Positions 1 through 64,000 of a stretch of 64,000 nt of DNA are shown here, piece by piece. This stretch comes from Scatophagus argus (lineage: Eukaryota; Chordata; Actinopteri; Scatophagidae). The DNA lies in contig NC_058506.1 of the NCBI RefSeq assembly GCF_020382885.2, positions 6,324,001 to 6,388,000 on the forward strand, written 5' to 3'. The position numbers were made by a program, and so were the translations under genes. Each line of letters begins with the position of its first letter. Position 1 is the first letter of the stretch. The notes beneath the pieces were generated by a model. The model did no database searches. It was not told the origin of the DNA and saw nothing but the letters and a program-made list of their open reading frames with translations.

Positions 1-45
1 GGGCGAGAAAGAAAAAAAATCAAAAGAAAGAAAGAAAAAAAATCT
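1..45. repeat. A/G-rich low-complexity tract
   Basis: The window opens with an almost pure purine stretch of GAAA and AAAAAAA runs. It is simple low-complexity sequence with no coding signal. Confidence 0.7.
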
Positions 46-3000
46 AATAATTTGTTGAATTACTCAGTAATATTTTTGAAATGGGGTGATAATTAAGACA
101 AACATTTTTTTCCCCAAAACCTCAGTATTCAGTACAGCTCAATCAAGGTGACTATTACTGTCATACCCCTGAGAAACGTGCTGGATTACACTATTGATCA
201 GGGTTAGCATGCTGCCTACATTTTGAACAGAAGTCCCCCAAAACCCTGTCAGCATTGTGTAAGATTTGTTCTTACCTTTGCACACAATACAAGAGCATAT
301 TGTTGCAAGGAGCTGCAGCTCTTTTGTTAATGCTGAAAGGATTTACCTGTAATCTTGCTGTCTGCAGGAAGAAACACTGAGCCAAAAGTATGCAGGGGCC
401 ACAGCAACTGCAGTAGGGAGGACAGGGAATTAGACTGGTGGCACAACAGAACATATTATGGTGCTGTAAAAATAAAACACTCCATATTACCGTAGAGCTA
501 TATATCAAGTCACAGTCACTTCACTGTGACCTGTGTGCCCACCAACAAACACCCCCACACCAGGATGGGTGGGGGTAGCTTCTATATTTACTTATATTTT
601 GTTCTCAGTTTGTTTTCATTGCCACTTTTCTTTTATATTTATATTTATATAGCAATTAGAAGTATACATATCACCGAGTGAGTTAAATATGTGTATTCAA
701 GGCACTGGATGACTTTGAATCCACATCTAGTTTTACATGTGTAATATGTAAATTATTATTTTTTTTCTTAAATTTAATCCATCTTAACACAACAGACGGT
801 ATAGTTTTTTTGTTCATTTGAATTTGTTAGCGTATATGACAAAAATAACTATGACTATTTTTTGACTATTTTCATCAGGAAACACAAATCTTTGTATATG
901 TCACCAAGGTCTCTGTGTCAGCATCTGAGATGAGAAACTGCTTAGTGCAAATCCAATCACTTGTCCATGCCAGGAAATCGGTGCAAAAACCAAGGCAAGA
1001 AAAAAAGATTTTGTATGAAGAAAAAAAACATTATTCATTAAGTCTTTAACATGTGATTCAGTTTATATAGCATATTTACATGGCATGATTTCAAGGAAGA
1101 GGAGAAGACAAGAGAGTTAAAAGGATTGTAATGCAGCGGCACATCAAATGATTCATAATTATAATTTATTATGAGTTGCAAACGCAGGGACTCATTTGGT
1201 TTGAAAATATGTGAGACGATGAATATAGATGGCATTATTCAAAACACTTGAACATCACTCACATTGAAGACCATGATTTTTATCTGCGGAAGAAGCAAAT
1301 TGTGGAGAGTAGAATATTTGTTGTTTTGTACACTGCCGTGTGTGTTTGTGCCTTGTTTGTTTCGTTTGGGGATTAAAGTCCATTTTTTATCTCCATGTTT
1401 TAATAGCTTGAAGATTGTAGTACATTATTGCAAACACACACACAAGATTAAAACACAGCAACATCTGCGATCAAGTAAGATGAATAGCCCGTGCTTTTCT
1501 GGCCTCTCTTTTTTTCTTTGTTTCAGATCCCTTGATTTATTTCTGTCATCACCGTAACCATCATGCTTTGCGTCATCCTTTCTCCTTTCTGCATGTTCAA
1601 TCTGTAAATCTAAAATGCAATCCATCTACATGCATGTAAGATAAGATGTGGGCCACTATTATCTTTTCACTGCCATCAGTAGAGTGGATTTCCTGATACA
1701 TCAGCAGCCCCTTCGGTCATCCAAAATCCAGTTTTCCACATTTCCCAGTCCTGTCCCTCTGTGAGGGTCTAATGGGGGGGATGGGATTCAAAGGTCTTGC
1801 TCATAGCTGCTTTCTGTCATTCTCTCCCTCTCTGTTTTTTATGTAAATCGATCCAGTCTTGGGTTCCAGTATTAGATTGGGGGTTGTTGTGTGGACTGTA
1901 CACTGCCTGAGGCGGCTGGCTGTCTAGCTAACACATTACCCCACATCCCTGCTTTACTCCCTTCAACAGATAACTGAAATGTAGACTGAAACCCTATAGA
2001 TTGTCCCCATATGGGTTAATGTTTGCAATGTGATTGTGCATGGGTAGACAAACACACAGTAGTTCCAAAGCAGAGACGTTCACACGCACAAACACAAAGA
2101 GCAGACAGGTGCTCTTTATGCTTTTTATATCATACTCTAATGGAGGAAAAATGAGCAACCATAAGGCAACAAAGGAAAAAAAATCCTGAAATGACTGTCT
2201 GCAATTCTTTGTAGTACCTGCTTAATCCAGGGAGTCACATCTCAATATGCTCCATTAATCCCTCTGGCTCTCTGCACCACTTCAATCTCACACCACATCT
2301 ATCTTGTTTTTAAAGGGCTGACCCAAATACCCCAGTGTTCAGACCTACTGCTGATGCTCCTGGGATTCAAAAGTCATCCATTCTTTAGCACCACTCAACC
2401 TCTTACACACACACACTGAAACCATGAACATTTACAGCAGGGTACAGTGCCAATTCTTCTTACTTATAAAATGAATTCGTATTGAACTGCTCCAAGTGTA
2501 TAAACAATATCCACTTTTTAAATTTCAGAAATGATTTTACTCTTCAGGTTCCACTTGAACTGAGCTGACACCACTTCACAGCATCAAGAGGTGGGAAGTA
2601 GAAATAAGTACAAAAACAGAGTTTCATGATTGGTGGGGAGTGAGTGTGGAGATGTTTTATAGCTGATGGTGACAGGCATAAATCCAACAACTAAAACAAG
2701 AAATATAAAAGGCTATAAAAGATGGTGACATTGTTAATAACTGCACTATGACACATTCATTTCCTGCTGAAGCTACATTATTATTCTGAAATCCCAAGCC
2801 TGAGAAACACGTTAATAGAACAACATCTTGGTGAACAGATTGTTAGTATGAGTGAGACAAATTCTACATGTAACATTCTGCTCTGTCAGGATAAGAAATG
2901 TAAAATTAAATGAACAATATCTGCACAGAACAGGGCAAAGAAGCACAAAATACCTTCAAGTACCTAAAAATCTCTTACAGCTGTGTTACATGTGAAATAA

Positions 3001-5012
3001 TACAACATGGAAGAAAATGAAGTAAAAAGGTTTGTCACAAACTTAAGTATTTTTCAGTAAACTTGTTACACGTGCTAGCTTTAAAAATGATATTTCCTCT
3101 GTGATGTTGTTCAGGACTGAGTAGAGATTGGTACAAACACATTTTCTGATATCATTCTCATGAAAAATAACAGAAATAGTTGTGTCAAGAATTCAAACTA
3201 GAGATCTAGAGAGAGAAGTTCAAACCTGAGTAACAGCTTGCCAATCTCTGTGTAAGGTGGGTGTGAATGCAAGATTGATGGTTTTATAAAATTACAGACA
3301 TTGTTGGATACAGTCCACATTGTTGGACACAGTCCACCGCAATTCCAATGTTGGAAAGATTTGATTAAGGGGAGGGGCTTTTCGAAACTGTTTGGCCAAG
3401 TGCTTCTGAAGAACCCTACTGGCAACTTAAACGTGTCCAGATAGGTCGGACAGTAAGTCCCTGAAGTCCAAATCAAATCTAATATAGTGGTGAATTGGAT
3501 GGCCATATGGTCAAGCTCACATCAACACACAGTGAAGAATAAGTGTTATTAAAAGTGGTAATAAGTCCTCCATTTGAAATTAAAATTGCTAAACCTTTGA
3601 AATGACAAAGGACATAAAGTAATTACTTTTCCATTAAATGATCCCAATTGAACAACTGTTTGTGTGTTTGGCATTGTTTATTTTTTCAAACAATGATTGA
3701 TTACACTTGAAAATTAGTGAAATACCAATAAGGTTTGTCAGCAACGTTTTCATAATGATGAATGAAGTAATGAATGAGCATATACATGTTAATGTTTGCA
3801 AATATATATTCTCCAACCTGCAAAGTCAACTCTCAGCAGAGTTGTCATTTATTTGGTTAATTATCTTGCTGTCTAAGTTACACTCCTGGGAGTCTTGTAA
3901 TCTGCATGAGAGCCGACTGGCTCTGGCAGATCACCTCGGATTTGTGAGAAAATCAATACTACAGCCTGACTATGTTTGCTGCTGTGTGGGCCTTAACGGT
4001 TTGACTAATGGCCCTGGTTATTGAAGACTGTGATGGGCTTAAGTTGTCACTGTGTTGCAGTTTACCGGTTTCCAGATCTCTATAGTCAATGATGCACTTA
4101 CTGTTATGACATGTCTCTCTTAACCAGTAACAGCCAGTCAAATTTTGGTTATAGCTCCTGTAGATTCCCACAGCGAAGTTGCGGTGACTAGAAATATACT
4201 TTATTTGGTTCAACTAAATTAAGAAGTTAGGATTTGTGTAGAGGTTTTGGATGGAGTTTTATAGTCCCCAGTGTAATCTTGACTGTCCAATGAAAACCTC
4301 TTGAAGACAATGGCTCTGAGCTAAAATGTGTTTTTTGTAAACAGTGTTCCTTCTTGATAATGAAAAGTATACAGCTCTGTCTGGCTAATGCAGCCATCTG
4401 CCGGCAACTCCTGATGGAGTTATGTATCATCTCAAGATCTTTTAAACAATTTAGAAGTGGAGAATATTCTCAAGACTTCATACTCACACACAAGGTTTAA
4501 TTCTAAATGTAGGGCTGGTTTTGTCAGTCTCAGAGTAATTGCTCTAAACTAAATATTCACTCTGCTTTAAAAATTCAGTACAGGACACTACTAAAGTTTT
4601 GTCTTGTAATTATCTGTAATCTTGGATTACTGATGTTAATTCAACATAATGATTGTTGGCTGTACAGTTATATTTGTGTCTCTTGGCTTTGAGTCGATGA
4701 CAGATTGTTGTGAGCGGCTGTGATAGGGATCCTCACAGATCCATCCATGTGTGAACATCTCCCTAATAATGTTCATTAGTTCTGAACAAAAACAATCTTG
4801 TTATTTATTTCAAAAAATCGGTGTAGCTTCTGTTAAGATATGATTACTGTAGCATATTCTTAATATTCTTAAGGACATAAGACAATAGACTTTTAGTGTG
4901 AAGCTGAGGTCATGATATTTCACTGAAATCACCTAAGTTGTCTTGTTACCTCTGGATGTTAACTAATTAATTTGTGCATCAGTGCTGACTGTAATTTCTT
5001 TTTCTCTTTAAG
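46..5012. other. flrt1 upstream / probable 5' intron, no gene seen
   Basis: No exon with a recognisable protein and matching splice sites was found on either strand. The stretch ends in a strong pyrimidine-rich acceptor just before the flrt1 coding exon, so at least its right part is probably an intron separating an upstream non-coding exon of flrt1. In human, FLRT1 lies inside an intron of MACROD1 on the opposite strand. I looked for macrodomain exons here and saw none. Confidence 0.55.
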
Positions 5013-5100
5013 GGCGGAGGTCACAGGATTCCAGCTCACAGCAACGATTTGAGGATTAACAACACACCTGAAAAGAAAGACAGTGCTTATATTCACCATA
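5013..5100 (+). other. flrt1: flrt1 5'UTR portion of the coding exon
   Basis: A T-rich tract followed by AG at 5011-5012 makes a good 3' splice site, and the first ATG of the long reading frame follows at 5101. The frame stays open upstream to a GTG at 5083, but eukaryotic initiation makes 5101 (ATGG context) the likely start. FLRT genes typically have an intron in the 5'UTR and an uninterrupted coding exon, which fits. Confidence 0.7.
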
Positions 5101-7152
5101 ATGGCACCTGTAGGAGTGACTAAACTGCAGGCTCGGCTCTTTATGCTGTTTCTTTGCCTGACATTACATGTTGGCATGCTTCAGTTTGCTGCAGCCACGA
5201 TTCAAGGGTACATTGGGGACATGGACATGATATGCCCATCTGTATGCAGGTGTGATGAGGATTTTATCTATTGTAATGATCGTGGCTTGAGCTCCATCCC
5301 ATCACTGCCTCCTTCAGCATCTGTCCTCTATCTTCAGAACAACCACATAAACAATCCGGGATTGCCCACCTCGTTGGAGCACCATCTTGCTGTGCGTGTG
5401 GTCTACCTCTATGATAATGAACTGGATGAATTCCCCCTGCACCTGCCACCATCTGTCCGTGAACTGCATTTGCAGGACAACAACATACGCACTATTCCTC
5501 GTAGTGCGCTGGCTCGGATGCCCTTGCTAGAAAAACTCCACTTGGATGACAATTCTATTTCCACTGTCAGTATTGAGGACCAGGCCTTTGCTGACAATCC
5601 AAGGTTGCGCCTACTTTTCCTTTCACGCAATCACCTGTCTAGTATCCCTTCAGGATTGCCTGCCTCTCTGGAAGAACTCCGTTTGGATGACAACCGAATC
5701 TCCACTATCCCAACCCATGCCTTCCGAGGCCTCACTTCACTTAGATGTCTTGTCCTAGATGGGAACCTTTTGGCAAACCAGCGCATTGCCGATGACACAT
5801 TCTCCCGCCTTTCCAACTTGACTGAGTTGTCCCTAGTCCGTAACTCTCTCCAAACCCCACCTGTCAACCTGCCCAGTGCGCATCTGCAACGTCTGTCTTT
5901 ACAGGATAATGCCCTGACTCATATGCCACGTGGTTCCTTGGATGGCATGCGCAGGCTGCAGAGGCTGGACCTGTCAGGAAACAACCTGACCACTCTGCCG
6001 AGGGGACTGTTTAAAGACTTGGACAGCCTTGGTCAGTTGTTGGTGCGAGGTAATCCGTGGCACTGTGGATGCAATCTGCGCTGGCTGTATGACTGGCTGC
6101 ATGCCCGTGGTAACTCCATCACTGTGAGAGGTCTCACTTGCCATGGCCCCGACAGAGTGCGAGACATGGCTTTGATAGACCTCACCAGTGAAATGGAGGA
6201 ATGTGAGGTGGTGAGGACAGCAGGGACCAGAGACAAAACGATCGGAGGTGGGGTTGATAGCTCTACCACTCAAACTCCTCCGCAGGGCTCTCTCTTCACT
6301 CTCCGCTCAAAGCGGCCTGGTCTGGGGTTTCCTGACTCTGGTTTAGACTATACTCTTAGCAGCAGTGGTGTGGGTAAGAGCCTGGCCCTCAATGTGAAGC
6401 CCCTCTCTCACAACAGTGTCCGTGTTACCTGGAGCGTGGCCCAGCCCAGCTCCTCATTCAGGCTGAGCTGGCTCCGACTGGGTACTGGGAATGCTATGGG
6501 ATCAATCACGGAAACTCTTGTCCGGGGTGACCGTCGAGAGTACCTGCTTACCTCCCTGCAACCACACTCCAGCTACATCATCTGCATGGTGCCTCTCCCT
6601 GCAAGTTCAGAAAGCAAAGGGGCAGTTTCTGGAGATGCCGACTCTGATGAAGCTCTGGTGTGCGCTAAAGCTGAAACGTCAGACCTCAGCCCACTGGAGG
6701 AGGAGGAGGAGGAGGAGGAGGACTCACAGCAGATGACAGTGCTGCCCCTGGCGGGGATTATTGGTGGGGCTACCGCCATTGTATCCTTAGCTCTTATTTT
6801 TGGCATCTTCTGTTGGTATGGGCATAGGACTGGGCATTTGTGTCCCCGTGACCACTATACTCGCAGCAGTTCCCGAAAAAGCAAGACTTATGATGATTAC
6901 ATTGAGTCAGGCACCAAGAAGGACAATAGTATCTTGGAGATTCGTGGTCCGGGTTTCCAGATGACACCAATGGCGGCTTGCCAGCCAATGCAGCCTAAGC
7001 CCCTACGAGAAGATTACATCATTCATACCATATTCCCCTCTAATGGCACAGGCCTGTACAAGGGTGCCAACCATGTTTCTAATGCAGGACATGGCACTAA
7101 CCGTGGGTACAGAGAAGGAGGAATCCCAGATATAGACTACTGTTACACATGA
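5101..7152 (+). CDS. flrt1: FLRT1, fibronectin leucine-rich transmembrane protein 1
   Basis: This is a cell-surface adhesion receptor. Family members bind latrophilins and UNC5 receptors through the leucine-rich repeats and modulate FGF receptor signalling through the tail. It is a single coding exon of 683 aa, close to mammalian FLRT1. It begins with a signal peptide (about residues 1-33, hydrophobic [10 protein letters not shown]). A cysteine-capped LRR N-terminus follows (CPSVCRC, about 45-58), then about ten LRRs, an LRR C-terminal cap (NPWHCGCN, about 317-366) and a fibronectin III domain (about 427-526). A transmembrane helix ([20 protein letters not shown], about 549-572) leads to a conserved cytoplasmic tail ending DIDYCYT. 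Motifs such as [19 protein letters not shown] and [17 protein letters not shown] point to FLRT1 rather than FLRT2/3. Eight consecutive GAG codons (6697-6720) give an acidic juxtamembrane run before the helix. Teleosts may carry a/b duplicates; which copy this is cannot be told here. Confidence 0.96.
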
Positions 7153-9268
7153 TGTACTGTACCAGATCCTGTTCAGTGTTATTGGTAAACTGTATAGATG
7201 CACAATTTCCCTTCGCATGGACACTTCTGAAGCACCCCTCTGTGCCTTCTTCTTCTGGTCTCCCATTCCAAATTACCTGCTGTTCACTGCACTGAAAGTA
7301 CTGTATGTGATTCAGTGGAACTGAAACCATGTGGGAACAGTTCACTGCAGGAAGCAGCAGCCAGTGCCCCAGGTGTAAATGCACAGCTGACTGTTTCTTC
7401 TCCATCTTAGTAATGGCCTGTGTATGTTTTCTTTTCTTCTCTTTCCCTGTGACATGTAAGCAGAGAATGTATACACTGTGGAAAGGTCAAACTTTTCGTA
7501 GGTGCAGAGAGAGTTCCTTTTTCACACAGGAGCCACAGCAGTCAATTCAAAATGGATTAAGAAATGATGAGAAACTGACATTTCTGGTACTCCTTTCTGC
7601 TCTCCATTCATACACAGTATGTAGTCTCATCAACTCACTGTTCCAAATGCCTCAACTATATTGATGTGCCCTACCAGCTATCCAAGGAAAGGGCTTTGTA
7701 AAGCTGTGAATTGTTCTATTTCAAATGACCCAATAACCACATGTCTTAAAGTAGGCTTGTTATTACCTTATTCAGTAGTTGGCAGGGTGAAGATCCTATC
7801 AGGGCTGGCTGGCCTTGGTTATACCTCTCGAGTTCATTCACCTGAGATCAGTATTGTAGTGTTGCATCAGATGAGATGCATCACAAGTGTGTAGATAATT
7901 TACTTAGATACCGACTGAGCTGTGTTTGAAAAATGCTTTGTTATTATTATCAGTGGTTTGTTTTGTAATCAAATCCTGCACAGCTCTTTTAATTAATTTA
8001 TTTTTTTCCTCATGTGATGTTTTTTGTCTCTGCTAAAATTGCTTTTTTCTTCTTATTTTCACCCTTATGTTTGTCATTCCTGATGAAACCCAGCTTGGAT
8101 GAAGGATTTTTTTCATCTAAACAACAAAATACGAGAAGTGAAGTAAATAACTTGATGGCTGTATCCAGTTCATGCTTTCTTAAATTCAGTAAAGTGAATT
8201 CTTCTTGAGTGAGACTGTTTAAACTATGTAATTTGAAAATTAGATCCCACCCAAGGAGTAGTTTGTCAGTCTACTGAGACAATAGAGAAAGATCTCAGTC
8301 CCTCTTTTTCCATTTATTGCTGTGTGCTTAACCTGTGACTTCACTTGCTAACTTTTGGTTGCAAAATGTTTCCTCCTCATTCTTAAAGTGATGACAGCGT
8401 TCACAGAGAATCCAAACCGGACAAAATACTAATGTGGAACCTCCTATGTGAGGCAGACTCTTGTTAGTGAACCTCGAAATGAGGGCAAGGACTGTGAGTG
8501 AGACTGAGGAAACTCAAACCGCAACACTGTTGACCTGCACTGTGGAGCAGCAGCCAAGCTGTGAGTAGGTGGATGGACTGATGGGGGAGTTTGGGGGTGG
8601 GATGACTCCTCAGTGAGGTGAGTTCATTGGTGTTTGTTTTAGCAATGGCTAAAAGGCCTCCACTCATTCCACCTCTTTTATTACTGAGCAGCACTAAAAA
8701 TGTAAATGTATTAGCACTTAGCAGGGAACAGGGATAAATGTAATGACAGGTGGAGGAAAAAGAAAAATCTCCAGGCACTGAGAAAGATACAGAATTGATG
8801 GCTGTGGCGCGGCGGAGTTCACCCGTGCATAAATCTTTTTGTCATACTCAGCTTCGCCCGTTGGGTTGAATATCGTCCATCGGTTGTTTACCACTGTGTT
8901 GCTTCCAAAGGGGAAACCAACTGTGCTTCCTTGACTGTTCTGTCTGTTAAAGTTTTACGGTGGTGTCAGACAATATGTCAGGTGAATGTATATTTTATCT
9001 CACACCCAAAATCACTGGCTTAAACAAACAACATCTTCTGTTTTGGGGAATGTTGATAAAGTGTAGTTACTATTTTACAGTGGGTCTATTCAAGACACAT
9101 ACTTCCTCATCATTTGTATAAATAAAACCATGGCCACAGCCACATGAATATTTTTTCTGGTGAAATTGTCGAAAGTAATGGTGCCATAACTTTGCGTAAA
9201 AAATTATGTGAACCTGAGATATGTGTGGAATTTGCTTTATGAATTCATCTTCAGAGGGGATCAATAAA
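7153..9268 (+). other. flrt1: probable flrt1 3'UTR
   Basis: There is no further coding potential after the stop. The first convincing polyadenylation hexamer in sense orientation (AATAAA) is at 9263-9268, about 2.1 kb downstream, which would be a normal length for a neuronal receptor transcript. A weaker AATAAA lies at about 9452. The UTR boundary is inferred, not seen. Confidence 0.45.
9263..9268 (+). terminator. flrt1: candidate polyadenylation signal of flrt1
   Basis: AATAAA followed by a T-rich stretch (TTTTATAATCTTG). Assigned to flrt1 only because it is the nearest good hexamer on the same strand. Confidence 0.4.
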
Positions 9269-10457
9269 AAGTTTTATAATCTTGTTATTACTGCAACCTG
9301 TCATTTCACCTCATGCCGGAGGATAATATTTTTATAACTCACAGAGGTATTTGTAGGGGATAAAATTAGAGTCCAAGAATCTGCCTTTTGAACAAAAATT
9401 AGGCCTATACTGTATATTGTTTTCATTGACGAAGGTCCTGAGTAGCTCTGGAATAAAACAGTGCCAACTACAGCCTGAGGCAGGACACTTGGGACAAGCT
9501 GAGATGGAGCTTGAAAGTCACCAGGCTGCTGCCCTTGATGACTTTATGTTGACGTGCAGCCTGGGACTCCACAAGGCTGAATAAGCTCAACTCCAAATGA
9601 AGACCATCGCAATACTTAAAGTGAAACAGATAAATCAGCCTCTGGCGGGTTGAAATTCCAGTTAAGTTGAGCAAGTTGTGCCTGTGTGTCAGCTGAATAC
9701 CCTTCTGAAAACAGAGTTGTTTCATTTTCAGTACAAATGAGTAAAGGTCAGTTAATGAAAGAGAGAACAATAGAGGCTTTTAAGAGTAACTTAGTAACAC
9801 CAGGGTTTCACTCTCCTCTCTGGCTGAAAGTTTCAAGTCTGATCACATCCATCTTCACTGAAGGGTGTGGATGGCTGGATTCAGTAGTGCGTCAATAATG
9901 ATGTTGCAGTGTACTGACACACCCTGAAATACACCTCTGCATCTCTGCAGTGATATGAAATGTTAACCTGTTAATGTCCCCAGTGGGATTTTATTCACTT
10001 TTTTCTTAATATAGTCATAAGGGATCATAAAATGAGTCACCTCATGTGAGTAACTCCTCTATGTCGTATAATAGAGAAATGACTGTATCACACAAAACTA
10101 CAAGGAGGTACAGAAAGTGTTTGGATTCAAAACAGCTTCATTTTCAATCAAGTGTCATTTCTGTGTGATTGGATCCAGAATAAATCTGATATTTAGCATG
10201 TCAAATGAATGTCTACCAATTAAGGGATGATAAATATGTCAGATCAAAAGTTTCGATTTTGTCATGTGTAGCCACATGTCTTTACAGTTTCCACAGCAAA
10301 TTTAGTGTTTCCAAAAGTCGGTGGTGCTTTTCATCAACATACTGAATACAGTCGTGTGCTGTGGGTGTTAAGTTCCACTTCAAGCAAGCCAATGTACAAA
10401 TTTTCACATTTGTCTGTGCAAATTTCAATTTATTGTTGTACAATGGAGTGAGAAAAG

Positions 10458-10493
10458 TATATATACATATACATATATATATATAGAGAGAGA
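10458..10493. repeat. TA/TACA microsatellite followed by GA run
   Basis: An alternating TATATACATATACATATATATATATA tract passes directly into AGAGAGAGA. Simple sequence repeat. Confidence 0.85.
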
Positions 10494-11695
10494 CTGATCC
10501 ACTAATATGTTGTGAAGATGGCACTCTTACAATTTATTCTTTGCTATTGTGCATGACAAATTTGTTGGTTGCATCATTGCAAGCTGTAAACACAGAAACA
10601 ACTCCTTGAATTTTACTCCTTTGCTTGTAAACAGCCAAGATTGATGGAGTGAATTTAGAATCTTTTGGCAATGTTTGCATATCTACACGGTCCTGTTATG
10701 TGTGGCTGTGTTAGAGGAAAGCTTAAGCCGGACAACTGTGATCTGAACAATTGAAGAGTTGAATTCCAGGTGCTGGACTGAAAAATCACTCAAGAAAACC
10801 ACCTGTTAACCAACTGTTAACTTAAGGTCCAAAATCTTCAAACCTTACTGTCATTATTTTGTTTTGTTTCCTTTTTCTTCTTCAGTGCAACTTCAGTTTC
10901 TTGCTGTCACACATTGGATTTCCACAGAAGTAAAATGTGCTGTCATTTTTTACTATCTATGACCATAATGTGGTAGGTCTGTGAGAGACTTAATGAGTAT
11001 CATCGTGGATCAGCAGTGTAACTTTTGTTGCAAAGTATTGTGCAGTTTGTAACAGCAGCTGAATTCCCCATGCCGAGCAACAGAAGCTGATTGGATTATG
11101 CTCTCCTCAAAACACTGAAGCTACAGCACAATCTTATTAATTTCAAGCATGATAGAAATATGTCATCATGTTTATTTACCCAGCATATCTGTTGTCTTTG
11201 TGGAGGTAAAACCTTTCTAAATGCAGAAGCACACAAATTCACATGCACACAAATTGTCATCTGCAAGGATCACCTCCCACATGACAAATTTTACACATCA
11301 ATTTTTACAGGTCTTAAGGAGTACTACAACATATGTGAAAAAAAGTTGTTTTGTGGAGCTGAAAGAATTCAAATAAATGTCCTCAAGTGATGCCACTTGA
11401 CTTGGGAATTATAAACTATGAGACTGAAAGTGAAGAAAATCTGTGGCAGTGGAAAAGAGTGAGCCTACCAGATCTCTGTAGTCTGCTCTTCGTGCTAATA
11501 GCATTACACAGCTGAAACTCTAACTGAAATGTCAGTGGCTGAGTTGAAATGTGGGTAATGTAAATTTTGACATGTGGAATAAAAAGGATGATATTTGGTT
11601 TTATTGCATTGAATTTGAACTTGTTTTGTTTTTCTTCTGTTTTTTAGTTCCACTATATAGTAGTGCAGTGTGATGTGACATAGGTGAAGTACTAT

Positions 11696-11730
11696 CACTT
11701 TTAAGTCAAGGAAACCTTGACTTAAAAGTG
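11696..11730. repeat. perfect 16-bp inverted repeat with 3-nt loop
   Basis: The left arm CACTTTTAAGTCAAGG (11696-11711) and the right arm CCTTGACTTAAAAGTG (11715-11730) are exact reverse complements, separated only by AAA. The flanking bases do not extend the pairing. It may be a hairpin or the remnant of a palindromic element; no function is implied. Confidence 0.9.
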
Positions 11731-14378
11731 TCATTAAAAGAGACTGGGCATCATTTTGAAGATGAAGACGCTTTGATCAGACATCAGTGACATTACAGCC
11801 AGTAAACGGAGAGGATGTAAACTGACTCAAGAAAGATTGCTCAGAAAGATCATTCTTTGTCCACTGCAGTCTTTATCTGAAGGAAAGCCCTTTCTGGTTT
11901 CACCAAAGAAGGCTTCACAGTCAGCAGTACATATGTCTCTGATGCTATTGGACAATGCACTCACCTCCTTTTGTGCACCTTTTGTGCTCACAAAGGTGAA
12001 AGAGTATCCTATTGTCATGGTCAGCTGGATCACAACTCATATAACTGTTCTGAAGGTTCTGAAGGCAGTAATCTTTGTGTTGTCTCAGTTCTGGATGATT
12101 TAAGACCACCCTCTCTAAATCTCATTGGGCAGCAAGAAAAAAGGCAAGGGCAATGAAATATGAGAAATAAGATATTGGAAATAGGGCCAAGGAGGGCAGA
12201 GAATATATTGCAGAGAAAGATGTTGGCCATAGGAGTTGTTGTGGAGTCTCACAGCAGATGGGCTTGCTTAGTTTCACACGCAGATGGTTTAATAATGTTT
12301 TTCCAAGATTTCAACAGTTAATGGTTGATGAACTGGCAGTCTGATCATCTTGGATCAGCATACTGTAATACTGCATGGATTTGAGAAAGAACATCTTGTT
12401 GGAGTCCTTAAAATCCTGACGAGACTGCCGTGGCCACATCACAGTACAATTGCTAAAAGCGGAGGCAGAGAGACTGTATTGGTGGATCCCTGCAGACTAA
12501 GGAACACAGACCCCTTATTGAGTTAATCTCAAAAGAGCAATCCTGTACCTTCAAGAAGAACCTGAAACTCATCAGTAAAGATCACGTTAATACCGTTTCT
12601 TTCTTTTGTGTTTCATCTGTAATTACAAAATCTAACCGAGAACTCAGAGCTCTGCAGGATAAATACAGGATAAAATCCAAGCTCTCACATCCCAGGGTCT
12701 TGGGAGGTGATCATACAGATACACAAGAGAGATACAAAAACAAATGTAGGGAACATTCAGCGCTTTCTGCATCAGAAGGAATCTCATTATGATGGACCCA
12801 AATGCTGTTGTCTTACAGAAAGAAAGTAAATACTGTCCATGAACAAAGACACAACTGCGGATAGGGAGCCAGATGTAATCCCTGTCCCTGAGAGACATAG
12901 CTGAGCTTGTTAGCCGGAGCTCACTGGTGTGACTGTGGCCTCAAGTGCACCTCGATGCTGTATATTGGAACGACAGTAGTGTATATGTTCTTGAGCCTGT
13001 CTTGGCTTCAACTGAGCTCTAATTACTAAGAGAGAAACCATATAGCTGATCAGATGGAAGGGACCTGAATTTTACAGGATGTACTGTTCACTTTTAGCCG
13101 GTGACTATAGTTTGGGTGATATTTTAGCATTCATCTGTCAGGTTTTCTTGCCTTTTGATTTTTTTAGTGCAGAGCAACAATCTTACAGTAACACTATACC
13201 AACCTACTCCTGTTATTCTTGTCTGTTGTGTATGGTGAGCTGTAATCTGCGGACATGCTGTATTTTTTCCTTGATTTGCTACTTTTAAGTCTGCATTCTT
13301 TTTCTGTTAATCCAGGAGAGAAATAGTGGAGACAGACATTTGTGTGTAGGTGTAACAGATTTTCTTCAAGAGTGGAGCAGAATATTACCAAAGAATAATT
13401 TGTTGCAGCACAAATCTACTGTAGGCACCCTGACATCTGTATGAAGTGTGCTATTTATTCTGAAGTGGTAGTAATCACCGTGATGTGGCTCAAATTACCG
13501 AGGTGGTGCTCCAGACTGGAATAAAATTACATTTTGTAAACCAATTTAGCCTAGCAGTTTCACAATTAGATCAGGGGGATATTACTGATTCAGTTGTTCT
13601 GGATGGCCTCAGATAGTAAATACATTCTACAGGAGTCACTTAATAAAACTAATACCATTAAGAAAATGTGCATGCTGGGTTGAATTTGTACAACTTAACC
13701 ACTCTTTGCGGGCAGGTGGTGGTGGTGTGTGCATGTGTGTGTCCATGTTCAGACTTGGTTTGGATAAAAAATAATGAAGAGCACAAATGACCCATGTTGC
13801 TGGAATGTGTTTAAAGGAAACCTGTGCTCGTCTGTGTTATCTTCCCAGTGCCAAACCAGCATGTGATTGTAATTTCAGTTTTCAGCCAGACGAGGATTTT
13901 CAAACGGGATTAATATGATGCTGTTTTTCTTCAAAGTAAAAAAAAATTATAGCCTACTCAGCTGTCATCAAGAGAGAATCACTTTGCCTTTTTGTCTAAT
14001 CATATTTCATTTGTGTGTTTTTGTTAATGACTGGCTCTGAATGATTACACTCTTCTTATGTTGGATAGTGAGGGGAAAAATAAATATTTTGTCGAAAGGA
14101 TGTCGATGTGGGATGTGACTAAAGGTGAGCTGTAGGGAAGAAGGAAAAGTTAACTGTGTTTCCTAAATGAGATTTTTTAAAGAAGTGCTTTTTATTATAA
14201 GAAGTTTAATTGAAATTCTGTACTCTAAGTTTAGCACTTATGAAAATTCAACACGTATACATTTCAGGCTTAAATTTTTCACTTTGTCCCATAAGCATCT
14301 ACTAACACCTGTTTGTTTTCAATCATTTTTTCAGCTGCCATGGCTCTTGGCATGGCAATGTCGGTCTGTTCTTTGGCC

Positions 14379-14490
14379 CACAATGTTGATCCAGACATTG
14401 TTGTGCCTTTCAGAATGATTTGTAATTACTTTTCATTGACTTTTTATATAGCGCCATCATCAGGTCAAAATACCTGCCAAATTAACAAAT
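14379..14490 (+). repeat. teleost interspersed repeat, copy A (fragment)
   Basis: The sequence reads through ...CAGAATGATTTGTAATTACTTTTC... to GCGCCATCATCAGGTCAAAAT. The same ordered blocks occur in copy C near 38.1 kb (CAGAATGAATTGTAATAACTT and CACCATCATCAGGTCAAACT). This matches an interspersed repeat I know from percomorph genomes. The fragment is diverged and truncated. Confidence 0.65.
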
Positions 14491-14506
14491 TTAATTAACA
14501 AATTAA

Positions 14507-14620
14507 AGCAGTAGTTCTCAGCTTTTCTGAGCCCAAGGGCCCCAGATTGCTTGTCATCATGTTGGCTCCAGCTGTATGCACTCCAGTGTAGTCAGTGCAT
14601 CTTATTTGACCTCAGAAAAG
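14507..14620 (+). repeat. possible hAT-like non-autonomous transposon fragment
   Basis: The stretch CAGTAGTTCTCAGCTTTTCTGAGCCCAAGGGCCCC resembles the terminal sequence (CAGTGGTTCTCAA type) of hAT-family elements common in vertebrates. No matching opposite terminus or target duplication was identified, so this is a weak call. Confidence 0.3.
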
Positions 14621-17199
14621 CATAGAAGTAATTCAAAAAGTGCTTTTTCCATTGTAGCAGTCTTAAAATATTTACAAAGAAAAAAATTCATGAATTCCCA
14701 TCCATGGCAAACATATGAGAGTGGTAGGTACGGGTATTGTACGTAATTTCCAGTACTCGCATTAAACTAATTAAACAAATACAACAAAACAAAAAACACA
14801 TAAAAACAGACAAGCAAAGAACTGTAATCTAAGAATGGGTTCCGAAATGGACAACACTCAAGCAAAAATGCAGGTAATAGTTAGGGTTAATGTTAAATCT
14901 TAAACAACGCTATCAGCAGTAGCGTAATACCCACCTCGCTGGTGCTTTGCAGATCAGCCCTGAGCCCTTGTTTTGTTATAATACTTTCACACACCACTTT
15001 ATATCTGCTGGTCACTGTTTTGCATGTAACATAAGACTGAGTGATGTCTTGCTTAAAATGTCATTTTTACCATGGATCTGCGTTCTGTTTCACTTAATGT
15101 ATATTATAATATAATAGAATAACCTGTTATTTTCTAAATATTGCTCTTAGTGCTTTTATTTTGTTATGATCCAGTGAATATGACCTATTGTAGCCTACCA
15201 TTAAGGATGTTTGTTTGAATTTGTCTTTGTATTGCAAGAAAAGAAAATGCTGGTAGCTGGTCCCTGGATGCCTGTAGAGGAGCCAATGATTTTCACTCCC
15301 AGCTGCCTTCTTTCTGATAGACATTTACACACCAGCCAAGCTGTTGACATCATTCTTACTGCCATAACTCCTCCACAAACTCTTTATACACTCACTGTAA
15401 GTATCTCCATCTCATACACCTGTCTTGTTACATTCATAATGTGCCGTACACATTTTCATACATTAGAATTCTTGTTGGATTGTCTCATATAAGCACAAAA
15501 ACCTAATCAGGCCAATTCACATTTAACAATGAACAGAGCGGTTGCTGTAGGCAGTAGGTGTTTGTAAAACAACAAGAAGAATAATGGCCTCATAAAATGA
15601 AGCTGTGTTGTGCTGGGTTTAAGCTTTTCACATCTGGTCCTGGAGGAAACAACATCTCTCATCACTGACACTGACCCTGCTGGATATCTAAAAGAGGGCA
15701 CCACTTTCTGCAGCAGAAGTTCAAGTTCTTTGTCATTCGTTTGACTTAGCAAATTTATAACAACTCTGGGCCACTGGCCCACTGTTTTAAACCATTGTGT
15801 TCAGTGCAAACTAAATCTGGTCTGTCTTGCTGGCTCTTATTTGTCTTTATCTTCAGTGGATAAAGCGCTACCAGTCCATGAGTCAGAGAAATTGTTATGA
15901 CAAATTCACGGTGACTACTCATCTTAATATCAAGAGTTATTTTCTCTCTATGACAGATGCAGTGAAGTGTTCACGCTTAATCATTTGAGACTTGAGTGGC
16001 GCTCTGATGTTGTCGACAAAGCCATTCTGATCAAACACCTCAAAGGTAGGTGGTACTGACACATCACTTTAATGGTTCATCTCCCTCTGCTCTGCCTGAA
16101 CATATCCATTACACTCATCAAATCGTTGTCATCAACTGTGCTGAACAACCTAGCTTTAGCTCCCATACTTTTCTCCATAAGCTTCCACTGAAAGAGCAGA
16201 GGGTGTGGTGGACATGCAGTATCTCAACAAACGAACCGGATTTTATCATGACAGGTGTCTTTGGTGTTTTTTAACTATGCTTTGACATTGAAAGGTCCTG
16301 TGCCATTTAGGCTCGGGCAGACTGGGCCTACCAGAGCTACAGGGTCACAGATGGCTCGCTAACTCTCACACAGCTGCTACACATTATATCAGACCAGAGA
16401 GTTCACAGATCATAGCCAGCAAAGATCTGCATTCTCACACATCAGAACTATCAGTGTAATAACCATGGATCAAAAGGATCCATGACTATTCCTCATCTTT
16501 ACTCGTGAGAAACAAAAGGGATCTGCTTAACTGGGCTTAGACTGTTAGTCAGTGGTGTTTCAGAGGACGAAACAGGCAGCAGGGTTCCAATGATGCTGAT
16601 AGCAGTTCAGGATCCAATTTTATCGAGCACACAGGTTTCCAGAGAGTGAGTCAGTACAGATCATGAACAACAGCTCAATAACACATCTCTGAAAAGGCTG
16701 ACCATCTGTCTGTCTCAGTGAAAAGTAACCATGGCTAAATAAACATTTGGAAGCCAATTTTAAATGGAAATAGGCATATATAGCTGCGTGTTTTTGTGAT
16801 ACAAAAATCAGTCTTTGGAAGCAGTGATCGGCTTTTGCATTCAGTGCTCAACTGCTACATGCAAAGATATAAAGTGTAATTCATCTGGCCTAATTAACGC
16901 TAATGGCAGCAAAGAGAAACCTTGTGTTCTTTTGGGTGAACTTCAGTGCGTCCTGTGTGCTTTCCAGGCATGAATAAGTCTCCAGTGTGAACTATTGAGC
17001 ATCAAGCAGCGAATGTTAGGCTATATCTCAGTGTCAGTTCCTGCAGTGTGACGTGGGTAAATCATTTTGAGGCCAATATGTTTATTTTAGAAAATAATGA
17101 ATCGAACGATACATTAAAGACTTTGTGGCATAGCATTTGCCTTGATGCCTTCACACAAGAGTGACTGTTTGTGACCAAGATGGCACTGTTTGTTGGCAG

Positions 17200-17675
17200 C
17201 ATACCTTTATGGATGGCGGTGTTGGACACTCATGACTCCCAGAGGATTAATCCTAGTTTGTGGTGGTCCTCTGACTTTTCCTCTTGTGCCACAATGTGGT
17301 TCATATTTGTTTGTTTAAGCAAAATTTCTCAACCACCATTGCAAGGGTGGCTAGTTAAAAATAAACAAACCCACCAAGGGCCTTCATCTCATTTCATCAT
17401 CAGGTTATAATTTCCATTTTTTTCTGACCGAATCCCTGCAAAAGTAACTGATATTACCATCAGCCTCAGCTGTACTTTGTATTTATTGCCAATTAGATAA
17501 TACTAATATGCTAAACAAAGATGGCGAAGATGATAAACTTTACCCCTGCCTCTCATCACCATGTTAGTATTGTCATTGTGAGAATGTTAGCATGCTGATG
17601 TTAGCATTTAGCTCAATGCAATGCTGTCCTACAGCCTCAGCTGCTAGCATAGCTGCATTCTTAGTCTTGTTATAA
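17200..17675 (+). repeat. teleost interspersed repeat, copy B (long)
   Basis: It contains CCTCTGACTTTTCCTCTTG, then a CATCATCAGGTTATAATTT block, CCCTGCAAAAGTAACTGATAT, CATCAGCCTCAGCTGTACTT, then the diagnostic GTTAGCATGCTGATGTTAGC block and CAGCCTCAGCTGCTAGCATA, ending near TTCTTAGTCTTGTT. The order is that of the percomorph interspersed repeat also present at copies A and C. A 79-codon open frame inside it (17171-17410) is not a gene. Confidence 0.75.
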
Positions 17676-18172
17676 TAACCTGATGACAAGAGGTTAGAAA
17701 CTGATATTGAATGATACTCTGCACCATCAACTGTTCTTATTCATGCTGTATTCTGTTAGCAGTCACTTACAGTTGAGGTGGAGCCCACTCTGTCACACCT
17801 TCCTCTTATATCTCTTTTCCATCATGAGTTCTTCACAAGAGCTTTATTTTGTAGTCACTGAAGATTTCACATTCGGGGGTGTCAATTTAATTTACTGGCT
17901 AATAAAAAGGGGTCCTTTGAGATTTTAATGGTGATTGCAGACCATCCAGAGAACCAATAACAGCTGATTGCTGGGATGGGGAGGGTACCTTCATTCTCTG
18001 CACAGCTTCACTCCCTTTCAACCGGAGCACTTCATCTTTGCCTGCACGCTCTTTACCCTGACAGATGAAGTTCCACTGTAAATACCAGACACTGTTTCTT
18101 CTGATCCACAATGCTATTGTTATGTTTCCCGTATTGATTTCACAGAAAAACGATGGCAAAATTTCTTTCTTC

Positions 18173-18176
18173 TTTG

Positions 18177-18207
<31 letters not shown>

Positions 18208-18208
18208 T
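18173..18208. repeat. (TTTTG)n microsatellite
   Basis: About six tandem TTTTG units run into a short T tract. Confidence 0.9.
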
Positions 18209-21200
18209 ACCTGCAAAGCTGGCCTCTTCACTTCCTGTCATTTCAAGAAGTCTGACTGATTGAATGATGGGTTGGCCTGGTCATTATGCGTTCTGGATTT
18301 GAATAAAGTCATGCTGGGGCTTCCTCTTAATTGGCTGAAGATGTGTACGGAAATGCTTCAGTCTTAAACAGCAGGAGAAACCAATAATAAGGCTGACGGG
18401 GGGTGAAACCTAGGTGGAATATAGCACAATGTAGCTGATTAATAGAAACTTTTGAGAAAACTCTGCTGGGAAAATGTGCTGCTCAAAGCAATATTCAGTA
18501 CACAGCAGACATCTGTCAAAGAAATTATTCCTTAGAAAATGCTAGTCTTTTCTGCCAATTTGTGTCTGTGTGTGTTTATAAGCAAGTGAGTTGCAATCAG
18601 ATAATCAACCATTATTTTTATTCTCTGTTGCGAATTACTTGGCGTGAAAATGCAGCTCTGTGTATGTGTGTGTGTGTTACACTAAATGAAACACAAGGAA
18701 AGCATGCACACAAACACATTTTACGTGCACCGCCTGAGAACGTGTATGTCATTTGTGCAGCAGTGATGTTTTATGTTTTATCTCCCACTATCTTCACCGA
18801 GCTCAGTGATGAGGACAGTCTAAGTGTTCCAGACCTCTCAGTCTTTTATTGGATTACAGGCTTCAAAATTAAATAGAGGCATGTGCAAGGGTTGGAAGGC
18901 CAAAGGGGAGTCAGACGGGGCCGACGTAAAGTCACTGTGTTTCTGATCTTTATTGGGAGTGACACAGACACAACCTCCCTCCGTCCAAACAAGCACACAC
19001 ACACAAACACAAATCCACATGCACATTTCCCTCTATTGATTAGATGAAAAAAAGGGTTGAGGTCAGCAAGCATATGTCTGAATTTCTTTCTCTCTGTCTC
19101 TCACACTCCATTTATCTCTGTCTGATTCAATACTCTCCTTCCCCCATCAGGGGGCCATGCTTCAACCATAGATCTGTGACTCCCCCTCTCCCCCGCAACT
19201 GACCCGCTCTCACACTCTCTGGTTTCTTTTTGTCTGTCTCTTTGCCCTTCACTTGACATGCATAAATCAATCAGTCAGTCCAATTTCATTCAGAGCAAAG
19301 CCTGATGGATTTACCTCAGAGTCACTGTCCTGATAAAGTTAACAGTATCTACAGTGTAATTACCTTCCAAATTAGATGATGTGGTTATGACCACGGATTT
19401 GATTTGGCTTCATCTTCAGTTATTACACACACAACAACAAGAGGAACAACAAAACATGTAGAAAGGAGTACATTCAGAAAGAAAAGCATTTCATAGTCCG
19501 AGCTTCCTCTGAAATGGGGCAAACAGTTTTCATGCTGGAGAGCTGGACCCCCAGAGGGGCGCTAGATTGTTTCAGGTACTGGAGACGACTATAGGATGAA
19601 AATAAAACACATTTTTATAAATGTCTATAAACCCATTGTACATTTTATGATTTTTTCATATCTTTCCTGTCAGATAGACGCTGATTGTTTTCAATTGTTC
19701 AACCTCCTCACACAGTTAGCACAACAGGACTTTTTGTGGATGCAACAACGAATGATTTTTTCTTTTCTTTGACTCAAAACTGCATTCAGCTCATTCAAAT
19801 GTGTTCACCAAACAATATTTGCATTCTCTATTTTAAAAATAGATGCACATCTCAGCTCTCAGCTCAATCTTTAGGCAGAACCTTCAGAACCTTCTTCAGA
19901 ATCTTCAGACGACAACTAGTGAATCATATCTCATCTTGAGAGCTACCTACAGATACAAAAATGCTCAAAGTCTTTTAATTCCATGGCCAAATATAAAACG
20001 AGACTTTTTTAAAAAAATAATTTTTAATTATTTGTTCCTGTTTTACATACTCTTTTCATTTTCTATCTATCTTTTGCTATGGAAAGTTTGTTAAAAGACA
20101 CAAGACAGACTTTACATTGTACACTTTTAATGCTATCTACAATAAAGTCATCATTCATTCCTCAACAGCATAAGCATAACTATGAATATTAAAATGTTAA
20201 CCTTTTACATTATTACACTTTATAATTGACTGGTGTCCAAAGCTGGAGTAAACAGCACTAACAAATGTCTTGGAGACAAGAATTTATTATTTGCAAATTT
20301 GGCAAATGTATCTAATAATATGCAGACAGTCATAAATATTCTTCATATGGATATTGATATCTTATTTCTACTCTAAAATCTAAGTTTAGCAATTAGAACT
20401 GAAACAAATCCTGTTTCTGACCAGCACACGGGGTGTCTGCATTTGGTGCAGATGCAGAGAATAGCATGATTAGTGTGTAAATCATCAGCAAATGTGCAAG
20501 ACTTGTAATTAAGGACAGATCTGTAAACACGTCATGACATGTTGAAAATTAGTTTCTCCTTCTCCTTCTTCTTCTTAGGTCTTAGAAGCTGTGATAAAGC
20601 TTGAGCTCTGTGAATTGAAGCTTCTTTCCCATGCGGCAAACCTTAATCATCCATGCACACTCTGACTAAGTAAACTACAAACAAAATTAAACTTCAGCTT
20701 TGGTACTAGCCTGTGATTAGAGTTTTTACTGTCTTCCTCTTCAGTAATAATAAGGGCAACGTATTTAAAAGGTACACATATCAAAATGTCATAAGTCCAG
20801 TAAACAACAGCTCCCACAGACTTATCTGTATTTTCAGCACCCGTCTGATTTAGGGCCTGTACCTTCACAGTAACATCAGGGAGCTGATTCATTAAACAAG
20901 CCATGCCTGAATCTTAACGCGTTCCCTCACAGACTGAGCTGATAGCTGATCAATAGTTGCCAGACTCAATCAACCCCCTCCCACCCGCCAACCTCTCCGG
21001 TCACTTCAGCCCCAGCTGCCTCAGCTCCAGGGCTGATTTGTCCTCCAGTGTCTCTGTCATTTGTCTTTAGATTTTCCCTCTATCTGATAGCTCCAGTGCT
21101 TTTCAAATGCCCTTTCCACATGGCCTTACCCCTGTCACTGATTTATGTGTGTCCCTGCTCATCACTTCAGGTTCATGATCATTTGAAAAGTCATTTAGAC

Positions 21201-21814
21201 TCATATTCATTTTTTCTTCAAAGACATTAAACAGTTTGCCACGTTTAATGTAGACGTTTATGTATGCTGTTTCAAAAAAAAAAATTTAATTTGCAAATAT
21301 GATTTTTTTTTCCCCCACAGTGATGGAAAATTTGGAGGACTTTGCACTGATTGCTGCATTAACCAAGTTTTTATTTCATGCATCATAATTTGATTCATGC
21401 TTTAGACCTTTTAAGATGTACAGGACATCTCTGTGTTCGTTCATTCCTTCGACTCCAGATGTTTTTTTGCTTTTTCATTTTCTCATTTGACTCTTGTCGC
21501 TTCCCTCTATAGGCAATTCCCATGTGCAGTGAACTGTGAAAAAAAAAAATTGTACCCCCATTCTCAAATATATGCACGGCCATTTACACACACAAGCATA
21601 CAGGCATACTGTAAAGACAAAAGTCATTATTATGCATGAGCAGGCAGCATCATGCTCACGTCGATGTCATTACCATTATAAAATGCTTGTCATGGCTGGA
21701 TTGGGAGCTCTCATGGCTGCCATGTGCAAAATGTAAAGTCCTAACTTTTTAAAACTGCAGCTCTGAATTATTGTAACGCCGTTGATGTCTGTCAGGGATG
21801 GCCAAGGTTTTTAT

Positions 21815-21840
21815 GACAGTAAATCCCTATATTTACTGTC
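21815..21840. repeat. 10-bp inverted repeat, 6-nt spacer
   Basis: GACAGTAAAT and ATTTACTGTC flank CCCTAT. This is a short perfect hairpin in otherwise featureless AT-rich DNA. Confidence 0.8.
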
Positions 21841-23120
21841 CTTTACTATCTCCTTACATCCATTTATGTTTATGTTTATGATATTTGGCAGACATTCTCT
21901 GCTAGAACGACTCAGAAATGTTTCTCATTAAGAACACTTGATCAAATGATCACACACATTTAGATCCAATCAAATCATCCCAGTGATCTGCTGATTATGA
22001 GCTGATTATGAGGGCAACAAAAACTGGTCTACATAACATCTGATCTTCTGTTTTTATTAATTAAGCCACTGCAGTAAATCATAAGCTTATGATCAAAGGC
22101 CCCTGTAATAACTGATCATCTATTCAAAAGATCCACGCATACACATAGAAGATGAATGATGTATAACTGCATTATAGAATTCCGCTGATGAAAGGTAAAT
22201 ATCCTTATCTGCACATGGAAGAGCTGACCGGTGAATGATTGAATCCAGTTTTCTTCTTGCCTTTGGTAATACCTAATAATCAGTTTGTACACCATCTGCT
22301 GACTGAAAACACTAACTGCAATCTGACATGAACATGCCTAGTAGGTCTACAAAAAGTCAAGTACCCGGTAAAACAAGAAGCCTTTTTTGCTGATGTGTTG
22401 CATGAGAAAGAAAGTGGGGATCTGAAGCATGACAGGTTCATCTCTTTGTTGCCTCTCCTGCTCTACTTTTTTTTATTTTACACAGTGTATATAGTCATAA
22501 ATTTAACAGTATCACATTTTTGAGGTTACTTACCAGTGCAACATAAAGGAAAACACACAAAAAGGATAATAAATACACAATATTTAGTTATATCAGTTCT
22601 TCTTATCTTATTTAATTATTTAACTAAAGTCTTTCATTAAAATCATAGAGGGTTTAGGGTACCAAAAAGTCGCAGGAATGCCAGATATAGAGAATACAGA
22701 ACATAAAGTCACATTTTTAAATAGGCAAGTGTCCCAATAGTTTTATCTATAACTTCTTTTTTCTTTCTTTTTTTAGGAGTGAATTATGCGTTAAGCCTAA
22801 ATGTAAGAGATGGCTAGACAGGATGTTTTATTAAAAGTAATGAACATTTTAAAGTGTATGAATCATGAAGTAAAATGCACTACAGTCACCAAGAGAGAAT
22901 CTGATGCAAGAGAGATGTGTCACAAATCTCTGTGGACCTACAAAGTCAGACAGAAGATTGTGAATCAATAAGAAACTGGAGCACAAAATGTGTGAGGTCA
23001 CATGTCGTCGTATAATTCATATATCAGTGTGTGTCTTGCACAGCCCCCTGTAGTACAGCATGAGGTGACATGCTTTTTCACACTTAAGAATATGCAGTTA
23101 ACAAGAGCAGGAGAGAAAAA

Positions 23121-23131
23121 CAAAATGGCGG
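23121..23131 (+). promoter_or_regulatory. YY1-like site upstream of zfpl1
   Basis: CAAAATGGCGG matches the vertebrate YY1 core AANATGGCGG. It lies about 0.4 kb upstream of the inferred first exon of zfpl1. Motif match only. Confidence 0.35.
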
Positions 23132-23227
23132 TATTTAACATGATAAACAAACAGCTGCTGGTCTGCTTTGTATTTTTAGTCAAAGCGTGCGCCATATGTA
23201 GGGTAATCTCTTATAGTTGTCACTTCT

Positions 23228-23254
23228 ACACACACACATATATATATATATGTA
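23228..23254. repeat. CA/TA microsatellite
   Basis: ACACACACACA passing into TATATATATATA just upstream of the zfpl1 promoter region. Confidence 0.85.
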
Positions 23255-23399
23255 TGCGAATTACCCGATTGTAAAAAAAAGAAAAAGAAAAACATCGGAA
23301 AAAAGGAAATCTAAAGGAACTTTTATTCCGGTACAGTAGATGGCAAAATGCGACTGTTGGTTTGTTACAAAAAGAAACGAAGAAGACGCAGAAGCGGAA

Positions 23400-23566
23400 G
23401 AGACGTGGCACATAAACAGAGAGAGGAAGGAACCAGTTAGCAGTAGTCAAGTTTGCTGATGACGCCTCTTGGAGCCGCTTTCAATGCAAATTTCACAACA
23501 AGGCTTAAATGACAGTCGTACAACATTACCTGAAACGAACGGGACTTTATTAAAGTCTGTGTGACA
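23400..23566 (+). other. zfpl1: probable zfpl1 promoter and non-coding exon 1
   Basis: The base composition becomes richer in CG-containing words (CGAAGAAGACGCAGAAGCGGAAG...). A strong donor (GACAG|GTAATA at 23567) is followed 1.2 kb later by the acceptor just ahead of the zfpl1 ATG. The 5' limit of the exon cannot be fixed from sequence alone. Confidence 0.5.
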
Positions 23567-24797
23567 GGTAATATGTAATTATTTGTCAGTTGCGTTTGAA
23601 CTTCCTCAAGTCCACCAGCTAGTTAGATTAGCGAGCTAACGTTACCTCACCTGTCAACTTTCAGCTAAGGTAGCAGCTACTGTTAGCTTAGATAAATGTT
23701 AATTTCCCTAAAACTGTTATCGCTAACAAGTTGGTAAACATGACGAAAGCCCTATCGAAGCGGGTACTAGGGTCAAGTTCGCTGAAACCACAACATTAAG
23801 GGGGCAGCCAGTTACAGTTAAAGAAGTACAAATCACGTCAACAGCCAGTAGCATGAAGTGCTGGCTGCCATTGATAACCAGCTAACAAGTAAATGAGTTG
23901 TGTTACTCCAAAAACCTGTCTGTTTCGATAATGTAGCGATGATTTGACCTTCATAATTGCTGCTCTCATTCTGTAACGTTTTAACATTACAACCTGTGTT
24001 ATGTTGGGGCTATTCGCCGTGTTTAGGGCTGTTCCACCCACTACTTGTGACACGGCAATAGGGTTAGGTGAATAAAGTAGACAATGAACATGTATGAAAA
24101 GGCCTTCATAATTCCTGTAACCTAGCCAACACAGACACCTCAGAAAACGTCACTTAAGTATAATAACCATATAAAATATAAAAAGGATAATAGCATTAAG
24201 TTGGCAATATGGCTAAAATTGTCTTGTCACAGTAGTGTCCTTTTGTACATACCGCAATCTTAGTTATTAAAAAAATACTCTTAAAAATACTATTAATGGA
24301 TAAGATAGCAAGAAAAGAATTTCTGTATCTGGCTATACCAGCAATTTAAATACCTGACAAATAAGGAACTTCATCACACTGATGAATCCTCTCAAGATAT
24401 ACCACCCACCACTATATTGACCTAACATATCTACAAGCCATGCTATCTGATGTAGATGTTTACATTCTGACCTTGATTGCCTATTTAATATTTATGATTA
24501 TCGAGCATAATTGATGTGAGTGAAGAGTCACTACAACACAACCCCCTGAGGCCCAAACCCTCCTATTTGTTTGTGATTTAGACTGTAAGGAAAATGAGGA
24601 AGGTCGCTACACTGAAAGTTGTTACAACCAATCTTTTCTACTGTGTTGCTCTAGTTTGTATCCAGTCTCATGACACATAGGCTCAGCAAAAAATTTTATG
24701 TCACATGATTTTGCTGGTAAATAAAGACATGTTCTTCTTGCTTCAAAGTTCTGCTCACAATAAACAGGCAGATGCTGTGTAATTTACTGAAACCTAG

Positions 24798-26994
<2,197 letters not shown>

Positions 26995-27721
26995 TAAAAA
27001 ACAAAAGTATTGCTTCCTTCTTTCCCCTCTGTTTTACACATTATAAGCCTGTGTAGACCGAGCAGAAATTGGACTGTCCACTACATGGTTAGCCCAGCAG
27101 AGGGGGCTGTTTACCTCCACTTGAATGGAAAGGAGAAAGAGACACGCACCTCCTTAGAATGGAGGCAATCTGTGGCTCCATTCGTTTATATCAGGCAGGA
27201 GGAACAGGCCCTTCACAGACCATAAAAAAAATCTCACAACAAGCGAAAAAACCTGCAAACTCCAAAGCTGACCAAGGCCCGGTGCCTCTCAACAAAGGAT
27301 TATGTAATTGTTGCTTTGAAAAAAGCTTATGATGAGTGTGAGATGGGGTAGTATTTATATTTACAGTTACAGCTAACATTTGTCAGTGATCTTTGCAAGT
27401 TGATTTATTTTTAAGCTCAGTAGAAACTATAACACTCAATGTTGAAAGAATATCTTTTGCTGGCAGAAAAGTCAGAATGTACATAGTTAGAAACGAAATG
27501 TTCGCTAACGTTTATAAACTGACTCCGCTTGCTGATTTGATTGGAGTGGCCTTGTGCATTTCTCCTGTCGAGAAGATGTGGCCAGAACTGGAACCAAATA
27601 TATCCAACACATGATTAATTACTATTTATGGGTGTCTGCATTACTTCTGAAACTGAGTGCATTGCTTTTAGGTTTTCCATACTGTATGTACATTTTCCTG
27701 GTTTTTTGACTGTCTATTAAA
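26995..27721 (+). other. zfpl1: probable zfpl1 3'UTR
   Basis: Non-coding sequence follows the TGA. The nearest sense polyadenylation-like hexamers are the variant ATTAAA at 27716-27721. The interval also holds a CTCF-like motif at 27094-27109. Confidence 0.4.
27094..27109 (+). promoter_or_regulatory. CTCF-like motif
   Basis: CCAGCAGAGGGGGCTG fits the vertebrate CTCF core CCASYAGRKGGCRS with one mismatch. Motif match only, in the zfpl1 3'UTR. Confidence 0.3.
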
Positions 27722-30547
27722 TGGGAATACTACAGAATTTGTACAGTCCATGAACTGTGACTGTTATTTACTGTTGTGCATGAGTGAGCTTCTGAAATGT
27801 CAGTTTATGCACCTAAATGGAGATTAACTTATTTTATGTTATTTTAAAACTATGTGTTACTATTGCACAACATACTGTTTTTCCATTGCCCAGTGGGCAG
27901 GAAGCAGCTGCTGGCTGTAAGCAGCATGTTGATGCTTTCACAGACCAGTGATAATGAGAGTAAATAAGATCCCACACAGCAGATTCATTCCTTATCTCTG
28001 TATGTCCTACACTATAAATTGTTGCTTTTTTTCCGCACAATATTTGCACCCAAATGACAACATTTGTTAATAATTACTTAAAAAATGAGAGCTGGATGGG
28101 CAGGAAAGAGTAACCACTCACTCTCTTCTTCTCACTATGGCAAGACACTTCATTTATGTCTAATTCTTGAATTAAAACATTTACTTTCAAAGATAATGCT
28201 GTTTAGCTTATTTCAGGAGGTGGCAAGTAAAAGTAAAGGTATCTCTGCAATGCATTAACATGTGAATGACAAATTACTCATGACTCATGGCTCACTTATT
28301 GTTAAATTCTTGCAATGTGGTCAAACTTGGTCAAAATGTGTGTTTTTTTGTTTTTTTTAGAAAATATTAGTTGTTAATTGTGAAAAGATTATAAAAAGTG
28401 TTTTTTGGCCAGACAAGACTGGATAATGGCCTTTTATGCACAATGTCATTATCCCAAATGTAAATGATTCTGAGGTGAGACTTGGATTGTAGCTGAAGAA
28501 AACATGGATGTTAGATTCTCCAACCTTGAACTGAACATCGTGTACTTTTTACCCAGACTGTGAGAAAGAGGCAGACCTGCCTCTTGGATATACCTAATGA
28601 ATGGACTCACTGTTCTGCTCAGCCAAGGCTTTACACAAGTTTTGAACCCTACTCCCCTGGTGGTGCATCCAGCTCAGCTTTAATGTCCTGCAGAAGTCAG
28701 TGAACTCAGCAATATAACAGAGACCAGATCAGGTCTGTGGACAGACATTGATTGTCATTGATTTTATTGTTTGTCAGCTTGACCCTACACAGACTACTTT
28801 TTAATAGAAGACAATTTACTAAGGAGTCCAGGCTAAAAATCAAATAATTTTGTAACTATTCACCAACTCATGTATTGTCACTTTCATTCTATTAGAAATT
28901 TTGTTGCAAGCTAGTCAATGACGCATGCACAGCTGGCAATTATAACCTCACGGTTCAGTGAGTTAGTGGCATCATCTTACCTTAAACACGCTCACGCCTT
29001 CTACTTACAGTTCAGTTCAAATTCAGATTCACTGTGGCAAGTTTGCTTGGTCCGTGATGGAAGTTTCTTGTTTAAAAATCTTCTCATCGTTACAGCGGAT
29101 TTACAACTCGATGAGGGAAATTAGAAATGAAAACAAAAACACCTGGGCTGACACATCTGACAAGTGTTAGCAGCTACATCTAGAGGTCACAAAGTTATTT
29201 TTACTGAATGCCGTAACAATGCCATACAACTTTATTGTAACTTTATCACATGCCCTCTTTGGGATCCCTCATTATAACACCCTTCATCTTGGTGATATAA
29301 ATATTCATCAATACATCACGTGCATGCATGTGAATGTTAGTTGCCTCTTCTAACTTTCCATTGCATTGGCCAAACTGTCACAGCAGTGTTGGGTTGCCAT
29401 TGATTGTCACTGGATCTGAGCCATATTACATTGATTTAGGGAAAGCTGCCGGCGGCAATGAAGATACGTGGTGCAAAATTACAATGATAACAGATTAGAC
29501 ACTTGTATCACACCATAACGTTATGCTTTGTGTTGTCTTATATGTTTCCTGACATATGAAAATGGTTTAAGTCTGAGTGGTTTAAAATAACATCAGGATG
29601 CCTTGTGATGTGCAACTGCATTTGTCCCGCTATTGGAGTTCAATGTGTTTCTCGGTAATTCTGATTTATTAGATTGCTCAGTGCACTGACGTAACAGGGA
29701 CATTCTAGTCAATAACTTAACACTTTGTAATTACCGTGAATACTGTAAGCAGCACAGTTTTTTTGTACCTCTGACCTTCCCCCATGATGACAACCATAGG
29801 TAGAAAATGACCTTTGTGATGAACTGTTAACATCTGGAGTGAAGATTTATAATTCATAAGTCTACTTTTTCACAATAATATTTTCACTCTGACAAACAGC
29901 AAGTACTAATATATACTGACTAGTGAGACATTACTTTGTGAATATTCTAAAAATGTAAATATTACAAGAAGATAGTGGGAGACATCTAACACCCAGCCAC
30001 TACCATACCTTAGGTTATGCAGGCTCACCTCAGCAGCAGTTTACCTTTGACATTCTTTCCCTTACTGCATATAATATGTGACTCTGAAATGTTGGGAGAT
30101 GGTGTTTTTGGGTTAGTGACTCATATCTTAGACATCAAACTGCAAAAAGTGTGCTGTCACATTAATGATCAGTGGTTTGATTGTTTTATTAAACAAAATC
30201 TGAAATCTGAATGTATTTGATTAAATACTTGCAATATTGTTAATCCTTTTTATTTTCTTAAACTGTTTTTGAAGGTTTGTATTTATAGTTTATGCAAATG
30301 TATAGTACATATTATTATTATTCTGTTTATTGTGCTGTGTATATATACACATATTAATGTATGTTACTTATTCATGTTGGAGTCTTTAAAGTACACGCAT
30401 AAGTCATCATATACAGAACATTATACAGTAGTGTCAAATGCAGCTAGTAGCTCTGTCCGGGGGGGTTATTGATGTGTAAGTGGATGTCACGTGTCCCTCC
30501 CACTTCTATTAGAAGGTGCCTCACAGAGAAAGACTCACTGAGTTTCA
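27722..30547. other. intergenic, zfpl1 to His-rich gene
   Basis: This is about 2.8 kb of AT-rich DNA with no supported exon. A CACGTG E-box lies at 30488-30493, about 55 bp before the first ATG of the next gene, and may belong to its promoter. No TATA box or CpG cluster is evident. Confidence 0.6.
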
Positions 30548-33500
30548 ATGGACACAACAGCCTCATCAGAACGTAAGTACATGTGCTGGCTCTATGGTAG
30601 ATTAGAGACAAATATTCTTCTCTTAATTAACTCTAACTGAATTAATTCTCCCTCTCTGTTTCATATTGTTGCTTGTACCTTTACTAAGATGCATTTTGAC
30701 CAAAAAAGTTTGTATGGGACAAATATTTTACATTTTTACCTCGTGTAGGCCTGTATTCATTATGTTGCACAATTGTGTTTTATTAATACTTTAGTTCAGC
30801 TCACAATTAGAGCATGAATGAAAACAGTTACCATGGTTCTAATTTTGCAGATGTTTTCTAAATGTATCTATAAAAAAGCATGCTGAATTGTGTTATTATG
30901 TTTAAATATAGAAAATATTTTTCTAGAGAACAGTATTGTTTCTGAGGACGACTCTCAGCCGCGCCACCGTTTGTTGGAGAATCTTTGCAGTTCTTCATAT
31001 CCTGATCGGGACACTGAAGGCATCAAAAGTTGCGAGGCCGAAATGTGTGACCATCAAGAAAGAGACCACAAGTATGGAAAGACTGCTAACTCAAAATCTC
31101 AACAAATGAAGCACCATCGCCAAAATCAAAGCCATCACCGTCACCGTAACCAGCAAAACATACATCAGTCAGATGATAGTCAAGAGTAAGTTTGGACATA
31201 TCATATCCAAGTTTTGTGTATGAAATCTGTTCTTAGTTTTAAAAAAAGATATTTAATTTTTTTATATATATTTTGCTGTAGTAAGAGTTCATTTGTTATA
31301 CAATTTTAACTAACACATTCTCATTATCATAAGCTATCATCAGCCTTGTATAAAGATACTGTGCATTTTTAACATCCATGTTTTTTTTTTTTGAAAACAG
31401 CACCCATTCAACGACTGAGGACAGCGTTTTCAGTGATCATCACCCCGACCATCGATACGAGTTTGATCATGACAAGACTCGTCATTCCCACTCTCACCAT
31501 TACCATCGCAAGGAAAACCATCGTCATGTTTCTCTTTCAGAAACTCCCTTGAGTTCCTCAACTGGTTCCTCTTCATCCTCTTCTTCCTCGTCTTCATCAA
31601 CATCCTCTTGCTCCTCCTCTTCTTCCTCCTCTTCTTCCTTTTCTTCCTCGTCTTCCACGTCCTCCTCTAGCCTGTCCTCTGAGACTAGCAGTGAGTGTTT
31701 CGATAGCTATGCACTGAAGAAGCTCCAGCATTCACAGTCCTGTACTGACATTTCCAGGAAACACAAGTACTTTGAAGAGGGAGATGATACGGCCCCTTTG
31801 ATAGATAAAAGTGGTTATCCAAATAAACTCCCACCCAAACAGGAACAAGAGAAAGGAAAGCCCTCTCACAGTGGCTCTACTCAGGGCACCTTAAAGAACA
31901 CGCGGAGGATTACAAGAGGCTTGGGTAATGATGGAAGTTTCCGCAAAGCTAAATCACTTGAGGCTCTCACTGGACCCAATGAAAGAGAATGGCATGGAAA
32001 TGAAGAGGGAAATGAAAAAGAGAGGAGAAAAGGTGAGGCCATGAAGAATTTAATCAAGGAAAAACAGAAGTTCTCTGCCTTCCTTAATGAGATCACTCGG
32101 CAGGTACTCAGCCCGATGAGACTCACCACTCTTGGGGTCACTGATGCACAAAGACCCAGCAGTCCCGGGCAGGCTTCTGTTAGATCCAGTAAGGCCAACA
32201 GCAGCACCGAGAAACTCAGACAGCAGAGGAGTCGACCTACCAGTCCAGATTCTAATAGCTCTAGTAAATACTCCCATACCAGCAAACACTCCTGCAAGTA
32301 TTCCCATACCAGCAAGAGTGGAATTTCTCGCTCTAAATCTTTCCACCACCATCATGGTCACTGTTCTGCAGACCCTCACCATCACAAGCATCACAAGGCC
32401 AGAAATTGCACTGATGTTAGCTGTTTGAAAAGACGTCACTCATGGTCTCAAATTCCTCAACATCGCTCTCATTCACCTTCTTATAAGCACCATCACAATT
32501 CTGGCCATCATCATCACTATCACAGACACCACCACAGTCCTGCCTGTCATCCTGCAGACCACTGCAGCGCAACTCATCATCACCACGAAGACCACCACAG
32601 TTCAGGCCATCATCATCGCCATGGGGACCATCACAGTCCAGGCAATCACCATCAACATGGAGATGACCACAGTCCAGGCCATCATCCTCACCATGGAGAC
32701 CACCACACTCTAGGTCTTCATCATCATCACCATGAAGACCACCACAATCCAGGTCATCATCATCATAACCATGGAGATCACCACAGTCCAGGCCATCATC
32801 ATCACCACCAAAAAGACCACCACAGTCCAGGCCATCATCATCATCATAACCACGGAGACCACCACAGTCCAGGCCATCATCACCATGAAGAACACCACAG
32901 TACAGGCCATCATCCTCAACATGAAGACCAACACAGTACACACCATCGTCATCAACATGGAGACCACCACAGTACACACCATCGTCATCAACATGGAGAC
33001 CACCACAGTCCAGGCCATCATCATCACCATGAAGACCACCACACTCCAGGCCATCATCATCATCACCATGAAGACCAGCACAGTCCAGGCCATCATCATC
33101 ACCATGAAGACCACCACAGTACAGGTCATCATCAACATGAGGACCACCACAGTCCAGGCCATCATCATCACCATGAAGACCAGCACAGTCCAGGCCATCA
33201 TCATCACCATGGAGACCACCACAGTACAGGTCATCATCAACATGAGGACCACCACAGTCCAGGCCGTCATCATCACCATGAAGACCAGCACAGTCCAGGC
33301 CATCATCATCACCATGGAGACTGCCACAGTCCAGGCCATCACCATCAACATGATGACCACCACGGTCCAGGCCATCATCACCACCATGAAGACCACCACA
33401 GTCCAGGTCATCATCACCATGAGGACCATCACAGCCCAGGCCACCATCATCATCACCACCATGAAGACCACCACAGTCCAGGTCATCATCACCATGAGGA

Positions 33501-36500
33501 CCATCACAGCCCAGGCCACCATCATCATCACCATGAAGACCAGCACAGTCCAGGCCATCATCATCACCATGGAGACCACCACAGTCCAGGCCACCACCAT
33601 CAACATGACGACCACCACAGTCCAGGTCATCATCACCACCATGGAGACCACCACAGTCCAGGCCATCACCATCAACATGAAGACCACAACAGTTCAGGTC
33701 ATCATCATCAACATGGAAACCATCACAGTTCAGGCTATCATCATCAACATGGAAACCATCACAGTACAGGTCATCATCATCAACAGGAAGACCACCACAG
33801 TCCAGGCCATCACAAAGTACAACATTCTGAATCATATGTCAGCCAGCCCCTCCCCAAAAACAATGACGATGACCATGATGACCTTGATGACCACAACAGT
33901 AATTTAAGTCCAACTTCACGCAGGAAGCAGGAATCTGCTACTTCACCCAGGAATACTAGTAGCCCCTCTAGTCAGGAAGAGGAACAAACAAACTTCACTG
34001 GCTCATCATTACATAAAGTATGACATTTCTCTCAGGGTTTAGAGTATATTCATTTGTGAAATCCCTCCTTACAGTATGTCTATAAAGTAATTATTGCAAA
34101 GTCAATAGTTTCCTGTGTTATAACTGCTTAATTAACTGGTTATGTAATAATGTTCCACTCATTTTCTTACTTATTGATTTGGGCTTCAGACTGCATGTGA
34201 CTGTGTACTAGATTAATTATTACAGAACAATAGATTAGTTATATTGAACAAACTAATGGTAATCAAACTGACATTTCAAAATTGATATTCTTTGTTCTTT
34301 TTTAATTTTTTCCAATACAGGAAAAGACACATGAACTGGGAAGAATCATGTAAGGGCCATGGCATTCTTTCAGGCTTGTTAGCTGATAAAAGTCATAGTC
34401 TAATATTTTACATAGATAAATTGGTTGCTCACTCAAATTATTTTCAATGTCAATATCATAGAATATCAATATCACAGAAAACAATGGCCTGTTTTACAGC
34501 CAACATGTACAATTTTATCCTCTATAATTCTATCCTAATAGGATACTACAGGAGCAGAATGTAGGACTGCACCAAAGTTTGCTGAAGACAGCAGTGAGGA
34601 TGGAGTGTTTAGGAGAGGAGTTCATGAGCAGCCAAAAGCTTTTGGAAATGGAACTTCAGAGGACACGCATGGAGCTTAGCAACCTCTCAGAGAGGTTTAA
34701 GAGGTAAAGAAAGCACAGACAACACTTTGAGTCATCTTGAATGTAAGACATTAGAAAACTGATGTGTGGGTTTCATTGTCTTTGAGCATGCGTTTAGATT
34801 ACATTTGCTCTAAAGTACAACACTGGATTATGCTATGCTTTTGCCATGGATATGCTAAAAAAATTGCACTATACTGAAAGAAAAATCCTTTTTATGTTTT
34901 ATTAGGGGAATATCAATTTATGCTCTTCAGTAGACAGTTTAGGATCCCACATATTAAACTTAACCTGCAGAATCAGCTCACTCCTTATTCACTTAACCTG
35001 TCAAGCAAAGTCAGACTCATTCTTTTTTAATGTGTAGTTAGTCAGGATATCTAACAACAGTTGTGGATGCTTGCACTGAAAGTCTGTTACTATGTGTATT
35101 TTAATAGACTGGACTTCTTCTTACTAACTTCTCTTTTTGTGTATATGCCTTATTTTAGACTACACGACAATTGCTCCTCCACACAACAGACTAATAATCT
35201 TCTAGAGCAAAAGCTTCATTCAGTGGTGAGATTGGATGCATTTTTATGTTTCTTGTGCTTGAGCTTAATGATCAGAAATAAGACAATGGTTATTAAAAAC
35301 AAGGATACTTTTTCCACTGGATTATTAAAGTTGCCTGAGCAGTAAAAGTTACTGACGCCCTGGGGCAGGGATACCTCATCCCATTTACTGAAGGTTCGTC
35401 TGTAATAACCACCTCATGTTATTTTGTGTCAGGCCCAGAGAATGGAAGGAGAACGTGAGAGGCTGAACCTGCGTATTTCAGCACTGACAGAGAAGCTCGC
35501 TGAGGCAAAATTTGCCAACAGTGTGGAAACATTCAATGTGAGCTCTTTAACTTGTTATCAACTTCTAGGTGGAGGCAGTTGCTTCACAAACATATTCAGG
35601 GGCAAGGAATGAAAATATTCTGGGATTTCTGTTTACTACTATAAAAAAAGAAAGAAATATTGATAATCCTCTATGAGTATCTGTAATGCACATATAGCAT
35701 TAATATGATTTTTTTTTATTCACCTCTTCTTTATTCATAATTACTAAGCTAATGTGATTGTAATCTCTATCTATCTATCTGTAGGTAACATCAGTGCTAC
35801 ACAAAACTGATCTCCATTTTCAGTCAGATGATGGCATTAATCAGATAGTTCCCCCCATCGCCCCCCCTCCGGCTCAGTTTATGGACAGTCATAACTATGG
35901 AAAGGCCAAAGCCAGTGGGCGGGAGCAATGTCTAGGTTCAGTTCCAGAGGAAGAGGAATCTGACTGGTCTGAGATGGGAGAAGAGGCTCCACGTTTTATA
36001 CTGACAGGATCAAACAGATGTCAAGCATGGAGACTCCAAGAAGGAGACATTGACAAAGACAGTGAGTCAGGGGGTGAGGACATTGTCAGACCACACTCTC
36101 CGCGCCCACTGCAAATACCTCATCTCCAGTTCACCATCCACAGTGAGAATCTGTCTGAGGGCAGGACAGGTGAGGGCACTTACAGGATCACTACAACTCC
36201 GAGTCTTGGCTCTACTATCCTGATCCGGTCAGCTAGCCTGGAGGAAATCCCTCTTGGGCGCCATCACATACAGAAGGAGCTAAGAGGTACAGAGGCCATG
36301 ATGGACCTTCACCACCGAGGAGACGAAGCCATTGAAGATTTGGATAATGAGATCATTCATCACTGGAGAACAAATGACGACAGGGGTGTGGGTATTGGGA
36401 GCAGAATGTCAGAGACAGATAGCGGTCTGGCCAGCCTGCAATCAGCTGAGCGGATGCTCAACCAGTTCATATGTGAACCACTACCTGGGCAAGGGAAAGA

Positions 36501-36579
36501 TCAGGGCAGGGCTGAAGTACAGGGCTGGACAGGAGGGATCCCGGATGAGGTGCTGAAAGGGGAGCGAACACAGCTGTGA
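30548..36579 (+). CDS. histidine-rich, serine-rich coiled-coil protein, TJAP1/BEGAIN-like
   Basis: I do not recognise this gene as a named orthologue. The eight coding exons are 30548-30572, 30927-31185, 31401-34017, 34321-34349, 34542-34703, 35159-35225, 35433-35537 and 35785-36579. All phases agree, giving 1352 aa. Order along the protein: an acidic/basic N-terminus, a serine run (about 147-192), a basic segment with KEKQKFSAFLNEITRQVLSP, and a Ser/Lys/His segment. Then come 34 tandem His-rich units (about 491-899) and a coiled coil (about 970-1085) containing LLEMELQRTRMELSNLSERF and TNNLLEQKLHS. The acidic C-terminal region contains DSGLASLQSAERMLNQF. The coiled coil resembles the leucine-heptad region of TJAP1 and BEGAIN (LE.EL..., .QR.N..LE.KL). 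That is my recollection of the families, so the relationship is tentative. The exon 3 donor (AAA|GTATGA) is the weakest junction; unspliced, it would stop at 34023. A cytoplasmic, junction or scaffold role is inference only. Confidence 0.85.
31555..31690 (+). repeat. serine-coding low-complexity tract
   Basis: TCx-rich sequence (TCCTCTTCATCCTCTTCTTC type) encodes about 40 serines interrupted by Thr, Cys, Phe and Leu. Codons are mixed TCT/TCC/TCA/TCG/AGC rather than one expanded triplet. Confidence 0.9.
32587..33813 (+). repeat. 34-unit His-coding minisatellite (about 36-bp unit)
   Basis: A 1227-bp in-frame tandem array lies inside exon 3 of the His-rich gene. Unit consensus is E/G-D-H-H-S-P-G-H-H-H-H-H, encoded by about 36 bp. 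Units range from 33 to 42 bp through gain and loss of CAT/CAC codons. I counted 34 units, with length changes always in multiples of three. Variants include HSTHHRHQH (units 10-11), HHSTGHHQH (units 15 and 18) and DHHGPG (unit 22). The unit lacks stops in several frames, so long spurious frames run through it on both strands. Confidence 0.95.
35766..35780 (+). repeat. (TCTA)n tract serving as polypyrimidine tract
   Basis: A short TCTA microsatellite lies immediately before the GTAG acceptor of the last exon of the His-rich gene, in the place of the usual pyrimidine tract. Confidence 0.8.
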
Positions 36580-36816
36580 TAGAAACATGAGTGCAGTGTT
36601 TACTGTGTCTGAAATCATAATTTACTTTGATCTTAATCAATTTGAAAAGTGATGCTCTCTTTCAGCGGCTCAGCAGTTCAGCCATCCTAATTAACATGTG
36701 GTTTGAACAGAGCTGACCTTTGTAGTCAAACTGTAAGACGTGGTGGATTTACTTTGATAGCCCGTCTCATTTGAACATTTTTCAAAGCTGTGCTTCCTCA
36801 TTTGTTTCGCAATAAA
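36580..36816 (+). other. probable 3'UTR of His-rich gene with AATAAA
   Basis: Non-coding sequence after the TGA ends at an AATAAA at 36811-36816. A second AATAAA lies at about 37401, so alternative longer ends are possible. Confidence 0.55.
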
Positions 36817-37974
36817 AATCTTCTACATTACATGCATTCAACACACATTCGCACTTCTAACCAAACTCTCAAAATTAACATTTGTAACATATGTATTTAG
36901 ATATAAAGTATATTTTCTGTACCTTGAAACTTCCTCTAAAGCTTCCGTAATTTGGTTATTTAATAGCTAAATATAAATGTGTATTTCTGTTGTATAATTG
37001 CAGGTATAGTCATTTCCTTTTGGGTCCTTTAATCTCTGCAGAGTACAAAAGGTAGTTATTATATTGGTCTTTTGCTTTATTGCATGAAATATTATCTGTT
37101 TGAATAAGGTATACTTCTTGTGTAGGCAGTCATAATTATGCTTTGATTAAAGATATATACTGTGTCAACCACAATCTAAAAACAACAGTGGTTCCCTGTT
37201 AAGCATAGTCTTAGTAGCCATGTATTATATAACATAATGTAAACTTACAAATACAGGTATGTACTACCTTTGAGTATACAAAAGTATTGTCCTGTCCTGG
37301 CATAAAACATTTTTTTCCTCTGGTAACTGGCCTAAAAAAATGCTTGTAATTTCTCACACATGTGTAAATGTCATCCATTTAACTCTGTTTATGTAACATC
37401 TAATAAACTACAGTGACTCAACTGTCTGCAATGTTTTAGTTCTGGTCATTCTTCCTTGAAAGGAACTGTATCAATCTAGGAAGTTGCCCAAAGTTTAAAT
37501 ACAGAGGAGAGGTTCTTGAGAGTTACAGCGAATGACAGACAGACTGATCAGAAAGAGGAGACGCGATGCTGAACTAAACTTCTGTGAGACAGTGGTTTGA
37601 TGACAAGCTATATAAATATAGCAGATGAGACACTCTAACTTGTTCAGCAGGCTGAACTGACTGAGTCTGGAAAGTCTGAGCCCATCTCTTTTAAGGAGGT
37701 CCTTGAGATTGTAGCTGGGTAGGATGTCAGGATGGAATTTTCCAGCCTCAGTACTGGACCTTGTCCATGTTTCAGAGCAGTGGTCCAGCTCTTTGCTGTT
37801 TCAAAAGAGGTCATAAGAGCGTTTTATGTAAACGGACAAGGGATATGAATATGCCATTGCAATTGTTTTTACTACTATTTGACTATTATTTTTATTCAAT
37901 TTAAGCAAATCTTAATGTGCTGATTTGTTATTGCTCGTGACAGTGTGTGTGTGGATCCGTTGTGGGGACAAAAA

Positions 37975-38021
37975 TGTGTGTGTGCGTGTGTATGTGTGTG
38001 TATGTGTGTGTGTGTGTGTGT
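37975..38021. repeat. TG microsatellite
   Basis: TGTGTGTGCGTGTGTATGTGTG and further TG units, about 47 bp with CG and TA interruptions. Confidence 0.95.
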
Positions 38022-38039
38022 TAGCTCTGTATGGCTCTG

Positions 38040-38330
38040 GACTGAAATACCTCAGCATATTGAATAGTTTGCCATGAAATGATGAACAGACATTGATGTT
38101 CCCATTCAGAATGAATTGTAATAACTTGATGAAACACCATCATCAGGTCAAACTTTGTATTGTTACCAAATACTTGCAAAACTTTAAGCCGACATTCCCA
38201 TCAGAACCAGCTGAACACTGTTTGTTTGTACCCTGAAGTCTTAGCATATTAACACACATTATCTCTGACACAGCCTCACAGAGCTGCATGGGTGTAGACT
38301 CTTAGTCATGTTTTAAAAAGTTTAATTCTA
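38040..38330 (+). repeat. teleost interspersed repeat, copy C
   Basis: TTTGCCATGAAAT, CAGACATTGATGTTCCC, CAGAATGAATTGTAATAACT, CATCATCAGGTCAAACTTTG, ACTTGCAAAACTTTAAGC, then CAGCCTCACAGAGCTGCATG and GTAGACTCTTAGTCATGTTT occur in that order. These blocks align with copies A and B. The internal GTTAGCATGCT segment is largely deleted here. Confidence 0.75.
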
Positions 38331-39171
38331 AATCAATGTAGAACAAATGAATGAATGCTTACAGTGTAGTTTGGGTACTTATTGGGAGCTTTCAGTTCTG
38401 ACTGACTCTTTGTCGCATGCAGGACATGAACTACATGTCCCAGCTGGTTACAGTGAGCGTTACGAAGGCTAAAGGATGTTGTCCTTTTGTGACTCCAACC
38501 TGGACAAGCAGGAAAAACATATATGGTGAGTGAATGATGGATGAAGAACTGGCATGTGGTTTGCATAAAAAGAAACGGTAGTAAAAGTTTCGGGGTGGCA
38601 AAAAGAGCCTCTTCTTGCTGTGCTGATTTTGCCTGAAACTAGCTGACATCCTGCAGACAAACAAACCTTGTGATTATATTCATCCCTCTGAGCTCCTCAT
38701 GGCTACTACAGAAACCTTTTATCACTGTGACTTATTTGACTGACAACATTCTTCATTTGTTCTTACTTTTAACTCTTCCTTTCGAATTCATGCATAATTA
38801 TTAGAAACAAAAATTAGGGAATAAATAAAATGCCTAAAATAAATTGTTCTGAACAAATGTTAATTGAAACTGATCTGAACACATATCTTGTTTTTATCAA
38901 GTTTCTTTGACTTGAATGGTTTTTCTTTGACTTGAATGAATTCCAGTTCATGTGTGCATTTGAAGTTGTGTCATTATGATAAGTGGTACACATTTAATAC
39001 CTCATAACAATATCCACCTCCCTGTCAGCTTCAATTTGTTTTGTCATCCATGTATCTCTGTATGAGTATGAGTGATGAGTGCTGAGCAGACAATGGCCTG
39101 GATTCACAGACCAGTTTAAGAGGATAGGTAGGCATTAGTGATAAGACGCTCCCAGTATTCAGGTTTGCCAA

Positions 39172-39208
39172 ATCCAGTGTGCCAAATCCACTGTGTGGCA
39201 CACTGGAT
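39172..39208. repeat. 13-bp inverted repeat upstream of rom1
   Basis: ATCCAGTGTGCCA (39172-39184) and TGGCACACTGGAT (39196-39208) are exact reverse complements. The left part also overlaps a direct duplication of TGCCAAATCCA. Confidence 0.85.
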
Positions 39209-39604
39209 GGTACATAGTGGTCGGTGGAGATACCTGGACTTTTTTTCAGCACTTTGGGGAGACAAATAAGGTAAACCTTGTTGTTTCACTTTGAGATGCA
39301 ACTCTCTAAAATGTTCTGAAGATTTTTGCACCAACCTCTTTGACATTTTCTATTGTTGGATTAAAGTTTGTTGTCACAAAGCTGTTTTAAGTGTGTTTTT
39401 AATTGTGCTCGCTTTGTTGGTACTGGTTTATTTTCCAAGTTCAGTGTTGAATTTTGATTTTGTCATCTTCATCTTTGAGTCTTCAGAGTCATGCCTCTCA
39501 CCTGTCCTCCTTACTCACAGACAAAGCACAGCATCGTCCCGTGTTGCCTCGTCGCTCTCCTTCCCCTATTCCCCCGGTAAGACTCAGATTCCCTCGCTAC
39601 AACC

Positions 39605-42600
39605 ATGGTGGTGATGAAGATGAAGTTCCCCTTTCAAAAAAGGGTGAAGCTAGCCCAGGGACTGTGGCTCCTCTCCTGGTGTGCCACAGTGGCTGGAGCT
39701 ATGACCTTCAGCCTGGGGTGCATCCTGAAGGTAGAGCTCCGCAGGAGGGCAGAGGTACTTTTCAGTTTTTACATGCTCACACTTTGAAGCTTCAAAATTC
39801 CAAAGCTTTTTTGTTTCTGACCTTTTCTTTCCACATAAGCATACCAACTAACAGTGAAATTACAGACTTGCTTTATTGCAAAACTGAATGATATGTAATG
39901 ATGTTTCTTAGATCGTCCTAGAAAGTATGATGAGTTGACTTTGGTCTGCTTGTACTTGTATGCACACACATGCAAACACACACACGGGAAATGCCTACAT
40001 TGAGGGTCATCAAATTTGTAAGTTGTCAGGTTTACACTTGACTATATACTGATGTGCTGATAATGTACAAGTACACCTGACAGGTGCCACCTGGAATGTC
40101 TCTCTTTTGGGAAAAATGTGAACATAGGACAAAGTGTTTTGAAAGGATAAATCAAAACTAATCATGTCAAACAAAAGACCTTAACTGGAGACCAACAAGC
40201 AGTTGATACATCTATGACCCACTTTGGAATCTGACTCATCATTTCATAAACTGGGCTCTGACAGTTTTAATCAGCCTAATCCATTCTTCTGAAGGTGATC
40301 GTCACACCTTTGCATTATTAATAAGCACTACATCATTTTGCAACTTATTTTTAAAGCATTTTACTCTCATAGATAAATAGATTTCATAATTTCACTATTT
40401 GCAGCACCAAAAACTTCATCAAAAAACCCACCAAAATATTTCTTTTCAATTATACAAATATTATGACAAAAAGAGGCCCAGTTGACCTGTTTTAGTTGGA
40501 TGGCTGTAAAAACCTAAATTTACCAAAATCTAAGAGGTTTACAAAATGTTGGTATGTCACTATCATGTCACTATGTATATTGCATTTTATTTTAACTCAC
40601 TGAAGGAAAATCAATAAAATCAGTGTAAGAAATCTATTAAAGTCCAATAGATTTTGTGCAGTTTTTTAGGTGTGCAAATGGGAGTTTTCCCACAAGTGCT
40701 TGTTTATGCAGGCTTATGCAACTAGCCCAAAGATCCTCTACATAAACCAGTGGAATATGTTTTTCAAAGATACAATACAAAGACACATATACTCTATAAC
40801 CTCACTGGACAATTTTACAGGGGTATAATAACAATAATTTACAAGAAGAAAAAGAAGAAAAGCAAAAATATAAGTTATCTGTGCATCATGAGCTTTGTGT
40901 TTGGTGACTTTTTTGTACCAACACAGTATGCAGTTTTTTTTTAATAAGAAAAGGAAAGAATGTATCCCGTTATGTGCGCCCAGCAATCCCAGAGAAAGAG
41001 GTTTTCTTTTATACTGGTACTGTATCGTTTAAAAAAGTTTAAATTCAGGCATGATGACATCCTTACAAAGTACATTCTGAAACATGTTTGCCTTGTTTAC
41101 CTACATGAAATGGATAGAATTTATATGAATTGCATTATTATGTGATTACAGGTAATGGATAACTCAGACATACATATTGTGCCCAACACCCTCATGATTG
41201 TTGGTCTGGCCTCTTTGGGTATCAACTACTTTGCTTCAAAGATCTGTCAGGATGCCCTGGATGCCGGGCGATTTCCTCGCTGGAAGAACTTCTTGAAGCC
41301 CTACTTTGCTGTCTCTTGTTTCTTTACTGTCCTCATGCTGCTAGCTGTCATCATGAGCTATGCAATGAAGGGCAGTCTGGAGTCTTCTCTGAAGGTTGGC
41401 CTGAGGAATGGCATCCGTTTCTACAAGGACACAGACACCCCAGGTCGCTGCTTCCAGAAACAGAACATTGATCGCCTGCAGATGGAGTTTCAGTGCTGTG
41501 GTAACAATGACCATAGGGACTGGTTTGAGGTGCAGTGGATCAGCAACCGCTACCTTGATTTCAGCTCTAAGGAAGTGAAAGAGTGAGTCTGATTACACTA
41601 CAGATGAAGAGCCATGAAGTAATATGTCAGCAGTGGTGCAATGTAATTAGTACTGCACTGTACTTTTCTTGACTATTTCCATTTTATACAATATTATACT
41701 TTCCTCCACCACATTTGCCTCAGTTTCGGGTACTAGTACACAAAGCTGAAAACAAGGCTGTTTTTCTGAGCATGTGGTTCTCAAACTACAAACATACGAT
41801 TATCTAATATAATATGATGATTGCTGTAGATTAAACTACCAACAGTATGTATGGTAGTTAAAATAAGCTCATCATACACATCACAGCAGTGATATTGATC
41901 TTAGTATGGTATTAAAACTAAAGGCAAAAGACCTAAATATCTCTTCTAATACTGTATGTTGGTAATCTGACACATACTTAACTTGTTTCCTCAGCCGCAT
42001 CAAGAGCAACGTGGATGGCCGTTACTTGGTAGATGGGGTCCCATTCAGTTGCTGCAACCCCAGCTCTCCACGGCCATGCATCCAGTATCAACTCACCAAC
42101 AACTCGGCTCACTATAACTATGAATACCAAACCGAGGAGCTCAACATCTACCTCCGAGGCTGCAGAGAGGCCCTGGTAAACTACTACATGGGCCTGATGA
42201 ACACCATTGGGGCTGGAGTTCTGTCAGTCTTCCTCTTACAGGTATATTATACATGAAGAATTACAGTGATTTCATGCAGCTGGTGGTGCTTTAATTTGGA
42301 GGATGGCCAGGGTATGATATTGCCTTTATAGGGATTGGTATGGATACTGAGGTCATACTAAGTTTATCATTGGGTTATGGCCTTACAAGCACATGAAACA
42401 TTCTTTTCTATGGGTCTGATGGCCACAGTTTTTACAATGTCCATAGAGTCTGTGTAGATATTTGTTGATGTTCTCTAACAGAACCTACTCTACATCTAAG
42501 TCGTTCCCCCATTTTCCACCTCCTCCTCCTCCCCAGGGCTCTGTGCTGGTGAGCCTGCGGTTCCTGCAGACCTCCATGGAGGCAGTGGCAGGGAAGGAGA

Positions 42601-42758
42601 ACACAGAGATTGAGACAGAAGGGTACTTGCTGGAGAAAGGAGTCAAAGAGACCATCAAGGAGTACGTTGACCCAGTCTTGAAGTTCCTCCTGCTTACCAA
42701 CCAGGTGGAAGAGGGTACTCCAGCTGCTGCTCCAGCTGCTGCTCCAGCTACCACCTAA
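39605..42758 (+). CDS. rom1: ROM1 / peripherin-2-type photoreceptor disc-rim tetraspanin
   Basis: ROM1 pairs with peripherin-2 to shape the rims of photoreceptor outer-segment discs. The four coding exons are 39605-39754, 41152-41582, 41995-42241 and 42537-42758, giving 349 aa. The ATG has a good context (ACCATGG). Four transmembrane segments are visible (about 18-41, 60-82, 101-122 and 262-288). The large extracellular loop keeps the family residues at peripherin-2 numbering: C150 (intermolecular disulphide), C165-C166-G, C213-C214, C222 and C250. A glycosylation sequon sits at N229. Exon boundaries at codons 194 and 276 match the mammalian genes, but there is an additional phase-0 intron after codon 50. 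The tail ends in an Ala/Pro-rich stretch. The name rom1 rests on the N- and C-terminal sequence and on the 11q12-13-like neighbours. A peripherin-2-like paralogue is the main alternative. Confidence 0.9.
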
Positions 42759-43494
42759 ATTACAAATTATGTACACAGACACATGTAAATAATTTTTACA
42801 CAAAGAGAACAACTAATGTATAATTAATTCAATTTGAAAACAAATGTCAATCTCATATTTCTATGAATTTCACAGATTTAGGGATAGTGTTTTTTATTGT
42901 CATGTAAAGATCACAGTTTCAGTAAATGCTTACTGTACTGTCCCATTCAAATTGTCCCATCTTCTCCCCGTCAGTGAAAGGAGTAGGATTATGAAGACTG
43001 ATTAACTGATGTCAGTAATGCAGTGAAAGCCATTAAGTGTGTCCTCTGTTCTGACATCTTTGTTAAATCTTTTAATCCCATTTGTTAATACTCAACCTGC
43101 TGCCCTTGCAGTTAGACACCTGTGTCAGGTGGATGTAAGATGACAAGTGAACTATGCTAAGGTTTGTTTGCTTAAGAAATTCTAAATTACTGACAGAAAG
43201 ATAATATTGAGATATAACTCTGTGTTCTTTACCCAAGTCCCTGTCCACTTCATTGAATTTAAAAGTGAAGTATTCTACATGCTCTTTATTTCACAAAGTA
43301 AAAGATTTGTTGATCTCTGGGATTCATTTCTAATGTCAACCCATCTGAATAGCTTTATTAAAGGTCCTTTTAAAAACATCTCTTGATTGTCTTGAGTGAT
43401 GTTCTTGGGTTAGGCAGAGATTTTCTGAATCAAGCCCAGTATGACTCCTGTGAAGGTCTAGAGATGAACATAGTTGGATCTAAATGGCAAATAA
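42759..43494 (+). other. rom1: probable rom1 3'UTR
   Basis: Non-coding sequence downstream of TAA. The first AATAAA in sense orientation is at 43489-43494. The end is inferred. Confidence 0.4.
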
Positions 43495-44180
43495 AGATCT
43501 CAGGGATTTCCCAGGTATTATTAATACAAAAACTCCAATCTGTGCCACTCATGGCATGTAGTTATAAGCTGTTATTTATGCTATATCTTGACTTTCTGGA
43601 GGTGTACTGTTTATGTTCACCACCAGATCATCAGTTTTTGATTCATATCATTTGGGCATACTGTATATTGTACAGTAATTTAATGATTACTGTTGATCGA
43701 AATATTATATAATGTCCAAGTTTGACATGTACGTTTATGTGTCAGACTTGGAGATTATATTATATTTGCATATGGTGGCAGGTTAAACCTGTTAATTGAC
43801 ATGTAGAATAATACCATAACACAAATCAAGCGATGTCTCTGTGTCAGAGATGAGAGGTGTTGATTCATAGTCATTTTTGTGGCAGTAGCTTTCATATTAC
43901 TGTAACCTACTGCATTAGAGCTATATGACATTTCTGTCTGCCTGAAGTATGACACAACAGTCTAAAGTGTACTACAACAGCCTTCTACGGTGTAGTGATG
44001 GTATGCTGAAGCGCATGTTGTAATTCCACGTTGAGAGAGTCTATTTCTTGACAATTTAATACGCAAATTCTAACAATAAAATTGGTTTAATCTTTGCTGC
44101 AATTATGTCTCTTTAACTTCACGTATCAGCCACAGTCTAGAGCAGATAAACAAAATTAATCTGTTGTCTGAGCAGTTGGA
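43495..44180. other. intergenic, rom1 to frmd8
   Basis: AT-rich sequence with no exon I can support. Nothing notable seen apart from a second AATAAA near 44074. Confidence 0.6.
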
Positions 44181-44189
44181 ATTACTATG

Positions 44190-44225
44190 ACGTATTGATC
44201 ACGTGACGTGCGACGACGCGCTCTC
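44190..44225 (+). promoter_or_regulatory. frmd8: frmd8 promoter core with E-box and CRE-like sites
   Basis: ATCACGTGACG contains the palindrome TCACGTGA (44199-44206), an E-box of the USF/MiT-TFE type. It is followed at once by TGACGTG (CRE-like) and GCGACGACGCGC, the most CpG-dense words in the region. It lies about 450 bp upstream of the inferred exon 1 donor. Motif match only. Confidence 0.45.
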
Positions 44226-44399
44226 CGATGTTCGACTGGTTCTTCGACTCATATTTGAGATCAGACTTTTTGAACCTGTCCCGCATAAAACATTCAAAAT
44301 GTACACAGTCTGTTAGTCGATGTATTTTCGCTTTGGATTACTTGTCCTTATCTGATTTAATGACTTTACCCCTCATGAATACCTAATTTAAATTACGAT

Positions 44400-44668
44400 T
44401 TTGAATCTCCCAGCTTGACTGTCACGCCCAGTAAAGACTGGTTCAGAATAAGCGAATCATTTTGAAGGCACACACTCAAACTGTTGCAGCTGCCCGGAAA
44501 GCTAGTCAGACAACTGGCTAACCGTGGTCAGGGAAATAACAACGAATCGTTGACTAAGTTAGCTGATGTATTTACCAGTAGTTACTGTAGGCCTAACGTA
44601 ATTTACAAAATTAACAGGATCCCAGTTAGAGCATTAGCTGCAAGAGGGGGGAGATTTACAACTGGCAG
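44400..44668 (+). other. frmd8: frmd8 non-coding exon 1 (5' limit unknown)
   Basis: A strong donor (GGCAG|GTAGGT) ends this segment at 44668. The next acceptor in the locus precedes the frmd8 ATG by 7 nt (exon begins 45789). There is no ATG-initiated frame of note in the segment, so it is read as 5'UTR. Confidence 0.5.
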
Positions 44669-45795
44669 GTAGGTGGATAACAGATACATTTTGTTCCACC
44701 ACTTGGCATTAACACTAAGTCAGACTGTTGGGCAAAACACCAAGAGATGGCTAACTAACCACTTAGGTTAAGTGACAAACTCGTTGTCAACTGGCGAATA
44801 AAAATGTATTATTGTATCTTAAAATATCGCAGTAACGTTTAGTGGCATTCCCCGTATCCCAGTAGCTAGCATTGTCGTTTCCCTTGTCTCTTAGATAATC
44901 AAATTCATTTAAGTGGCCTTGAATGGTTCCCTGGGAATTTTCAACCATTGTTTGGGTTTGTTCGGGCATGTACAGGACAATCCAGTTAAACTTGGGCAGC
45001 TAGCTAGCCCTTGTCCCACAGGCCTCGGGATACTGTTGTTATGTCTCTGTGTTTACTAACTAACCATAATTTGGCTGTTGTCAACATTTAGAGGCCTTTT
45101 AAATATCATATAAATGTGGTTGAATTACGGGGACAAACGACAATCGTAGACCAACATGGTCAGGTCAACAGTAGTCGACTGGCAGTTTCTGATTGTACAG
45201 GATCTTTTCTAATCAAATACCACGTGATGTCGTCGGTTCTTATTGTAGCCTGTTTTCTCATTTGTTGAAACATGACTAAATGGATACTATATTGTATTGG
45301 AATATTGGACGATAATACCATTGCTAATATCTGTCTGGTCATCTCTGAAGCAGTTTCTAAGTCTTTATTTCAGTGTAGTTGAACCTAGTGTTATTGTGAG
45401 CACTTCAGACACGTAACTCCTTCACAGACCACTCTGGTTAGCCATTTGTGCATAGATAACTTAAGAGGTCTCATCCCATCACACATGAAGATCAAAGAAG
45501 TTCGTCCAGGTTCAGTGTCCCTCATCGGAAGCATGGTTAATACATTGTGCAGGGCTAGATGGGAGCTGCAGACATGCTGTTGGCATTTGTGCATTTCATA
45601 TTGTAGTTGAACACCTGATAACTGCAGCATATATGGAGTTTTCATGTGAAATATGTCAGCTTTGATCAGTACTGATTTGACTACTATTCCTGTCCAGGCT
45701 TAGTGTTCTCTAGCTGTTTCTAAAGTATGTTCACAGTTATGCTACTGTGCATGTATTGTGACTTTTTTGTTTGGTTATTCTGTTTCAGATTAGAG

Positions 45796-48700
45796 ATGGA
45801 AGGAGATGACTGCAGTTTTCCTCCAGATTCGGACGACCACTCACAAAGAGGAAGTGTTGCTTCCTCTGCAACACTTTCTCGTGGTACGGTGCAGCAAATA
45901 CTAATCTAACTCATAAAGGATAAAATCACTCCTCAGTGTTTTCTAATGTATTATATTTTTATTTGTAGTAAATGTATTTTAAAGAAGGCTTGAATTTTGA
46001 AGTGGTGTTGTTTCTCTTCAGCTAACTTTGTAATTTTTTAAATTATTTTTGTTTGTTCTCACAGCCCAAGATGTCCTTATATACCTGTTTGGCGAGAGTG
46101 CAGTACACTTATCAGTAGAAGGGCTTGGCAGTGTCAGTGTACAGGAGTTGGGCCGCAGTGTTCGTGAGGCTCTCAGCATTCCTGAGTCCGCACAGGACGC
46201 TTTTGCCTTCTGGCTTTGTTCGCCACTGCTTGGTAAGAACCTTTTTCCACACTTTATACACTCAGAAATGCTGCATCTCTTTGTCTGTAGAGCTATGATA
46301 TGTGGATGTTGATGTGTACATGTATGATATTTTTCTTTAAACAAAAAATCATAATCTGGCTACAACATATTTCATAATATATGATATTGTTGGCAGGATG
46401 TTAGGCAGGATCTGTGTCCAGTTGCCTGAAGAAGTATATATATTATATCATTTATGCAGTGTTGTACTACCAGTATTAGGAATAAATTGGTACAAGCAGG
46501 TTGACTACAGTATGTTTATATGTACTGAACTGTTATTAGAGGAAGAATTTAGTTTAAAAATAAGATCAGTTGCTTCAAATTAACCTCTTTTAATTTGTGG
46601 CTTTGCCTTTGAAAGCCTTATTACTCGTGATTGTACTCTTCTTTGATATCAGCAGCTCCGGTATCACAATGGTAAACGGGGCAACAATCATCTCACTGTG
46701 TTACATGTGCCCCCTCACTACTCCTCAGATTTGCAGTTAAAGGCAAGGCATCAACCATACAAACTGTGTCGGCAGTGGCAGGACTTGCTGTATCGCTTCA
46801 CTGAGGCCTCAGAGGAAGACATTTCACAAGGTGAGTATTTGGCCTGTAGGTCAGTGTGTTTACATGCACTAACTTAAGCGAACAGTTTTGTCAGGTTTCC
46901 ATTTTGTAGAAGTCATCTCAACAAGAAACCTAATTTGTTCAATCAAAGTGAGGATTAAACTATTTGGTTTTGAAAGCCAGATTTTTGCTGAAAGAACATG
47001 AGTTCTTGGCCGTGTATTTGTAACAGAGTTCTTTATCTCTACAAGATGATTTGTGGGTGTGTGAAACAAGCATTCCTGTTAGGGAGGGAAATAATCACAT
47101 TGCAAATTAACCAAAGAAAAGAGTGTAAATCTCAGTTAAGAGTAACTAAGTTGTTGTTGTGCAAATATAGTAAATACATTTTCTGATTCCCTGCCTTAAA
47201 CTGGTTTCTCTCGTCTGTATGCCAAGCACAGCCAGTTGTCTGCATCTGTTCCCTGTGGATTTATACCTTAATAAATTATTGGTGCTTTGTAGCCTGCTCA
47301 GGATAATAAAACTGCTGCTTGGTTTGTTTGGAATAAAGAAAAGGAAAGGAAAGGGAGTTGGCATGATAAGCAATAAAGACCTAAAGCTGAACGTTGGTAG
47401 TAAAGGTTGGAAAAATGTTGAAAATCAAACAATGAAGAGAAAGTACTTGCTTCATTTTGGTTACTATTTCCTTGTAAAATAATAAAACTGAAGAGTTATC
47501 ACATTATAAGACAACAAGAGATATTTACACAGGAGAGGATATTATCCTGAAGCACTGACAGCCTGAGCAGTCTGTGGAGTAGTGTCGACAATATGTTGAC
47601 AAATCCTGTCCAAATGGGAAAACCTGAACATAATGTAATAATTTCTTTGTCTTATATTAAATTGGATATCTTTGGAATTTGGACTGATGGTTTGACTAAA
47701 CAAGCAATTTGAATATGTCTTACAACTTTAACCATTTTGTGACATTGTATGTGCAAATGAATCAAGAATATTATCGGCAGACTTATTGATAATGAAAACT
47801 TTTTTTATAAACGACCTTCTAAAATTAAAGGATCAGTTAACATATTTTCTGCTCTCAGCACTCACATGCCTACATATGCAATGAAACTGAAACTATTATT
47901 CCTTCCCTTAATACTGGCTGCAAAAAGCCTCCCCTCTAATATGAGCTGATAAGAGTCAAAATCCAAAGTCCTCACTCTGTGTTAAAAATGCATTCCGCGG
48001 TTCAGCTGGAGCTAATGTGATTGGAGTTTGTGGTAAAAATGTGAACGTAGAATGTGAAGGTGCTAGGCACTGACTCATAGTCCGGTGTTATCTGCCAGTA
48101 CTTTGACAGTCAAAGCAGAACAACCCACACTTGTTAGCTGTGGTGTGTCAGTTCCTTTTCAAAGAAGTGTTGACACTGCTGCAAAGAGCATGTCTGGAAA
48201 ACAAAAACACCAGTGTCAGCTGACCAGTAATAAAAATGTATCACTAAGTACCCTCAGTGTTGCATAATTTCCTGTGTGCAGTAGGTGGGGTTTTCACACA
48301 CAATACAGAACCATTAGTTGGAGGGGGGCTTCACATCTACCACACTGTTTGCCTCTATACCTCCATGTCTCCACTCTGGACAGTGGGGTAAAATCTCACC
48401 CAGCGATGGCTGGACCAACTGAATATACAGCTGGTCCCCTGACCCTGATGTGTCAGTGTCCTTTGCTTTTTCCTCAGATGAACCATATCTCCAGTTCCGT
48501 CGGAACGTGTTTTATCCTAAATCTAAAGAGCTGCAGGTACTATTAACTCTATTTCTCTGCTTGGCATTCATGCACTTTAATGAAGATTTTTGTTTTTTTG
48601 AAATAGTAAGTGTTGTCCTGGTCTCACTCCTGAGCAGGTAGAAGATGAGGCAGTGCTGAGGCTTCTGTATGAGGAGGCCAGGAGCAACATCCTCACAGGT

Positions 48701-51700
48701 CGATACCCCTGTGATCCTGAACACTGGGCAGGTCTTGGAGCCTTGTCGCTTGCTCTTGATGAGGGAACTGGCCTTGAAAGTCAACAGTTTACTACTATAA
48801 TAAGGCAAGTTAGAAAGGTTGGATAATAAACTTTTGACTGGTTTTTGAGGTAATCGCCTTGTTGACCCATCAGCAACAAAATATTTTGTTGAACTATTTG
48901 TTCTCACTGAGTTAGATGAGAAAATCAATCACATTTGGTGTAAAGCTACAGACAGGAGGTTAGTGTAGCTTAGTCCAAAGTTTGAGTTCAGAGGCAAACA
49001 GCTAGTATGACTGTGTTCAAATGTAATAGAATTTGCCTGCTGGGTCCTCTAAAGCTTACGAGATAGAACATGTGTTTGTCTTGTTTGTTTAATTCTTTGA
49101 AAACCTGAAGTATAGAAACACAGCGACCTCCTGGATTTTCCACTTAGCGTCCTCTCAGTGTGGATCCCAGGCAGTCACTGCATATGCCCAAGAAATAGAT
49201 GAATATTTAATCCCCTGTAAAACCAGAACTTGACTTTTTCCCGCGTTGGGTTTTGTACAGATTTATTTAACCCCTTAGTCAGATCCAGGCTGGGTGTTTC
49301 ACCCTGCTTTCAGTCTTTATGCAATGTTAGGATGACTGTCTCCTGGCTGTAGCTTGTGATTCAACGCACAGATGTGAGAGTGATATCAGTCTTCTCATTG
49401 AACTTGCAGCAAGAAAACTACTAGGTGTCTTTCCCAAAATGTTGAACTATTCCTTTAAACAAATGAGACTATTTAATTTTAAGTAAATTAGGGGTGACAT
49501 CTAAAGTTTGCATTGAAACTAGTTGTTGAAACTGAAAAAAACCCAAAACAAAACAGAAATTCATTTAAATACATGGTGTAAATGTGTTGTAACCATATCC
49601 ACATCCACTGATGTTAACTTGTGGGTCATTTTCTGGTAAGATAATTAGCATTTCATTGCATTTTTTTACATCAAAACACAGTGTACTGCTACTTAACTTT
49701 CTCTTTTTTGGCTCTCAAACATTTTGTGAAGGCCAGAGTTTACTTGCTTTTAGTTAGCCTTTTTTAGAAAATGAAGAAGTGTGTAGTGTGTCACTTCAGC
49801 TTAATGTGCTGGAACAAAATGACACACAAAAAAAAAACCACATAACCAAATTCATGTCCCTCAACCCACGTACTCTAAAGGGCAGCTGGTGGATTGAGCA
49901 GCTTCACGCTTGTCGGCACAATCATCAGCAACAACACATAGTTATTTGATGAAAATCCAGAGGCATTGTGAAGAGGGTCAATGGTTCCTCTCTTGTTAGA
50001 TGGGGCTTTGATTTTTTTAAATGGCTTTGACACTCCCCTGTGCCACAACAGTGTTTGATAATTGCTTGTTGGTTTATAAGAGCCAAGTGCAAAAATGCAC
50101 AGAACGACACTTTTGATTGGAGTGGAATGATCATGTGTGTCTTTTTTCTTTGCAAAGCCTTTTGAGACTGTGGTTAAAGGATTAAGAAGTATAGCTCCTC
50201 CACAGTGCCTGTGTCTGTCTTGACATTTTAGAAGCTCATGGCACATGTTACAGGTTCGCTGCAGTTGGTAGTAACATAAATAAATTGCTATTTATTTATG
50301 ACAATTTTGTCTGCTTGCAGTGATGTAATAATGTCTTGGTTTGTATCTGTTTGTGTTGTGGGTGGTAGTCATTGAGGAGATGAGGTCAAAACTTAATTTA
50401 AATGGGAAGAGAATGCTAGAAATACTGAGGCTGTAGTTAAGGGAAGGAAATAATGAGTTTTGCAACATCTGCAAGAGCAAAGTGCAAGAAAACAAGATTT
50501 AAGAAGAAATGTATTACACTGCAAACCACACAGTATAGTGGCACAAGAGAGTAGCTTGCACTGATACTGCACATTGTTTCAGTATCCTGTTATTAATAAG
50601 AAAAAGACACCATGAGATTCAACAGTAAATGTTAACAAAAGAATTATGAATTGAGTATAAGATATGATGCTCTAAATGCATAACACAAGCTTGTCTCGCC
50701 TGCTTTCCACAGAGAAAAAAAGCTGTCCTCTTTTGTGCCTGCACATGTCGTCATGGGGAGCGGAGGATTGTTCTCCACTCTGAGAGGGAAGTCGAGCCGT
50801 CAGGCAGCGCTGGAGCAGAACCTCTTGGAGGCGTACAGAAAGATCAGCACATCTGCTGGAAACTCTCCTGAGCCCACACAGCTCCTACACCAGTACCTCA
50901 ACACGTGTCACGCTCTGCCTTATTATGGGTAAGAATTTATGTAATCACTCATTTTTACTCTGTCCGCAAGAGTTAGGTTTAGCTCAAATAATTTACATAC
51001 CTCAAGTCACTTTATGTTTATTATGTTTTGTTTTATTTTAACTACACAAACAGGTGCGCTTTCTTCCCCGGTGAGATAGACAAACAGGCACAAGGAATTC
51101 TGCAAAGGGGGAAACGCAAAGCTGTCAGTGTTGGGATTTGTCTGGAGGGAGTTTATGTGATGGATGTCAAAGAGAAGGTGGGAGCTGGATTCTCTTTGGT
51201 TGTTTCTGTAAAACAACAACACAATGGCACTTTGGTTTTCATTTCCATTCATGAAAACTGTTCTGATTTCTTGTAGCATGTGCTGCTTGGCCTGCGTTTT
51301 GATGAGCTTTCCTGGGACCACAGCTACCCCGAGGAGGAGGGCGACTCACACATTCTGTGGCTGGAATTCGATGGAGAGGAAGACGGTACTCCTGTCAACA
51401 AGCTGCTAAAGATCTACTCAAAACAAGTAAGAAAATGACAAATCACAAATCACCTGATAGGATCATATATAAAACCTGTATGGTGGAGTGTCATCAACAA
51501 GCTTGCGTATTGTGGCTTTAGATTGCCTCAGAGCTGTTGAATGTGTTGCACTGATTGGCTGTTTCTGAGTTGCACCTGTCGTGGTAGATCTTGGCTGTCG
51601 TTTGAACATCACTTGAAGTATGTCGCGCTGCTGGAGAGGCTGGCAGATGTATTCCTGTTATGTGTGTCTCACTTCAAATGAGGATACGGAGCCGTCTCTC

Positions 51701-52544
51701 AAGAGTGCAGTGCACCTGGTGTTTTTGAGAGCGTCTGGATCAGGTGCAGCTGCTGTGCCCATGTGAGGAGCGTAGCTCTTGATATTGGTGTTGAACACTA
51801 ATAGAGTTTACATGTTTGTTTGTGGACTCACATGTATATCATCATCTCTCAGTAACTGCTGGATTGAATAGGACTGTATCAGCCACCAGATGGTGAAGAG
51901 ATTAATACTTTACTTTGATTACATAATGGCAAAGGCAGTAATACGTAGTCAGGCCAGGCCCTTATCCAAAGCTATCTGAAAGTGAAGCACAGCTGATTAT
52001 TATGTATACTTCTAAGGATCACACTTAAGAATTTGTATTGTTATTTACTTATTTCTGTATTTGTTTGCTGTCCTGTTGAATAGGCAGAGCTAATGAGCGG
52101 CTTCATCGAGTTCTGTGTGGAGCTGAAGCCTGTGCCTGAGGGAGGGGCTGCTGCCGAAAAGGACGGTGAGGTGAGTGTCCCTCAGCAGGGGGGCAGCAAC
52201 AATGGCGGACGTGGAGGACGGCGCGGGATGCTGCACAGGCAAAACAGTGTTGTGTGCAGCCGGGTCCATACACTTAACACTATCAGCTATGTGGACAATG
52301 GTGAGTCTAAAGACTGCGTGTAGTAGTCCAAGCATACGCACAGTACAAGATTTCTGGATCTAGAGGACAATATCCCTGTAGCGACTTGAGTCTGAAAAAT
52401 GTTTCAATATTTGTCCGTTGTCGTCTTTCAGGAAAAGAAATCAAACGCTTGAAGCCCAAGAGAGCCGCGTCCTTCTTCACCCGACAGGTGTCTGCACCCA
52501 CGTACTCTGCTGTGCAAGTGACAGAGAGCCTGGAGCAGGGTTAA
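45796..52544 (+). CDS. frmd8: FRMD8 (iTAP), FERM domain-containing protein 8
   Basis: FRMD8 binds iRhom proteins and stabilises the iRhom-ADAM17 sheddase complex at the cell surface. It is also reported as a Wnt co-receptor inhibitor. The ten coding exons are 45796-45883, 46065-46232, 46729-46830, 48478-48536, 48638-48804, 50713-50928, 51054-51177, 51277-51426, 52084-52300 and 52432-52544. They give 467 aa (human 464). After a Ser-rich N-terminus, the FERM region starts at [14 protein letters not shown]. Family signatures follow: [30 protein letters not shown]-type [14 protein letters not shown] and [20 protein letters not shown]. The basic tail contains [17 protein letters not shown] and [13 protein letters not shown] and ends in SLEQG. 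The intron after codon 194 (48805-50712) uses a GC donor (AAG|GCAAGT). A GT junction there would break the frame. Orthology is near certain. Confidence 0.96.
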
Positions 52545-54952
52545 ACTGCCTGAACAGCTGCGTCCCATGCCTCTTTAAAGACCAAATCTGAACATTTTAC
52601 ACTGAGAAAAGACTTGATTCAAACTTAAGACGTTTAACTGATAATATATGAACATGCAAAGGACCAAGCGAGGGATCTAAGTGTGAGTGACGATATTTAT
52701 CTTTTGAAGTTGTGTATAATAAGAGAGGACAGTAATGTGAAAACAAAATGGAATATATAACAGAGGTGCTGCCAAGGTCATACTGAAGTGGCTATTCATC
52801 TAATGGCCATTAATTAATAAGTCTGAGACAAGCCTTAGAGACCGGTGACTCCAGTCAATGACTGTATCATGTCTCATGACCCTTTTGACCTTTCTACAGC
52901 TACACTGCTATAACTCAAAAATGTTACACCTCATTTGAGTATAACCACTGCATTACCTCTTTTTACTTTAACTCTTATTGGGCTTCAAACATCAAGTGCA
53001 CCTCAGTATATCCCCATGTGACATTCAGCATTAGCATTTTGTAACTTTTTCACACTATAAGAGTTACCACAATCTCTTGACAGTCAGCATGACAAAGACT
53101 TTTTGAGGGGACGATCTAAAGGCGTGTTTCCACTATTGTGCTTTCTCAAACTGCCAGTGCCTTGTTCTCGTCAAAGGGTGAAGACACTTAAGAAAAGTAG
53201 TGGTAGAGACGTGGTTGGTGTTGCTGACTGTAAAGCGTCCGTATGGGAGCGCATAGTCTATGCTGCGGAAGTTTCTTGTGAGTACATTCTTTTAAGTGTT
53301 GGACATTGTTAATATTTGCTGATATTTGCAGATGGTTATCGTGGAAAGAAAGTGCAGGTGGCACATCTCACTTTTTTACTAATGAAAATTATATCGAGTG
53401 AATGTAGTCTAAACATGTTAATTAACAGAATAAGACAGACATTTAGAGCTTCCAGCTGTAGAAGCTAAAATTATACATTCATAGTACCAGGTCCTCAGTG
53501 GGGACAATGAAATGTCTTGCACTGATAAAAGGATTAAACTTTAGTCAAAAACCACCCAAACCCTGCAATAAGTTACAAAAAATAACCACAAATGAGTCCA
53601 ATAGAAGCCGTCTTCCTCAGTAGTTCAGGTATCATACCATGTTAACCTTCCACTGCAGGTGATATCCATGCACTGGCCCTGGCTTGACTATTACTTGCTC
53701 ACTTGCGTTATCATAACAAAGTGAAAATGATGCAATACTTTATTTGTGCAACTTCTGACACGAGAAAGACTAAAATAATCCTTTTCAGTGCTTATCAGCA
53801 CTACTTTAACCTACTGACTCACTAACAACAAATTCAAACTGCAGCCCACTTGTCTACATTTTATCCAGCCATTTGAAACAATTGTTTTCATTGGAAACAC
53901 GCTTACCTTTGAAATTACTTAAAAGAAGAAGGAGAACACTATGTCAACCATTAATATATACCTTTGTGAGGTTTTTAATGGGTTGATTTAGTTCAAACAT
54001 AGGACAGTTTCATCAACCCTTAAAAGAACATTAAAAAAAAATCACCTAATTCTATAATACATGTGCAAATGTGTGCTGCATGCATATGGCACAGAACAAC
54101 CGGCCAAGAGCTTTTGACTATGCTGTTGAAGTACAGTCTATACACCAAAGCTTATCTAACATGCTGCAGCACAGTATGCTACCTAAACTCTGCAGAGACA
54201 TGGCAGGGTCCTCCACATTTAACAAAACAAGCTCACCTCACTCATGGCCATGAAAGAAGGTATACATCTTTACAATACTGCCTTCCACTTGAACGTGATT
54301 TGAGGTGTGGTGGTATTTTGTATTACTCCTAATTCTCCTGAGCATGCAAACTGCAGAATGTTTTTACTTTTTTATGCTTTGACTTGTTAAATGTCAGCCA
54401 CAGTCTGTAACCTAACTGCAAGACCCCAATATATTGTTGCTAACTTACACTATGCATGTCACATTGTAGAACAGCCATTCCGACAGCCTACACATTGTGT
54501 GATACTGCACTATTAATACTAATACACTGTTTGTAAATCTGCAGATGTTTTTGTATTGTTTGTTGGCTTTTACGAGAGAATATTTTTACTTTCATTTTCA
54601 TGTACTATTCAGTGTTTATACACAAGGATGAAGTGGGAAAAAATAGGTCAATTTAAGCATAATTTTCTCAAGCAGTCACTTTGCAGAAACATTAAGTGCC
54701 TTTTTTGTTTGTACTGTTTTTGAGGATTGGAAACCAGGAATTGACATTTTTTGTTATTGCAAGGGTTCAGAAAAAGTGAATTGTGTTTTGTAATATGTTT
54801 CCTGCATTTTCAACTAGACCATGCATTTCACCTTTCCTAGCTGATGTGAGTATATTAATATACTGGATAACTACACTGGACTGCTGTTGAACAGTGTGTT
54901 TTGGTTCCTTCTGCCTTCATAAACATATGTCTGATATGCTTTTTTTAATAAA
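52545..54952 (+). other. frmd8: probable frmd8 3'UTR
   Basis: About 2.4 kb of non-coding sequence after the TAA with no other supported exon, ending at the strong AATAAA at 54947-54952. Confidence 0.45.
54947..54952 (+). terminator. frmd8: candidate polyadenylation signal of frmd8
   Basis: AATAAA after a T run, followed within about 30 bp by a TG/T-rich stretch (TATGTTTGTGTGTTT), a typical downstream element. Confidence 0.5.
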
Positions 54953-56000
54953 CAGATGCAAAGAAAGCCCATTTCGCTGAAAATATGTTTGTGTGTTTAT
55001 TACTTCACTGCCTGAAGCCGAAGAACACCAAAACCATATGTATTCTCACTAACCCTGTTACCGGGGTCTGATTTTATGATTTATTTATGATTTTTCTATT
55101 TGCAGATTTCATGTTTTGTACAGATATATTCTGCTCAATCTTTAGTCAAACTCCTATTCCTAGAAAATATTTTGCCATGTGTACTGCTCAGATAATGTAA
55201 ACATAACTTAGACATCCTCTAACATTTCAACTATGTGCATGTAATAAGGTTTGAAAAAGTATTCTAGTGTTAAATTTTATTATTGGTAATATGATGTGCA
55301 GGGTGTAGTGGAGGATGTGAGTGAGTGATCTAACACTGTTAATCCATGTTCAGACAGTGGCTTTGTGATTTCTTATGTGTTTATGGTTTAAAATGTGCTT
55401 ATTAACTCTTTTATATTCTCTTTTTTATTCACCGATTAATAATTAACCATAACTTTAAAAATACTTGAAATGAATTGGGATATTATTCTACTGTTACAAT
55501 ATTGTTCATGATTCAACATATAGTCTTTTGTCAAGTTTTGAATTCGTGACCCTTAAAATGAAAATTGTTTTCTCTGAATATGAAGCCTGTCAACATTTAA
55601 AATTCTGTCTTTTAAATGCAAAAACGCCTCTTTGTTTTATAAAGTCAGAATTTTGTTACGGGACTTTATGACTGATTTTCCATTGTCATATAAGAAATCC
55701 TCAAAACCTTTCCATGTTACAGCAGTATTTATCATTTATCGTAGTCACGGGATTATTGTCAGAGCAGCCTATGCCCTTATTCACTTTATTGGATCAGTAA
55801 CACCTCTGACGACAAACAGTAATCAATATCTATTGTTATTAAAAATTAAAATATCTATTGTTAATTTAAAAAGTGCATTTATGTTGTTCCTCGTGGTCTG
55901 CTGAACCGTGAACACCATGACTTGTGCAGCAGTGCATTTCCGTACTGTCAGAGCAGAAGAGTTTCTTTGGCAGAGCTGCATCATTCCTCACCTAAGTGAG
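54953..56000. other. intergenic, frmd8 to vps51
   Basis: AT-rich, no supported exon or repeat. Confidence 0.6.
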
Positions 56001-56310
56001 TCAAGACTGAACTATCTTGACTGCGCACACTCTTTGACGACGTAACACCGGATAGGCTTACAACCCCGGAAACAAATGCGTTCAAGCTAGCTGCTTGTGT
56101 TGTATGGAAAATATGAAATCTTCTTATTAACTACTTTGAAAAGCGTCGTGATAGAGAGGAGGCGACGAAGCTACGCGAATATAGGTCACTTTAGAGCAAG
56201 AAGTTAGAGTTTTCAGACAGTGGTTGTCAGTTTTTCCTGCCAGCTGGACGCTCGTCGTTTTTGTTTACGGTCATTTCATTTGTACATTTCTCAGCTGGCC
56301 GCTGTACAAT
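56001..56310 (+). promoter_or_regulatory. vps51: vps51 promoter / 5'UTR region
   Basis: GC content and CpG words rise here (TTTGACGACGTAACACCGGA, CCCCGGAAAC, GTCGTGATAGAG). There is a CRE-like TGACG and an ETS-like CCGGAA, typical of a TATA-less housekeeping promoter. The start site cannot be placed precisely. Confidence 0.45.
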
Positions 56311-59300
56311 ATGGACGGTGAGATGGACGGCTCTGTGGCGGTGTCGGAGGACTCCGGCCACGGTAGGAGACGTAGGGTGCACGGCATGCTGAAGCTCTAC
56401 TACGGGCTAAACGAGGAAGGAAAGGCCGAGGAGCAACCGACGTCCCTGGATCCCTGCGACATTAACGGGCCGCATTTCGACCCCGAGCTCTTCCTCAACA
56501 AGGTTAGTGATCGCTGCTGTGTCGCTTCTCCAGTCATACAGCTCTCATAATGACCTCTGCACTGTGTGCCATAAAGACTGCTGTCAACATCAGTGTTACC
56601 TGGACCTGCTAAACTACAGGCTCACTTTTCTCTATGCTGTTGTTAAATGAGAGAAATTCGAACATAAATTAAAGCCATCTCTGTGTCATTGCTGCTGTCT
56701 CCGTCACTGCACATCAACACGTACAATTTGCTGTAATATGATGGGGAGTCAATATATTAATATTGAGTGGAAGGGAGTTTTTAGCGTCTGGGATACTTCT
56801 CATCGATTACCAGCATCAGTTTAAATTTAATGTGAAGTCTTGGAATAAATGCTGAAGAACCACAAAACTAAGTGGGAATATAATTCAGCTTTGGATACAT
56901 CTGATCTGATCAAAAATTAAGCGCACTGCTCATTTTAACCACATCATGAAAAATCTCTGTGACCGTGATGTGTTTTGTGTCCAAATGCAGCTCAGAAGGG
57001 AGTGCTCTCTTGCGGAGCTGATGGACCAGGAGACTTGCATGGTCAAGCAGATCCGCTCTTTGGACAGTGACATGCAGACGCTGGTGTATGAAAACTACAA
57101 CAAGTTCATATCTGCTACAGGTGAGGATACATCTCAGTCACTGTTAAGTTACTCTTGAAATGTTGTCAGATTTTGTTGAATTGTGCATATCCAGATAGTT
57201 GACCCATCTTTCCATGTTTTCCAGACACCATTAGAAAGATGAAAAACGATTTCAAGAAGATGGAGGATGAAATGGATTGCTTGTCTGCTAACATGGCAGC
57301 CATCACTGAGTTCAGCGCTCGTATCAGTGGTACTCTTCAAGACCAGCACGCGCAGATCACAAAACTCTCAGGTGAGGCCTGAATTGGCAGTTTGTTTTGC
57401 TGAATCACTTCTGGGGGACTTCACGACGGTTATTGTTTTTGACATTTTTGTCTTGCCGTGTTTCATTTCAGGGGTTCACACTCTGTTAAGAAAACTGCAG
57501 TTTCTGTTTGAATTGCCTGCTAGATTAAATAAGTGTTTGGAGCTGCAGGCCTATGCTCAAGCAGTGAGATCCCACCGCCGTGCCCGCTGTGTGCTGCAGC
57601 AGTACAGCCACCTGCCCTCCTTCAAAGGAATTCAGGACGACTGTCACGCTATCATGGACAAGCTGGCACAGGAGCTTCGGCAGAAGTTCAGGTAGGAAAT
57701 CTGTGAGCCTACATTCAGATTATACACACGACTGTGTGTGTGAATAATTGTGATTGACGAGTACGCCCAGATTTTATGAACCATAGAAAGAAATAAGGGT
57801 TAAATGTAACTGAGTACACTGGAAATCCTTACGTTGTTCTGTCAGACTGATGCCTTAATCTTATCCAAATTCACTCATGCTGCTCAACTAGGTCAGTTAA
57901 ACAAATATTTGGTATAATGTCAATGGTTTGTCATTATTAGAGGCTGCACTCGCCTACACAAAATGTTTAAATAGAGATTTATTTATGTTTGATATTTTTC
58001 CATTTCCTCAAGATCATTTATTTCTACCTGCTTTGTTGTTATCTTGTAGGGATGGTGGATCAAGTGCCAAAGATTTGTCAGAGTGTGTGGAGCTGCTGCT
58101 ACAGTTGGATGAGCCAGCAGAAGAGCTGTGTGATAAATTCCTGAGCCATGCGCAGTCTCGACTAGAGTCGGACCTCCAGGGTCTGGAAGCTGAGATAAGA
58201 CCGTACCCGTCTGCTGCAGCCATGAAAGATGTTTCTGCACGCAGGTTGTCATCTACTGCAGCTGCTGGATCACCAACAGATAATTCCCCTAAAATGAGTG
58301 CAATACCTTCTCCCACTTCAAACACTGACATACTGGAATTCATTGACAGAGGCTGCAACGAATTTGTCAGCAGCTTATGTTTAGTTATTACATCCTATCA
58401 AGAACTATTTATCAACCATGCTCACAAAGGCGAGCTAGCATCCAAAAATATTCCTCAGATGGCAAATGGGAAGTTGCATGCGTTCGTGGATGATCTGGCC
58501 GCTCGATATTTCTCGCTAGTGGAGCGGAGAATACAAGAGGAGAAAGGTGTTGCAGATAACTCCCTCTTAGTCCGCGCACTTGACCGCTTCCACCGCAGAC
58601 TTCAGGCTATCGCCAAGCTGCTGCCAGGCTCTGCTGTGCCAAACCAAGGGACTGAGATTGTGATCCGGGCAGCAACAGAGCGAGTCAAGCAGTACCTCGC
58701 TGCGCTGCAGAGCTTCTACATGGACAGCCTGACAGACGTGAGGCAGGCCCTGGCGACCCCTCGGCTCTCTGTGGCCAGTGCTGCAGCGGCTGGAGGCGGA
58801 GCTCTTCTAGGGGGTCCGGCCTCCGGCAGAGATGCTCCATCCAGCCTGCCAGAACTCCTCTCATCCCTGTCAGCCTCTATTCTCAATCAGATTAAATCAG
58901 TGCTGGCATCAGTGCATCTCTTCACAGCTAAGGACATTACATTCTCCAACAAGCCTTACTTCAAGGTGAGTAATTTTTTTTCTTTATTTAGCACTACTGA
59001 ACACACAGAGAGTAATTGAATAGTGGCACTATTCCTTTCATTTGTGACATCCTGTATTTTTAGTTTCTGCACAGTGAGTGTGCCAGCTGTTTCTGACTGT
59101 CTTCTCCTCATAGGGTGAATTCTGCAGCCAGGGTGTACGTGAGAGCCTGGTGGTGAACTTTATAAAGTTTGTGTGCCAGTCCTCTCGCCAGTTTTGTGAG
59201 AGCGCGGGAGACAAGGGAGGTTCGACTCCTCCGGCCCTTCTGCTGCTGCTCTCCCGCCTCTGCTTGGACTATGAAACCTCTACTATCTCCTACATTCTCA

Positions 59301-61473
59301 CTCTCACAGATGAACAGTTCCTTGTGCAGGTAAATGGCTTGCCACAAATGCAGCAGCATGCACGTGAGACCATATTACACTGTAGAAAAACATTATTTAA
59401 CTACAACTAGCTGAGCACGTTCCTGTGAAATATGACAAATCTGTTATGTTTTTGAATGTGTTTTTTTTTTTTTTAAATGAATTTATTTCGCTCCCAAAAG
59501 GTGACCTGGGTAACAGCCACCTAAATTACACGTTTTCTTCTTTTTGTACTTCCTTAGCACCACAGTCCTGTGACACCAGTCACAACTTTATGTGCAGAAG
59601 CCAGGGAGGCAGCACAGAAACTACTGAACCATTATGTGAAGGTCGGTTTTCATCTCCAGCGTTCACTGACTTCTCTTGCTGAGGGAAAACTTAAGACCTC
59701 AGTGCAGGAAAGTACTTCTTCAAAGAACCTTTTCCCGTAATTGCTTGTGTTTTCTTGTTCGTTTTTACAGGTTCAAGGTCTGATTATCTCCCAGATGTTA
59801 AGAAAGAGCGTGGAAACACGAGACTGGGTTAACACCATTGAGCCACGAAATGTCCGCGCTGTGATGAAGAGAGTGGTGGAGGACACCACCTCGATAGATG
59901 TCCAGGTAATCGCAGTATCGCCATCAGTCCATGCATTGCTTTCATCACCGTGTATGAGAAAGTGGTCTTATCAACCTTCGTGATCCATCATAGGTTGGCC
60001 TTTTGTATGAAGAGGGTGTGAGGAAAGCGCACAGCAGTGACTCCAGCAAACGGACTTTCTCTGTTTACAGCAGCTCCAGGCAGCAAGCCCGCTATGCTGC
60101 CAGCTATACTCCAAGGTGAGTCAGCTACACACACACACACACACACACACTGGTGAAGCGATGAAACAAAGTGCAGTATCAGTTTTGTGGGGTGTAATCA
60201 CTTAATTTTAATGTAATTACAACATATCAGACTTTGACAGGGACAGAATGAAGTCTTGGACTTAATTTAGCAAGGTTTTTGTCGTTTCTTGGACATTTAA
60301 GAGATATGGTTTAAGATTGAAAATATGTAAATCATGTCAAGAGCACTTTTCTAAATCTAAAGCCACGATTGAACACTAGAGATGGCCACCAGTTTTACAT
60401 GTCCACCATTAATTCTTCTGCACGGGGATAATTAATAGGGAATTTAATTGCACAAACGTATTCCTACTCTGCAGGATGCTGAACATAAACTTACTAACAT
60501 GTTGAAGTCCAAAGTTTTCAATGTGTAAACATCTTTTTCCAGCTGAAATTTTTTTTTATCTGTATTACTTTGCTGAGATACAGGTAGCTATTTCAGCTTC
60601 ATCCTAAAATCAAATCCATCCATGTTTTTGAAATACAGGTGTAATTAGGTGACGTTTGCACGTTTTGAATGACAAATGTCTGCATGAAATGTCAAGACTG
60701 AGTTATTGTGGAAAAGAGCTGGTTCATATGACAAGGTCGGCCAAAAACTCAGGAGTGTTTGTAATTGTTTTGAATGGACACAGTGGTAGCCTAATGGAGA
60801 CACAATGTTGTTAAAATACGGCAATAACAGCATATGTTTCAAACAGTCTCTCCTGCAAGGCATTCAGTGCTGGAGTAAAGTGATGACATATGGCCCATAT
60901 ATGAGTGGTTTAGGATGATACAGAGGCATGCAGCAAATCCGTATTACACTTTCACTGCAGGGGGAGCAACTTGTGACTTTAATCATAAGAATAAGGTCAT
61001 TGTGTTAATTGTGTTTTCACTTGAATGATGTGTCTGCCTGCAGTGCTCCCATGGACACTAATCTCCTGAGCAACATACACAAGCTGTTTTCTGAGAGGAT
61101 TGACATCTTCAGCTCAGTGGAGTTTAACAAAGTGAGTACAGGTCTTCGTTATACTATGACGTAGCGTTCAGTGAAAATCATCTCCCGCTCACACACCCCT
61201 CCACTGTCCCAGGTCTCCGTGATGACAGGAATTATCAAAATCAGTTTGAAGACGTTCCTGGAGTGTGTCCGTCTGCGCACCTTTGGCCGTTACGGGCTTC
61301 AGCAGATCCAGGTTGACTGCCACTACCTGCAGATGTACCTGTGGCGGTTCGTCTCCGACGAGAACCTTGTGCACTTCCTGCTGGACGAGATAGTGGGGAG
61401 CTCGGCCCACCGCTGCCTGGATCCTGCCCCAATGGAGCAGAGTGTGATCGAAGTCATCTGTGAGCGAGGCTAA
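56311..61473 (+). CDS. vps51: VPS51, GARP/EARP tethering complex subunit (fat-free)
   Basis: VPS51 is a subunit of the GARP and EARP complexes that tether endosome-derived vesicles at the trans-Golgi network and recycling endosomes. The zebrafish gene is known as fat-free. The eleven coding exons are 56311-56502, 56991-57120, 57225-57371, 57472-57691, 58050-58965, 59114-59329, 59558-59641, 59771-59905, 59994-60115, 61044-61131 and 61213-61473. They give 836 aa, slightly longer than human. The N-terminal [10 protein letters not shown] motif and [10 protein letters not shown] precede the Vps51/EXO84/COG1-type coiled coil ([37 protein letters not shown]). The [19 protein letters not shown] block follows. 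The 916-nt exon carries two Ser/Pro/Ala/Gly-rich loops ([15 protein letters not shown] and [20 protein letters not shown]) likely to be disordered. The last exon ends in [15 protein letters not shown] second in-frame ATG lies four codons after the first. All junctions are in phase. Confidence 0.97.
60127..60150. repeat. (AC)12 microsatellite in vps51 intron
   Basis: Twelve uninterrupted AC units just inside the intron after the ninth vps51 coding exon. Confidence 0.95.
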
Positions 61474-62151
61474 AGCTTGGCGTGCTGCACAGACAGCTAG
61501 TGTGCTCCAGACGCCATATCACAACTTCAGATGTGATAAATGTTACATTAACCAATCCACATTTAATTATACTGTAAAAAGGTTGTTTTGCACAAAATCT
61601 CATTAACATTTGTGAAGATTTCAATACTCCTGTCACAGCCTCAAGGAAAAAGCGATGAAACTTTCTGCATAACATTTTAAGCCTTTCAACACTATAAAAA
61701 ACCAAACAACAATTGACTATTTTATCATCAAGAAGATTAAATCATTGTCTGACAGTGAATTTGAGGCAGGTCTATGTTACATTCCAGGCACTAAGCATAC
61801 AAAGTGTACGAAGTGTACATAAGTAGTTAGAATGAGTAGATAGAAACTAAATTAATTATCCATGACTTGATCTAAAAATTTTAGCACATATTCCCCTTGA
61901 AGGAGATGTGTTTCATGTGAATACAGATTCTTAATGACAAAAAAGAAAAGTTCACTCTTGTGGGAATCTCATGTATTAGTAAATGCTTTTTGGGGGGTAT
62001 TTGCTGAGTAATTTGCAGTCTGAATGTCATCTGGTTATATAATCCATGTTTAACACAGCTGCCTTCAGATGAGCTGATTGTTTTCTGTGCATCTCTTTTG
62101 CAGATCAACACTATCTTTTAGGAATGTTCTCGATTATATGTCCACAATAAA
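61474..62151 (+). other. vps51: vps51 3'UTR with AATAAA
   Basis: Non-coding after the TAA. AATAAA at 62146-62151 is followed by a T/TTTG-rich stretch (TTTGTTTGTTTG), a good polyadenylation context. Confidence 0.6.
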
Positions 62152-62399
62152 CCTGTATGAATGTGAGATTCAACATTTGTTTGTTTGTTTTTTTCATAAG
62201 AAAACAGTCTCAGCCCTGTTGAAATGGGCAAAATTAAAAAAAAAAAACAAACATAGCAGTTTGTGTCAATTATGTTATGATTACATTTAACTGAACAATA
62301 TAGCAAGAAATTTACATAATTCAGGTGCATTTCACAACATCTGCCAGCCATTTCTCACTGTAGCGTGCATCTGACTGTCGCCACCTGAGGAGCTAATAC

Positions 62400-62500
62400 G
62401 ATTGGCTGAACTCTCTTTCTCCACCCTCTTCTGATGACCGCAGAGGAGTCTGATTGGCTGAGAGACGCTTTCGTGCTGTTCGTGTATCTGTCGGGGGCGT
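62400..62500 (+). promoter_or_regulatory. tm7sf2: tm7sf2 promoter with paired NF-Y (inverted CCAAT) boxes
   Basis: GATTGGCTGA occurs twice, at 62400 and 62452, each an inverted CCAAT box. A GC-box-like GGGGGCG follows near 62492. It lies less than 200 bp upstream of the first donor. NF-Y sites commonly accompany SREBP control of sterol genes. I did not find a clear consensus sterol element, so SREBP control is inference. Confidence 0.5.
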
Positions 62501-62575
62501 TTCCAACTGCAGGCTGTTGGACGTATCCATGAGAATATCGTTACGGTCCCGTCCACACCTCTATGCCTTAGACTG
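62500..62575 (+). other. tm7sf2: tm7sf2 non-coding exon 1 (5' limit unknown)
   Basis: The donor ACTG|GTAAGA at 62576 ends a CpG-containing segment downstream of the CCAAT boxes. The next acceptor (TTTTCACAG, ending at 63543) opens the exon that carries the ATG. Confidence 0.5.
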
Positions 62576-63553
62576 GTAAGACACTGCTTACTGTATTGCG
62601 AGACAAACATTTTTTTTTGACTTTATATACGCTGTATTTCTTTATTTCTAAAGACTTTGTTTCCCTCACGCTCAGCTCATTTTAGCATCAGCAGGTAACG
62701 AGAGAGCAGCTAAACAGCCTGTCATCTCGTTTCATAATAGAAATGTCTGGACACAGGAACTGACCTGAACTTTGTCTCGGCTATTTATGACAGCAATCGC
62801 AGCAACATATCAGTAGTACACAAAATACCAGCTAATTATTCTACATAATTCTAATTCTTACATACAATTCCTTGATACTGGAAGTGAAACATCACTTCGC
62901 TGATTCTCAGATTTTTCCGTATTTGTCTTTTATTTTTTGGTGCATTTGTGATCAGCTGTGTTATTATGACTTCCCTTAAGGTTCCTTGAGAAGTCTGAGA
63001 CATAAATAAAAGTATATAATAAAATAAAAGTAGAAATACTATTACGGTATGTAAAAATATTCTTTTCCAAGTGGAAAAGTAACAAATCTACTAAAGTAAA
63101 AGTGTGTAAATATTAACAGCAAATGTACCTAAAGCATCAAAATGGCACCTTTCAAAGTCTTAGACATAATTCCTAGATTAGTAGATTAGTGATGCATTAA
63201 AAGGTTTTCAGTGTTTTAATGTACCTGGTTGCATGATGCTACTTTGAACTATTTTGGAACAGTCTGAGTAGTTGCATCCTGTTGAATCTGGTACACTTGG
63301 TGAGTCAGTGTGGCTGCACTGAAAGTGTGTATGGCCTGTTGAAAGGGCAACACTGTGTGTGAATGTATAAGATTCAGAGGGTAGTTTCACTGCAGATTTG
63401 ATGGATAAGGTTCACTCTAGAAAATGTCACTTTTTTCATTGAAGGCTTTGGTATTACTCCATTGCCGTATAATTACTGCTATTTATTTATTCATCAGATG
63501 TCTTTATATTGACTGAAATATATCTACTTGAATATTTTCACAGGTGACCAATA

Positions 63554-63626
63554 ATGAGACCAAACAGTCAAGCGCTCAAGCACAAGTCCTCACATGACAC
63601 AGAGAGGGAATTTGGAGGAACGCTGG
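63554..63626 (+). CDS. tm7sf2: TM7SF2 (delta14-sterol reductase), first coding exon only
   Basis: TM7SF2 is an ER membrane C14-sterol reductase of cholesterol synthesis, related to the C-terminal domain of the lamin B receptor. Only the first 24 codons and one base of the next are in the window, ending at a GTGAGT donor; the rest lies beyond the right edge. The exon encodes a short polar leader followed by EREFGGTL plus a split G codon. That matches the EFGGPLG motif that opens the mammalian enzyme just before its first membrane helix. Human TM7SF2 lies directly downstream of VPS51 on the same strand, as here. The peptide alone is short, so the call leans on this synteny. A lamin B receptor paralogue is the alternative. 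Confidence 0.75.
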
Positions 63627-63954
63627 GTGAGTCACAGCAGAAAAGATCGCCTCACTGCCGCTTCTTCACCATACATCCACTGTCATTTGAACTCGACATA
63701 TAGCAGCATTTGCTGTTATATTTGCTGTTGAATTACAGTTTTCTGTACAAGTTGCTTTTTTTTTTTTTTCAGTAAACAAAAGCAGATGATTTCATTAAAG
63801 TAAAATATAAAGTTGCATTAATACTTACTGTTTTAAATATATAGGCGCTGTCATGATATTTTGCACAGGTCGGGTATTTCTTCAGCTGCTTCTTTGGGAG
63901 GTCATAAACCTGCTGCCACAATAGGAATAATAAGATGACAAAACTCTGCAGTGG
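63627..63954 (+). other. tm7sf2: tm7sf2 intron (partial)
   Basis: Follows the first coding exon donor. It contains a T15-type homopolymer near 63757-63771 and no acceptor with a recognisable next exon. Confidence 0.5.
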
Positions 63955-64000
63955 GGCGGCACGGTGTTGCAGTGGTTAGCACTGTTGCCTCATAGCAAGA
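63955..64000 (+). mobile_element. tRNA-derived SINE head (DANA/Mermaid-like), cut by window end
   Basis: GGGCGGCACGGTGTTGCAGT followed by GGTTAGCACTGTTGCCTCAT and AGCAAGA matches the 5' end of widespread fish SINEs. It includes an A-box-like TGCAGTGGTTAGCACTG. The B box and tail would lie beyond the window, so family and length cannot be settled. Confidence 0.65.

What the first reader, a model, noticed from the sequence alone, without database searches (positions are those of the whole stretch)
32587..33813. Giant in-frame histidine minisatellite: 34 units of a ~12-residue His repeat in one exon
Exon 3 of the unnamed gene encodes 34 tandem copies of E/G-D-H-H-S-P-G-H-H-H-H-H, about 409 residues that are more than half histidine. 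Every length change I could follow is a multiple of three, and the unit keeps an acidic residue plus Ser-Pro-Gly between His clusters. That argues for selection on the protein. Known His-rich repeats bind zinc or other metals, act as pH sensors or drive phase separation; which of these applies is inference. I know of no named vertebrate scaffold with this array.
Basis: partly seen in the sequence, partly recalled or inferred. Interest (0 to 1): 0.78.

Follow-up and report, generated by a model that had tools for sequence, protein, structure and literature searches.

The report
Histidine repeat in TJAP1-family fish scaffold
A fish gene related to the cell scaffold proteins TJAP1 and BEGAIN carries 34 tandem copies of a 12-residue, half-histidine unit; the gene looks real and its histidine-rich front part looks old, but the long array itself looks like a loosely constrained expansion.

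Summary
In detail: 34 units, 409 residues, 208 histidines (50.9%), no stop, in one exon. An eight-exon model gives 1,352 residues. The gene is not an orphan: its coil matches this genome's TJAP1 (36% over 102 aa), two coil exons equal those of TJAP1 and BEGAIN in length and phase, and a block FSxFLDExT recurs at all four family loci. The closest relative, on contig C12, aligns with histidine clusters and a serine run but has no array. So a histidine-rich N-terminus probably predates this pair, and the array is a local expansion, found nowhere else in the genome by protein search. The case for selection on the array is not supported: 13 of 48 reconstructed changes are synonymous, near neutral expectation, and triplet length changes follow from slippage. 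Most likely work, inferred: a multivalent, proton- and metal-responsive tail on a dimeric scaffold. A passenger expansion is almost as likely. No transcript or other species could be examined.

The parts
30548..30572 (+). coding exon 1 (start codon; TGA in frame just upstream; an acceptor-like tract before 30513 suggests a 5' UTR exon further up)
   Evidence: splice donor GTAAGT
30927..31185 (+). exon 2, ends in a histidine cluster
   Evidence: aligned with the C12 paralog's exon 2
31401..34017 (+). exon 3: histidine cluster, serine run, FSAFLNEIT block, array, acidic tail
31555..31690 (+). serine run (approximate ends); the C12 paralog has one that aligns with it
31936..32142 (+). conserved block RKAKSLEAL...KFSAFLNEITRQVLSPMRLTTLGV; its FSxFLDExT part recurs at all four family loci of the genome
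32467..32586 (+). degenerate upstream copies of the same 36-base repeat
32587..33813 (+). array of 34 units, 409 aa, 208 His
34321..34349 (+). exon 4 (29 nt)
34542..34703 (+). exon 5, coiled coil; 162 nt, same length and phase as in TJAP1 and BEGAIN of the same genome
   Evidence: lengths of the relatives counted from printed splice contexts
35159..35225 (+). exon 6, coiled coil; 67 nt, same length and phase as in TJAP1 and BEGAIN
35433..35537 (+). exon 7, coiled coil; 105 nt against 108 nt in TJAP1 and in the C12 paralog (not found for BEGAIN)
35785..36579 (+). exon 8, acidic C-terminal region ending T-Q-L (fits a class I PDZ ligand); no other match in the genome

Best explanation
The gene is a member of the TJAP1/BEGAIN family: a long, probably disordered N-terminal exon with a conserved FSxFLDExT block, a central coiled coil that probably dimerises, and a C-terminal tail that ends in a PDZ-ligand-like T-Q-L (shown: sequence likeness, exon lengths and phases; inferred: disorder, dimer, PDZ binding). 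In the branch formed by this gene and the C12 copy, both N-termini are rich in histidine (shown), most simply by descent (inferred). In this copy one histidine-rich stretch was then multiplied by unequal exchange and slippage into 34 units (inferred). The most likely work is that of a multivalent tail: histidine clusters of 2 to 7, spaced by Asp-His-His-Ser-Pro-Gly linkers, bind zinc or copper weakly and take up protons near neutral pH, so that the net charge of the array swings from negative to positive, and avidity from the dimer turns that into clustering or release of the scaffold (inferred). Unit number would then set strength rather than kind.
For: Family: coil 37 of 102 identical to this genome's own TJAP1, 0 of 2000 class-preserving shuffles reach the score (183 against a maximum of 123); exons of 162 and 67 nt with equal phases in window gene, TJAP1 and BEGAIN; block found at C12, C14, C10 and C19, 4 of 4 scored candidates. 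Closest relative C12: 25 of 43 in the first coil exon, 32 of 61 in the block. Histidine: 58 of 483 pre-array residues (12.0%), 50 of 574 in C12 (8.7%), 20 of 380 in TJAP1 (5.3%), 9 of 346 in the BEGAIN frame. Charge: array calculated -24.8 at pH 7.4, +2.0 at 7.0, +56.1 at 6.5 with His pKa 6.5; with pKa 6.0 the crossing is near pH 6.5. Precedents: horse HRG binds nickel less when 45 or 90 bp of its histidine-rich region is deleted (PMC9822902, abstract); yeast Snf1's 13-His tract works as a progressive pH sensor (PMC10376661, passages); TJAP1 is described as N-terminal unstructured region, central coil predicted to form a homodimer, unstructured C-terminus (PMC10820826, passages).
Against: No transcript, protein or binding data. 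Within the array, replacement changes are nearly as frequent as neutral drift predicts. tblastn of the window protein against the C12 locus reported only the block and the coil, not the histidine clusters or serine run; these pair in a MAFFT alignment, and two low-complexity stretches can arise twice. Neighbouring units are hardly more alike than units in general (mean edit distance 6.5 against 6.7), so the order of copying cannot be read. C12 and TJAP1 do without an array. No other species could be compared, so age and conservation of the array are unknown.
Confidence: 0.42

Rival explanations
1. Tolerated passenger: a coding minisatellite that grew in a disordered, already histidine-rich segment and is kept in frame only because frame breaks would destroy the coil downstream. 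It has no function of its own.
For: 13 of 48 reconstructed changes synonymous, near the neutral share at the observed transition bias; absence of stops says little (1.6% of mutations, about 0.8 in 48); units 14, 17, 20 and 27 identical, a sign of recent copying; array not seen in the C12 and TJAP1 exons and unique in the genome by protein search. Gain of low-complexity regions in vertebrate proteins is often by repeat expansion (PMC3523016, abstract).
Against: Histidine richness before the array, aligned with that of C12, suggests composition matters in this branch; 409 half-histidine residues is a costly load for a pure passenger (inference). Column 4 of the unit (His) has only 1 of the 48 changes (heterogeneity not formally tested).
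Confidence: 0.4
2. Localisation signal: the His clusters send the scaffold to a nuclear body or condensate, as His runs of five or more do for nuclear speckles in human proteins.
For: 14 runs of five to seven His in the array; 15 of 22 nuclear human His-tract proteins were at speckles, deletion abolishes it, and paralogs without repeats fail to localise (PMC2644819, abstract and passages).
Against: Relatives work outside the nucleus: TJAP1 at the cis-Golgi in the cells studied (PMC13305319, passages); BEGAIN is listed as a ligand of the DLG guanylate-kinase domain (PMC6989407, one passage). No nuclear signal was tested.
Confidence: 0.13
3. Not translated: the array is spliced out as an internal intron of exon 3, or the gene is a pseudogene.
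For: No RNA data in hand; array length is a multiple of three, so removal would keep the frame.
Against: All 8 exons of the model open with AG/GT borders; coil and block conserved against relatives; 355 pre-array codons open, 0 of 2000 shuffles.
Confidence: 0.05

Closest known systems
TJAP1 (PILT), this genome's copy at C10
   Same: lengths and phases of two coil exons, coil sequence, FSxFLDExT block in a long 5' frame
   Different: no array, 5.3% His in that stretch, a Pilt domain (PF15453) over its C-terminal exons that the window protein lacks
BEGAIN, this genome's copy at C19 (named from recall of the human sequence)
   Same: coil exons of 162 and 67 nt, block FSQFLDEVT in an upstream frame
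   Different: no array seen in that frame, His not enriched (9 of 346)
unnamed C12 paralog (C12:10430500-10450300, minus)
   Same: closest sequence; His clusters in exons 2 and 3, serine run, block, coil; by eye a C-terminal SAQRILDEF against SAERMLNQF here
   Different: no tandem array; first coil exon 33 nt shorter; C-terminal likeness not borne out by search
Histidine-rich glycoprotein (HRG)
   Same: His-rich region whose length varies and affects metal binding (PMC9822902, abstract)
   Different: plasma protein with other domains (recalled); no direct sequence comparison made
Polyhistidine tracts (Snf1, YY1, DYRK1A and others; PMC10376661, PMC2644819, passages)
   Same: clusters of His
   Different: single short tracts, not 34 spaced units

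Membership tests
TJAP1/BEGAIN family | coil sequence similar to TJAP1 and BEGAIN beyond generic coiled coils | tested here: met
   37 of 102 to own-genome TJAP1, 0 of 2000 class-preserving shuffles; no PDB chain at E up to 1; recalled human sequences agree. In the whole-genome search the single-exon hits are weak: C10 E 0.004, C12 0.007, C19 0.47
TJAP1/BEGAIN family | coil exons of 162 and 67 nt in the same phases | tested here: met
   relatives' lengths counted by hand; C12 copy 129 nt for the first, second not found
TJAP1/BEGAIN family | FSxFLDExT block in a long upstream frame (defined here, not a published criterion) | tested here: met
   C12, C14, C10, C19; C10 and C19 at E 0.03-0.04 only; the window block alone finds C10 (E 1e-8) but not C19
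TJAP1 proper | Pilt domain PF15453 in the C-terminal part | tested here: not met
   no PF15453 hit at E up to 1, while the genome's TJAP1 scores 299 and 206 bits
TJAP1 proper | N-terminal KPYRKAPP Mint-binding motif | tested here: not met
   by eye absent from the model protein; present in the C10 gene
BEGAIN-type MAGUK ligand | binds a guanylate-kinase domain | not testable with these tools
   needs a binding assay
Metal-binding His-rich proteins | binds zinc, copper or nickel | not testable with these tools
   composition only
Histidine-rich glycoprotein | cystatin-type domains (recalled) | tested here: not met
   no cystatin among the Pfam hits of the three segments scanned; no hit of any kind over its cut-off

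The most novel reading that the evidence does not exclude
A separate branch of the TJAP1/BEGAIN scaffolds, marked by an ancient histidine-rich N-terminus, in which a coding minisatellite acts as a dial: unit number sets the pH or zinc threshold at which the dimeric scaffold clusters, and it differs between individuals or species.
Probability: 0.15. Interest if true: 0.72.

Novelty: new variant of a known kind. Interest (0 to 1): 0.42.

Why it matters
It gives an unnamed gene a family, with evidence from exon structure within one genome, and shows that TJAP1, BEGAIN and two further loci share an N-terminal block that no Pfam model matched in the three loci scanned (window, C10, C12). If the His-rich tail works as inferred, repeat number in a coding minisatellite would be a natural variable for testing how histidine multivalency tunes scaffold assembly. 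If it is a passenger, it is a clear example of how large a low-complexity insert a scaffold tolerates.

Tried and rejected
Rejected: selection on the array from triplet indels (slippage explains them). Rejected: another array of this kind in the genome; of 16 scored candidates 3 passed, the array itself and two C3 hits (31% and 28%) over an unrelated tandem repeat. Rejected: a generic coiled coil; the best Pfam hit is 16.7 bits under a cut-off of 28.2, no PDB hit at E up to 1. A phosphorylation-code reading (22 Ser/Thr-Pro sites) is weakened because the Pro column has 6 replacement changes, second only to column 1. An exon-8 search of viral contigs found no relative (2 pattern matches, none confirmed). 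Exon 8 has no second match in the own genome (1 of 2 scored candidates, itself). Literature: 10 searches; no listed title or abstract start names this gene or array; others (histidine-rich repeats + teleost; BEGAIN + guanylate kinase-associated + teleost) returned none, (minisatellite + histidine-rich + fish + coding) two unrelated ones; one search listed 20 of 102 and 12 of 13. The library holds open-licence papers only. Not reached: FLRT synteny of the paralogs (10 unanswered tries) and the wider C12 surroundings.

Weak points of the tests: the synonymous/replacement counts rest on 10 codon columns of 34 units and a FastTree/Fitch reconstruction; the middle His codons were left out, and exchange between units breaks the tree assumption. 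The class-preserving shuffle keeps residue class by position, not exact heptads. Exon ends in C10, C12 and C19 were read by eye from splice consensus; the C19 first coil donor is GTACAA, a poor one. The C12 middle coil exon and the C19 third coil exon were not found.
Full report
Observation. Tandem Repeats Finder reports 32574-33812 with period 36, 34.1 copies and 81% matches. In the exon-3 frame 32587-33813 reads 409 residues with 208 His, 46 Gly, 34 Asp, 33 Ser, 26 Pro, 19 Glu and 19 Gln. Complete units are 11 to 14 codons long after two boundary codons are moved. Degenerate copies lie upstream from about 32467. Units 14, 17, 20 and 27 are identical at the DNA level, as are 23 and 25; yet neighbours are on average hardly more alike than any two units (6.5 against 6.7 edits).

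Gene model. Eight exons, 30548-30572, 30927-31185, 31401-34017, 34321-34349, 34542-34703, 35159-35225, 35433-35537 and 35785-36579, with AG/GT borders at all seven introns, give one open frame of 1,352 residues. The start codon has an in-frame stop just upstream. AATAAA stands at 36811 and 37402. The 355 codons from 31402 to 32466 are open, while the other two forward frames have 9 and 34 stops and 0 of 2000 shuffles are open. The gene is therefore very likely real; no RNA was available.

Family. Pfam has nothing above its cut-off in the three segments scanned and nothing in the pre-array stretch. I first noticed a likeness to human BEGAIN and TJAP1 as recalled (BLASTP 32% over 130 and 37% over 115 aa). 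The window's own genome (570.7 Mb, 48 contigs; window at C14:6324001-6388000) allowed a test without memory. The Pilt model finds TJAP1 on C10. That gene's upstream frame holds MTSAAPARKPYRKAPPQHRETR, which fits the human TJAP1 peptide KPYRKAPPEHRELR printed in PMC10820826 (passages). A coil search gives 6 matches of 10 scored candidates: three are the window gene's own exons, the others C10 (E 0.004), C12 (0.007) and C19 (0.47). On their own the last three are weak; joined coil exons of C10 and window gene are 37 of 102 identical, and none of 2000 class-preserving shuffles comes near the score. The first two coil exons are 162 and 67 nt in the window gene, TJAP1 and BEGAIN, in the same phases; the third is 105 nt here and 108 nt in TJAP1 and C12 (lengths for C10, C12 and C19 counted from the printed splice contexts). 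The C12 first coil exon is 129 nt, 11 codons shorter. The C19 gene is called BEGAIN from recall of the human sequence.

A second shared part. The stretch KFSAFLNEITRQVLSPMRLTTLGV of exon 3 has counterparts in the long upstream frames of the other three: C12, C14, C10 and C19, 4 of 4 scored candidates (C10 and C19 with E 0.03-0.04, so they lean on the coil of the same gene region). My tblastn with the window block found it in C10 (E 1e-8) and C12 but not in C19. Identities in the first coil exon are 25 of 43 (window-C12) and 28 of 54 (TJAP1-BEGAIN), against 21 of 54, 19 of 54, 17 of 43 and 16 of 43 across. So the window gene and C12 look like one branch, TJAP1 and BEGAIN like the other; no tree with support values was built. 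Exon 8 found only itself; a short C-terminal likeness to C12 is by eye.

Where the histidines come from. The C12 copy has no array, yet its exon 2 ends, and its exon 3 begins, in histidine clusters, followed by a serine run, as in the window gene; the alignment pairs them. Local tblastn at E 1e-3 reported only block and coil, so this pairing rests on order and composition. His is 58 of 483 pre-array residues here, 50 of 574 in C12, 20 of 380 in TJAP1 and 9 of 346 in the BEGAIN frame (which may include non-exon ends). A histidine-rich N-terminus is most simply older than the split of the pair, and the array a later expansion downstream of the block. By protein search the array occurs nowhere else in this genome: 3 of 16 scored candidates passed, the array itself and two composition-driven hits on C3.

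Is the array under selection? On a tree of the 34 units I reconstructed 48 changes in 10 codon columns: 13 synonymous, 35 replacement; 20 at third positions, 14 and 14 at first and second. The neutral share of synonymous changes is 0.162, 0.207, 0.233 and 0.251 for transition bias 1 to 4; one-sided P is 0.04, 0.18, 0.32 and 0.43. With 31 transitions to 17 transversions the higher biases apply. Among distinct single-base alternatives 8 of 31 are synonymous, 4.4 to 7.4 expected. This does not show constraint, nor does it exclude weak constraint on composition. Triplet steps in CAY runs are what slippage gives.

How it may work. Calculated net charge of the array goes from -24.8 at pH 7.4 through +2.0 at 7.0 to +56.1 at 6.5 for a His pKa of 6.5; with pKa 6.0 the crossing is near pH 6.5. 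The array holds 61 His runs of two or more, 14 of them of five to seven. Deleting part of the His-rich region lowers nickel affinity in horse HRG (PMC9822902, abstract only), and a His tract senses pH progressively in Snf1 (PMC10376661, passages). Put on a coil that likeness to TJAP1 predicts to dimerise (PMC10820826, passages), such a tail would act by avidity. That chain is inference beyond the charge calculation and the homology. A passenger expansion is nearly as likely; a speckle-type localisation role (PMC2644819, abstract and passages) is less so, since TJAP1 sits at the cis-Golgi (PMC13305319, passages).

Surroundings. The window also holds an LRR/fn3 gene like FLRT (Pfam LRR_8 8.5e-38; fn3 0.0003, under its cut-off) and a tetraspanin like ROM1/peripherin (1.8e-14). 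The names FLRT, ROM1, ZFPL1 (24.8-27.0 kb; a recalled motif found at 24879), FRMD8 (46-52 kb) and VPS51 (56-59 kb) come from recall; three stretches of the last two sent to Pfam gave no family.

Verdict. Observation confirmed; gene placed in a family; selection on the array not shown; function open between a multivalent His tail and a passenger. New variant of a known kind.

Noticed in passing
32417-33838 (-) and 32714-33907 (+): The array leaves a 473-aa antisense frame and a 397-aa second forward frame without stops, a by-product of the 36-base unit.
   Followed up: partly
36562-36579: The protein ends E-R-T-Q-L, which fits a class I PDZ ligand.
   Followed up: no
L018/L019 (C3:23630499-23631470): Another coding-like tandem array (PESSRSQPR, or DQRAPGHSQ in another frame), unrelated to this one, in an open frame of 568 aa.
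   Followed up: partly
L014 (C10:230050-228827, minus): Fish TJAP1 has a 408-aa open 5' frame that holds both the Mint-binding N-terminus and the FSxFLDExT block; human TJAP1 as recalled lacks the block.
   Followed up: partly
L010+L012 (C12:10430500-10450300, minus): Unnamed paralog with histidine clusters and serine run, first coil exon 11 codons shorter; its middle coil exon was not found.
   Followed up: partly
5056-7152, 24.8-27.0 kb, 41146-42256, 46-52 kb, 56-59 kb: Neighbours look like FLRT, ZFPL1, ROM1/peripherin, FRMD8 and VPS51, genes of human 11q12-13 (recalled); ZFPL1 and VPS51 are adjacent in human as recalled, so this gene may be lost there.
   Followed up: partly
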